Below are positions 1 to 35,592 of a stretch of DNA of 35,592 nucleotides, piece after piece (the stretch's first letter is position 1; each line of letters opens with the position of its first letter). The DNA comes from a virus. The stretch spans positions 1 to 35,592 of IMG/VR virus record IMGVR_UViG_3300025671_000218. One strand, given 5' to 3'. Both the position numbers and the translations under genes were made by a program. The notes under the pieces are model-generated. The model had not been told where the DNA came from. It did not search any database and saw only the letters and a program-made list of their open reading frames with translations.

Positions 1-231
1 GTTAATGAATCTATGTGCCTTTTGTACGATGTTGTTGTTTAATAACCATTGATACATACCTGTATTCTCTGAGTAGTCTTTTATAGCTATTTCATCTTGT
101 TGTAAGTCAGGTATCCATGCTGTAGCTATTGCTACTAACTCGTTATCGTTTTTATCTACAAGTGTTATAGCAGTACCACCTCTATTATAGTTATCAAACT
201 GCACATCAACGTTGTAATCTAAATATTTCAT
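1..231 (-). CDS. DUF4313-like small protein, 3' end outside window
   Basis: The frame opens with an ATG at 231 and stays open to base 1, so at least 77 residues are present and the C-terminus is missing. It begins MKYLDYNVDVQF and contains IPDLQQDEIAIKDYSENTGM. The pattern of a proline, a short acidic stretch, then IKDYSEN-x-GM resembles small phage and mobile-element proteins of the DUF4313 type, whose function is unknown; I recognised it from memory only. The start shares an ATGA overlap with the stop of the upstream gene at 228-230, so it is the last visible member of a translationally coupled minus-strand run. Confidence 0.75.
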   Translation of the reverse strand, partial: MKYLDYNVDVQFDNYNRGGTAITLVDKNDNELVAIATAWIPDLQQDEIAIKDYSENTGMYQWLLNNNIVQKAHRFIN

Positions 232-428
232 AATAAACTTTTAATATGATTATCTCCATACATATCCATAGTAAGAAACCTACTTGTATCTTTTAAATAC
301 AAGCCATTCTTATCATAGTATAACTTTCCTATCTTGATGATAACGTGGTCATTATCATACAAAATAACCCCACCAAACTTATCTTGTAGATGTAAGGCTA
401 CAAAATAACAGTTTGGCAGGGTAGGCAT
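228..428 (-). CDS. Hypothetical 66-residue protein
   Basis: Function not recognised. I start at the ATG at 428 (MPTLPNCYFVALHLQDKF), 20 bases after the upstream stop. An in-frame GTG at 470 would add 14 residues (MGVKSTL...) and overlap the upstream gene by 22 bases, and cannot be excluded. The sequence alternates hydrophobic and polar residues (GGVILYDNDHVIIKIGKLYY), which suggests a small beta-rich fold. Similar short proteins with a 'GG-x-I-x-Y-x-x-DH' stretch and a 'YYD-x-x-G' stretch occur in Bacteroides phages as far as I remember. The stop overlaps the next start as ATGA. Confidence 0.65.
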   Translation of the reverse strand: MPTLPNCYFVALHLQDKFGGVILYDNDHVIIKIGKLYYDKNGLYLKDTSRFLTMDMYGDNHIKSLL

Positions 429-448
429 AGTGCGTATGTATGAAACTA

Positions 449-1126
449 TTAATGTTGATTTAACTCCCACCTTGCTTTCTTACCAGATAAGAATTGTGTA
501 ATAAGCTCGTCAGTATTTTCTAATTTAGACTTGAGAGTTTTAAGTTGTCTACTCCACTCGGAGTTAAACTCTTCTATTAGTCTTTCTTTAGCAATCTGCT
601 TTAGCTCTTTAAAACTTCTAAGTTCATCACCCCATCTAAATATAAGATACTTCTTTTCTTCATTAGCTACAAAATTAGTCTTACATCCTTCTGGTAATGA
701 TTGTAAAGCTTCTTTTTCTGAACTATAGATATAATCTGTAGACTTACTTTCATTGTTTTCGTAATAATACAGCTTATATTTAATACGATAACCAACACAA
801 ATAGGATCTGGCGTTTTATCGTCATACCATATCTCAATCCTGTTAAAGTAGTTTTCATTCTTACAAAACTTAATCTGCTTTAACCCTTCTAAAGGTATAG
901 GTGTGTGATTATATTTAGATAATTCTAATCTTACAGGACATAATGTATCAAACACATTAGTCATTGCAGTATTCATAAATGGATAAGGACAAGGACTTTT
1001 AGACCCTTCTAAAAAATTACTTTGGTTATCCAGTTGTAATTCTTTAGCTAACTCTAACCATTCGTCTGTCTTTTCAAATATGACATCATTAAATTCTTGT
1101 TGATAATATGTTTCAAACTGGCTCAT
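449..1126 (-). CDS. Hypothetical 225-residue protein
   Basis: No family recognised. The ATG at 1126 gives MSQFETYYQQEF. The N-terminal third is acidic and helical; the middle (residues ~85-160) looks like beta strands with many aromatic residues (YFNRIEIWYDDKTPDP, RIKYKLYYYENNES); the last 60 residues are charged and helical (ELRSFKELKQIAKERLIEEF), compatible with a coiled coil. The start overlaps the end of the upstream DnaA-domain-like gene by 14 bases. No catalytic motif or membrane segment is visible. It belongs to the run of uncharacterised genes at the distal end of the minus-strand block. Confidence 0.7.
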   Translation of the reverse strand: MSQFETYYQQEFNDVIFEKTDEWLELAKELQLDNQSNFLEGSKSPCPYPFMNTAMTNVFDTLCPVRLELSKYNHTPIPLEGLKQIKFCKNENYFNRIEIWYDDKTPDPICVGYRIKYKLYYYENNESKSTDYIYSSEKEALQSLPEGCKTNFVANEEKKYLIFRWGDELRSFKELKQIAKERLIEEFNSEWSRQLKTLKSKLENTDELITQFLSGKKARWELNQH

Positions 1127-1418
1127 ATAATAAATGTTTTAGTGATAATTTATAAATATTGTGTAACTTTTCTACTATTTGTTGGTCTGCTAAATCTCTT
1201 GTATGGTAGTTATAGTTTAATACAGTCGCTATAGTCAAGTCAAGCAAATTAGCTATACAAGACGAGTATATACCTATATATGTATATAAAATATATATTG
1301 CGTATCTTTGAGCTTCTCTTTTACGTCTTTTCTCAGTAGAAAATTTAGTATCAGACAACAAATTGTAACATTGAAAATAATAGTAATCATACAATATCTT
1401 TAAAAATTTACTATCCAT
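1113..1418 (-). CDS. DnaA domain IV-like DNA-binding protein
   Basis: A 101-residue basic protein. Residues ~30-90 follow the layout of the C-terminal DNA-binding domain of DnaA (Bac_DnaA_C): a basic lead-in (TEKRRKREAQRYAIYILY) like RKREVVLARQIAMYLL, then a helix-turn-helix (CIANLLDLTIATVLNYNYH) at the position of IGRxFxxRDHTTVLxAxRK. The RDHTT signature that reads the DnaA box is not conserved, so DNA specificity must differ. There is no AAA+ domain, so this is only the DNA-binding module. A second, distant paralogue lies at 15235-15516. Its ATG overlaps the ATG of the plus-strand gene at 1417. Assignment is by eye; a repressor or replication accessory role is inference. Confidence 0.55.
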   Translation of the reverse strand: MDSKFLKILYDYYYFQCYNLLSDTKFSTEKRRKREAQRYAIYILYTYIGIYSSCIANLLDLTIATVLNYNYHTRDLADQQIVEKLHNIYKLSLKHLLYEPV

Positions 1419-1863
1419 GGTTAAGAAAGTTGAAATTTTTACTAAGCAATTAATATTGTTTCTATCTGCTATAACTCCTGCGTTTTTAGTAATATGTATT
1501 CTTACAATAGGTGTATTTAATGGCTATTTAGAAACTATACACTATACAGAAGTAATAGGTAAATTATCTTGGATACCTGGTACTATGTTTGCAGGTCTAA
1601 GATTTGCGTCAGGACTGGGTGGTGTAAAGATGTTTATGGCATCTGATAGAATACGTGGAGGCTTCTTTGTCTTTATAAGTGTTATGCTTACAGTATGGGT
1701 ATCTACCCATTCTAAACAGATGGCATCATCTATCGCACTAACAGAACTGCAATATAACAACGCCTTATGGTTTGTAAGGACATCATTATGGACAGGACTG
1801 TTAGGCGAATTAATGATGGCTGCCTATATGACAGCAAAGCGTAAAAGACAACCTAGAGTGTAA
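1417..1863 (+). CDS. Integral membrane protein, counter-oriented
   Basis: The only clear plus-strand gene within the minus-strand replication half. The 148 residues contain three or four likely transmembrane segments: ~11-34 (LILFLSAITPAFLVICILTI), ~50-65 (weak, GTMFAGLRFASGLG), ~80-96 (GGFFVFISVMLTVWVS) and ~117-138 (ALWFVRTSLWTGLLGELMMA), and it ends in a basic tail (TAKRKRQPRV). Size and topology allow a holin or a small inner-membrane protein, but no signature decides this. Its start codon shares bases with the start of the divergent gene (CCATGG at 1415-1420), and its 3' end overlaps the convergent gene by 11 bases, so it is tightly wedged between neighbours. The opposite-strand frame is much shorter and less protein-like. 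Confidence 0.7.
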   Translation: MVKKVEIFTKQLILFLSAITPAFLVICILTIGVFNGYLETIHYTEVIGKLSWIPGTMFAGLRFASGLGGVKMFMASDRIRGGFFVFISVMLTVWVSTHSKQMASSIALTELQYNNALWFVRTSLWTGLLGELMMAAYMTAKRKRQPRV

Positions 1864-2140
1864 TTATTGTTTGGTTACATACCATAGATATAAAGTCTAT
1901 CTTCTTACCTATGTAAAACTTACTACCTTTTAATACTATATACGTATTAGGGTATTTCCAGTTTAAGAACTTAGATATTAAGATAGCATCGTCTTCTATA
2001 CCTTCTATTATTGCTGCACCGTTTATACCTAGTCTATATTCATCGTAATCTGTAAAGTTTTGGTTCATAAACTTACGCAACATATAGTCTGTAACCTTAA
2101 ATTCATCTACAAACTCACTTAATGTGGATACTACTATCAT
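1853..2140 (-). CDS. Hypothetical 95-residue protein
   Basis: No family recognised. Starts at an ATG at 2140 (MIVVSTLSEFVDEFKV), overlapping the upstream gene's stop by 26 bases. Composition is mixed alpha/beta with a C-terminal strand-rich part (NTYIVLKGSKFYIGKKIDFI). No membrane segment or metal-binding motif is visible. The 3' end overlaps the convergent plus-strand membrane protein gene by 11 bases. Confidence 0.6.
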   Translation of the reverse strand: MIVVSTLSEFVDEFKVTDYMLRKFMNQNFTDYDEYRLGINGAAIIEGIEDDAILISKFLNWKYPNTYIVLKGSKFYIGKKIDFISMVCNQTIITL

Positions 2141-2309
2141 TTATTAAATCTTTAATATCTGTATAAGCAAGTTCAAACTCATGAAATGAAGATTGTCCAC
2201 TTTCTATCTCGTCATAAGCTAATGTAACATACTCTTCAATTTGGTCTGATAAATCTGGATATTCCTTTAGCCAGACCTCTACTTGTTCTAAAAATGTTTT
2301 TTCATCCAT
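2115..2309 (-). CDS. Hypothetical 64-residue acidic protein
   Basis: Function unknown. Starts MDEKTFLEQVEVWLKEYPDL and is mostly helical and acidic (EEYVTLAYDEIESG). It overlaps the upstream gene by 22 bases and the downstream gene by 26 bases, so it probably depends on coupled translation. No cysteine cluster, membrane segment or recognisable fold was seen. Confidence 0.6.
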   Translation of the reverse strand: MDEKTFLEQVEVWLKEYPDLSDQIEEYVTLAYDEIESGQSSFHEFELAYTDIKDLINDSSIHIK

Positions 2310-2926
2310 TTGTTTAATATTTCTTTGTTTAAATCTAAAGGCAAGTCTAACTCCCTATCGTCATCTACTTCAATAGTAGTGCCAAAATACTCATTTAGTT
2401 TTGATTCAAACGTCTTTCTATAGTCTGGATGTTTAGTCAATACACCATAAACGTGACTAATCTCTGTTTTACTTTTGTTTTTAATAAACAACTGTTTTAG
2501 TTGTGCATCTGTATACATCAAGCTATATTTAGACTCTAAAAACATATCATAACTACTTAGAAAAGCATCTGGTATCTTTAATACCACACAATGATAGCGA
2601 CCTACCTCGTAAGCATAATCGTCAATATAAAAGTGCATCGTCCTTACATAGTCTAAATAACGCAATAGGTTCTGTCTGCTTTTAACAGCATCTACATATT
2701 TATTATCTACATAGCTACCGTTTATGTCATAGACAAAATATAGAAATCCGTAACTATCTTTGCCTTTGGCATATTCATAACAAACATCTCCTATTGCGCT
2801 GCAAATTAAACTGGGTCTGACTTTCTTGTATATTATTTTGAACGTATTACTATAGCTATTTAAGATAGGTATAAGATATTTAGCACTTTTATTGTGGTAA
2901 AACTGACCTAACTTAAATTCTATCAT
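2288..2926 (-). CDS. Hypothetical 212-residue protein
   Basis: No family recognised. The ATG at 2926 forms an ATGA overlap with the stop of the upstream gene. The protein (MIEFKLGQFYHNKSAKYLIP...) has an N-terminal beta-rich half with many tyrosines (YGFLYFVYDINGSYVDNKYV), a central helical part, and a C-terminal region ending ILNKWMKKHF. There is no nucleotide-binding loop or obvious nuclease motif. Context in the same coupled run as the 268-residue protein upstream suggests an accessory role in phage DNA metabolism or host takeover, but that is only position-based. Confidence 0.65.
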   Translation of the reverse strand: MIEFKLGQFYHNKSAKYLIPILNSYSNTFKIIYKKVRPSLICSAIGDVCYEYAKGKDSYGFLYFVYDINGSYVDNKYVDAVKSRQNLLRYLDYVRTMHFYIDDYAYEVGRYHCVVLKIPDAFLSSYDMFLESKYSLMYTDAQLKQLFIKNKSKTEISHVYGVLTKHPDYRKTFESKLNEYFGTTIEVDDDRELDLPLDLNKEILNKWMKKHF

Positions 2927-3729
2927 GCGAATAGTTTATGTGCTTTTAAAATAATATCTGGTGCTTGTAGTGCGTCTGTCTTACGAGATACACTAGCAGT
3001 TAAAGCTTGATAAATATCATACTTAGTATAAGCCTTACTTGGATTATAGTAGATATTCTCAATACCTTTATGGTCGCCTGGTACTTGTAATAACCTTAAC
3101 ATATTAATAAAGTTATTAACTAATCCGCTATTTTCTTTAGCTACAATTCTTCTACTTAATGTACCTAACAACAAGTTCAAATCATCTTCTCTATACGTAG
3201 TCTCTGTCATATCTTGTAGAATATTAACATACTGCTCTTTCTCAGTTGCAATATTCTCTAGATATGTAGGAACACACGAATATAACGCATCAAAATCACT
3301 ATCGTTAAAGTGTCTTTTAGTTATGTGCGATGCTCCAAATATACACATATTTAAACATGCACGTCTTTTATAACCACTATAAACTTTAGCTACAGGATTC
3401 TGAACATCAAGCGCATAGATAAAGCCAATAACCTTATCATACTGGTCTTCTTGTGTTAGCTGTAAAGAATCATCAAGTACAGCTTCAAATGCTACTCTCT
3501 CATAAGTGTCATACGACTCCTTTACATTCTCTATACCATAAGCATCCTTCTCAAAGTCTATAGCTTGACCTTTAGGCGTCTTAGCTCTGATAACATACTC
3601 TTTAGTAAATGGCTTTACAGCTTGAATAAACGGTTTTAAGATCTCTCTAGCAGGTTGAAATACTGCTTGACCTCTCTTTAAACTGTGACTATTAGCTAAC
3701 TGCTCTTTAGTGATTTCCAAGTATTCCAT
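2923..3729 (-). CDS. Hypothetical 268-residue protein (weakly DUF932-like)
   Basis: A soluble, mostly helical protein beginning MEYLEITKEQLANSHSL. The middle (YSGYKRRACLNMCIFGASH at residues ~119-137) and the preceding 'DKVIGFIYALD' faintly recall DUF932-type phage/plasmid proteins, in which a cysteine-containing 'R-x-x-C-x-N' stretch precedes a long helical C-terminus. This is a weak resemblance and I would not transfer a name from it. The gene overlaps the upstream gene by 23 bases and the downstream gene by ATGA. No membrane segment; no visible catalytic motif. Confidence 0.65.
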   Translation of the reverse strand: MEYLEITKEQLANSHSLKRGQAVFQPAREILKPFIQAVKPFTKEYVIRAKTPKGQAIDFEKDAYGIENVKESYDTYERVAFEAVLDDSLQLTQEDQYDKVIGFIYALDVQNPVAKVYSGYKRRACLNMCIFGASHITKRHFNDSDFDALYSCVPTYLENIATEKEQYVNILQDMTETTYREDDLNLLLGTLSRRIVAKENSGLVNNFINMLRLLQVPGDHKGIENIYYNPSKAYTKYDIYQALTASVSRKTDALQAPDIILKAHKLFA

Positions 3730-3967
3730 TGATTAGTTTTTGATTATTAAAATAATTAGACATAATTGCATCTGTATCATCTGGCTCATATACAACAGGT
3801 ATATCAACAATACTAATTAATTCAGTTGTACCATTAATATATTCTTGTTTAAGAGCTTCATAAAGCTTAGTTAAAGTCTGATGCACGACTTTCTTTTCTG
3901 CTTGTTTAGCTATATCTATAGCTATATCAAGCTTCTTCATTGTTCTGATGTAGTAATTCAAGTCCAT
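3707..3967 (-). CDS. Hypothetical 86-residue helical protein
   Basis: Begins MDLNYYIRTMKKLDIAIDIA and is predicted by eye to be two long helices (residues 8-42) followed by an acidic loop (YEPDDTDAIMSNYF). Function unknown. It overlaps the RecB-like nuclease gene upstream by 10 bases and the 268-residue gene downstream by 23 bases, so it may be co-translated with the nuclease. An in-frame ATG at residue 10 is a possible alternative start. Confidence 0.6.
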   Translation of the reverse strand: MDLNYYIRTMKKLDIAIDIAKQAEKKVVHQTLTKLYEALKQEYINGTTELISIVDIPVVYEPDDTDAIMSNYFNNQKLINGILGNH

Positions 3968-4851
3968 AACTTTAATAGTTTAACACCTTCTTCTTCTGGA
4001 TTCATAAGCTTATCAAACGCATCTCTATAACCATAAATATCATACTCTGCTTTCCATTCGTTGTGTGGAGTATATACAGTATTATAGATAGCTTTTGCAC
4101 CCCACTCGCCTATATACAAATCTTCTTCTGATAATACGTAAGTATCTGCTTGTGTTTCGCCTACTACGATAAACATAAAAGGTTCGATTGGTATATTAGG
4201 ATACTCTAACTGTAATAACTTTGTATAAAACGCAGCTTGTATGTCATATCTAAACATTTTAGCTGACTTTTCAAAGTTATGGCTTGTATACTTAATATCT
4301 ATAGGTTGAATAGTATCACCTATAAATACTATATCAAGCATACCTTTACAAAAAAAGTCTTTGTTGTTATGCCTAACGTCTTGATACAGCTCTAACTGAT
4401 TATATCTATCACCTTGTAGTTTAAGTTCATTAAGCTGCTGCATAACTTTAAGCGCTAATAAATTAGCTTGGGTATACTGCTCATGACTAATAATAGTCTT
4501 ACCTACACTTGCTATCTTCTGGTTAATGTAGTTTGTGTGAGAAGTTACCTTCTCTACTTTCTTCTCCATTGACCACGCTCTATTACCTATGTAATTAAGC
4601 TCTTCAATAGCACGTTCATAAGACCTGTCTTCATAAGTAAATGCTAAATCGATAATAGCTTTTATAGTATCTGATGGCATTTCTTCGTTACTCAATACAA
4701 AATAAGTATCTCTAAACTTATCTTCTTGTGTAACAAGCATGTCTATCATACTACCCATAGTCATACCACTACTTTCTTTCTTCTCGCTGTGTCCATATAA
4801 CACACGTTTAAGATAAGTTTGACTAATAGCATCTACGTCCAAATACGACAT
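3958..4851 (-). CDS. PD-(D/E)XK exonuclease, RecB/Cas4-like fold
   Basis: A 297-residue protein with the landmarks of phage RecB-type nucleases. An N-terminal 'S-x-x-x-LK' and 'GSMIDML' (33-39) takes the place of the GxxxH motif. The core strand pair is KGMLDIVFIGD (D173) and QPIDIKYTS (D185-x-K187), followed by RYDIQAAFY (Q205, Y209), the QxxxY motif of this family. The expected reaction is Mg-dependent exonucleolytic DNA cleavage, useful in recombination or host DNA degradation. The usual motif-I histidine appears as Asp37, which is a deviation. The upstream neighbour is a dCMP deaminase (19-base overlap), in line with a nucleotide-recycling cluster. Start at the ATG at 4851. Confidence 0.8.
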   Translation of the reverse strand: MSYLDVDAISQTYLKRVLYGHSEKKESSGMTMGSMIDMLVTQEDKFRDTYFVLSNEEMPSDTIKAIIDLAFTYEDRSYERAIEELNYIGNRAWSMEKKVEKVTSHTNYINQKIASVGKTIISHEQYTQANLLALKVMQQLNELKLQGDRYNQLELYQDVRHNNKDFFCKGMLDIVFIGDTIQPIDIKYTSHNFEKSAKMFRYDIQAAFYTKLLQLEYPNIPIEPFMFIVVGETQADTYVLSEEDLYIGEWGAKAIYNTVYTPHNEWKAEYDIYGYRDAFDKLMNPEEEGVKLLKLWT

Positions 4852-5222
4852 GTAATTCCGTTTTTGATTAAGTAATTAATTCCATCCTTATTCCTGTATT
4901 GCTCTGCGTATATTACTTCTGTAATACCTGCTTGTATAATACAAGCTGCACAATGCACACAAGGAGAATGTGTACAATATAAAGTACAACCTGTAAGGTC
5001 TTGCTTGCTGAATAATATAGCGTTTAATTCAGCGTGTAAAACATAAGGATAGGTTGCACCATCTTCACATTCATTATCAGTATTTATAGCTGTTCCATTA
5101 TAGCCAGTACTAACAATTCTGTGCAGGGGGTCTAAGATAATACAACCTACCTTAAGTCTCTTACATCTACTACCTTTAGCTATCTGTTTAGCTATTCCTA
5201 GATAGTATCTTTGCTTCTTCAT
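4833..5222 (-). CDS. dCMP/cytidine deaminase family protein
   Basis: A 129-residue zinc-dependent deaminase of the ComEB/dCMP deaminase type, expected to convert dCMP to dUMP for thymidylate synthesis. It shows the full active site: H63-A-E65 and P87-C88-x-x-C91 for zinc and the catalytic glutamate, plus STGYNGTA at 38-45 and the basic N-terminal helix (KGSRCKRLKVGC). I use the ATG at 5222 (MKKQRYYLG), which has AGAG directly upstream and matches the family start; an upstream in-frame TTG at 5252 would add ten odd residues. It overlaps the nuclease genes on both sides (35 and 19 bases), fitting an operon for nucleotide supply. Confidence 0.9.
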   Translation of the reverse strand: MKKQRYYLGIAKQIAKGSRCKRLKVGCIILDPLHRIVSTGYNGTAINTDNECEDGATYPYVLHAELNAILFSKQDLTGCTLYCTHSPCVHCAACIIQAGITEVIYAEQYRNKDGINYLIKNGITCRIWT

Positions 5223-5628
5223 CTCTAATATAAGAATCCATAAGCTTATCAAAAGTATCTAAATCCATTGTTACATAGGTATTGACAGCTTTTTCATTTG
5301 ACTTAACCTTTTTAGTTACCTTAGTAAATAAAAAATTAAACCCTGTCGGCATTTCTTCTAACGGTTTAACATTAATTGTTAGTGAACTAACAGCTTTACT
5401 TACCATCTTTTTACACTGTACTTGTATTATCTTAATGTAATCAGGTAAATCAGGTTTAAACCATATATCAATCTTCAAAGCATCTAAAGCAGTACTGAAC
5501 TGACGAGTTGTACCTATCTCAGCAACTTTAAAATTTTTGTTGTTAGCTGGTATAAGATTAAACTTATCAGCAAACCACTTTACTGTCCACCTTTCAAATG
5601 AATGTCCTTGCCTTCTTTGATTAGCCAT
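5188..5628 (-). CDS. Holliday-junction-resolvase-like PD-(D/E)XK nuclease
   Basis: I start at the ATG at 5628 (MANQRRQGHSFERW), which removes a 20-residue extension that overlaps the MazG-like gene further. The 146-residue protein matches a phage endonuclease group: G-H-S-F-E12-R-W near the N-terminus, then 'FSTALDALKIDIWF' with D54, then 'IIQVQCKK' with Q71-x-K73. This is the E...D...(E/Q)xK pattern of archaeal-Hjc-like resolvases and related PD-(D/E)XK enzymes, where Q replaces the second acidic residue in some members. The likely role is resolution or trimming of branched DNA before packaging. C-terminus MDSYIRDEEAKIL overlaps the deaminase gene. Confidence 0.75.
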   Translation of the reverse strand: MANQRRQGHSFERWTVKWFADKFNLIPANNKNFKVAEIGTTRQFSTALDALKIDIWFKPDLPDYIKIIQVQCKKMVSKAVSSLTINVKPLEEMPTGFNFLFTKVTKKVKSNEKAVNTYVTMDLDTFDKLMDSYIRDEEAKILSRNS

Positions 5629-5801
5629 TTTATTTTCTCTATGTACTGTGCAGCATCTAATAATTCTTCTTGTAGGTGAGTAAGCCAATAATCTAAATCC
5701 CCTTTGTTATCAGCTAACGTAGTACCATACTCTTCAAATCCTGCAGCAGCACGTTTAACAATCTTCTCAATAATACTATTTGTAATTGGATCTTTCGTCA
5801 T
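5580..5801 (-). CDS. MazG-like nucleotide pyrophosphohydrolase
   Basis: A 73-residue all-alpha protein beginning MTKDPITNSIIEKIVKRA. It carries the signature of short phage MazG-like proteins: 'GFEEYGTTLA' followed by 'YWLTHLQEELLDAAQYIEKI', in which the E-E-x-x-D set binds Mg for NTP pyrophosphate hydrolysis. Such proteins hydrolyse non-canonical or excess nucleoside triphosphates, or lower (p)ppGpp. It is shorter than full MazG domains (~100 residues), which is usual for this phage subgroup. It overlaps the next gene by 49 bases and the Api92-like gene by 26, in a nucleotide-metabolism cluster. Confidence 0.75.
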   Translation of the reverse strand: MTKDPITNSIIEKIVKRAAAGFEEYGTTLADNKGDLDYWLTHLQEELLDAAQYIEKIKWLIKEGKDIHLKGGQ

Positions 5802-6396
5802 ACTTTTTATACAAATCTAATAAATCTTCAGCATATATATCAGAATAATGCTCTGCAATGTATTTAAGTTTTTCGTCTTCATCTTCTATTTCTAAAAACT
5901 CTTCATCATTATATAACTCGCCTATTACTGTTTGTGGATCGTGCTTAGCAAAATATTCATGATATCTACTTTGTTCTTCGTCTACCAACTCACCGTTATT
6001 ATAAACTTTATAACCTGCAAAATCCCAACCCACCTCACTAAATTCAATACGTACTTCTATTCCATATTGCTCACTTAACTTTTGTACAAACTGTACACAA
6101 GGTCCCCATGCAGTATCAAACGACAATATATCGTCATTGTAATAATATTCGTGTACATCCCATTTCGTACCATACTCATGTATGTTATGGTTATACCAAT
6201 CAAAGTATTTACCATTTTCTTGCCTGTCTTGTAAATGTGGTATAGGTTCATCTTTATACCACTTTTCTCTATCAGTAACTACTAGATGTTGAAATAAACC
6301 AGGTTTATCTTCTAATTCAGAATGTTCTAATAATTTATCATCTAACTCTTTTGTAGTACTTAGTAATTCTATACTGTTGTAACACCAGTTTGGCAT
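5776..6396 (-). CDS. Api92/YubB-like ferredoxin-fold protein (DUF1281-like)
   Basis: A 206-residue protein starting MPNWCYNSIEL, the characteristic opening of phage and plasmid Api92-like proteins, followed by a middle 'FDWYNHNIHEYGTKWDVHEYY' and 'LSFDTAWGPCVQFVQKLSEQYG'. The family has a ferredoxin-like fold and no known biochemical role. The C-terminal 60 residues are very acidic (EEFLEIEDEDEKL). The start overlaps the UDG-like gene by 28 bases. The family call is fairly sure; any function is not. Confidence 0.8.
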   Translation of the reverse strand: MPNWCYNSIELLSTTKELDDKLLEHSELEDKPGLFQHLVVTDREKWYKDEPIPHLQDRQENGKYFDWYNHNIHEYGTKWDVHEYYYNDDILSFDTAWGPCVQFVQKLSEQYGIEVRIEFSEVGWDFAGYKVYNNGELVDEEQSRYHEYFAKHDPQTVIGELYNDEEFLEIEDEDEKLKYIAEHYSDIYAEDLLDLYKKYDERSNYK

Positions 6397-6998
6397 GATT
6401 CTACATTTAAAAACCAGTCTAACGGTCTGTTAAAACGCTGTTCGTATAGACTAGCTATTTGTTTAAAATAAGATTTAAATTCTAACTTTTTATTGTAGGC
6501 AAGCGCAGCAGGATGTACAGAATGGAAGTCTCCTTTAACTGTTTCTCTTGCATGCCTACCTAATGTCCAAATAATCACGTCATCGTCTAGATTGTTTAGT
6601 AAGCTTGTACTAAAGTTATTCCACATCTGTATGTCAGAAAGAGGTTGTTGTGGTTGGCAAGTCAAAGATACATTATACAATAATATACCTTGTCGTTCCC
6701 AACCTAACAACCTTGAATCAAGGAGACCAGAGTCTCTTCTTACACCATATTCTCCATACAATTTCCAAGTTAATACTTTTAGACTAAATGGCAAATCATT
6801 ATATGTACGCTTATCAGGCGTAGCAAATGCTAAACCACTACGATCTCTTAAGTTAGGGTAAGGACTTAATCCTACAATAACTACCTTAACTAATTCTGGA
6901 TTTAGATTTAAACATCTAAATACCATATCGTTGTAATCTACTTGTATATTCTCGTGTGGAACGTAATCTAGCCATGACTTTGGAATGTCATGTAACAT
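6369..6998 (-). CDS. Uracil-DNA glycosylase fold protein with altered active site
   Basis: The fold is clear: motif 1 region VVIVGLSPYPNLRDRSGLAF (40-58), 'GILLYNVSLTC' (104-114) at the position of the L-L-x-N-x-x-L-T motif, 'VIIWTLGRHAR' (141-151) at the position of the Ung 'W-G-x-x-A' stretch, and 'HSVHPAAL' (159-166) at the position of HPSPLS. Motif 1 is GQDPYH in Ung; here it is G-L-S-P-Y-P, so the catalytic aspartate is Ser45, while N109 and H162 are kept. It may be a slow or inactive glycosylase, a binder of modified DNA, or an enzyme for another base. It is co-transcribed with dCMP deaminase and MazG-like genes, so a link to dUTP handling is plausible. The start overlaps the primase gene by 31 bases. 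Confidence 0.8.
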   Translation of the reverse strand: MLHDIPKSWLDYVPHENIQVDYNDMVFRCLNLNPELVKVVIVGLSPYPNLRDRSGLAFATPDKRTYNDLPFSLKVLTWKLYGEYGVRRDSGLLDSRLLGWERQGILLYNVSLTCQPQQPLSDIQMWNNFSTSLLNNLDDDVIIWTLGRHARETVKGDFHSVHPAALAYNKKLEFKSYFKQIASLYEQRFNRPLDWFLNVESCQTGVTTV

Positions 6999-7927
6999 AC
7001 GTCTTTAAATTTGTTTATAAGATGTGGTTGTTTTACCATTATTTCGTCTACGTCAGTACAACCAACATAAACACTTGGGTCAATAAACAACTCTTTACCA
7101 TTTAACTTATTAGCGACTTTTTTACTACCTTTTATACCTGCTGTATCATTATCATACAAAACATAGACTTCATAATCATCAAATATAGATAAGTCATCTG
7201 GTATCATACTCTCTGATTCAAACGAGAATATGTTAATATCAGGAAACAGGTTCTCTAATATCATTAAATCCTTTAACGACTTAGTAATAATACATTTATC
7301 TGATTTGATATGCGTATTACCTTTATTTATATGATTCTTATTAATACTACTGTAAGGAAATCTATAGTTACTGTTTGGCTGATACATCTTTGTATTACCT
7401 GTAGCTATGTCGACATAAGCGTATAATAAGTTCCTGTTATAAAACACCTTATCATTTAAATAATAATGGTGTACAGCATATACGTTATGTTTTCGTAGTT
7501 GATTGCTGTTAATACCACGCTTTAACCAATATTCAGCATCTTGTTTCCTATATGTTGGTTTGTTATCTTTATTAACATAACTAACAAAGTGAAAAGATGG
7601 TTTTGCTTTTTTAGACTTTGGTCTTTGTGGTGGAGCAGCAGTATACTTCCTACAAAAAATTAGCCGAGCAGCATCTAACAACCCAATGTTGTTAAGATGT
7701 GCTACGGCATGAACGCAAGTGTACTTATTATACTCTGGATAACCAAAATCTGTCATTAATATGACATCATTATACTCTCTTAAATAACAACTAGGATTGT
7801 TATCTGACCTTAATGGATTACAAATCATCTCTCCCAACCTAACTGGTTTGCCTATAATATCAGACCAAATACTAAGTTGGTCAAGATATTTAAACACATC
7901 CTGATAATTGTATAATCCATTCTTCAT
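6968..7927 (-). CDS. DnaG-type TOPRIM primase, divergent
   Basis: A 319-residue primase-like protein of the kind seen in Bacteroidota phages. N-terminus: 'NPLRSDNNPSCYLREYNDVILMTDF' (37-61 in outline) aligns with the CHC2 region 'CPFHxDxxPSF', but the zinc-binding set is not complete. Residues ~120-215 form the middle domain. TOPRIM: 'CIITKSLKDLMIL' replaces the usual 'VEGxxDxL' strand, so the catalytic Glu is a Lys/Ser, while 'VYVLYDNDTAGIKGSKKVANKL' preserves the DxD motif. It should make RNA primers for the PolA/DnaB replisome encoded upstream. It lies one base from the SSB-like gene. The ITKSLKD version is a recognised phage variant as far as I recall. Confidence 0.8.
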   Translation of the reverse strand: MKNGLYNYQDVFKYLDQLSIWSDIIGKPVRLGEMICNPLRSDNNPSCYLREYNDVILMTDFGYPEYNKYTCVHAVAHLNNIGLLDAARLIFCRKYTAAPPQRPKSKKAKPSFHFVSYVNKDNKPTYRKQDAEYWLKRGINSNQLRKHNVYAVHHYYLNDKVFYNRNLLYAYVDIATGNTKMYQPNSNYRFPYSSINKNHINKGNTHIKSDKCIITKSLKDLMILENLFPDINIFSFESESMIPDDLSIFDDYEVYVLYDNDTAGIKGSKKVANKLNGKELFIDPSVYVGCTDVDEIMVKQPHLINKFKDVCYMTFQSHG

Positions 7928-8542
7928 TTAGAATGCGTCAAAGTCATTACTAACAGTAGGAGTACTTTCTACTTTTGTCATCTTATCCTTTAGTCGTTGA
8001 GCGATAGTAATATTATCTTTAATAGTAAAGAATACATTACCTTTATTCTCCCACAACGCTTTAGGTGGCGTCAAATAACCTCTATTATCATAGTAGCATA
8101 GTAACTTACCTTCTACTTGATTATAGTTAGGATTAATTTGCTTTATTAATGCTTCAAAGAAACCAACTACATCAGTAAAGCTTGCTTCCTGAGTTGCAAA
8201 CTTGGCTTTAGCTTTGTTTACAATGTCATTAAACGCCTGTTGATAAGGACTTGGGTGAAAAGCTGCTACAATACTAATCAAAGCATTGTTAATGTCTGCA
8301 GCTACTCTTGCTTCTGCTTGATCCTGAGTTTCGTTAGCAAATGGTTTAGCACTATCTGGTGCAAAGAATCTGCTACGTAAGTTGGAATCACCTTTAGTGT
8401 AAACAACATCGAATACAGTACCTTCAAAGTTAGGTGTATTGACTTGCTCAATTCCAAATTTAGTAAGTTTAACACCTTCGTTAATACCTGCTTCAAAAGC
8501 AATACCTCCACCTGTAGGAGCGTCAAAATGGTTAAAATTCAT
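7928..8542 (-). CDS. Probable ssDNA-binding protein with acidic tail
   Basis: 204 residues starting MNFNHFDAPTGGGIAFEAG. No textbook OB-fold motif is readable, but several points favour a single-strand binding protein: the central strand-rich part ('FEGTVFDVVYTKGD', 'KLLCYYDNRGYL', 'GNVFFTIKDN'), the position between primase and RecA-fold ATPase genes, and a disordered C-terminus ending SNDFDAF, which is like the acidic aromatic tip (DDDIPF in SSB, DEDF in T7 gp2.5) that recruits replisome partners. Two other proteins in this window (16157-16627, 18821-19339) end similarly. The name is inference. Confidence 0.6.
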   Translation of the reverse strand: MNFNHFDAPTGGGIAFEAGINEGVKLTKFGIEQVNTPNFEGTVFDVVYTKGDSNLRSRFFAPDSAKPFANETQDQAEARVAADINNALISIVAAFHPSPYQQAFNDIVNKAKAKFATQEASFTDVVGFFEALIKQINPNYNQVEGKLLCYYDNRGYLTPPKALWENKGNVFFTIKDNITIAQRLKDKMTKVESTPTVSNDFDAF

Positions 8543-8547
8543 GGTTT

Positions 8548-9198
8548 TTAATTATAATATTCAACAATCTTATCTAATACTAACTGTAAGTCATTATCCA
8601 TTTCTGGTTCTAGACAATCCATTGGCGATTTAGCAGTAGCATAGCCATCGTTTCTTGTAACAAACTTATACTTGACTTCATTAGTAGTGATGTCAAAGTC
8701 TGCTTTTGCTACAAGTACAAATGTAAACAAGCCATCGATATAAATAGCATTGTCTAATAATTTACCTGCTGTTTTAATCTTCATTAGACCATCTTCACCT
8801 TTCTCTGTATGAAATGTAAATATAACATTTACATTATCTAAATTTCTAGCTGTATCAATAACGTTAAACATAGCAGCAGCAAGTTCAGTCCACTTTTCGT
8901 AGCCTTTCTCATTACTTCTACGCATTACGTCAAAACCCATCAAATAACCTGCGTCATCTATAATAATGTTTTTGAATTTAGTTCCAACATACTTAAGAAT
9001 CTGAATTACTTGATTAGGATTATCAGCAAACGTCATATTACCGCCTTCTTTAATACCTTCTGTGTATGCTTTAGCATTACGAAAAGGTAAAGGCTTTTTA
9101 CTTACGTTAATAATGCAAGTCTCCTTTGGATTTAAGTTGCGTAGTGATGTAGACTTGCCTGTACCACTACTACCCATAACTGCGATTAGATTTGTCAT
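8548..9198 (-). CDS. RecA-fold ATPase (AAA_24/Sak4-like)
   Basis: A 216-residue P-loop ATPase. Walker A is G9-S-S-G-T-G-K-S-T; Walker B is NIIIDDAGYL with D81-D82; 'VNVIFTFHTEKGED' (~124-137) is the third strand with a sensor-like polar residue. The compact size and the AVMGSSGTGKST opening fit the phage Sak4/AAA_24 group, which pairs with a phage SSB in single-strand annealing or recombination. The acidic-tailed SSB candidate is directly downstream (5-base gap), and helicase genes are upstream, so a recombination-dependent replication module is likely. Start at the ATG at 9198, overlapping a 63-residue gene by 29 bases. Confidence 0.75.
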   Translation of the reverse strand: MTNLIAVMGSSGTGKSTSLRNLNPKETCIINVSKKPLPFRNAKAYTEGIKEGGNMTFADNPNQVIQILKYVGTKFKNIIIDDAGYLMGFDVMRRSNEKGYEKWTELAAAMFNVIDTARNLDNVNVIFTFHTEKGEDGLMKIKTAGKLLDNAIYIDGLFTFVLVAKADFDITTNEVKYKFVTRNDGYATAKSPMDCLEPEMDNDLQLVLDKIVEYYN

Positions 9199-9361
9199 CG
9201 ATAGATTTTAGATTATTAATTAATATTTGTTCCGCATTTATGTCACCTTTATCTAACGAATTAATATACCAAGCATAATACTCTATAATACGTGTTCTAT
9301 ACTGTGGATATTTGTTTAGATATTGGTTGATTAGATTACCCAAGTTCTTCGACTTTGTCAT
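9170..9361 (-). CDS. Hypothetical 63-residue protein
   Basis: Starts MTKSKNLGNLINQYLNKYPQ and is short, basic and helical, followed by 'YYAWYINSLDKGDINAEQIL'. No family recognised. It overlaps the DnaB-like helicase gene upstream by 26 bases and the ATPase gene downstream by 29 bases. Its place between two replication ATPases may mean it is a small loader or adaptor, but this is only from context. Confidence 0.55.
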   Translation of the reverse strand: MTKSKNLGNLINQYLNKYPQYRTRIIEYYAWYINSLDKGDINAEQILINNLKSIDDKSNRSYG

Positions 9362-10406
9362 ATACTTTCTTCATGTTATCGTTATCTTCTGGTCGTGGCA
9401 TAGTTACTATGTTAGCACACTTACCATCAAAAAACAAAGGTACTTCTTCACCTACACTACCATAACGTTGTTTGATAATATTCATAATCCTAAAATACTT
9501 ATCTAATGAGTTTACATCATACTTACCGTATGACTTAATCTCGTATCTTATAGGATTGAATAAACCAAATACATTTATGTACGCTCTACCAGTAGTCTTA
9601 CTGTCACCTAAACCTTGTAGTTTAGGCTTCATATAGTTGGCATTCTTATTTGTTACCGACTCTTGACTACTATCTTGCTGTTGTATACATAAAACGTTAT
9701 ACTTAAGTAGCTTTGATACGTATAGTCGCATGTGCTGTACTAACTTATCAATAGCCATTTTAAGATTAGCTTCATCACGCTGTGGCATTAACTCACTAAC
9801 ATGGTCTATGATACAAGTAACAAACTCGTCATTGTTAGGTACATATTTATCATAACTTGGGTTGCCATCAATAAAGTCAGCGTCAGTAAGTGCTACACCC
9901 TTATTATAAAATGTACCTCTGCTTCTTGCGTAGTTTCTAATCTCTATATAAATACCCCATGAGTTATAAACAGACTCGTAAAATTTAACATACGACTTAT
10001 ACTGGTTAAATATCTGCTCTACTCCTGCTTGTTTTATCTTATCGATATTCTCTTTAGGATACGCAGTAATAAAACTACTAAAGTCTGTAATGTTAGATCT
10101 TATTCTTGTGTGTTTATATACTAAGTAGCTGAATAAACCAAAGTCAAATTCTTCTTCTGATTCTTCTAAACCAAAATACAATATTTGCAGATTAATATTA
10201 TTCTCTATAGCAAACTCTATTGCGTCATATACATACAACTTTTTTGCTAATGTAGTTTTACCTACACTTGAATTTGCTGTAATACAATCTAAACTACCTT
10301 TGATAATACCAGGTACAATCTTATTTAGTCTGTCAAGTTTAAATGGTATACACTTAAACTCTTTGTCTATAAACGATTGCCTTTGGCTTTCTATCTTACT
10401 AATCAT
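9336..10406 (-). CDS. DnaB-like replicative helicase
   Basis: A 356-residue RecA-fold helicase. Walker A: 'GSLDCITANSSVGKTTLAKK' with G49-K50-T51; 'LQILYFGLEESEEEF' is the H1a region with the catalytic Glu after the first strand; Walker B: 'VTCIIDHVSELM'; H3: 'YNVLCIQQQDSSQES', with the Q-rich sensor. The N-terminal DnaB collar domain is absent, leaving about 30 residues before the ATPase core, as in many phage helicases (for example T7-type cores without the primase half). It should unwind DNA 5'-3' ahead of the PolA enzyme. It starts at an ATG with an ATGA overlap onto the upstream gene's stop. Confidence 0.85.
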   Translation of the reverse strand: MISKIESQRQSFIDKEFKCIPFKLDRLNKIVPGIIKGSLDCITANSSVGKTTLAKKLYVYDAIEFAIENNINLQILYFGLEESEEEFDFGLFSYLVYKHTRIRSNITDFSSFITAYPKENIDKIKQAGVEQIFNQYKSYVKFYESVYNSWGIYIEIRNYARSRGTFYNKGVALTDADFIDGNPSYDKYVPNNDEFVTCIIDHVSELMPQRDEANLKMAIDKLVQHMRLYVSKLLKYNVLCIQQQDSSQESVTNKNANYMKPKLQGLGDSKTTGRAYINVFGLFNPIRYEIKSYGKYDVNSLDKYFRIMNIIKQRYGSVGEEVPLFFDGKCANIVTMPRPEDNDNMKKVYDKVEELG

Positions 10407-10939
10407 ATTAACGTATCTTTTGGTTCATTACCAATATAAGATGTAAATGCTAATGTAGATAGAAATTTGTTTAATTTGACTGGCATATCTACAGTCTTAT
10501 AATACTCTGCTGTTCTATCAGCTAGTTTAAGAGCATCAAACTCACCTGCAAATGACTTAATAGAATCTACTAAACGATAGTAATTCTCTTTTGTGTCTTC
10601 ATCGTTTGTAAATATAGCATAGTTTGCTTGGTTGTTGACATGGCCTCTTGTACCAATATCTCTAGCTGATAGGTGCATAAGAAACTTTAGAAAACCATCG
10701 CTCTCGTTACTGCTTTTAAACAAAGGTATCTTAAGTTTATACTGACCTTTCTCTATGTCGTGATTACATAAGTTAATACGATATAGTGGTTCAGTATCTG
10801 GATTAATAATGTCGCTGTTAATAACAGTATCTAATAATCCAAACTCTTGATACTCGATAGCGAAGCTAAAGAATAAAGCTTCTTGTAAGTCTAGATTCTG
10901 AGACTTGATTAAGTCTACTAAATCTTTGTTAATAAACAT
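10403..10939 (-). CDS. Hypothetical replication-cluster protein
   Basis: Family not recognised. I use the ATG at 10939 (MFINKDLVDLIKSQNL), 11 bases inside the end of the SF2 helicase gene; an ATG at 10987 would add 16 residues (MEKMWII...) and raise the overlap to 59 bases, and has a GGAG-like stretch nearby, so the start is not settled. The 178 residues are mixed alpha/beta (EPLYRINLCNHDIEKG, GRGHVNNQAN-like RGHVNNQANYAIF) and end NEPKDTLI. It sits between SF2 helicase and DnaB-like helicase genes, with ATGA coupling to the latter, the position at which a helicase loader would be expected. No evidence beyond position. Confidence 0.6.
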   Translation of the reverse strand: MFINKDLVDLIKSQNLDLQEALFFSFAIEYQEFGLLDTVINSDIINPDTEPLYRINLCNHDIEKGQYKLKIPLFKSSNESDGFLKFLMHLSARDIGTRGHVNNQANYAIFTNDEDTKENYYRLVDSIKSFAGEFDALKLADRTAEYYKTVDMPVKLNKFLSTLAFTSYIGNEPKDTLI

Positions 10940-12101
10940 AAACTGCGTTTTTATATTCTCCGATAATATTATCCACATTTTCTCCATCCTTAGTATCCAT
11001 AGCTTTAATGATATGAATATTAGGACTTTCGCTTCTCATTGACCTACCCATTCTCTGTACAGTTGATAGCTCTTTACTATCTACACCTATAATCAAAGCA
11101 CCATCTAGGTTTGTTAAGTTCATACCTTCGTTTAGTACACTACAATTATAGAGACGATCTATCTTACCTTCGTTAAACATATCTACAACTTCTTGATTGT
11201 TTTTATTCTTGCTATGTACTCTAGGATAATTGTATTCATAACTGTCAGCTAACTGGTTACATTGGTCTATAGTTGAACAGAATATAATAAATCTACCTTT
11301 CAAAGTAGATAATATACTATTAGCTATGTTAGTCTTACAAGTATTGGTAAACATCTTACGTTTACTTGCAAGATTTAGCCATTTGTTCTTTGCTACACGA
11401 CCAAAACTAAAGTTTCTTTGCTGCACTAACTCGTAGTGCTTAGACTTCCAAAACTCTATGTCATTTGTAATCAATTCGTAGTATTGTTTCTCTGTACATT
11501 GAATATTCAATCCTATACCTTTACGGCTTAAATAATTCCATCGCTGATTATAATCAATAGTTACTTCCTGCTTATCTGTTTTTTTCTTTTTTTCATATAC
11601 GCAGTTAGTATTTACGTCATTTAATCTGTAAGGATGAATGTAGATATTAGGCTCTGGTAGAACCTCATTGTCGATAGCGTCCTGTAATGAAAACTGTACG
11701 CTCTTATACTTGCCTAGTTGAGATAGAAGAATCTTCTTCTCATAAGGCACTGTAGCTGATAGATATATAGCTTTATTAAATTTAATATTCTTAAGATATT
11801 CTAACCTTGATTCAGTTATTGCGTGTGCTTCATCTAGAATTAAATAATCAAAACTTCTATCTATCTTATGTAACGAGTTGTATGTGCTAAACGTAAATTT
11901 CCTATCGTCTACTTGCCATTTTACAATTTCATCTTTCCAATTATTAAGATGCGGCTTTTGTTTATATACGATAAGAGCAGAAGAACCATTAGCACTATCT
12001 AACGCTACTTTAGTCTTACCAACACCTGTGCCTAACTCTAATAAGACACAACGGTTGTTACTGATAGCTATACTAGCTTCTGTTTGTATTTGTTCTCTCA
12101 T
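10929..12101 (-). CDS. SF2 DNA helicase (DEAH, UvsW-like)
   Basis: A 390-residue superfamily 2 helicase with the motif set in order: I 'LELGTGVGKT' (21-30), Ia 'ALIVYKQKPHLNNW', II 'YLILDEAHAI' (DEAH), III 'IYLSATVP', IV 'GRFIIFCSTIDQC', V 'LYNCSVLNEGMNL', VI 'TVQRMGRSMRSES' (Q-x-x-G-R-x-x-R). These motifs couple ATP hydrolysis to DNA duplex or branch remodelling; T4 UvsW is a functional analogue. The insertion with KKKKTDKQ (~170) is a charged loop. The gene is preceded by a 100-base gap after PolA, which holds a possible promoter box. Confidence 0.9.
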   Translation of the reverse strand: MREQIQTEASIAISNNRCVLLELGTGVGKTKVALDSANGSSALIVYKQKPHLNNWKDEIVKWQVDDRKFTFSTYNSLHKIDRSFDYLILDEAHAITESRLEYLKNIKFNKAIYLSATVPYEKKILLSQLGKYKSVQFSLQDAIDNEVLPEPNIYIHPYRLNDVNTNCVYEKKKKTDKQEVTIDYNQRWNYLSRKGIGLNIQCTEKQYYELITNDIEFWKSKHYELVQQRNFSFGRVAKNKWLNLASKRKMFTNTCKTNIANSILSTLKGRFIIFCSTIDQCNQLADSYEYNYPRVHSKNKNNQEVVDMFNEGKIDRLYNCSVLNEGMNLTNLDGALIIGVDSKELSTVQRMGRSMRSESPNIHIIKAMDTKDGENVDNIIGEYKNAVYVY

Positions 12102-12139
12102 AATTATTTAAAAAGGTTATGCGCACCACCTTCGCACAA

Positions 12140-12147
12140 CAAAAATA
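12140..12147 (-). promoter_or_regulatory. Possible promoter box before SF2 helicase
   Basis: On the minus strand this reads TATTTTTG, a full match to the Bacteroidota -7 consensus TAnnTTTG, in the only sizeable gap (12102-12201) of the replication operon and about 40 bases before the helicase ATG. No good TTTG -33 box lies 19-21 bases upstream, so it may be weak, factor-dependent or chance in AT-rich DNA. Confidence 0.3.
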
Positions 12148-12201
12148 GCTAATAAACGAGTTATTAATTCATGCCAGTAGTGTAAGGACGCATGTATATC
12201 C

Positions 12202-14022
12202 TTATTTTGACCAATAGTCATTGACTGCACAGTCAACTACCATTGGCACATTTTTTAATATTTGAGCAGCTGCTTGATTCATTAACTCACTCATTTTAAC
12301 TGCCCATTCATCTGCCATATAATCAGGCACTTCTGTTTGTATCTCGTCATGAACAGTATGAATTAGTTTAATAGGTTTGTCTTTGATATAATCATAGATA
12401 TAGATTAAAGCAAGTTTAGTCATATCAGCATTACCACCTTGTATTGGATGATTCTTTGATGCACGTTCGATAGCACCTTTACGTTTGTTATCTGCGTGTT
12501 TATAATCTTCAAAGAACCTAATCCTACCATAAGGTGGTGGTGTTTTAATTATACCACGTTCTTTACCTCTGTTACCTAATGCTTCTAAAAATCGTTCTAC
12601 TTTAGGTACAGCTGTAAAAAACTTTTTAATGATAGACTGTGCTTCATCTTCACTAATATCTATAGTGTTAGCGAGTTTGATATGCGACATACCATAAGCA
12701 AGACCAAAGTTAAGAGTCTTTTGTACATCTCTGTATTTTATATCTGGTTTAAAAGGTGTAGGTGTCTTAACATCTTTTATGTCTATGTTAAAAGTCATAG
12801 CACATAATTCTGAATGTAAGTCTTTACCATCTTTAAACGCATTAACCCATACAGGATCTTGACTAAACTCTGCGATGATTCTTAACTCACAACCACTATA
12901 ATCGCCACCTACAATTTTATATCCTTGCTCTGGTACAAAACACTCACGCATCATACCACCTATATCTGTTCTTGCAGGTATCTGTTGCATATTAGGATTC
13001 TTACAACTGACTCTGCCTGTATCAAGTATCTGCCAAAACTCTGTATGTACTCTATTAGTAACTGGATTAATAAACTCAAACATATTCTCACCAAAGCTAT
13101 TCTTTAGTTTAGAATACTTATTGTACTCCATTAGCTTATTGACTATGTCATACTTTTTAAAGTTAAGCAACTCTGCTGCACTTGTACTTTGTATGGTACT
13201 ATCCATGTGTTGAAGAACATCCAACTTTTGAATAGGACTATTCCAATTTACATTAGCAACTTTCTTAGCTGATGTAAACAAGTCTTGATAATACACACAG
13301 TATCTTTCAAACACAGGTTCATGACATATAATATCATCAAGGTCTTGCATTACTTTATCTAGATTCTCATCTATTAAGTCAATAACTTTTTGATATTTAT
13401 CTTTATCTAACTTAATGCCATTATACTCCATAGCAGCAAATGCTAACATAGATTTATTCTCTAAACCTAATACTGTAGTGATGTCTTGGCAATCACCGTT
13501 ACTCATACCTAATTTAACAAGTCTTTTAATCTGTTTATCTCTTATATCCATTAGGTATTTGACATCATCTGCTGCGTATTGTATAGTTTTTTGGTTTATG
13601 TTCTTTCTGTTGATAGTTACTCTAACAGATTTGTCTAGATAGCCATCAGCATAATATTTAGCTAGTCTATCTAACGCATAATAACCTTTAGGTCTTTCAC
13701 AACCTGCATTAAGCAATCGTTCTGCTAATAGAGTATCATATACGTTATTGATGTCAAGTCCATGTAACCATAAGAACTTAACGTCAAACTTTGCATTATG
13801 AAATATCTTAATCTTGTCTGATAAAAACAGGGAGCGTAATCCCTTAATATCGACTTTTCTTACATCAATCACAAACTGGTTTTCTCTGTCACCTAATTGA
13901 AGAAGAATAATCTTATTATTAAAGTCAAACGCTCCATCTGTCTCACTATCAACCATTAAAATCTTCTTGTCTGCAAAGTAATTTAATACTTTGCTAATCT
14001 CTGTATCTATAAAATGTATCAT
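12202..14022 (-). CDS. polA: Family A DNA polymerase with 3'-5' exonuclease
   Basis: 606 residues, complete. Exonuclease domain: Exo I 'MVDSETDGAF' (D25-x-E27), Exo II 'FHNAKFDVKFL', Exo III 'YAADDVKYLMDIRD'. Polymerase domain: motif A 'VGGDYSGCELRIIAEF', motif B (O-helix) 'YRDVQKTLNFGLAYGMS' with the Arg, Lys, Phe and Tyr expected for dNTP selection, 'HPIQGGNADMTK', and motif C 'HTVHDEIQTEVP'. No 5'-3' exonuclease domain, so it is a replicative phage PolA rather than a repair Pol I. The catalytic acids all appear intact. The gene overlaps the lysin gene by 29 bases upstream. Crassvirales members use either PolA or PolB, so this is consistent with the order. Confidence 0.95.
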   Translation of the reverse strand: MIHFIDTEISKVLNYFADKKILMVDSETDGAFDFNNKIILLQLGDRENQFVIDVRKVDIKGLRSLFLSDKIKIFHNAKFDVKFLWLHGLDINNVYDTLLAERLLNAGCERPKGYYALDRLAKYYADGYLDKSVRVTINRKNINQKTIQYAADDVKYLMDIRDKQIKRLVKLGMSNGDCQDITTVLGLENKSMLAFAAMEYNGIKLDKDKYQKVIDLIDENLDKVMQDLDDIICHEPVFERYCVYYQDLFTSAKKVANVNWNSPIQKLDVLQHMDSTIQSTSAAELLNFKKYDIVNKLMEYNKYSKLKNSFGENMFEFINPVTNRVHTEFWQILDTGRVSCKNPNMQQIPARTDIGGMMRECFVPEQGYKIVGGDYSGCELRIIAEFSQDPVWVNAFKDGKDLHSELCAMTFNIDIKDVKTPTPFKPDIKYRDVQKTLNFGLAYGMSHIKLANTIDISEDEAQSIIKKFFTAVPKVERFLEALGNRGKERGIIKTPPPYGRIRFFEDYKHADNKRKGAIERASKNHPIQGGNADMTKLALIYIYDYIKDKPIKLIHTVHDEIQTEVPDYMADEWAVKMSELMNQAAAQILKNVPMVVDCAVNDYWSK

Positions 14023-14569
14023 ATAATCGCATTAGCTGGTATCGTTGTCTATATGTATCAGACGTATGATACCCTTGTGTTTGCATACATTTGACTACAT
14101 TGATTCCTTTAGCAGTCTTACATCCTGCATATCGTTCTTGGTTAAGAACATCTATCCATGCTTCTACTCCCTGCTCAAGGGTTTCAAATTTAGCAAATTT
14201 ACACAAACCATCACAGTCATCAGCAAGATAAATGTAATCTGGATGCTCATTCTTATACTTGATAGCACCAACATTATTATTCTGCATCAGATAAGAAGGC
14301 TCACCATCTTTAAACGATTCGAATACCAAATATGAATAGATAAACGCAGGTGTAAATCCTGTTCTATCTGCTACATATTCAATCATCTTTTGGTATTCTA
14401 AAAATACCATATAGTGATTGTTGTATTTAATGTCCTTATATGGTTTCATAAGGCTAGCGTCAATAAGTTTAAACGCTTCTTTTTTCTCTACGTATTTGAC
14501 TTCTTTATTTGGTGTAAAACCGATACAACCAATACATACTAGTCCTAATACTAATAAATAATCTTTCAT
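13994..14569 (-). CDS. Glucosaminidase-type lysin with signal sequence
   Basis: A 191-residue secreted or membrane-anchored protein: residues 1-18 (MKDYLLVLGLVCIGCIGF) are hydrophobic, either a signal peptide or a SAR-type anchor. The rest follows the FlgJ/glucosaminidase (PF01832) layout: 'TGFTPAFIYSYLVFESF' with E84 in the catalytic Glu position, 'NNNVGAIKYK' for the usual NNxFGIK, 'KFAKFETLEQGVEAWIDVL' for F-x-x-Y-x-S-x-x-x-x, and 'QTQGYHTSDTYRQRYQLMRLYD' as the terminal repeat. It should cleave peptidoglycan glycan strands during lysis. It sits in the replication operon just upstream of polA, not with the late genes, which is odd for a lysin. Confidence 0.75.
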   Translation of the reverse strand: MKDYLLVLGLVCIGCIGFTPNKEVKYVEKKEAFKLIDASLMKPYKDIKYNNHYMVFLEYQKMIEYVADRTGFTPAFIYSYLVFESFKDGEPSYLMQNNNVGAIKYKNEHPDYIYLADDCDGLCKFAKFETLEQGVEAWIDVLNQERYAGCKTAKGINVVKCMQTQGYHTSDTYRQRYQLMRLYDTFYRYRD

Positions 14570-14877
14570 ATTCTATTTAGTTTGTGGATTAATTCATCCG
14601 TTAATTTTATATTATCTTGTAATAATCTGTCTAACGTACGTGATAGGTTAATTAATAACAAATCTTCACGCATCTTCATAGGGTCGTCACCTATACGTGT
14701 CATGGCTTGTACCATAGACAAATGTTTAGGTGCAATTTTATCGTCAACTAAATATCCTTTAGCTTCTAAAGCTTGGATAGTCGGTTGAAAGTCTTCAAGT
14801 TTGAGTATACCTGTTAGTATATCAAACGTATTGGCGTAGTAATGCGCTAACATTACAAATTTCTCTTTCTGATTCAT
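14566..14877 (-). CDS. Hypothetical 103-residue helical protein
   Basis: No family recognised. It is joined by ATGA overlaps both to the RadC-like gene upstream and to the lysin gene downstream, so translation of the three is likely coupled. The sequence (MNQKEKFVMLAHYYANTF) is helical throughout, with 'REDLLLINLSRTLDRLLQDN' near the C-terminus suggesting an amphipathic or coiled-coil helix. No membrane segment. Confidence 0.6.
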   Translation of the reverse strand: MNQKEKFVMLAHYYANTFDILTGILKLEDFQPTIQALEAKGYLVDDKIAPKHLSMVQAMTRIGDDPMKMREDLLLINLSRTLDRLLQDNIKLTDELIHKLNRI

Positions 14878-15275
14878 ATCTGTGTGTATTCTGTACCTAC
14901 TACTATACTGTCAAGTAATTGTATTTGAAAATAGTTTAATGCTGTACGTAATTCATTTGTGATTTTACGGTCTTGCTCACTAGGCTTATTATTGCCTGAT
15001 GGGTGATTATGTAATAGAATAACACCACTTGACAAAGTGTTTAGTGCGATGGTTACTATTCGTGGTATGTCGATTATTGAACCACTTTTGTTTCCTATAG
15101 TGTGAGGTTCTTCTACGTATGCAGGTTTGTTTTGTCTATCTAAATAGATAACTACTACTTTCTCATAAGGTAAGTTATCAAACATACCTTGTGTAAGATT
15201 TATGACATCATCTAACCCATATACTTGGTCATAATTACACAGTGGTTCGCCCACTTTTAACTCTATTCTTTTCAT
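14874..15275 (-). CDS. RadC-like JAMM/MPN domain protein
   Basis: 133 residues with a clean RadC JAMM signature: 'GVILLHNHPSGNNKPSEQD' gives H89-x-H91-P-S-G and S99-x-x-D102, with E55/E56 ahead as candidates for the catalytic glutamate ('FL..N.. ..E.. G' region: YLDRQNKPAYVEEPHTIG). Phage and plasmid RadC-like proteins are common beside anti-restriction genes; the biochemical role is unsettled, though JAMM domains are Zn-dependent peptidases or nuclease-like. The N-terminal helix-hairpin-helix of cellular RadC is missing. The start overlaps the DnaA-domain-like gene by 41 bases. Confidence 0.85.
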   Translation of the reverse strand: MKRIELKVGEPLCNYDQVYGLDDVINLTQGMFDNLPYEKVVVIYLDRQNKPAYVEEPHTIGNKSGSIIDIPRIVTIALNTLSSGVILLHNHPSGNNKPSEQDRKITNELRTALNYFQIQLLDSIVVGTEYTQI

Positions 15276-15516
15276 ATTCTTTTATTAGTTTATTTAATAA
15301 TTGATTATTACATTTTACATAAGTATTACATATCGCGATACGCAATTCTTCTGCTATATCTTTATGCGTTGCGCCCATATATAGCCTAAATACTATATAT
15401 ACACGCTTTAACGCCACATGCTGCCTAGCTCTTGACCTGCTTTCTAATGCAGAATAAAGCGTAGACATACTAACATCAAATACATCTGACATTAGCGCCA
15501 TTATTTCAATTTTCAT
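15235..15516 (-). CDS. DnaA domain IV-like DNA-binding protein
   Basis: 93 residues that align by eye over almost their whole length with the C-terminal domain of DnaA: 'MSDVFDVSMSTLYSALESRSRARQ' corresponds to V-A-x-x-F-x-I-x-x-x-x-L-x-S-x-x-R-x-R, 'HVALKRVYIVFRLY' to the following helix, and 'ATHKDIAEELRIAICNTYVKC' to the HTH that contains RDHTTV in DnaA. The ATPase domain is lacking and the RDHTT motif is changed, so it probably binds different DNA or mimics the DnaA domain. A more diverged relative is at 1113-1418. The start overlaps the end of a 51-residue gene by 11 bases. Confidence 0.6.
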   Translation of the reverse strand: MKIEIMALMSDVFDVSMSTLYSALESRSRARQHVALKRVYIVFRLYMGATHKDIAEELRIAICNTYVKCNNQLLNKLIKEYEKNRVKSGRTTV

Positions 15517-15661
15517 CTAGTAGCTTTTTAAATTCTTTATACCCTGCGCTTTTATCTGTAGTCATAATAGTCTTAAAACCACAGTTAAGAATATACCATC
15601 CTTTATATTTAATTACGTCAATGATATATCCGTTATGATATAATCGATTAATTAATTTCAT
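15506..15661 (-). CDS. Hypothetical 51-residue protein
   Basis: A short frame from the ATG at 15661 (MKLINRLYHNGYIIDVIKYK) to TGA at 15506-15508. It is basic and ends KEFKKLLDEN. It fits exactly between the 49-residue acidic gene and the DnaA-domain-like gene, with an 11-base overlap onto the latter, which supports it being real. Codon use resembles the neighbours. Copy A of the candidate pseudoknot (15667-15694) ends five bases before this ATG, so its translation may be controlled by that structure. Function unknown. Confidence 0.6.
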   Translation of the reverse strand: MKLINRLYHNGYIIDVIKYKGWYILNCGFKTIMTTDKSAGYKEFKKLLDEN

Positions 15662-15666
15662 ATCAA

Positions 15667-15694
15667 AAGGCCTTTTACCCACATGCCTTAGGTG
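15667..15694 (-). promoter_or_regulatory. Candidate RNA pseudoknot, copy A
   Basis: On the minus-strand transcript, CAC (15694-15692) can pair with GUG (15682-15680), and AAGGC (15689-15685) with GCCUU (15671-15667); the order a-b-a'-b' makes an H-type pseudoknot. The linker carries AUGU and AAAAG, both shared with copy B at 18782-18807. It ends five bases before the ATG of the 51-residue gene, so it covers the ribosome-binding position. The stems are short, and the call rests on the two-copy comparison. Confidence 0.4.
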
Positions 15695-15701
15695 CTTTAA
15701 A

Positions 15702-15851
15702 TTACTCGATGTCTACATAATCAGACATCTCAAAATACAATTCATCCCACTCTAATTCTTCTAAGTACTGCTCAAGAGCTTCATCTGTATAAAGCTCTTC
15801 TTCCATGATTACGTTGTTAACATAATCGTCAAATTCAGTCCATTCATTCAT
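15702..15851 (-). CDS. Highly acidic 49-residue protein
   Basis: The frame from the ATG at 15851 to TAA at 15702-15704 encodes MNEWTEFDDYVNNVIMEEEL and continues to SDYVDIE. It has 19 Asp/Glu residues in 49 and no Lys or Arg, an extreme composition. Its neat position, 2 bases after the stop of the 85-residue gene and followed by the 51-residue gene, supports expression. Such composition is found in DNA-mimic inhibitors of restriction or other DNA-binding host proteins (for example T7 Ocr), but there is no sequence similarity to them that I can see; the role is a guess from charge and early position. Confidence 0.6.
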   Translation of the reverse strand: MNEWTEFDDYVNNVIMEEELYTDEALEQYLEELEWDELYFEMSDYVDIE

Positions 15852-15853
15852 AA

Positions 15854-16111
15854 TCAGTGATTTAAATAGGTTAACGCTTTAATAAATACCTCTAATAAGT
15901 CCGTATTATTCATACTCATCTCAGCAAAACTACCAAGTGTAGTATAGTTATTAAATGCTTCATTTGGATTATTAGTATATATCTCCCTATTAGACATATA
16001 TGCTTGAATCTCATTGATAAAGTATTCATGCTTACCATCCATAGAGATATATACATATCCATCAGACTTATTAAATTTCTCTTTAATCTCTGTTAATTCT
16101 TGTACTGTCAT
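15854..16111 (-). CDS. Hypothetical 85-residue protein
   Basis: Begins MTVQELTEIKEKFNKSDGYV at the ATG at 16111. Two strands (GYVYISMDGKHEYFI) follow an N-terminal helix, then a polar, asparagine-rich middle and a helical C-terminus (DLLEVFIKALTYLNH). No family recognised. It is 45 bases downstream of the SSB-like paralogue and 2 bases upstream of the acidic 49-residue gene, so probably in the same early transcript. Confidence 0.6.
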   Translation of the reverse strand: MTVQELTEIKEKFNKSDGYVYISMDGKHEYFINEIQAYMSNREIYTNNPNEAFNNYTTLGSFAEMSMNNTDLLEVFIKALTYLNH

Positions 16112-16156
16112 GATATAAAGTTTAAGTAAGCAGCATTACACTGCTTACTAATTGAT

Positions 16157-16627
16157 TTAAAATATATCATCTTTCTCTACTACATCAGCAACTTTGATAA
16201 AAGAAGGTGCTTCCATACCTGTGTATTCAATTACTGGTTGCTTACCTATGGTTAGAGTATTGTATTGGTAAACAGGTAAATTGTTATACATTACAACTTC
16301 ACCTGTTGATGGATTAACTACAGGTTCTTTACTATCCCATGCCTTAATGTGGCATCTGACAATATGAGGCTGTAATTCCATATCTGGAAACAAATCTTCT
16401 AACGTAGCTTTATTACCACCACGCTGTTCATACAGTTCCCTGTTGTATGACCATAGAATGGTATACTTAAAATCGTTAGTTGCTCCACCTTGTGATATAG
16501 ACACAAGAGGATTACTGTTTTGACTTGCAAATTCTGCAGGTAATATGCGTCTACTTACGCTACCTGCAATCTGAATTGTTTGTTGTTTTGGGTTATTAGC
16601 ATTAACCCATGTGTTCATGATTCTCAT
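16157..16627 (-). CDS. SSB-like early protein, paralogue A
   Basis: 156 residues (156-residue form from the ATG at 16627; another ATG at 16618). It is clearly related to the 172-residue protein at 18821-19339: both have 'YTILWS', then 'QPxIVR', 'WDS-x-x-PV-x-NP-x-T-x-EV', 'PVY-x-Y-x-TLT', and an acidic tail ending in Phe (here VVEKDDIF). The strand-rich body plus acidic aromatic tip is the layout of single-strand binding proteins, but I see no diagnostic OB motif. N-terminus MRIMNTWVNANNPKQQTIQI. It is preceded by a copy of the 21-bp inverted repeat. Abundant early DNA-binding protein is a reasonable guess. Confidence 0.6.
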   Translation of the reverse strand: MRIMNTWVNANNPKQQTIQIAGSVSRRILPAEFASQNSNPLVSISQGGATNDFKYTILWSYNRELYEQRGGNKATLEDLFPDMELQPHIVRCHIKAWDSKEPVVNPSTGEVVMYNNLPVYQYNTLTIGKQPVIEYTGMEAPSFIKVADVVEKDDIF

Positions 16628-16648
16628 GTTAATTGATTATTTAATTAA

Positions 16649-16669
16649 TTAAAGACAGTTTATACATTT
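16649..16669. repeat. 21-bp inverted repeat, left arm
   Basis: Begins TTAAAGACAGTTTATAC and is matched perfectly, in reverse complement, by 17030-17050. The pair brackets the gene at 16699-16953. This arm lies 22 bases before the start codon of the SSB-like paralogue A, so it could also be part of a leader or promoter. Confidence 0.7.
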
Positions 16670-16698
16670 TTTTATCCTTCTGCACTCAGTTGTAAGAA

Positions 16699-16953
16699 TT
16701 ATTTACAACCTATATTAGGAAATATCATATCTTCTTGAATATAATTAGGTATAGAATATGAAACATTAAAATGTTTCTCAATAGCGTATCTAGCTTCCCA
16801 ATCATTACCTAATATTTTATTATCTATGCAAACATCTACATTAAGCTCTTTTGCTCTTTTCCATATATGAAAGGCTTCTTCTGCAGTTAGAGCAATAGAA
16901 AAAAGCTGCATGTATTGTTCTCCTGCATTTTTGTTTTTAATAAATTGTATCAT
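16699..16953 (-). CDS. Hypothetical 84-residue protein inside inverted repeats
   Basis: Begins MIQFIKNKNAGEQYMQLFSI at the ATG at 16953 and stops with TAA at 16699. Helical N-terminal half (TAEEAFHIWKRAKELNVDVC), then 'NVSYSIPNYIQEDMIF'. No family recognised; no transposase or recombinase motif. It is the only gene between the two arms of the 21-bp inverted repeat, with 29 bases to the left arm and 76 to the right arm, and has a palindromic operator-like stretch in its leader (16981-17008). Confidence 0.6.
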   Translation of the reverse strand: MIQFIKNKNAGEQYMQLFSIALTAEEAFHIWKRAKELNVDVCIDNKILGNDWEARYAIEKHFNVSYSIPNYIQEDMIFPNIGCK

Positions 16954-16980
16954 ATTATATGTTTTAAACGGTTTTAAAAA

Positions 16981-17008
16981 TATAGTTGTGACTATTGTAG
17001 TCGCTGTA
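16981..17008. repeat. 28-bp direct repeat, copy 1 (operator-like)
   Basis: Shares TATAG, then ACTATTGTAGTCG and CTGTA with 17615-17643 (two substitutions and one inserted base). Minus-strand reading contains GACTA-CAA-TAGTC, a short palindrome suited to a dimeric repressor or a small hairpin. It lies 28 bases upstream of the start of the 84-residue gene. Confidence 0.6.
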
Positions 17009-17014
17009 GGTATA

Positions 17015-17048
17015 AAAGACAGTTTATATAAATGTATAAACTGTCTTT
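17015..17048 (-). terminator. Rho-independent-like terminator after 17059-17367
   Basis: A perfect 14-bp stem, 17015-17028 with 17035-17048, and a 6-base loop. On the minus strand the 3' arm ends CTGTCTTTT before ATACC, giving a short T tract. It begins 11 bases after the stop of the 102-residue gene. The stem is AT-rich, so termination may be partial. The right arm of the 21-bp inverted repeat overlaps it. Confidence 0.6.
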
Positions 17049-17050
17049 AA
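17030..17050. repeat. 21-bp inverted repeat, right arm
   Basis: Exact reverse complement of 16649-16669. It also forms one side of the local hairpin 17015-17048. The two arms enclose 360 bases with one gene. Confidence 0.7.
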
Positions 17051-17058
17051 CTGTCATA

Positions 17059-17367
17059 CTAATCGTTAAAGTAATACATCTTATTAAGAGGTATTTCTTT
17101 TACTTCGTATATAGGAAAGTACTCACATAGGTGTTCAGACCTACTATCCTGAAAAAGCTTCTTATTGCTTCTAGCATCCTGTGCTTCCGCTATATAAGCT
17201 TGAGTAAGCTTAGCATTTAAGATACTATCAGCAATATCGTTGCATCGCTTTTCTATAGCCTTACGTGCTAATTCTGCTGACTCATAGATACCTATAAGTT
17301 TATCACTTACCCAATATCCAAAGTCATCGTAGTTTTGACGATTTTCATAAATACCAAATACTGTCAT
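17059..17367 (-). CDS. Hypothetical 102-residue phage protein
   Basis: Begins MTVFGIYENRQNYDDFGYWV. The strand-turn-helix 'DKLIGIYESAELARKAIEKRC' is familiar from small proteins of many phages that read 'YWV-x-D-x-L-x-GVY-x-x-x-ELARKA', whose function is not known. A helical segment follows (DSILNAKLTQAYIAEAQDA) and the C-terminus is strand-like (YFPIYEVKEIPLNKMYYF). Monocistronic by appearance: a palindrome lies in its leader (17399-17418) and a terminator after its stop. Confidence 0.65.
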   Translation of the reverse strand: MTVFGIYENRQNYDDFGYWVSDKLIGIYESAELARKAIEKRCNDIADSILNAKLTQAYIAEAQDARSNKKLFQDSRSEHLCEYFPIYEVKEIPLNKMYYFND

Positions 17368-17531
17368 TTTGATATGGTTTAATGGTTAATAAAAAATACC
17401 TACTAGTATATTAGTAGGATTACAAGACTTTGTTCAGACTGCTTGTTATAGTGTTCCCCTATAAAAGGGTTATTGTAAAATAACTCAACCACAATATACT
17501 GTGTAGCTTATCAAGCTTAAATTGTAATTTC

Positions 17532-17557
17532 TATCTATGTCTTACAGTACATAGATA
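17532..17557. other. Perfect 9-bp stem hairpin
   Basis: TATCTATGT at 17532-17540 pairs with ACATAGATA at 17549-17557 around an 8-base loop. No T tract follows on either strand, so a terminator is unlikely; an RNA structural element in the leader of the early minus transcript is possible. Confidence 0.4.
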
Positions 17558-17614
17558 TACTTACTACAGAGTTTAATTTCTACTACATTGATTAGATGTA
17601 GGAGACTACTGCAA

Positions 17615-17643
17615 TATAGCTGTAACTATTGTAGTCGGCTGTA
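17615..17643. repeat. 28-bp direct repeat, copy 2 (operator-like)
   Basis: Second copy of the element at 16981-17008, with ACTATTGTAGTCG exact and one extra G. It is in the non-coding region, not next to an obvious start codon. The palindrome is slightly weaker (TAGTT for TAGTC on the minus strand). Confidence 0.55.
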
Positions 17644-17858
17644 TTTATTGAACTCTCACAAGGCTGCAATCCTTGATATATATCTCACTATAGGACAGTA
17701 GTCTTAATGCTACACCTAAATTCTTATAGTTTGGTAATATACCTGCTATTGGATGAGAGTAATAGTAATATCACCTAACAGGTTGGTGTTACATTAGTCT
17801 CCGATGCACATCAAATTAATGACCCCTATTCAAAGAGATTGCTTAGCCTAACATATTA

Positions 17859-18035
17859 CTAATAATTTCTTATAGCTTTACTTATTGCAGAGTTTCTTAC
17901 CTCCTTACGAGCAATAAGCACTGCTTTTATCTCGTCAACTGTTACATTAGGACAATCGACTTGTATAATTCTTACATAATCTTCTATACTCCAATCTTTT
18001 GGAGCATAGTTTAAAAGCCATGTTTTCCAGTTCAT
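17859..18035 (-). CDS. Hypothetical 58-residue protein
   Basis: Frame from the ATG at 18035 to TAG at 17859-17861: MNWKTWLLNYAPKDWSIEDY, then 'VDCPNVTVDEIKAVLIARKE' and a basic helical end (SAISKAIRNY). Natural-looking composition and codon use like its neighbours. The two helical segments separated by a short loop could be a small DNA-binding or adaptor protein, but no family is recognised. Confidence 0.55.
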   Translation of the reverse strand: MNWKTWLLNYAPKDWSIEDYVRIIQVDCPNVTVDEIKAVLIARKEVRNSAISKAIRNY

Positions 18036-18068
18036 TTTAACAAGTTTAACGGTTAGTGAAAAATACTC

Positions 18069-18224
18069 TTACAAAGTATTATGAATCTTATAAAGAACAC
18101 CATTATCTTCAAACAACATCCAATACTTATTATTACTATCAGGTCTTGTTTGTCCTTTAAAGATAGGATTTGCTAAATTCATATACTCTTGTGGAGTAAT
18201 TTCTTTTGCTTCTTCTAATTTCAT
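18069..18224 (-). CDS. Hypothetical 51-residue protein
   Basis: From the ATG at 18224 to TAA at 18069-18071: MKLEEAKEITPQEYMNLANP, then 'FKGQTRPDSNNKYWMLFEDN' and 'GVLYKIHNTL'. The C-terminal part reads as a beta hairpin. It lies 33 bases upstream of the 58-residue gene in the same orientation. No family recognised. Confidence 0.55.
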   Translation of the reverse strand: MKLEEAKEITPQEYMNLANPIFKGQTRPDSNNKYWMLFEDNGVLYKIHNTL

Positions 18225-18297
18225 ATTATTTTGTTTTGATTAATGAATCACGTGTTAATAAAAAAGTGTTGGTAACATACAGTGCATAGTTTTTTGT

Positions 18298-18393
18298 TTA
18301 TAATCCCAAGCGATTACGTTCTGCTACTGTTAGGTTATGTCTACTAACTACTAAAACTACATTTGCATGTAGAAACTGGTTAGCTGTTACCAA
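18298..18393 (-). CDS. Possible 31-residue ORF with TTG start
   Basis: The frame from a TTG at 18393 to TAA at 18298-18300 encodes MVTANQFLHANVVLVVSRHN followed by LTVAERNRLGL. The composition looks protein-like, but there is no ATG, and the open frame continues upstream to a TGA. It partly overlaps in a different frame with the end of the membrane ORF at 18410-18568, so it could instead be its 3' half after a +1 shift near AACAAAATGTAA. Confidence 0.25.
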   Translation of the reverse strand: MVTANQFLHANVVLVVSRHNLTVAERNRLGL

Positions 18394-18409
18394 CTTTACA
18401 CCTAAAACT

Positions 18410-18568
18410 TTACATTTTGTTCAGCTTATATTCAATAGCTAAATGAGTAGTATGCGTTTTGAGCATATTATATCTTATCCTAGGTTGATATAATACTCTA
18501 GGCCTTGTTAACTCATTTACTTTTAATATACTACCTATAAGCATAAGTAAAGAAACTAGTGTTATCAA
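18410..18568 (-). CDS. Possible 52-residue single-span membrane protein
   Basis: From a TTG at 18568 (or an ATG at 18544, giving 44 residues) to TAA at 18410-18412. Residues ~2-16 are hydrophobic (ITLVSLLMLIGSIL), then a basic tail follows (RPRVLYQPRIRYNMLKTHTT). That pattern suits a small inner-membrane protein with its C-terminus in the cytoplasm. No in-frame ATG precedes the hydrophobic stretch, so the start is uncertain. Confidence 0.35.
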   Translation of the reverse strand: MITLVSLLMLIGSILKVNELTRPRVLYQPRIRYNMLKTHTTHLAIEYKLNKM

Positions 18569-18713
18569 TATGTTATTGAGTTTTTTATCTTATTACGTAA
18601 TATTATTAATAAGATAGGATTATTACACATGGTAATTAGTATCTATAGATGGTGATTGTTAATTACCAACTAATAGATGACTACCAACGATATAAATAAA
18701 ATATATGATAGGA

Positions 18714-18752
18714 ATCCAAGTGTGTGTGGAGTTTAGAAGTTGTAGGCAATAA
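18714..18752 (-). promoter_or_regulatory. Duplicated promoter-like element, copy 1
   Basis: On the minus strand it begins TTATTGCCTACAAC and continues TAAACT-x-CACA-x-AC. The same arrangement is at 19374-19411 upstream of the SSB-like gene. This copy starts directly after the T tract of the terminator at 18754-18777, where a new minus-strand transcript (small early genes) would begin. Confidence 0.45.
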
Positions 18753-18753
18753 G

Positions 18754-18777
18754 AAAAAAACAGAGCCGAAGCTCTGT
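18754..18777 (-). terminator. Rho-independent terminator with UUCG loop
   Basis: The minus strand reads ACAGAGC-TTCG-GCTCTGT followed by seven T: a perfect 7-bp GC-containing stem capped by a stable tetraloop. It lies 43 bases after the stop of the SSB-like gene (18821-19339), which is therefore a short single-gene transcript. Confidence 0.9.
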
Positions 18778-18781
18778 AAAT

Positions 18782-18807
18782 TAGGCCTTTTGCGACATGC
18801 CTAGGTC
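18782..18807 (-). promoter_or_regulatory. Candidate RNA pseudoknot, copy B
   Basis: Matches copy A (15667-15694) in the blocks ACCTA, GGCATGT and AAAAGGCCT. Stem a is GAC (18807-18805) with GUC (18796-18794); stem b is UAGGC (18803-18799) with GCCUA (18786-18782). Relative to copy A the outer pair of stem b changes A-U to U-A, and the first pair of stem a changes C-G to G-C, so pairing is kept. It is between the SSB-like stop codon and its terminator. Confidence 0.4.
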
Positions 18808-18820
18808 AAGCAGTTGCAGA

Positions 18821-19339
18821 TTAGAATACACCTTCATCTGCAACATCAACAGTAACAGGCTCAAGCCACTCTGGACAGTCGTGTCCAATGTGCTCGAACG
18901 TAGCACCCTGCTCATCAGTCAAGGTCTTATACTCATACACAGGCTTACCCATGTATGTTTTAACCTCCTTAGTCTCAGGATTCATCACTGGACTAAGACT
19001 ATCCCACCCTGCATTATACGTAGTACGTACAATGTAAGGCTGTACAGTAATGCCTTCATCACGATCTTCTGCTGTTAACAGAATCTTGTCTGCAGACTGC
19101 CCTACTTTAGCCTTTTTAGCTAATTCTGCAGGCACAGACCACAAAATAGTGTAGTTATATACACCATCCTGCCCTTGCGTTTTAGCTACAAGGCGACCGT
19201 TAACGCTGTTGTTAACGTTAGAGCCAAAGAAATCAGACGATATATCTTCTTTCTTTGTAGAACCTGCGAACTGTAATGTCCACTGATTCTTAGTTGAAGA
19301 CTCATTCTTCCACTTTTTTCTCAATACCAAAGTATCCAT
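18821..19339 (-). CDS. SSB-like early protein, paralogue B
   Basis: 172 residues from the ATG at 19339 (MDTLVLRKKWKNESSTKNQW). It is the first gene of the minus-strand block and has its own promoter-like element and strong terminator, so it is probably made early and in quantity. It shares with 16157-16627: 'YTILWS', 'QPxIVR', 'WDS-x-x-PV-x-NP', 'PVY-x-Y-x-TLT', and an acidic C-terminal tip (DVADEGVF). Higher GC than surrounding DNA, and codon choice differs a little from neighbours, as expected for high expression. Single-strand DNA binding is inferred from layout only. Confidence 0.65.
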   Translation of the reverse strand: MDTLVLRKKWKNESSTKNQWTLQFAGSTKKEDISSDFFGSNVNNSVNGRLVAKTQGQDGVYNYTILWSVPAELAKKAKVGQSADKILLTAEDRDEGITVQPYIVRTTYNAGWDSLSPVMNPETKEVKTYMGKPVYEYKTLTDEQGATFEHIGHDCPEWLEPVTVDVADEGVF

Positions 19340-19373
19340 CTTATTAAATTTTATGGATTAAATAAAAAAGAAT

Positions 19374-19411
19374 ATCGAAAGTATGTGAAGTTTAATTGTT
19401 GTAGGCAATAA
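19374..19411 (-). promoter_or_regulatory. Duplicated promoter-like element, copy 2
   Basis: Minus strand begins TTATTGCCTACAAC, followed by TAAACT-x-CACA-x-AC and TACTTTCG, one base from the Bacteroidota -7 consensus TAnnTTTG. It is about 35 bases upstream of the SSB-like gene start. Same element as 18714-18752. Confidence 0.5.
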
Positions 19412-19515
19412 AGTGTAATACGTAATACACATTGCCAGTTTAGTTTTCTGTAACCTACATATTAATATATGGGGGGTATCTGCTACATACAATCGACAGG
19501 GGGTTAGTTACATAG

Positions 19516-19569
19516 ATACCATCAGACATACAGCTGTTCTTAATACCACCAGATATACACCTGCTTTTA
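19516..19569. repeat. Tandem 27-bp imperfect repeat
   Basis: Two adjacent units, 19516-19542 and 19543-19569, each beginning ATACCA-y-CAGA-y-ATACA and ending CTG-y-T-y-TTA; they differ at five positions of 27, mostly transitions. Located in the middle of the divergent control region; may be binding sites (iterons) for a phage regulator or initiator. Confidence 0.65.
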
Positions 19570-19590
19570 ATTTTTTACATTTAAGACAAA

Positions 19591-19645
19591 CGACTAAAAT
19601 ATGTAGATGAACGACATAATTTGCAGTTTGTCGATAAAATATGTA
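19591..19645. promoter_or_regulatory. Paired operator-like repeats
   Basis: CGACTAAAATATGTA (19591-19605) and CGATAAAATATGTA (19632-19645) are near-identical direct repeats about 41 bases apart, i.e. on the same helix face. Around them AACGAC occurs twice, and GTCG and CGTTCGTC occur as inverse partners. The downstream copy ends just before the expected -33 position of the TAAATTTG box. Confidence 0.5.
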
Positions 19646-19666
19646 CGTTCGTCTAAAAAATTGTAT

Positions 19667-19674
19667 TAAATTTG
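19667..19674 (+). promoter_or_regulatory. Promoter -7 box for the plus-strand block
   Basis: TAAATTTG matches the Bacteroidota -7 consensus TAnnTTTG. No TTTG sits 19-21 bases upstream, but the operator-like repeat is there, which suggests an activator-dependent promoter for the late genes. Predicted transcript leader is about 85 bases and holds a 7-bp hairpin. Confidence 0.5.
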
Positions 19675-19763
19675 CTGCATAAGGATAAATCCTGTACCTT
19701 CGTAATACGAGGAACGAGTATTACACACTATTACAGTTGGGGTTTGTCCATAAACCTCAAACT

Positions 19764-20129
19764 ATGAAAATACCATTTGTTAAGTCTGTTGAATCTAATA
19801 AGGAGCTGTATGATATTATTATTAATATCTTACAATGTTTTCTTCCTACCTCTAAGAAGCTAACTAATAAAGAGTTAGAAGTATTTACTCATCTATTGTC
19901 TAAAGGCGACTTTCATTTACAATGTAAAGGTAACAGGCGAATTGTTAATTCTAAGGAGTTAGGATTAAACGAGACTGCATTTGCTATGCACAGAACAAGG
20001 ATAGCTAAGAAGGGATGGATAGAAGACAGCTATCCTGATAAACTAGTTAATAAGATAGCAGTTAAGTTAGAAGATAATCCAGACGAAGTTGAAATAAACA
20101 TAAAGCTAAAATGGAGATCAAGCATATAG
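19764..20129 (+). CDS. Winged-helix-like protein, first gene of plus block
   Basis: I start at the ATG at 19764 (MKIPFVKSVESNKELYDIII) instead of an upstream TTG at 19737. The 121 residues contain 'KKLTNKELEVFTHLL' (first helix), 'NSKELGLNETAFAMHRTRIAKKGWI' (HTH followed by a 'KKGWI' turn into the wing) and a strand pair (VNKIAVKLEDN...EINIKLKW). This looks like a winged-helix DNA-binding domain, fitting a regulator of late transcription. The leader has a hairpin. It overlaps the next gene by 19 bases. No exact family recognised. Confidence 0.6.
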   Translation: MKIPFVKSVESNKELYDIIINILQCFLPTSKKLTNKELEVFTHLLSKGDFHLQCKGNRRIVNSKELGLNETAFAMHRTRIAKKGWIEDSYPDKLVNKIAVKLEDNPDEVEINIKLKWRSSI

Positions 20130-20401
20130 CTAAAAAACACAACATTAGTGAAGAACAGTTAGAGTTTATTGTAAATAACTTATATTTGACAATAAAAAAC
20201 GAGATGCGTTCTCCATTAGATGTTAAGCATGGTATAATGTTAAATGGATTTATGAAGTTTAAGCTTAATATATGGAAGATACGCAACTATGTTAAAGATA
20301 GGGTAAGTGGTAAGGCAGGAACTAAAAACGAACAGGCGACATTAGATTATTGGATTGAATTATTAAACAAATACGAACAATATGGAAATCATGAAAGGTA
20401 A
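20111..20401 (+). CDS. Hypothetical 96-residue basic protein (weakly HU/IHF-like)
   Basis: Starts MEIKHIAKKHNISEEQLEFI, with a helical N-terminus, then 'SPLDVKHGIMLNGFMKFKLNIWKIRNYV', whose 'I-x-x-x-GF-x-KF-x-L' faintly recalls the HU/IHF strand 'I-x-GFG-x-F'. The rest is basic and helical (KDRVSGKAGTKNEQA). IHF-like genes are reported in crAss-like phages near the packaging genes, but the resemblance here is weak. It overlaps both neighbours (19 and 20 bases). Confidence 0.55.
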   Translation: MEIKHIAKKHNISEEQLEFIVNNLYLTIKNEMRSPLDVKHGIMLNGFMKFKLNIWKIRNYVKDRVSGKAGTKNEQATLDYWIELLNKYEQYGNHER

Positions 20402-20996
20402 GAAAAGCCTTAAGAATACATCTGTTGAAGATGTAGCTTATGCAGGCAGAAAGATGGACAAACATTTTTTTCAAACTAAAAAAATACAAGTGGACAACAA
20501 GGCTTTTAAAAAAGATGCAGAGTTAGTAGACAAAGGATTAAAACGTTCTCTAACAGAAGCGCAGGAGTACAACAAGTCAATTAAGAATATTGACAGCAGA
20601 TATAAGAAACTAAAACCTCTTACTTCTTATATTGTAAGAATGTGTGTAGCAGAAGATAAGCAATTAGATAGCGGTATTATTCTGCCAAGCTTAATGTCTA
20701 CAAGAAAACAAACTAATAGTGGTATATTAGGTGATAAGATTAATGACCCTTACAGATTTATTTCTAAAGCTGTTGTTGTCTCTACACCTGAATTTGAGAA
20801 GGAGTTAAAGGTGGGGGATATGATTCAAATAGTAAGACCACGCCCCCTAGTTGATGGAGACTCTATAGTTGGTTATGAGCATGAATATATTCATCCAGAC
20901 AATACAGCTATACAAGCAACTACAAATATTAAAGATGCAGATTTTGGATATGCGATTATACCAAGAACCATGATTAAAGTTGTAATAGATGAATAG
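20382..20996 (+). CDS. GroES-like co-chaperonin candidate
   Basis: 204 residues, starting MEIMKGKKSLKN (M4 at 20391 is an alternative). The first 75 residues are a charged helical extension. From L77, 'LKPLTSYIVRMCVAEDKQLDSGIILPSL' matches the GroES start 'IRPLxDRVxVKRxxxExxTxGGIxLP', then 'YRFISKAVVVSTPEFEKELKVGDMIQI' matches 'G-x-V-x-A-V-G...VKVGDxVxF', and 'FGYAIIPRTMIKVVID' the last strand 'YLxxxExDIxAVI'. A mobile-loop-like insertion (SLMSTRKQTNSGILGDKIND) follows GIILP. T4 gp31 is a phage precedent for a co-chaperonin that helps fold the capsid protein. Call by eye. Confidence 0.55.
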   Translation: MEIMKGKKSLKNTSVEDVAYAGRKMDKHFFQTKKIQVDNKAFKKDAELVDKGLKRSLTEAQEYNKSIKNIDSRYKKLKPLTSYIVRMCVAEDKQLDSGIILPSLMSTRKQTNSGILGDKINDPYRFISKAVVVSTPEFEKELKVGDMIQIVRPRPLVDGDSIVGYEHEYIHPDNTAIQATTNIKDADFGYAIIPRTMIKVVIDE

Positions 20997-21078
20997 GGCG
21001 TTAAAATTCTTTATTGGTGTTATATTAATGGTGATATGGTGGATATTTATTTTATTAGTAATAGCAGGTTATGAATAA
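20989..21078 (+). CDS. 29-residue single-span membrane protein
   Basis: ATG at 20989 to TAA at 21076-21078: MNRALKFFIGVILMVIWWIF then ILLVIAGYE. Nearly all of it is one hydrophobic helix with a short basic N-terminus (N-in topology). It overlaps the end of the GroES-like gene by 8 bases and the start of the next gene by 8 bases (ATGAATAA), the same close coupling as its neighbours, which favours a real gene. A small holin-like or lysis-accessory role beside the membrane protein downstream is possible. Confidence 0.55.
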   Translation: MNRALKFFIGVILMVIWWIFILLVIAGYE

Positions 21079-21583
21079 GTATATAAATTATGGAATATTA
21101 AGTGCGATTATAGCTGTATTGCTATTCTTTGCATATAAGTATATATCAAAACCTGTAATTGTAAATGAAATTATAGAACAAAAAGTAATAGACACTATCT
21201 ACATTACTAAACCACAGATAATTACTAAAGTTATTAAGTTAGATTCTATAATAAGAGATACGGTAGTTTTTAGCTCTATAGAAAGATTAACAGATACGAT
21301 AATAATTACAGATACGCAAAAAGACACCTTTATATATAGGGTAGTTGATTTAAGACCTACATTACCTATTATAACTGAAACTAATTATCACATCAACGAA
21401 GGATTAGTAAGAGAAAACGAACAAAGACTAAGATTTTATAGCGGTGTTCAATTTGATAGTAGAGGGTTAGCTTATACCAGTCCAAGAATAAACATAGCTA
21501 CAAACAAAATTAATTTAGGTATATCTAAAACTATTAACAACAATGAATTTCAAATTAGCGCAACTTTCAAACTTGGTAAGTAG
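21071..21583 (+). CDS. Membrane-anchored envelope protein (spanin-like layout)
   Basis: 170 residues. Residues 1-27 (MNKYINYGILSAIIAVLLFF) form an N-terminal anchor or uncleaved signal, followed by ~80 residues with heptad-like I/V spacing (VIDTIYITKPQIITKVIKLD, ERLTDTIIITDTQ) and a C-terminal strand-rich part (FYSGVQFDSRGLAYTSPRIN...NEFQISATFKLGK). A TM anchor plus periplasmic coiled or beta segment is the layout of inner-membrane spanins and of DUF6808-type Bacteroidota phage proteins. No lipobox partner was found next to it. Starts within the 29-residue gene; overlaps the next gene by 41 bases. Confidence 0.6.
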   Translation: MNKYINYGILSAIIAVLLFFAYKYISKPVIVNEIIEQKVIDTIYITKPQIITKVIKLDSIIRDTVVFSSIERLTDTIIITDTQKDTFIYRVVDLRPTLPIITETNYHINEGLVRENEQRLRFYSGVQFDSRGLAYTSPRINIATNKINLGISKTINNNEFQISATFKLGK

Positions 21584-21791
21584 AATTAAAGACAAAAGTG
21601 CATTTTATTACATTATTGGACACTTAAAGTATAAATTACATGGTAAAGCAATCAATACTGTATTAAAAAGAGCAAAAGAATGCACTATTTGTTACGACCG
21701 AGTATATTGTATTGATTGTGGGTGTGAAACAATACCTTTATTTTTATCTGGTAAAAAATGTAAAAAATGGAATGGCAAACTAAAGAAATAG
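21543..21791 (+). CDS. Small cysteine-rich basic protein
   Basis: 82 residues: a basic helical half (RIKDKSAFYYIIGHLKYKLH) and a cysteine cluster (CTICYDRVYCIDCGCETIPL...KKCKKW): C-x-x-C, C-x-x-C-x-C and a last C. Six cysteines in 28 residues suggest one or two zinc sites. Similar small 'CIDCGC' proteins occur before the terminase genes of Bacteroidota phages as far as I recall. Overlaps both neighbours (41 and 25 bases). Confidence 0.65.
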   Translation: MNFKLAQLSNLVSRIKDKSAFYYIIGHLKYKLHGKAINTVLKRAKECTICYDRVYCIDCGCETIPLFLSGKKCKKWNGKLKK

Positions 21792-22063
21792 ACTTAGGCA
21801 AATTAGAACCTAATAAAGATTACACATTTAGCTTTTTGTATATGGGTTCATCTAATATCTTAACTGTAAAACCTGCTTGTGGTTGTACTGCTACTAAAGT
21901 AGAAGATAACGTTATTGATGGTGTTTACTCAAGTGGTAAGTTTCCAGATTTTGCAAAGTCGCAAGGGTTTAAAGATATTAAAATACAAAAGAGCATTGAC
22001 GTAATAACAGACGATAATAAAAAACATAAACTAACTATTAAAGGACATCTGTATGAATCTTAA
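21767..22063 (+). CDS. DUF1573-like Ig-fold protein
   Basis: 98 residues starting MEWQTKEIDLGKLEPNKDYT. The series 'YTFSFLYMGSSNILTVKPACGCTATKVEDNVIDG' matches DUF1573, in which 'F-x-F-x-N-x-G-x-x-x-L-x-I-x-x-x-x-x-(S/A)CGCT' is the hallmark, and the closing strands 'SIDVITDDNKKHKLTIKG' fit the Ig-like fold. Function of the family is unknown; two cysteines around Gly in 'ACGCT' could bind metal or form a disulfide. There is no signal peptide, unlike most cellular DUF1573 proteins. Overlaps neighbours by 25 and 11 bases. Confidence 0.7.
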   Translation: MEWQTKEIDLGKLEPNKDYTFSFLYMGSSNILTVKPACGCTATKVEDNVIDGVYSSGKFPDFAKSQGFKDIKIQKSIDVITDDNKKHKLTIKGHLYES

Positions 22064-22346
22064 AATGTTTCCTATAGTTTATACTAAAAGTAACAATGAT
22101 ATTTATCCTTTTAATGAAGCTATGTCTGTTAGTTTTGATGTAGAGCCTTTAGATAAAGAAATTGTAGTAGATACGTATATAGATTTAGAATCTCTTATTG
22201 GTTTGATAATTAGACCATTAGTTGCTAGTGACAATACTATAATTGAAACGCAAACTATAATAGAGCATGGAGACTTTGATATTAGAAGTCAATGGATTAT
22301 AGATTTGCCTTTACACGTTGTAATTAAAATTATAGAAAATGTATAA
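22053..22346 (+). CDS. Hypothetical 97-residue acidic protein
   Basis: Begins MNLKMFPIVYTKSNNDIYPF and is strand-rich (MSVSFDVEPLDKEIVVDTYI) with a C-terminal hydrophobic stretch (WIIDLPLHVVIKIIENV). No family recognised. It is sandwiched between the DUF1573-like and the small-terminase-candidate genes, with overlaps of 11 and 8 bases. Confidence 0.6.
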   Translation: MNLKMFPIVYTKSNNDIYPFNEAMSVSFDVEPLDKEIVVDTYIDLESLIGLIIRPLVASDNTIIETQTIIEHGDFDIRSQWIIDLPLHVVIKIIENV

Positions 22347-22962
22347 GTTTGTAAACGCTGCCAATGGTGATTATAAGTTAAACTTTTGGGAGTTAAATCC
22401 ACAACTTGCACTTATTGCACCATTTAGAGATTTGCACGAGCGTGATACAACTAAAGACAAATCTTATTCGTCTATGGAAATGTGGTGTGTGTTTATGTAC
22501 TGCGATCCTACGTATGATAATAAAATCTATAGGTTACCAAGAGATAAAAAACTTGACGCTATAAAGTTTTATCATAAAGACTTTGACAAAGACGAAGAAC
22601 TTATTGCAAAGTGTATTAGTGAGTATGATATTCATTGTTTGACTAGTGCAGCCAGAGCATTTAAAGAAGAAGAAGTATCATTACTTAAAAGAGCAGAGTT
22701 TATACAAAACGCTCCATATACATTTGACGAAATAGCAACTAATAGGCAGGGGGAATATATATACACAAGACAAGGTAGTCCTATAGTTATTAAAGGTACT
22801 GCTAAAGACTTAGACGCAATGAGAAAAAACACCTTAACTATTTATAAGCAGTATGAAGAAGTTAAAAAGATGTTTGAAGAAGAACAAGGTGAGTTAAGAG
22901 TGCATGGTGGTAGAAAAGAATCAATATTTGAAAAAGGCGAGTTGCTAGACTTAGATGATTAA
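22339..22962 (+). CDS. Putative small terminase subunit
   Basis: 207 residues, immediately upstream of and overlapping (8 bases) the large terminase gene. It begins MYKFVNAANGDYKLNFWELN, has an N-terminal region with 'ELNPQLALIAPFRDLHERD', then long helices (EEEVSLLKRAEFIQNAP; KDLDAMRKNTLTIYKQYEEV) and an acidic tail (GELLDLDD). The helical, partly coiled-coil make-up and the gene order fit a small terminase; a readable HTH is absent, so the assignment is mainly from position, as in other crAss-like genomes. Confidence 0.55.
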   Translation: MYKFVNAANGDYKLNFWELNPQLALIAPFRDLHERDTTKDKSYSSMEMWCVFMYCDPTYDNKIYRLPRDKKLDAIKFYHKDFDKDEELIAKCISEYDIHCLTSAARAFKEEEVSLLKRAEFIQNAPYTFDEIATNRQGEYIYTRQGSPIVIKGTAKDLDAMRKNTLTIYKQYEEVKKMFEEEQGELRVHGGRKESIFEKGELLDLDD

Positions 22963-25309
22963 GATTGAAAGTAAACCGATTTACACAGATTATATTAGAT
23001 TACAAAACCAAGAGCAGTTTGTAGTATACCCTCCTTTGTTGCATCCAGACGATCCTAGATATACTTTGTTTTGGTCTAAAGAGTTTAAGAAGTGTATAGA
23101 AGGTACATGGGGTAAGATGTTTGATGGCTACAGATATATGCCAGGCAAGTTATATTTTTACAAGAACTATTTTTTAATACAAGATACAGACGCTAACAAA
23201 CAAACAAGATATATCAGACCTCGTACAGATGATATTGAGTGGGAGTTAGCATATATGGCATTAGAAGCACATGGGTTTAGTGGTTTTTTAGACGATGAAT
23301 ATACAAGTTTAGAAATAGCTAAAGATATGCCTGAGCCTACAGACCTTATATTACAACGCTATCCAGAAGCTATTATAGATGGTAAGTTTAAAAAGTACAT
23401 ACCTGCAAGAGAAAACATAAGAAAAATACACGACAAACCAAAAGGTAGAGCGTTAATGCAAAATCCTACTTGGAATGAGTTTGTATTAGGTACAAGAGGT
23501 GGAGGTAAGTCATTTAGTGCAGCAGCAGAGATAGAACATGGTATTATATTCGATGGCACTACAGTATATAATGAAGACTTTAGAAGGGGTAAGTTAACAT
23601 CTGAGTATTTGGTGGGGAGTGCTGATAGTGATAAGTCGTCTGAATTATGCTCAAAAGTAAGAGCATCTATAGAAGCTAAAACTAATCCTAACTTCAGAGA
23701 TATATTTGGTATATGGGGTAATCCAGGTGATGATGACTTTACACCTAGTCCATTGTTTAAAGATATGACAGGTTCATTAGTATCACCTAATAAGAAAAAT
23801 CCATATAGACACGAGTATAAAGTACAATTAGGTGGTAGATGGGTAACTAAAGGAACTAACTCTAAATTATATCACGTTAACTACAGTCCTAAAAAAGGTG
23901 ATGGCGCACAAGCAGGTGCAGGAGGTAGATATTTAAAGTCTATTATAGAAGAGGTAGGGTTATTAGAAAATGTTATAGATGTACACACATCTAACGACTC
24001 AACTGTAGCAAGAGATGGTATTAGATTTGGTGTTGAACGTTATCAAGGTACATCTGGTAATATTGAATACATACAAGCATCTAAAAAGATGTTTTTATCA
24101 CCACAAGATTATCGCATTTTAAGTTACGACAATGAACACGGTAAAGAAGGTAGAGATGGTAAGGTAGGTTTTTTCTTACCTTTTTATATGGTATTACGAC
24201 AATTTAAAGATAAAGACGGTAATACAGATTATGAAGCTGCTGCTAATCATGTAAATAAAATAAGGGAAGAAAAGTCTAAGTCATCTAATCCAGATGTACT
24301 ACGAGAAGAAAAGATGAACAGACCTTGCTTCATAGAAGAGATGTGGGTTAATCCTAAAGGTTATTTGTTGCCGTATGATGAAGCTGTAGTTAGAGAACGT
24401 GAACTACTTACGTTTGATAAGTATAAAGAAAAAGAAACACCTGTTACATTAATATGGGATAGTAAACAAGGAGAAGGAATATATAACGGTGTAAGAGTTA
24501 AGATTAACCACGACATTGAGCCATATAGAGAATATCCTATAGACCCAAGTAAACGTAAAACACCTAACGGTACTGTAGTAATATATGAGTTTCCACAACA
24601 GATAAATGGCAAAACGCCAGCTGATATGTATAGGTTTGTAGGACACGACCCTTATGTAGAAGAAAACTTAGACAAAGGAGGATCAGTAGGTTCTACGTAT
24701 GTTATTATGAATCCTAAATACGCAGCACAAGGATTTAACGGCAACACTATAGTAGCAAGTTACATAGACAAACCTATAGGTGGTTTGGCAGAGTACTACG
24801 AGAATCAAGAGAAGCTATTAGCAATGTATGGCAATCCACTACAAGGACTATGTATAGAAAAAAACAGAGGTCAAGATTGTAGAGCGCATTACATAAAAAA
24901 GAACAAGGCATATCTATTAATGCCTAGTCCAAATAGAGAACAGGGAACTAATATATATCAAAAGAATGTTACATCTTATGGATATAATGTTGGTAATAAG
25001 ATAGTTAAGTTACAATTAGCTAAAATGATGGCTGATTGGCTGTTAGAAGAAACAGAACTTAACGATGGTATAAAAAAGAATATAGAAAGAATCCCATGCT
25101 TATATTTATTACGTCAGTTTATGTCGTATGATTTAGATGGTAACTTTGACGCAGTAGATGGATTTAGAGGTTGTATAGTAGCATTAAGAGAGTATGAAAA
25201 CTTACAAATAGCAGAAGCAGTAATTAAAAATGAAAATAAACAAACATTTAGAGGCTTATTAAGCAATCCCAAAATATTTAAACATGGCAAAGAAAAACAA
25301 AGGGTATGA
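22955..25309 (+). CDS. terL: Terminase large subunit (DNA packaging ATPase/nuclease)
   Basis: 784 residues. The ATPase half has Walker A 'VLGTRGGGKSFSAA' (~178-189) and a Walker B/catalytic Glu at 'LKSIIEEVGLLE' (~328-339). The nuclease half has its first Asp in 'RFVGHDPYVEEN' (~563), a second acidic site in 'LCIEKNRGQDC', and a last one in 'FDAVDGFRGCIVAL' (RNase H-like fold). It translocates and cuts genomic DNA at the portal. Length and the N-terminal ~150 residues with 'YPPLLHPDDPRYTLFW' are typical of crAss-like TerL. Overlaps the portal gene by 26 bases. Confidence 0.9.
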   Translation: MIKIESKPIYTDYIRLQNQEQFVVYPPLLHPDDPRYTLFWSKEFKKCIEGTWGKMFDGYRYMPGKLYFYKNYFLIQDTDANKQTRYIRPRTDDIEWELAYMALEAHGFSGFLDDEYTSLEIAKDMPEPTDLILQRYPEAIIDGKFKKYIPARENIRKIHDKPKGRALMQNPTWNEFVLGTRGGGKSFSAAAEIEHGIIFDGTTVYNEDFRRGKLTSEYLVGSADSDKSSELCSKVRASIEAKTNPNFRDIFGIWGNPGDDDFTPSPLFKDMTGSLVSPNKKNPYRHEYKVQLGGRWVTKGTNSKLYHVNYSPKKGDGAQAGAGGRYLKSIIEEVGLLENVIDVHTSNDSTVARDGIRFGVERYQGTSGNIEYIQASKKMFLSPQDYRILSYDNEHGKEGRDGKVGFFLPFYMVLRQFKDKDGNTDYEAAANHVNKIREEKSKSSNPDVLREEKMNRPCFIEEMWVNPKGYLLPYDEAVVRERELLTFDKYKEKETPVTLIWDSKQGEGIYNGVRVKINHDIEPYREYPIDPSKRKTPNGTVVIYEFPQQINGKTPADMYRFVGHDPYVEENLDKGGSVGSTYVIMNPKYAAQGFNGNTIVASYIDKPIGGLAEYYENQEKLLAMYGNPLQGLCIEKNRGQDCRAHYIKKNKAYLLMPSPNREQGTNIYQKNVTSYGYNVGNKIVKLQLAKMMADWLLEETELNDGIKKNIERIPCLYLLRQFMSYDLDGNFDAVDGFRGCIVALREYENLQIAEAVIKNENKQTFRGLLSNPKIFKHGKEKQRV

Positions 25310-27836
25310 GCTGAGTGACTTTATGAAGCTTAGAGTACCAGAGAAAGATAAAAATAAAGATTGGTATAAATTTCACGTAGATAGAATCATACCTGCTCAA
25401 ACTACAGCACAGGTAGAAGACTATCCAGAGATGAAGAAGTTGTACGAGTTTAGAAACAACGACTTAAGTAGATGGAAGGATGAAGTAGATTATTATTGTG
25501 GTAGTTTAGAAGAGTATGGCGCAACAGAAGAAGATTTAGTACCTTATAACCCTATACCTAATAAGATTGAAGTTTTAAAAGGTGATATGTTATCAAGAGG
25601 TAACAACTTTAAAATAATCTTACTTACAGCTAAAGCTATACAAACTAAAAACAAAGACTTATACAATAAGATTGTAGAAAAAGTAAATAACGAATTGCGA
25701 TTAGTTATTGAAGAACAGACTGCAAGATTAGAAGGTATGAGTGAAGAAGAAGTACAGCAGTATATAGAAGGATTAAAAGAAGAACTTACACCAGAGGATA
25801 TAAATATCAAAGACTACTTATCTGAAAACGAAATATTAGCAAATAAGCTGCTTGAGTATTCTATGTTTGATCAAGAAATTAATGCTAAAAGATTAGAAAC
25901 GTTAGAAGATACAGTAATTACAGATAGATTTTATTTATATAATGGTTGGAGAAATGGTAAACCTTGTATTGATGTAATTAATCCATTAAATGTAGGTTTT
26001 CATAAGAATCCTAATAGTCCATATATTCAACATAGCGACTGGGTATGGCATAGAGATGAAATTACAGTTGCGGATGCTTTACAGATGTACGGCAACCAAC
26101 TAACAGATGACGAAGCGTTAGAGATTATACAATATGGACATACAGTTAATGCTATTGATAAAAGGCACATGACTGAACCTGTATTTGACCATACAAGGTA
26201 TTTATCATTATTAGAAACGTTAGGAGAACGCACACAAAAAGGTATTGGTTTACATCAAGGCACATCCTTAACTAATATCAACTTTACATCTACACTATGG
26301 AGAGTACATGTAGAGTTTAAAGCGTTTCAAGAGGTAGTTTTTTTAACTGTAACAGACGAGTACAATGAACCCATTACTATTACACTTGATAAAAAAGCTG
26401 ATATTATTCCTAGTTATGCGAGCAAAGTTAAGTTTACTAACAAGTGGTTTAACGATGATGAAAAGTATATATGGTCGGATGAAACAGGTACTACGTATGA
26501 AGCAGAAATCTTGTGGATACCAAGACGATACGAAGTAACTAAACTAGGTAACGATATTGTAGTAGATGCAAGGCTTGTACCTAACCAACCAGACTATGGC
26601 GATGATCCATGGAGTAGATTTGAACTAAGCTATAAAGGAGGTATACTTAACTCTAGAAATGCTAAGACCATTAGTATGATGCAAAGAGCGTTACCTTCTG
26701 CATTTCAATATATGTCTGTTAAGCGTGTACAAGATAGAGAATTAGCATCTTATGTTGGTATGGAGCGTGTTGTAGACGTTGACCAAGTACCTGATGAACT
26801 TGCATTAGACGCAGAGGGTAATCCACAACAAGGTCAAGATAGATTGTTGATGGCTGACGTTATCGCAAGAAAAACTAAAACTCGATACTATAGTGGAAGT
26901 AGAACTGCGAATGGTATGGCAGCACCTACAACACGTGGTGCAGGTGTAAGTTATAATATGGTAGATACATCACCACAGCTTATTAACTTACAACAGTTAG
27001 CTACAATGTTAAGTGCTGAAACAGGTATGATGATGGGTATTCCACCACAGAGAGAAGCACAAGTAACACCAGGTACTAACGTTACTGATAACAGACAGGC
27101 ACTAGTACAATCTACACTCGCAACACAAACTCTATTCTATTTTATAGATAAGGTGTGGAGTTATTCTATTAATGAACACATGTTCAATCTTAGAACATAC
27201 TTAAAGAATTTGTTTGCATCTAATCCTAATCTTACTAATCACCAGTTTATGTACATCTTACCAGATGGTACTAAAGAACTGCTTGAAGTTACAGATAGAA
27301 ATGTAGAGATGCTTGAAGATATAGGACTATACTTATTTGATAGTGGTAAAGATCAGATTTACTTCCAGATGATGCTACAGTCTATACATGCTATTGCACA
27401 AAACGCAGGAGAAGGTGTAGAATCATTATCTGCTGTATTAAAGTCTCTTACATCTGCTAATAGTGTAGAAGAAGCACACAAAGTTATACAAGTAGAAGCT
27501 GAACGTCAACGTAAGATGAAAGAAGCTATACAAAAACAACAGGAACAGCTTCAACAACAAATGAAACAACAGCAGATGGAACTTGCTAAATATCAAGCTG
27601 AACTAGAATTAGAAGGTAAGTTAGCACAGATAAAAGCACAAGGCGAATACAACTTACAACGTAGCGAGATAGAAGTTAAGAAGTTTGCTATGCAGAACGA
27701 CATTAACGAGAATCAGATTAATGATGGTATAGAAAGAGAAAAGATGAAGTTAGAGAGCGAATCTATAGAGAAAGAAAAAGATAGACAAATAGAAAGAGAA
27801 AAGCTAGAGATAGAACGTAGAAAAATTTTAGGTTAA
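25284..27836 (+). CDS. Portal protein
   Basis: 850 residues, located directly after terL. Begins MAKKNKGYELSDFMKLRVPE. The stretch 'YNPIPNKIEVLKGDMLSRGN' and the later 'GTNVTDNRQALVQSTLATQT' are features I associate with crAss-like portals; the core (residues ~50-680) is mixed alpha/beta. Residues ~720-850 are a long Q/K/E-rich coiled coil (KQQEQLQQQMKQQQMELAKY..., EREKLEIERRKILG), probably a barrel or tail extending into the capsid. Twelve copies should form the ring through which DNA is packaged. Stop is followed by a 69-base gap with a promoter. Confidence 0.85.
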   Translation: MAKKNKGYELSDFMKLRVPEKDKNKDWYKFHVDRIIPAQTTAQVEDYPEMKKLYEFRNNDLSRWKDEVDYYCGSLEEYGATEEDLVPYNPIPNKIEVLKGDMLSRGNNFKIILLTAKAIQTKNKDLYNKIVEKVNNELRLVIEEQTARLEGMSEEEVQQYIEGLKEELTPEDINIKDYLSENEILANKLLEYSMFDQEINAKRLETLEDTVITDRFYLYNGWRNGKPCIDVINPLNVGFHKNPNSPYIQHSDWVWHRDEITVADALQMYGNQLTDDEALEIIQYGHTVNAIDKRHMTEPVFDHTRYLSLLETLGERTQKGIGLHQGTSLTNINFTSTLWRVHVEFKAFQEVVFLTVTDEYNEPITITLDKKADIIPSYASKVKFTNKWFNDDEKYIWSDETGTTYEAEILWIPRRYEVTKLGNDIVVDARLVPNQPDYGDDPWSRFELSYKGGILNSRNAKTISMMQRALPSAFQYMSVKRVQDRELASYVGMERVVDVDQVPDELALDAEGNPQQGQDRLLMADVIARKTKTRYYSGSRTANGMAAPTTRGAGVSYNMVDTSPQLINLQQLATMLSAETGMMMGIPPQREAQVTPGTNVTDNRQALVQSTLATQTLFYFIDKVWSYSINEHMFNLRTYLKNLFASNPNLTNHQFMYILPDGTKELLEVTDRNVEMLEDIGLYLFDSGKDQIYFQMMLQSIHAIAQNAGEGVESLSAVLKSLTSANSVEEAHKVIQVEAERQRKMKEAIQKQQEQLQQQMKQQQMELAKYQAELELEGKLAQIKAQGEYNLQRSEIEVKKFAMQNDINENQINDGIEREKMKLESESIEKEKDRQIEREKLEIERRKILG

Positions 27837-27865
27837 AATGTAGTTAAATATTACTACATATTACA

Positions 27866-27898
27866 TTTGTTATAGTGAACTTTTTATAACTAAATTTG
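27866..27898 (+). promoter_or_regulatory. Promoter before scaffold/capsid genes
   Basis: TTTG (27866-27869), 21-base spacer, TAAATTTG (27891-27898): both boxes of the Bacteroidota sigma-70 promoter. The -7 box ends only 7 bases before the ATG at 27906, so transcription would begin at or next to the start codon, giving a leaderless or nearly leaderless mRNA for scaffold and capsid genes. Confidence 0.6.
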
Positions 27899-27905
27899 GG
27901 TTAAT

Positions 27906-28931
27906 ATGGAAAATGAACAAGAAAAGTCATTATTTGATGATTTGGTAGCATTTGATGAACCAACTCCTATATTAGATGAAGAACAAGATATTAATGAAAG
28001 CGTTGACGATGTTGTTGACAATGACAATGAACTTGTTGAAGATGAAGTGGGTGAGGAAATGGTTAGCGAAGAGGCTATCGAAGAAGACAATAGGGTAGAA
28101 GCACTCTATGAACTGTTGATTGAAAATCAAATAGTTGCAAAGAATGATGACTTTAAGCCAACCTTAGACAATCTACAGGAACTTGTAGAGTCATTACCTG
28201 AGCAATACTTTTTAAAAGCAGCTGATTCGTTGCCACCAGAAGCTAAACAGATAGCACAAGCTATTTTTTATCTAGGTGAGAATGCTACTAGGGATGAGAT
28301 AGTTAAATTATTAGATAATCCTATTCCTACAGTAGACTTTAATAACGAAGATGCGTCTTATAATTATTTGTACGACAAACTAAAAGGTACTAAAGGATTT
28401 AAAGACGATGCTAAACTTAAAAAGTACTTAGACACGCTTAAAGAAGACGAGTCTATTAACGATACTGCTAAGGAGTTGTATGATGAAGATATTGCTGAAC
28501 AAGAACAGGCTAAACAGTCTCAACTTGATAATCTTAAACAGCAAAAGGTAGAAAGAGAACAACAAGTAAAGCAGTTTTATAAGAATATTGATGCAGAGTT
28601 AAAAAACTTGCCATGGCAACAAGATAAGAAACAACAAGTTGTTGAGTATCTACAGCCAGATAAGGTTGATGAAATTAATAAGATGATTCAATCAAGTCCT
28701 ATGGCAATAATTCAACTTGCTGATATATATACTAGGTTTAATCCAGATACAAAGCAGTTTGATTTATCTGACTTTGAATTGAAAACAGAGAGTAAGAAAA
28801 ACTCAGAGATGAAAGACAATGCTAAGAAGGCGAAACTTGATAGCATACTGTCTAAAGTTAAATCTGGTAAGAACAACGTTGCTTCATCGCAACAACAAGG
28901 ATTCTTTTCACAATTTGAAAAAACTAATTAA
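27906..28931 (+). CDS. Acidic scaffold-like protein
   Basis: 341 residues between portal and major capsid genes, the usual place of the scaffold or protease. The N-terminus is extremely acidic (DEEQDINESVDDVVDNDNEL; residues 10-65), the middle helical, and residues ~195-235 form a Q/K-rich coiled coil (EQEQAKQSQLDNLKQQKVER). The C-terminus is basic, then 'QQGFFSQFEKTN'. No protease motif is visible. Acidic plus coiled-coil layout supports an internal scaffolding role in head assembly. Two bases separate its stop from the capsid gene. It follows its own promoter. Confidence 0.65.
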   Translation: MENEQEKSLFDDLVAFDEPTPILDEEQDINESVDDVVDNDNELVEDEVGEEMVSEEAIEEDNRVEALYELLIENQIVAKNDDFKPTLDNLQELVESLPEQYFLKAADSLPPEAKQIAQAIFYLGENATRDEIVKLLDNPIPTVDFNNEDASYNYLYDKLKGTKGFKDDAKLKKYLDTLKEDESINDTAKELYDEDIAEQEQAKQSQLDNLKQQKVEREQQVKQFYKNIDAELKNLPWQQDKKQQVVEYLQPDKVDEINKMIQSSPMAIIQLADIYTRFNPDTKQFDLSDFELKTESKKNSEMKDNAKKAKLDSILSKVKSGKNNVASSQQQGFFSQFEKTN

Positions 28932-28933
28932 AA

Positions 28934-30523
28934 ATGTTAAGACGTAGAAGCGCACTTGAAAAAGTTGCAAGAAAAGGTTGGGGTGGTTCATACGCAGATA
29001 GTTTTACACACGCAGAACTTTTTAGAAGCTATGGGCCAACCTATTTTGGTATGGTTGATGCTCAGTTATTTTCATCTGACATTGACTCTAACATCATTAA
29101 CAAGCCATGGGTATGGTTGACTGCTGCACAAGGCAATATGATGTCAACAGAACCAGGTAAGAACGATTATTGTTGGAGACTTGCAGAAGATGTAGAAGCT
29201 GATGCAAGAATCACAAGAGCTGTAGATGGCTCTACCCCAGGTTTAGGTGGTGCTGAATTTCAAATCTACTTAGACAGAGGTTGGTTTCATGAGCCAGTAT
29301 TGTTAAAGACTGAATCACATGATGCTCCTTTGTTAAGAATTGTAGGTCATCCAGTACAAATCTCTGCTAACGAATGGCAGTATACAGTTAAGTTGCAAGA
29401 TGGTAATCCTGCTTCTTATATTGACGCTGCTTATTTTGAGCCAGGTCGTAGAGTAATCGATGGAGGTACATCTACTACAGATGAATTGAACTACAAGTAT
29501 GGTGGCGATTATTTTGCTAACGTATTTGAACTTCAATCTCACATTGGATATTTAGGACGTAAAGTAGAAGTTACTGATAAGTTTATCAGACTTGAAATGG
29601 CAGGTAAGTCAGGTGGTATGTCTTATGGTATTAGTGGTAGAGGTGGTTCTTACTCTGATGGACAAGCTATTGGAGTAGGTTATGTATATCAGCCAGGTCT
29701 ACAAGACAAGACTACATCTAAGAAGATTCCACAAGGTTCGTTTGTATCTATGGCAGAAGCTAGATTGTCTGAGCGTATTAACGAAGACAAGAACTTTATG
29801 GCTGAGTTTGGTAGAAACGAAGTAACTGTAGATCCAGAAACAGGTAGACCATTAAAGGTTGCTCCAGGTTGGAGACAGTTGAGAAAAGACGGACACTACA
29901 GACCACACAATGGTAGCTTAACTCTTTACAACATCTATGAGAAACTACAGGATGTATTTACTACTAGATATGGAGTAGGTGAGCCTGTTGTTGTTCTTAA
30001 GACTGGTAAAGGTGGTATTGAGATGTTCTCAAGACTTGTTAAAGAAGAAGCAGGACTTGCACCATTTACTTTAGTAGATAGCTACTTTGTAGGTAGAACA
30101 GAAAGTGAGATTACACCTAACGCTCTTAAGTTTGGTGCGCAGTTTACAGAGGTACTAATGCCTAACGGTATTACTATCAAAGTAATGTACGACCCAACTA
30201 AAGATAATCCTCGTTATTATCCTGAGAAAGTACCTGGTACTCACTATTCTTATGAGTCATTTACATTTGATTGTTTAGACTTAGGTCAAACTGACGCAGC
30301 TCCTGCATCTGCTACTTCAAGAAGCAACATCGTAGGTGTATACGAAGAAGCATACGAAGAATACTTCATGGTTTCTAACGTATATGATATTTACAGTGGT
30401 GCTAAGAAGAATGGCGAAAATGTAGCTGTACTTGACAAGCAAGCAGGTATCTATAGAGGTACTTCATTTGGTATTAACTTCTGGGATATGTCAAGAGTAT
30501 TGACTATGCCTTATAACGCATAA
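28934..30523 (+). CDS. Major capsid protein
   Basis: 529 residues, MLRRRSALEKVARKGWGGSY at the N-terminus. The size, the G-rich central 'GKSGGMSYGISGRGGSYSDG' loop region, 'GWRQLRKDGHYRPHNGSLTLYN', and the C-terminal 'YRGTSFGINFWDMSRVLTMPYN' fit crAss-like capsid proteins (HK97 fold expected; ~500 residues). Codon choice is the most biased in the window, with frequent 'GGT', 'GAA' and 'GTA', as expected for the most abundant virion protein. The crAss-like MCP usually follows the scaffold gene, as here. No leader peptide is evident. Confidence 0.8.
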   Translation: MLRRRSALEKVARKGWGGSYADSFTHAELFRSYGPTYFGMVDAQLFSSDIDSNIINKPWVWLTAAQGNMMSTEPGKNDYCWRLAEDVEADARITRAVDGSTPGLGGAEFQIYLDRGWFHEPVLLKTESHDAPLLRIVGHPVQISANEWQYTVKLQDGNPASYIDAAYFEPGRRVIDGGTSTTDELNYKYGGDYFANVFELQSHIGYLGRKVEVTDKFIRLEMAGKSGGMSYGISGRGGSYSDGQAIGVGYVYQPGLQDKTTSKKIPQGSFVSMAEARLSERINEDKNFMAEFGRNEVTVDPETGRPLKVAPGWRQLRKDGHYRPHNGSLTLYNIYEKLQDVFTTRYGVGEPVVVLKTGKGGIEMFSRLVKEEAGLAPFTLVDSYFVGRTESEITPNALKFGAQFTEVLMPNGITIKVMYDPTKDNPRYYPEKVPGTHYSYESFTFDCLDLGQTDAAPASATSRSNIVGVYEEAYEEYFMVSNVYDIYSGAKKNGENVAVLDKQAGIYRGTSFGINFWDMSRVLTMPYNA

Positions 30524-30553
30524 ATTAATTAATAAACATAGGCACGAAACGCT

Positions 30554-31678
30554 ATGAATCCACTTAAAATTATTGTTAAGCCTGTACCACGAGAGAGTGT
30601 ACAGAGAAGACATTTGACACCAGTTAAAGTATTTGATCCTAACACAGGTCAGTTTGTAGACACAGGACATGTTAGCGGTAAGACTAAAGCTCGTAATGCG
30701 ACTGAATCTTTACCGTTTCAACCTGATAGAGCTAAAAACAAATATAAAACAGGGTTAGAAGAAATGGTTGATAATGACTTCAAAGGAATGGATGTATTAA
30801 CTTTAAAGTCGCAACGTTCTCTCAGCAATGGCTGGGATGATTATCTAGACAGAATAGTAGAGCAGGATAAAATATCACGACAGACGCTCTATGAGATTAT
30901 GGATGGTGTTGAACCTGACTACTATTCTTCTAGAATACAATACGACAGTTTGAATCCAGGCAATTTGTTTGGAGGTGGTGAGAAAGAAAGGTCTTTTATT
31001 GAGCAGTTTGAGATTATTATGTATGATGGAGCAAATGTGTTTTCATCAGATACGAGTAGGGGTAGACTTGCAATACAACTATTAAAGAATAGGTCAGATG
31101 TAGCGTCTGATAAGCAGTTTAATCCTAACTCACACAGATGGTATATTGCAGAAGAGAATGAGGAAGAGTTAGATAGAGTAAAAGTACACGAGTTAGAAAA
31201 CGAAGCTGTTTTCTACTTGTATGATTTAAAATCTAACTATCCTGAGTTTAAGATGTATCAGTTTGCTATACAGATTAAAACAAACAACAATATACCACTT
31301 GTAAAAGGTGAAGTTGCGCCATCTATAGTGTATGACCAACTAAACACCTACATTAAAGCGAAGACGAAGGATAAGAAGGATAACATTAATAAGTTCATTG
31401 ACTTGTTTAATAAGTTTAAGAAGAGTCAGCATCTGTTTGAGATGGACTACTTAATACAGCAGGGAGTAAATGCTAACTGTTTATTCTACGATAAAGGTCA
31501 ACTATATTGGAAGGATAAGAGCGGTGAACCTAATGTATATAAGTGGAGAAATGATGAAGCGTTTAGAGCATTCTTATTAGAAGAAGAATCTAAATACAAT
31601 CCAAAGGAGAAAGAGATGTCTAACTATTACATTGACTTTAAAAACGAGTTAAAAGCGAAAGGAATACGACTTAAATGA
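30554..31678 (+). CDS. Putative virion structural protein
   Basis: 374 residues, MNPLKIIVKPVPRESVQRRH. N-terminal ~75 residues are basic and Pro-rich with 'KVFDPNTGQFVDTGHVSGKT'; the rest is helical and charged (GLEEMVDNDFKGMDVLTLKS, EENEEELDRVKVHELEN). No family recognised. Conserved position right after the capsid gene in crAss-like genomes suggests a head-associated or connector protein. It overlaps the next gene by ATGA. A 30-base AT-rich spacer precedes it. Confidence 0.6.
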   Translation: MNPLKIIVKPVPRESVQRRHLTPVKVFDPNTGQFVDTGHVSGKTKARNATESLPFQPDRAKNKYKTGLEEMVDNDFKGMDVLTLKSQRSLSNGWDDYLDRIVEQDKISRQTLYEIMDGVEPDYYSSRIQYDSLNPGNLFGGGEKERSFIEQFEIIMYDGANVFSSDTSRGRLAIQLLKNRSDVASDKQFNPNSHRWYIAEENEEELDRVKVHELENEAVFYLYDLKSNYPEFKMYQFAIQIKTNNNIPLVKGEVAPSIVYDQLNTYIKAKTKDKKDNINKFIDLFNKFKKSQHLFEMDYLIQQGVNANCLFYDKGQLYWKDKSGEPNVYKWRNDEAFRAFLLEEESKYNPKEKEMSNYYIDFKNELKAKGIRLK

Positions 31679-32388
31679 GTGTATTAAAACTACATTGGCA
31701 GTTTAAACAAAGGTTTAACAAGTTAGATAGCGACAACTATCGTGATCTAACGCCAATGGAAATAGATGAAAGGTTAAATGACGCAGTTGGAGTATTTGGT
31801 GAGACGTTTTTCTCAGACGAGAGCCATACACAACGACTCGACTGGATGTCGCCTTTACTCTATACAGAAACTATACCTACTGTTCGTGTTTCTAATTCTA
31901 CTTTTAGTGTTGACTTATCTACCCTTACTCATAAATACTGGCATATCAAACGTGTTAATGCTAGTACAGATTGTGGTGCTATAGACTTTGAAATAACTGG
32001 TCATGGACGTATATCTGACATCTTAAGAGACGAGTTTCAAAAGCCATCTAAAAAGTGGTTAAGAATAGTTGGATTATTAGAAAACAATAAGCTAATAATT
32101 CATACAGATGTAGACTGGGATGTAAATAATATCACAATAACTTATGTAAGATACCCACAGCCTGTATTCTTTGGTGGTTATGATACGCCTGAGTATATAG
32201 AGTGTACAGAGAATTGCGAAGGGTTATTAAATAGAGAATCAAGCCCACAAGACTTAGAGATAACAGACTATACAGTAAGAAGATTTATAATCGAATTAGC
32301 TGTTAAAGAAGCACACAGAATATTAATGAATAGTGGAGGTGTTCAACTCCAACAAGAAAAAGTGAACAGTATGGTAAATAGTAACTAA
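31675..32388 (+). CDS. Putative head-tail connector (adaptor) protein
   Basis: 237 residues beginning MSVLKLHWQFKQRFNKLDSD. N-terminal helices (DLTPMEIDERLNDAVGVFGE), a strand-rich middle (VRVSNSTFSVDLSTL; KWLRIVGLLENNKLIIHTDV) and a C-terminal helix (RRFIIELAVKEAHRILMNSG). This helix-beta-helix layout and its position after the capsid gene fit the first ring or adaptor proteins docked under the portal of podovirus-like phages. ATGA overlap with upstream gene. Assignment is from layout and position. Confidence 0.6.
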   Translation: MSVLKLHWQFKQRFNKLDSDNYRDLTPMEIDERLNDAVGVFGETFFSDESHTQRLDWMSPLLYTETIPTVRVSNSTFSVDLSTLTHKYWHIKRVNASTDCGAIDFEITGHGRISDILRDEFQKPSKKWLRIVGLLENNKLIIHTDVDWDVNNITITYVRYPQPVFFGGYDTPEYIECTENCEGLLNRESSPQDLEITDYTVRRFIIELAVKEAHRILMNSGGVQLQQEKVNSMVNSN

Positions 32389-32394
32389 TTTGAA

Positions 32395-33762
32395 ATGAGA
32401 AAAAACTCAGCGCAAACTGCGCAAATCGTAGATTTTATTTATGCTAAAACCGATAATGGCAACGATGATGTTGCTATGATTGGAAGCAGCACTACTGCAT
32501 TTAACATTGCAGATGGAGAGGTGCAACTTGTAGACCCACATTCATCAACTGGTGATTTTTTACAAACTTCTGATGCAGCTAATTATGAAGCAATTCAGAT
32601 TGTACAGGGTACTCCTAATTCAACTGCATTGTATAACGTTGATCCTTTTGGTACAGGTTATCCTGCAGTAGAAAAGTCAGGTATTCTTAAGAAAGGTAAT
32701 GTATTAAGCGTTGCCAAGTATGAGTATGCTCTTCCTACTTATCAAGTAACGCAGTTATCTGGTATTAGTGGAGAAAATGGCGACACTACTTATCAGTTAG
32801 TTGTTACAATGCAATCAGTAAGAGGTGATATTACTTATGGAATGAACAAAGAAGTATTTAGCGTAAGCTATGATAAGTCTTTAGCTTCTCCTACACAAGC
32901 TATTCTTCTTAAGCATTTTGCTACTGAATTAAACAAATTCAGCTCTATTGTAGGTACTGTTGCAGGACAAGGTGGTACTAAGCCATTTATGGTTCTTGCA
33001 TTAGAAACTACTACTACTGATGCTGATACTATTGGAAGTTTAGCTGTAGGAGATACTATTCCTGTTGGCACTTACAACGGTACTGCAGTAACTTATACTG
33101 TAGATAAGAATTTGTTGCATACTTTAAACGCAGCTATCAATGATGACACTACACTTTATCCACAACCATTTACAGATGGTGTAACTACAGGATATAAGGT
33201 AGTAGATGGTACTACAGCTACATCTATTTCAAGATTGTTGTTTGTTGCTTTAGACGAAACTCCATTATTGGCATTTGATGACATTATGGAAGTTAAAACT
33301 AGAATTGACTTTGGTATTAACGATCTTACCTATACTAAGGATGAATTAGTACCTGCTTTTGAAGGTACTGGACTTGGAAGACAAGTAGTTCTTTGGTACA
33401 GACAAAAAGCTAAGTTGCAGAAGTTCAACATGCAGAATCATCCTGTACACGGTGAGTTCTTTATCAACCAAGACTTGCCTGAGTACTTTACTACTGATGG
33501 TAAGTATTCTTTAACTGTTATTGATTATTTTGATACAGTAGATACTATCAACGGTACAAGTACACATCCTAAGCAGGTTGTTATTGTACACGATGCTGCT
33601 GAAACTGTAGGTGCTGATGTTGCTGCAGGTGTTACTGTTGCTACAACAGCTACTGCTAACTTTGAAAACCAACTATCTGCGTGGATTACATCTGCAAATG
33701 ATAGCTACAAAGCAATTAAATTTTTAGGTACAGCAACTAAAGCTGTTACAACATTTGGATAA
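32395..33762 (+). CDS. Virion structural protein, beta-rich
   Basis: 455 residues. MRKNSAQTAQIVDFIYAKTD; rich in Thr, Ser, Gly and Val with almost no Cys, as in tail-tube, head-fibre or decoration proteins. Strand patterns dominate (YQLVVTMQSVRGDITYG; SISRLLFVALDETPLLAFDD). Codon use is strongly biased like the capsid gene, so probably a high-copy virion part. It is followed by a strong terminator, closing the first virion operon. No family recognised. Confidence 0.65.
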   Translation: MRKNSAQTAQIVDFIYAKTDNGNDDVAMIGSSTTAFNIADGEVQLVDPHSSTGDFLQTSDAANYEAIQIVQGTPNSTALYNVDPFGTGYPAVEKSGILKKGNVLSVAKYEYALPTYQVTQLSGISGENGDTTYQLVVTMQSVRGDITYGMNKEVFSVSYDKSLASPTQAILLKHFATELNKFSSIVGTVAGQGGTKPFMVLALETTTTDADTIGSLAVGDTIPVGTYNGTAVTYTVDKNLLHTLNAAINDDTTLYPQPFTDGVTTGYKVVDGTTATSISRLLFVALDETPLLAFDDIMEVKTRIDFGINDLTYTKDELVPAFEGTGLGRQVVLWYRQKAKLQKFNMQNHPVHGEFFINQDLPEYFTTDGKYSLTVIDYFDTVDTINGTSTHPKQVVIVHDAAETVGADVAAGVTVATTATANFENQLSAWITSANDSYKAIKFLGTATKAVTTFG

Positions 33763-33767
33763 CATAA

Positions 33768-33793
33768 AAAGGGGAGTGTAACAGCTCCCCTTT
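33768..33793 (+). terminator. Rho-independent terminator
   Basis: AAAGGGGAG (33768-33776) pairs perfectly with CTCCCCTTT (33785-33793) around TGTAACAG, and TTTATTAATT follows. It lies 5 bases after the stop at 33762, ending the capsid-to-structural-protein transcript. The next ATG is 14 bases downstream of the stem, so the following genes rely on read-through or an undetected promoter. Confidence 0.9.
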
Positions 33794-33807
33794 ATTAATT
33801 AATTATC

Positions 33808-34068
33808 ATGTATAAAATACTAACATTGATAAACTTTGATAATCTAATTAAGTCCAGTGGTTTTGCAGTATTTGTAATGTTTTCAATGATGACAGCTATG
33901 GCTTACACTCTTTGGCAACAGTATAATAGAACAAACGATAGATTGACAAAATTAGAGCAAGAAGTCTTTGAGTGTTATAAAGAAAACAACTTAAAGAACC
34001 AACTACTAATTGAAAGGAACACAGAAGTTATGGAGCGTGTTATTTATAAACTAGAAAACGAAAAATAA
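33808..34068 (+). CDS. Holin-like or spanin-like small membrane protein
   Basis: 86 residues: MYKILTLINFDNLIKSSGFA, then one membrane segment (~18-35, FAVFVMFSMMTAMAYTLW), followed by a charged helical tail with heptad-like spacing (RTNDRLTKLEQEVFECYKEN...ERVIYKLENEK). Single TM plus coiled-coil tail suits a phage holin-class or i-spanin-class protein, or an accessory of the virion ejection machine. Only topology supports this. First gene after the terminator. Confidence 0.6.
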   Translation: MYKILTLINFDNLIKSSGFAVFVMFSMMTAMAYTLWQQYNRTNDRLTKLEQEVFECYKENNLKNQLLIERNTEVMERVIYKLENEK

Positions 34069-34069
34069 A

Positions 34070-34417
34070 ATGAGCTTAACAATAGATAAAGCAAAAAGAC
34101 TTGTTGAAGCATTTGGTAAGATAATTAGCCAAGTTGCTACATTAGACAAAGACAAAGATGGTAACATCTCTATATCTGAAGTTATTACTTTTGTACAAGC
34201 TTTCATTATGGAAGCTGTTGCTGTATATGGTGATTTTCCTACAGCTATTAAACAGTTTAGAGATGCAAAAGGTGAAGATAGAACGACTTTAATTACTGCT
34301 TTTTCAGAAGCTTTTGAGTTACCTAATTCAGAAGCAGAAGTATTAATTGAAGATTGGTTATTTCAGATAATCGAAATTGCTGATTTAGTAGGAGAAACCA
34401 TTAAAGTAATTAAGTAA
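34070..34417 (+). CDS. EF-hand protein
   Basis: 115 residues starting MSLTIDKAKRLVEAFGKIIS. Residues 26-37 are DKDKDGNISISE, a perfect 12-residue EF-hand calcium loop (D1, D3, D5, G6, I8, E12), flanked by helices (VEAFGKIISQVATL before, VITFVQAFIMEAVAVY after). The rest is helical with no second canonical loop. Ca2+ binding is a strong prediction; the biological role (calcium-dependent lysis control, virion stability, or adsorption) is open. One base separates it from the membrane protein gene upstream and one base from the next gene. Confidence 0.75.
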   Translation: MSLTIDKAKRLVEAFGKIISQVATLDKDKDGNISISEVITFVQAFIMEAVAVYGDFPTAIKQFRDAKGEDRTTLITAFSEAFELPNSEAEVLIEDWLFQIIEIADLVGETIKVIK

Positions 34418-34418
34418 G

Positions 34419-34964
34419 ATGAATTTTAGTATAGCAAGTGATTTCACTTCTATTACTATATCTGGTGATGCGCTTGAACAGTATATGGCAAATAGTCCAG
34501 TTACTGGTACTTTAAAACTATCTGTCTATACTTGTTCAAGCACTACACCTACTGTAATAGACTTATCCCAAGACATAGATAGTCCTAAGACTATAAATGG
34601 TACAACAGGTTCTTACAATTATATTGTACTACCTGCTGACCTATCTATGACATCTGTAATTAGTAATAAGGTATATAAGTTTCAGTTAGTATATGCAGAC
34701 AGTACTACTTATACAGATAGTACTATTGTGTATGTTAATAAAGATGTAGCTTGTAGATTAGTTAACTACTATGCTACTATTAAAGATTTAATAGATACAA
34801 AAGATTGTGCGGAGAACGATTATTTTATGCCTTACATATTTGATGACTTATTAAGTAGGGCAAATACTTGTGATGATTTTACATTTGAAAATGCGTGTTG
34901 TATATACAATACCATGATAACCATTTTAGACAGTACAGTTAATGAGTGCGGTTGTAGAGAATAA
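34419..34964 (+). CDS. Cysteine-containing virion-type protein
   Basis: 181 residues. The N-terminal ~110 residues are strand- and Thr/Ser-rich (SPVTGTLKLSVYTCSSTTPT; YKFQLVYADSTTYTDSTIVY), like an Ig-type domain. The last ~70 are helical with several cysteines ('CRLVNYYATIKDLIDTKDC', 'CDDFTFENACCIYNTMITIL', 'ECGCRE'). Similar small proteins appear in pairs in Bacteroidota phages near tail genes, as far as I recall. Overlaps the next gene by 23 bases. Function unknown. Confidence 0.6.
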   Translation: MNFSIASDFTSITISGDALEQYMANSPVTGTLKLSVYTCSSTTPTVIDLSQDIDSPKTINGTTGSYNYIVLPADLSMTSVISNKVYKFQLVYADSTTYTDSTIVYVNKDVACRLVNYYATIKDLIDTKDCAENDYFMPYIFDDLLSRANTCDDFTFENACCIYNTMITILDSTVNECGCRE

Positions 34965-35253
34965 ATTAATAGGAGAATTACAAAGAAGAGCATGTAATAT
35001 TGCTACAGGTTATCTTTATAAAGTAAGATGTAAAGATGATTTGTTTTGCAAGTATGCTAGAGATTTGTTTGCATATAGAGTTGCTACAGCTAATGCGTGT
35101 GACGACTCTGATAAAGTTATTAGATGTGTAGAAGGGTTGAGATTAAACGACTGCGTAGGAATGGTAACAGAACAGACAGATTGTACTATAACAATAACTG
35201 ATATAACTCCTTCTGTTACTTGTTCTACAATAACATTTGAAGATATAACTTAA
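34942..35253 (+). CDS. Cysteine-rich small protein paired with upstream gene
   Basis: 103 residues, MSAVVENKLIGELQRRACNI. Helical first half with 'CKDDLFCKYARDLFAYRVATANACDDSDKVIRC', resembling in spacing the cysteine helix of the upstream protein (the 'C-x(5-6)-C' and 'A-C-DD' features), then a Thr-rich strand tail (CTITITDITPSVTCSTITFE). The two may be partners or distant duplicates. Overlap of 23 bases suggests coupled translation. Confidence 0.6.
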   Translation: MSAVVENKLIGELQRRACNIATGYLYKVRCKDDLFCKYARDLFAYRVATANACDDSDKVIRCVEGLRLNDCVGMVTEQTDCTITITDITPSVTCSTITFEDIT

Positions 35254-35254
35254 G

Positions 35255-35592
35255 ATGTCAGTAACAATAAATAAAAAAATACGAGTAACAGGCGAAGCAC
35301 CATTTGTAGAGACATTTGCAGTAAGTAGTGCTAATGCTTATGTTACTAACGTAAAACAAACTCCTGGTGTAGGATATTCAGATTACGAATTTGATATTGT
35401 ATATAGAGATTCTGCGTCTATAGCTACTACTACTATTAGTATGAATGTAACTTCTAATTGTGGAAATGCAGCATCTTATACAATTCCTACATCTTCTCCA
35501 TGCGGAAGCTATGCTTTAAGTAGTATAGTAAAAGATGCGTCAGCTACATATAGATATTCAGTAACTGTATCTAATACTAGTTGTACGGATGT
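35255..35592 (+). CDS. Beta-rich protein, 3' end outside window
   Basis: Frame from the ATG at 35255 remains open to the last base; 112 residues visible, MSVTINKKIRVTGEAPFVET. Alternating strand patterns with Thr, Ser and Tyr (YDEFDIVY-like SDYEFDIVYRDSASIATTTI; YRYSVTVSNTSC) suggest an Ig-like or fibronectin-like tail/fibre protein. Begins one base after the upstream stop codon. The remainder cannot be judged. Confidence 0.7.
   Translation, partial: MSVTINKKIRVTGEAPFVETFAVSSANAYVTNVKQTPGVGYSDYEFDIVYRDSASIATTTISMNVTSNCGNAASYTIPTSSPCGSYALSSIVKDASATYRYSVTVSNTSCTD

Follow-up and report, generated by a model that had tools for sequence, protein, structure and literature searches.

Both copies of a candidate RNA pseudoknot in an uncultivated viral genome match a compact H-type pseudoknot that is present in hundreds of unrelated phage contigs. 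The element, about 28 letters long, is a conserved cis RNA of phages that lies on the same strand as the preceding gene, and its spacing to the stop codon of that gene is sharp and best measured to the core of the knot. It may represent a new class of RNA element, common to unrelated phages with dsDNA or ssDNA genomes and with hosts in many bacterial phyla, independent of phage proteins and acting where the terminating ribosome meets the end of the mRNA; that viruses widely carry such a cistron-end device, for which no cellular counterpart is known, is a possibility to which we give slightly less than even weight.

The window analyzed is a stretch of 35,592 nt (IMGVR_UViG_3300025671_000218, positions 1 to 35,592), and all coordinates are window positions. 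Both sequences and every pairing proposed in the sequence-only reading were found on the minus strand, as follows.

15667..15694, minus strand: copy A pseudoknot; S1 CAC/GTG (3 bp; CAC 15694-15692 pairs with GTG 15682-15680), L1 CT, S2 AAGGC/GCCTT (AAGGC 15689-15685 pairs with GCCTT 15671-15667), L2 AT, L3 GGTAAAAG
15702..15851, minus strand: 49-aa ORF upstream of copy A, with TAA at 15704-15702
15506..15661, minus strand: 51-aa ORF downstream of copy A, with ATG at 15661-15659
18782..18808, minus strand: copy B pseudoknot; S1 UGAC/GUCG (GAC 18807-18805 pairs with GTC 18796-18794, with an extra U-G pair 18808/18793), L1 C, S2 TAGGC/GCCTA (TAGGC 18803-18799 pairs with GCCTA 18786-18782), L2 AT, L3 with AAAAG
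18821..19339, minus strand: 172-aa ORF upstream of copy B, with its stop at 18823-18821
18754..18777, minus strand: Rho-independent terminator-like hairpin directly 3' of copy B, CAGAGC TTCG GCTCTG, then a T run

The S1 stem of copy A begins 6-7 nt past the TAA of the 49-aa ORF (6 nt to the 4-bp S1 frame), and the copy ends, as had been noted, 5 nt before the ATG of the 51-aa ORF. The 4-bp S1 frame of copy B lies 12 nt past the stop of the 172-aa ORF, and this copy does sit between that stop and the UUCG hairpin with its T run. Neither the 49-aa nor the 51-aa ORF had a Pfam match, and the label "SSB-like", previously given to the 172-aa ORF, found no support in Pfam, PHROG or PDB sequences. 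Relatives of the locus were found neither by protein pattern nor by tblastn with the 172-aa protein, nor by tblastn with the DNA polymerase at a strict cut-off. When gaps were allowed, a pattern made from the shared core matched exactly twice in the record, and the reversed pattern, used as a control, had no match. With model R2, built without either window copy, copy B scored higher than any other site in the window (24.3 bits, E = 3.6e-5), followed in second place by copy A (11.9 bits, E = 0.1). Taken alone, copy A is a weak family member, yet it stands at the family's usual distance behind a stop codon. The earlier caveat that chance was not excluded holds for the two copies by themselves; chance is now excluded because the family occurs in other phages.

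In the consensus fold, S1 has 3-6 bp with a closing C-G pair, L1 is C, S2 reads U-N-N-N-C/G-N-N-N-A, L2 is A(U/A/C), and L3 terminates in AAACU or AAAAG. Covariation supports both crossing stems, and with them the proposed H-type pseudoknot with compensatory changes. Among 86 distinct sequences picked without regard to S1, the pairs adjoining the closing C-G were formed in 86 and 84 (50 and 39 after shuffling). For 104 copies drawn from a model without S2, the counts of formed middle pairs of S2 were 98/100 and 101/102. An S2 variant with two changes that keep the pair was found in at least 120 stretches of IMG/VR and a singly broken variant in two, whereas altering one base of the L3 A run reduced the matches from at least 120 to zero; these exact-pattern counts are lower bounds, and one search pattern used alone was unspecific, with well under half of its matches judged by eye to be true members. 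Since the stems covary, the broken S2 variant is rare and the altered L3 is absent, the fold and its loops are under selection. The outcomes that would have refuted the sequence-only reading, a lack of further copies or differences that break the pairing, were not what unrelated phages showed.

Among the carriers are phages of Firmicutes, actinobacteria, cyanobacteria and proteobacteria, a phage whose terminase has crAss-like relatives, and a microvirus of 6 kb in which five genes are annotated; the family is not crAss-specific. The element was absent from T4, T7, lambda and crAss001 (in T4, no match rose above background), and short-query blastn against plasmids gave no match. In agreement with the initial view that it is not a known riboswitch, Rfam 15 yielded no match over the element at gathering score in the window and, with the E cut-off set at 5 or 1, no credible match over it in 20 carrier loci. 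A weak snoRNA overlap in the carrier loci, to a eukaryotic model, was rejected as it lay on the opposite strand and far under the gathering score. Searches by sequence and topic of open-licence PMC text returned no published description, which may exist elsewhere.

Across 192 distinct gene contexts, S1 started 5-6 nt behind a same-strand stop codon in 78 (52 at a distance of 5 nt and 26 at 6 nt); seven contexts were closer, and the 5-6-nt peak was seen again in an independent set. The element stands about as near to the stop as the footprint of a terminating ribosome would permit, with a floor of about 5 nt. A stop codon lay within 30 nt of 214 of 312 copies (10.5% at random) and a start codon within 90 nt of 201 of 312 (40% at random), so the element is linked more tightly to the gene upstream. 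Placement near early gene starts, expected from the two window copies, is not the main rule: the upstream stop is the sharper mark, and the next ATG follows more loosely, often 15-35 nt past S2 and frequently with a Shine-Dalgarno-like sequence. Roughly one copy in three lacks an ORF stop at a distance of 30 nt or less.

The element is mostly intercistronic, and the genes on either side are of many kinds; one upstream gene cluster was combined with nine downstream clusters. At about 25 Hsp20 loci, the element is kept 3' of the gene, although what follows it varies: dissimilar genes, promoters, or no gene on the same strand. At some of these loci, a TATAAT box stands ahead of the element, which is therefore in the leader of the next gene. 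A TATAAT box within 60 nt past the element occurred in 30 cases, against 4.7 expected, and there the element can lie outside the next transcript. In about 20 cases, a tRNA begins 1-13 nt past the element, so the tail remaining after RNase P cleavage would be short. Five copies in Synechococcus phage S-EIVl occupy annotated 54-60-nt gaps, one copy in that phage lies directly ahead of an ssDNA-binding protein gene, and in the multi-copy operons of G018 and S-EIVl same-strand genes go on past each copy.

Our preferred but tentative reading is that the element acts at the ends of cistrons as an RNA roadblock, compatible with ribosomes, that shields message ends from exonucleases. The knot would fold behind the last ribosome and form a mechanical roadblock, like luteovirus-type pseudoknots of similar layout, and its main job would be to mark and protect the cistron boundary. 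A cut or end downstream would be made by an intergenic endonuclease, by RNase P where a tRNA follows, or by a terminator such as that of copy B; host 3'-to-5' exonucleases would then halt at the knot, and the upstream coding message would therefore survive. In a leader, the element could likewise shield the 5' side. It would act via host machinery common to all bacteria rather than via a phage protein; the five-gene microvirus makes any single phage protein unlikely as the common partner and points to a host partner. The placement appears compatible with an exonuclease-blocking end element, and of the roles raised initially, a processing or stability element is supported as a possibility, with end protection being what we infer. 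Against the roadblock stand the third of copies without a nearby stop and the Hsp20-locus copies in the next leader, as well as the lack of enrichment of canonical terminators after the element (10/345 versus 12/345 at random). Genome compaction would also favor short stop-to-element distances, and pseudoknot exonuclease blocks are known mainly for eukaryotic 5'-to-3' enzymes.

The same spacing could instead be directed at the ribosome itself. With a stop codon in the A site, the knot would abut the mRNA entry of the ribosome, and it would control termination, recycling or sliding and insulate or tune reinitiation at the next cistron. The sharp 5-6-nt spacing is that of frameshift-stimulating pseudoknots, and the location of most copies between cistrons fits, but copy B, the copies ahead of tRNAs and those without a same-strand gene behind them leave no cistron to insulate, and a hard floor plus genome compaction would give the same distance distribution. 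In-frame readthrough is contradicted. Readthrough or frameshifting as a general function was rejected, given that the median extension is 13 codons and that a second stop often follows at once; inspection by eye showed no conserved slippery site, and the codons ahead of the stop are varied. We consider both the contact with the ribosome and the control that it would exert unlikely.

The sequence after the element invites a transcriptional reading, in which the knot and a G-poor, T-rich tail would act between phage transcription units as a weak terminator or attenuator, a pause or an antitermination signal. Over the roughly 8 nt after S2, G amounts to 4-13% (background 24%) and T is raised, with TTTT within 8 nt in 34/229 copies (~15%) compared with 2.4% of random positions; promoter-like boxes often come after the knot, and copies without a downstream gene seldom have a canonical terminator (7/125). 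The T run is nevertheless missing from most copies, the G018 and S-EIVl operons carry on past each copy, copy B already has a canonical terminator after the knot, and a strict stop-codon rule is not expected of a terminator. Both a signal of this kind and its placement between transcription units seem to us improbable.

More doubtful still is a docking site at which ribosomal protein S1 would bind the knot and keep the small subunit near the following start. S1 binds H-type pseudoknots, one of them SELEX-selected, and tisB standby translation needs a pseudoknot (PMC7708055), and the position in which the next ATG often lies would suit such a role, but copies ahead of terminators, tRNAs or convergent genes are left unexplained, as is the closer link with the upstream stop. 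That the knot serves a phage protein as its operator, in the manner of the T4 gene 32 pseudoknot, or is a site for SSB-like proteins as first suggested, deserves hardly any credence: the S-EIVl copy ahead of the ssDNA-binding protein gene and the SSB-like label of the gene before copy B speak for it, but that label lacks family support, the neighboring genes are many and unrelated, and no obvious protein is common to carriers that include the five-gene microvirus.

A fold of this size, locked to stop codons across diverse phages, suggests a common problem of phage messages in every host, for which decay, termination and ribosome traffic are candidates. Motif-discovery pipelines may have missed so short an element, and none of the model phages tested carries it. 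As a small portable part it is open to plasmid-reporter tests in E. coli or B. subtilis, and its position can serve as a marker when the ends of phage genes are annotated.

Among known systems, the T4/T2/RB69 gene 32 operator is likewise an H-type pseudoknot in phage mRNA with a coaxial two-stem layout. It is bound by gp32, lies 67 nt ahead of the start codon and has A+U-rich repeats behind it (PMC3014915). That operator sits before a start and binds the phage's own gp32, whereas the element described here occurs with many unrelated phages and genes, is tied to the preceding stop codon and is not confined to SSB-gene leaders. The S1-binding knots of the rpsO and tisB mRNAs act via a host ribosomal protein, much as host machinery is proposed here (PMC7708055). 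Each of them belongs to the 5' leader of one gene, whereas the phage element is mostly found at cistron ends and also occurs where no translated sequence follows. ToxI-type antitoxin knots and phage mimics resemble the element as small H-type pseudoknots, some of them phage-borne (PMC3475682). ToxI forms a tandem repeat that ToxN processes; the phage element, in contrast, mostly occurs as single intergenic copies, and the Rfam scans gave no ToxI-type match. REP elements, terminator hairpins and viral xrRNAs share the exonuclease block at a message boundary, which for our element is only proposed. REP elements are imperfect palindromes, and the known xrRNAs have another fold and block 5'-to-3' enzymes. 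Luteovirus-type -1 frameshift and retroviral readthrough knots are compact H-type pseudoknots with a short L1, an A-rich L3 and a spacer of 5-9 nt to the decoding site. The element differs from them in lying outside coding sequence, with no conserved extension and with double stops common, but it shares the compact form, the loops and a peak 5-6 nt past the stop, and in its luteovirus-type layout one C crosses S2 and an A-rich strand crosses S1.

The sequence-only reading had described two candidate H-type pseudoknots (knots of about 28 nt, with stems S1 and S2 and loops L1–L3). Their coordinates, minus-strand orientation and pairings were all reproduced exactly from the sequence:

15667–15694, minus strand: copy A, 6–7 nt after a 49-aa ORF and 5 nt before a 51-aa ORF
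18782–18808, minus strand: copy B, between a 172-aa ORF (before) and a UUCG terminator (after)

PHROG families identified genes for a terminase, a portal and a major head protein in the 35.6-kb record, as well as a DNA polymerase, a primase and a helicase. The terminase was similar to that of Cellulophaga phage phi14:2 and showed a more remote resemblance to those of uncultured gut 'cr' phages, which we take to be members of the crAss-like group. The core GGCATGT-N(1-5)-AAAAGGCC had exactly two matches in the record, and the reversed pattern had none. With the covariance model R2, copy B was the top-scoring place in the window (24.3 bits, E = 3.6e-5) and copy A the second (11.9 bits, E = 0.1). 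Since the best background score in nine phage genomes (~1.06 Mb) was 13.9 bits, copy A is a weak member by sequence, and its membership is based on its intact S2, exact core and position.

Other features were found around the two copies on the minus strand. The proteins encoded at 18824–19339 and 16160–16627 are paralogous (37% identical), and neither had a Pfam or PHROG match; the former alone is directly followed by a knot, and the latter lies ~460 nt before copy A. A stretch of 361 nt without a long ORF (18240–18600), between the terminator of copy B and a 51-aa ORF, folded better than 100/100 shuffles (z = -3.5) and is a candidate structured noncoding RNA. A 481-nt noncoding stretch (17380–17860) contained several long hairpins and was weakly better than shuffles (z = -1.5).

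A scan of IMG/VR with the core GGCATGT-N(1-5)-AAAAGGCC yielded at least 119 stretches. About 45 among the matches listed shared a longer form, NNACCTGGGCATGTNN...AAAAGGCCCA; many others were chance matches. Chance, which the sequence-only reading had left open as the source of the knots, does not account for the 42 distinct longer-form examples, in which both stems paired above shuffled sequences. Outside the fixed AC/GT of S1, the adjoining pair was Watson–Crick in 40/42 (shuffled 20.8 ± 2.4) and the next formed in 32/42 (19.1 ± 3.1), while the variable S2 pair formed in 42/42 (32.6 ± 1.4); register-shifted controls of this set failed. A 72.9-kb record carried ~11 copies, all on the same strand, and within the stretch they occupy almost every gene junction had one; several of these ended L3 in AAACT rather than AAAAG. 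Scanning IMG/VR for this second loop form with CCTGGGCATG-N(3-9)-AAACTGCCCA, a pattern without S1, gave at least 120 stretches. Among 86 distinct AAACT-type sequences, the two S1 pairs adjoining the closing C-G formed in 86/86 and 84/86 (shuffled 50.0 ± 3.4 and 39.0 ± 3.8), and the third in 61/86 (35.4 ± 4.4).

Because R2 models S1 but not S2, and the window copies were left out when it was built, its test of S2 was independent. Applied to 48 records, it found 1–11 copies per record. In 104 aligned copies, the S2 pairs formed in 80/103, 94/101, 98/100, 101/102 and 100/102; the middle pair was GC in 57 copies and AU in 41, and the closing C-G of S1 was swapped to G-C in four. Sliding the structure lowered pairing from 95% to 30–44%. 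In collection-scale scans, the doubly changed, paired S2 form CCTGAGCATG...AAACTGCTCA had at least 120 matches, the singly changed, broken form CCTGAGCATG...AAACTGCCCA had two, and a single base change in the A run of L3 had none. The pair counts, the variant scans and the L3 change indicate that S1, S2 and the A-rich L3 strand are under selection.

S1 usually has 3–6 bp and a closing C-G pair. L1 is a single C, L2 is A followed by U, A or C, and L3 ends in AAACU or AAAAG; S2 reads U-NNN-C/G-NNN-A, with wobbles at its ends. The combined length of S1 and L3 is mostly 11 (4+7, 5+6, 3+8 or 6+5), which keeps the overall frame of the knot constant. Copy B comes close to this frame, its L3 being one base shorter; copy A has an S1 of 3 bp and one extra base in L1/S2.

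Knot position was taken as the distance between the 4-bp S1 frame and the stop before it, provided that this stop closed an open frame of 45 codons or more; upstream contexts were made distinct by C-terminal pentapeptide (n = 192). The distance was 5 nt in 52 contexts, 6 in 26, 7 in 14, and below 5 in only seven; this sharp peak was reproduced in an independent set (n = 122). A stop lay within 30 nt of 214/312 copies, versus 10.5% of random same-strand positions, and a start within 90 nt of 201/312, versus 40% at random. The next ATG was most often 15–35 nt after S2, and G was scarce in the 8 nt following S2. As independent evidence, in the GenBank annotation of Synechococcus phage S-EIVl five knots occupied gaps of 54–60 nt separating genes of the same strand, and another two lay in longer gaps. 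In S-CRM01, one knot starts directly after tRNA-Tyr. In about 20 cases a tRNA, often tRNA-Asp, began within 13 nt after the knot:

Loci L397, L403, L404, L433, L466, L467, L483, L489, L491, L507, L514 and S-CRM01 (L339): tRNA-Asp, very often, a few nt after the knot

Genes upstream of the knots included DUF932 (14/102), Hsp20 (10) and ribonucleotide reductase (4). On the downstream side, the genes were more scattered in kind, and the largest upstream cluster was combined with nine downstream clusters. At ~25 phage Hsp20 loci, the knot stood behind the gene, whether it was followed by a further gene, by a promoter-like box or by no gene on its strand; as the loci had been gathered by way of the knot, they show the variety of what follows and not how frequent the knot is. 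A TATAAT box lay within 60 nt after the knot in 30 cases (4.7 expected). At some Hsp20 loci, a TATAAT box and hairpin preceded the knot, which would there sit in the next leader. The evidence favours the end of the upstream gene, and a role on both sides is also compatible with it.

Several Hsp20 loci had further elements between the stop and the knot: an additional conserved hairpin, GGTAGC...GCTACC or similar, in L011, L028, L046, L057, L095, L104, L115 and L133, and a TATAAT-like box and/or GTCG...CGAC hairpin in L463 and L485. Sub-threshold matches resembling ROSE thermosensors (L136:1983–2040, minus, E = 0.009; L141:995–1066, plus, E = 0.23) suggest that the small heat-shock genes at these loci may be thermoregulated. 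A pistol ribozyme above the gathering score (46.4 bits) was located at L154:353–419, ~1.1 kb from a copy of the knot.

Annotated carriers were phages of Moorella, Nostoc, Corynebacterium, Latilactobacillus, Lactobacillus, Staphylococcus (Phietavirus), Synechococcus, Cellulosimicrobium, Rhizobium/Sinorhizobium and Pasteurella, and a microvirus from rodent feces; in some single-copy carriers S2 was weak. R2 gave no match above background in T4, T7, lambda, phiKZ, SPO1, P-SSP7, S-PM2, 80alpha or crAss001. The knot was rare in bacterial genomes: at reduced sensitivity, it was found in 1/299 and 2/100 of those sampled, two of these three being sample centres picked as carriers. An exact pattern occurred at four places in 257 Gb.

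A partner common to phages with dsDNA and with ssDNA genomes, across many hosts, would most likely be host machinery. Given the floor of 5 nt after the stop, the knot could stand during ribosome termination, with terminating ribosome and folded knot coexisting. We tentatively propose that the knot protects the message end, a use that would fit terminators, tRNAs, promoters and genes behind the knot alike; cuts by RNase P or others downstream of it would leave a short tail. A role in ribosome traffic appears unlikely, and one in transcription equally so. Docking of ribosomal protein S1, which binds H-type pseudoknots in known cases (PMC7708055), is more doubtful still. Programmed readthrough as a general role was contradicted.

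No Rfam family matched the knot, and no description of it was found in the open-licence PMC literature searched. The H-type pseudoknot is an already known fold class; the knot family and its stop-codon rule appear to be new.
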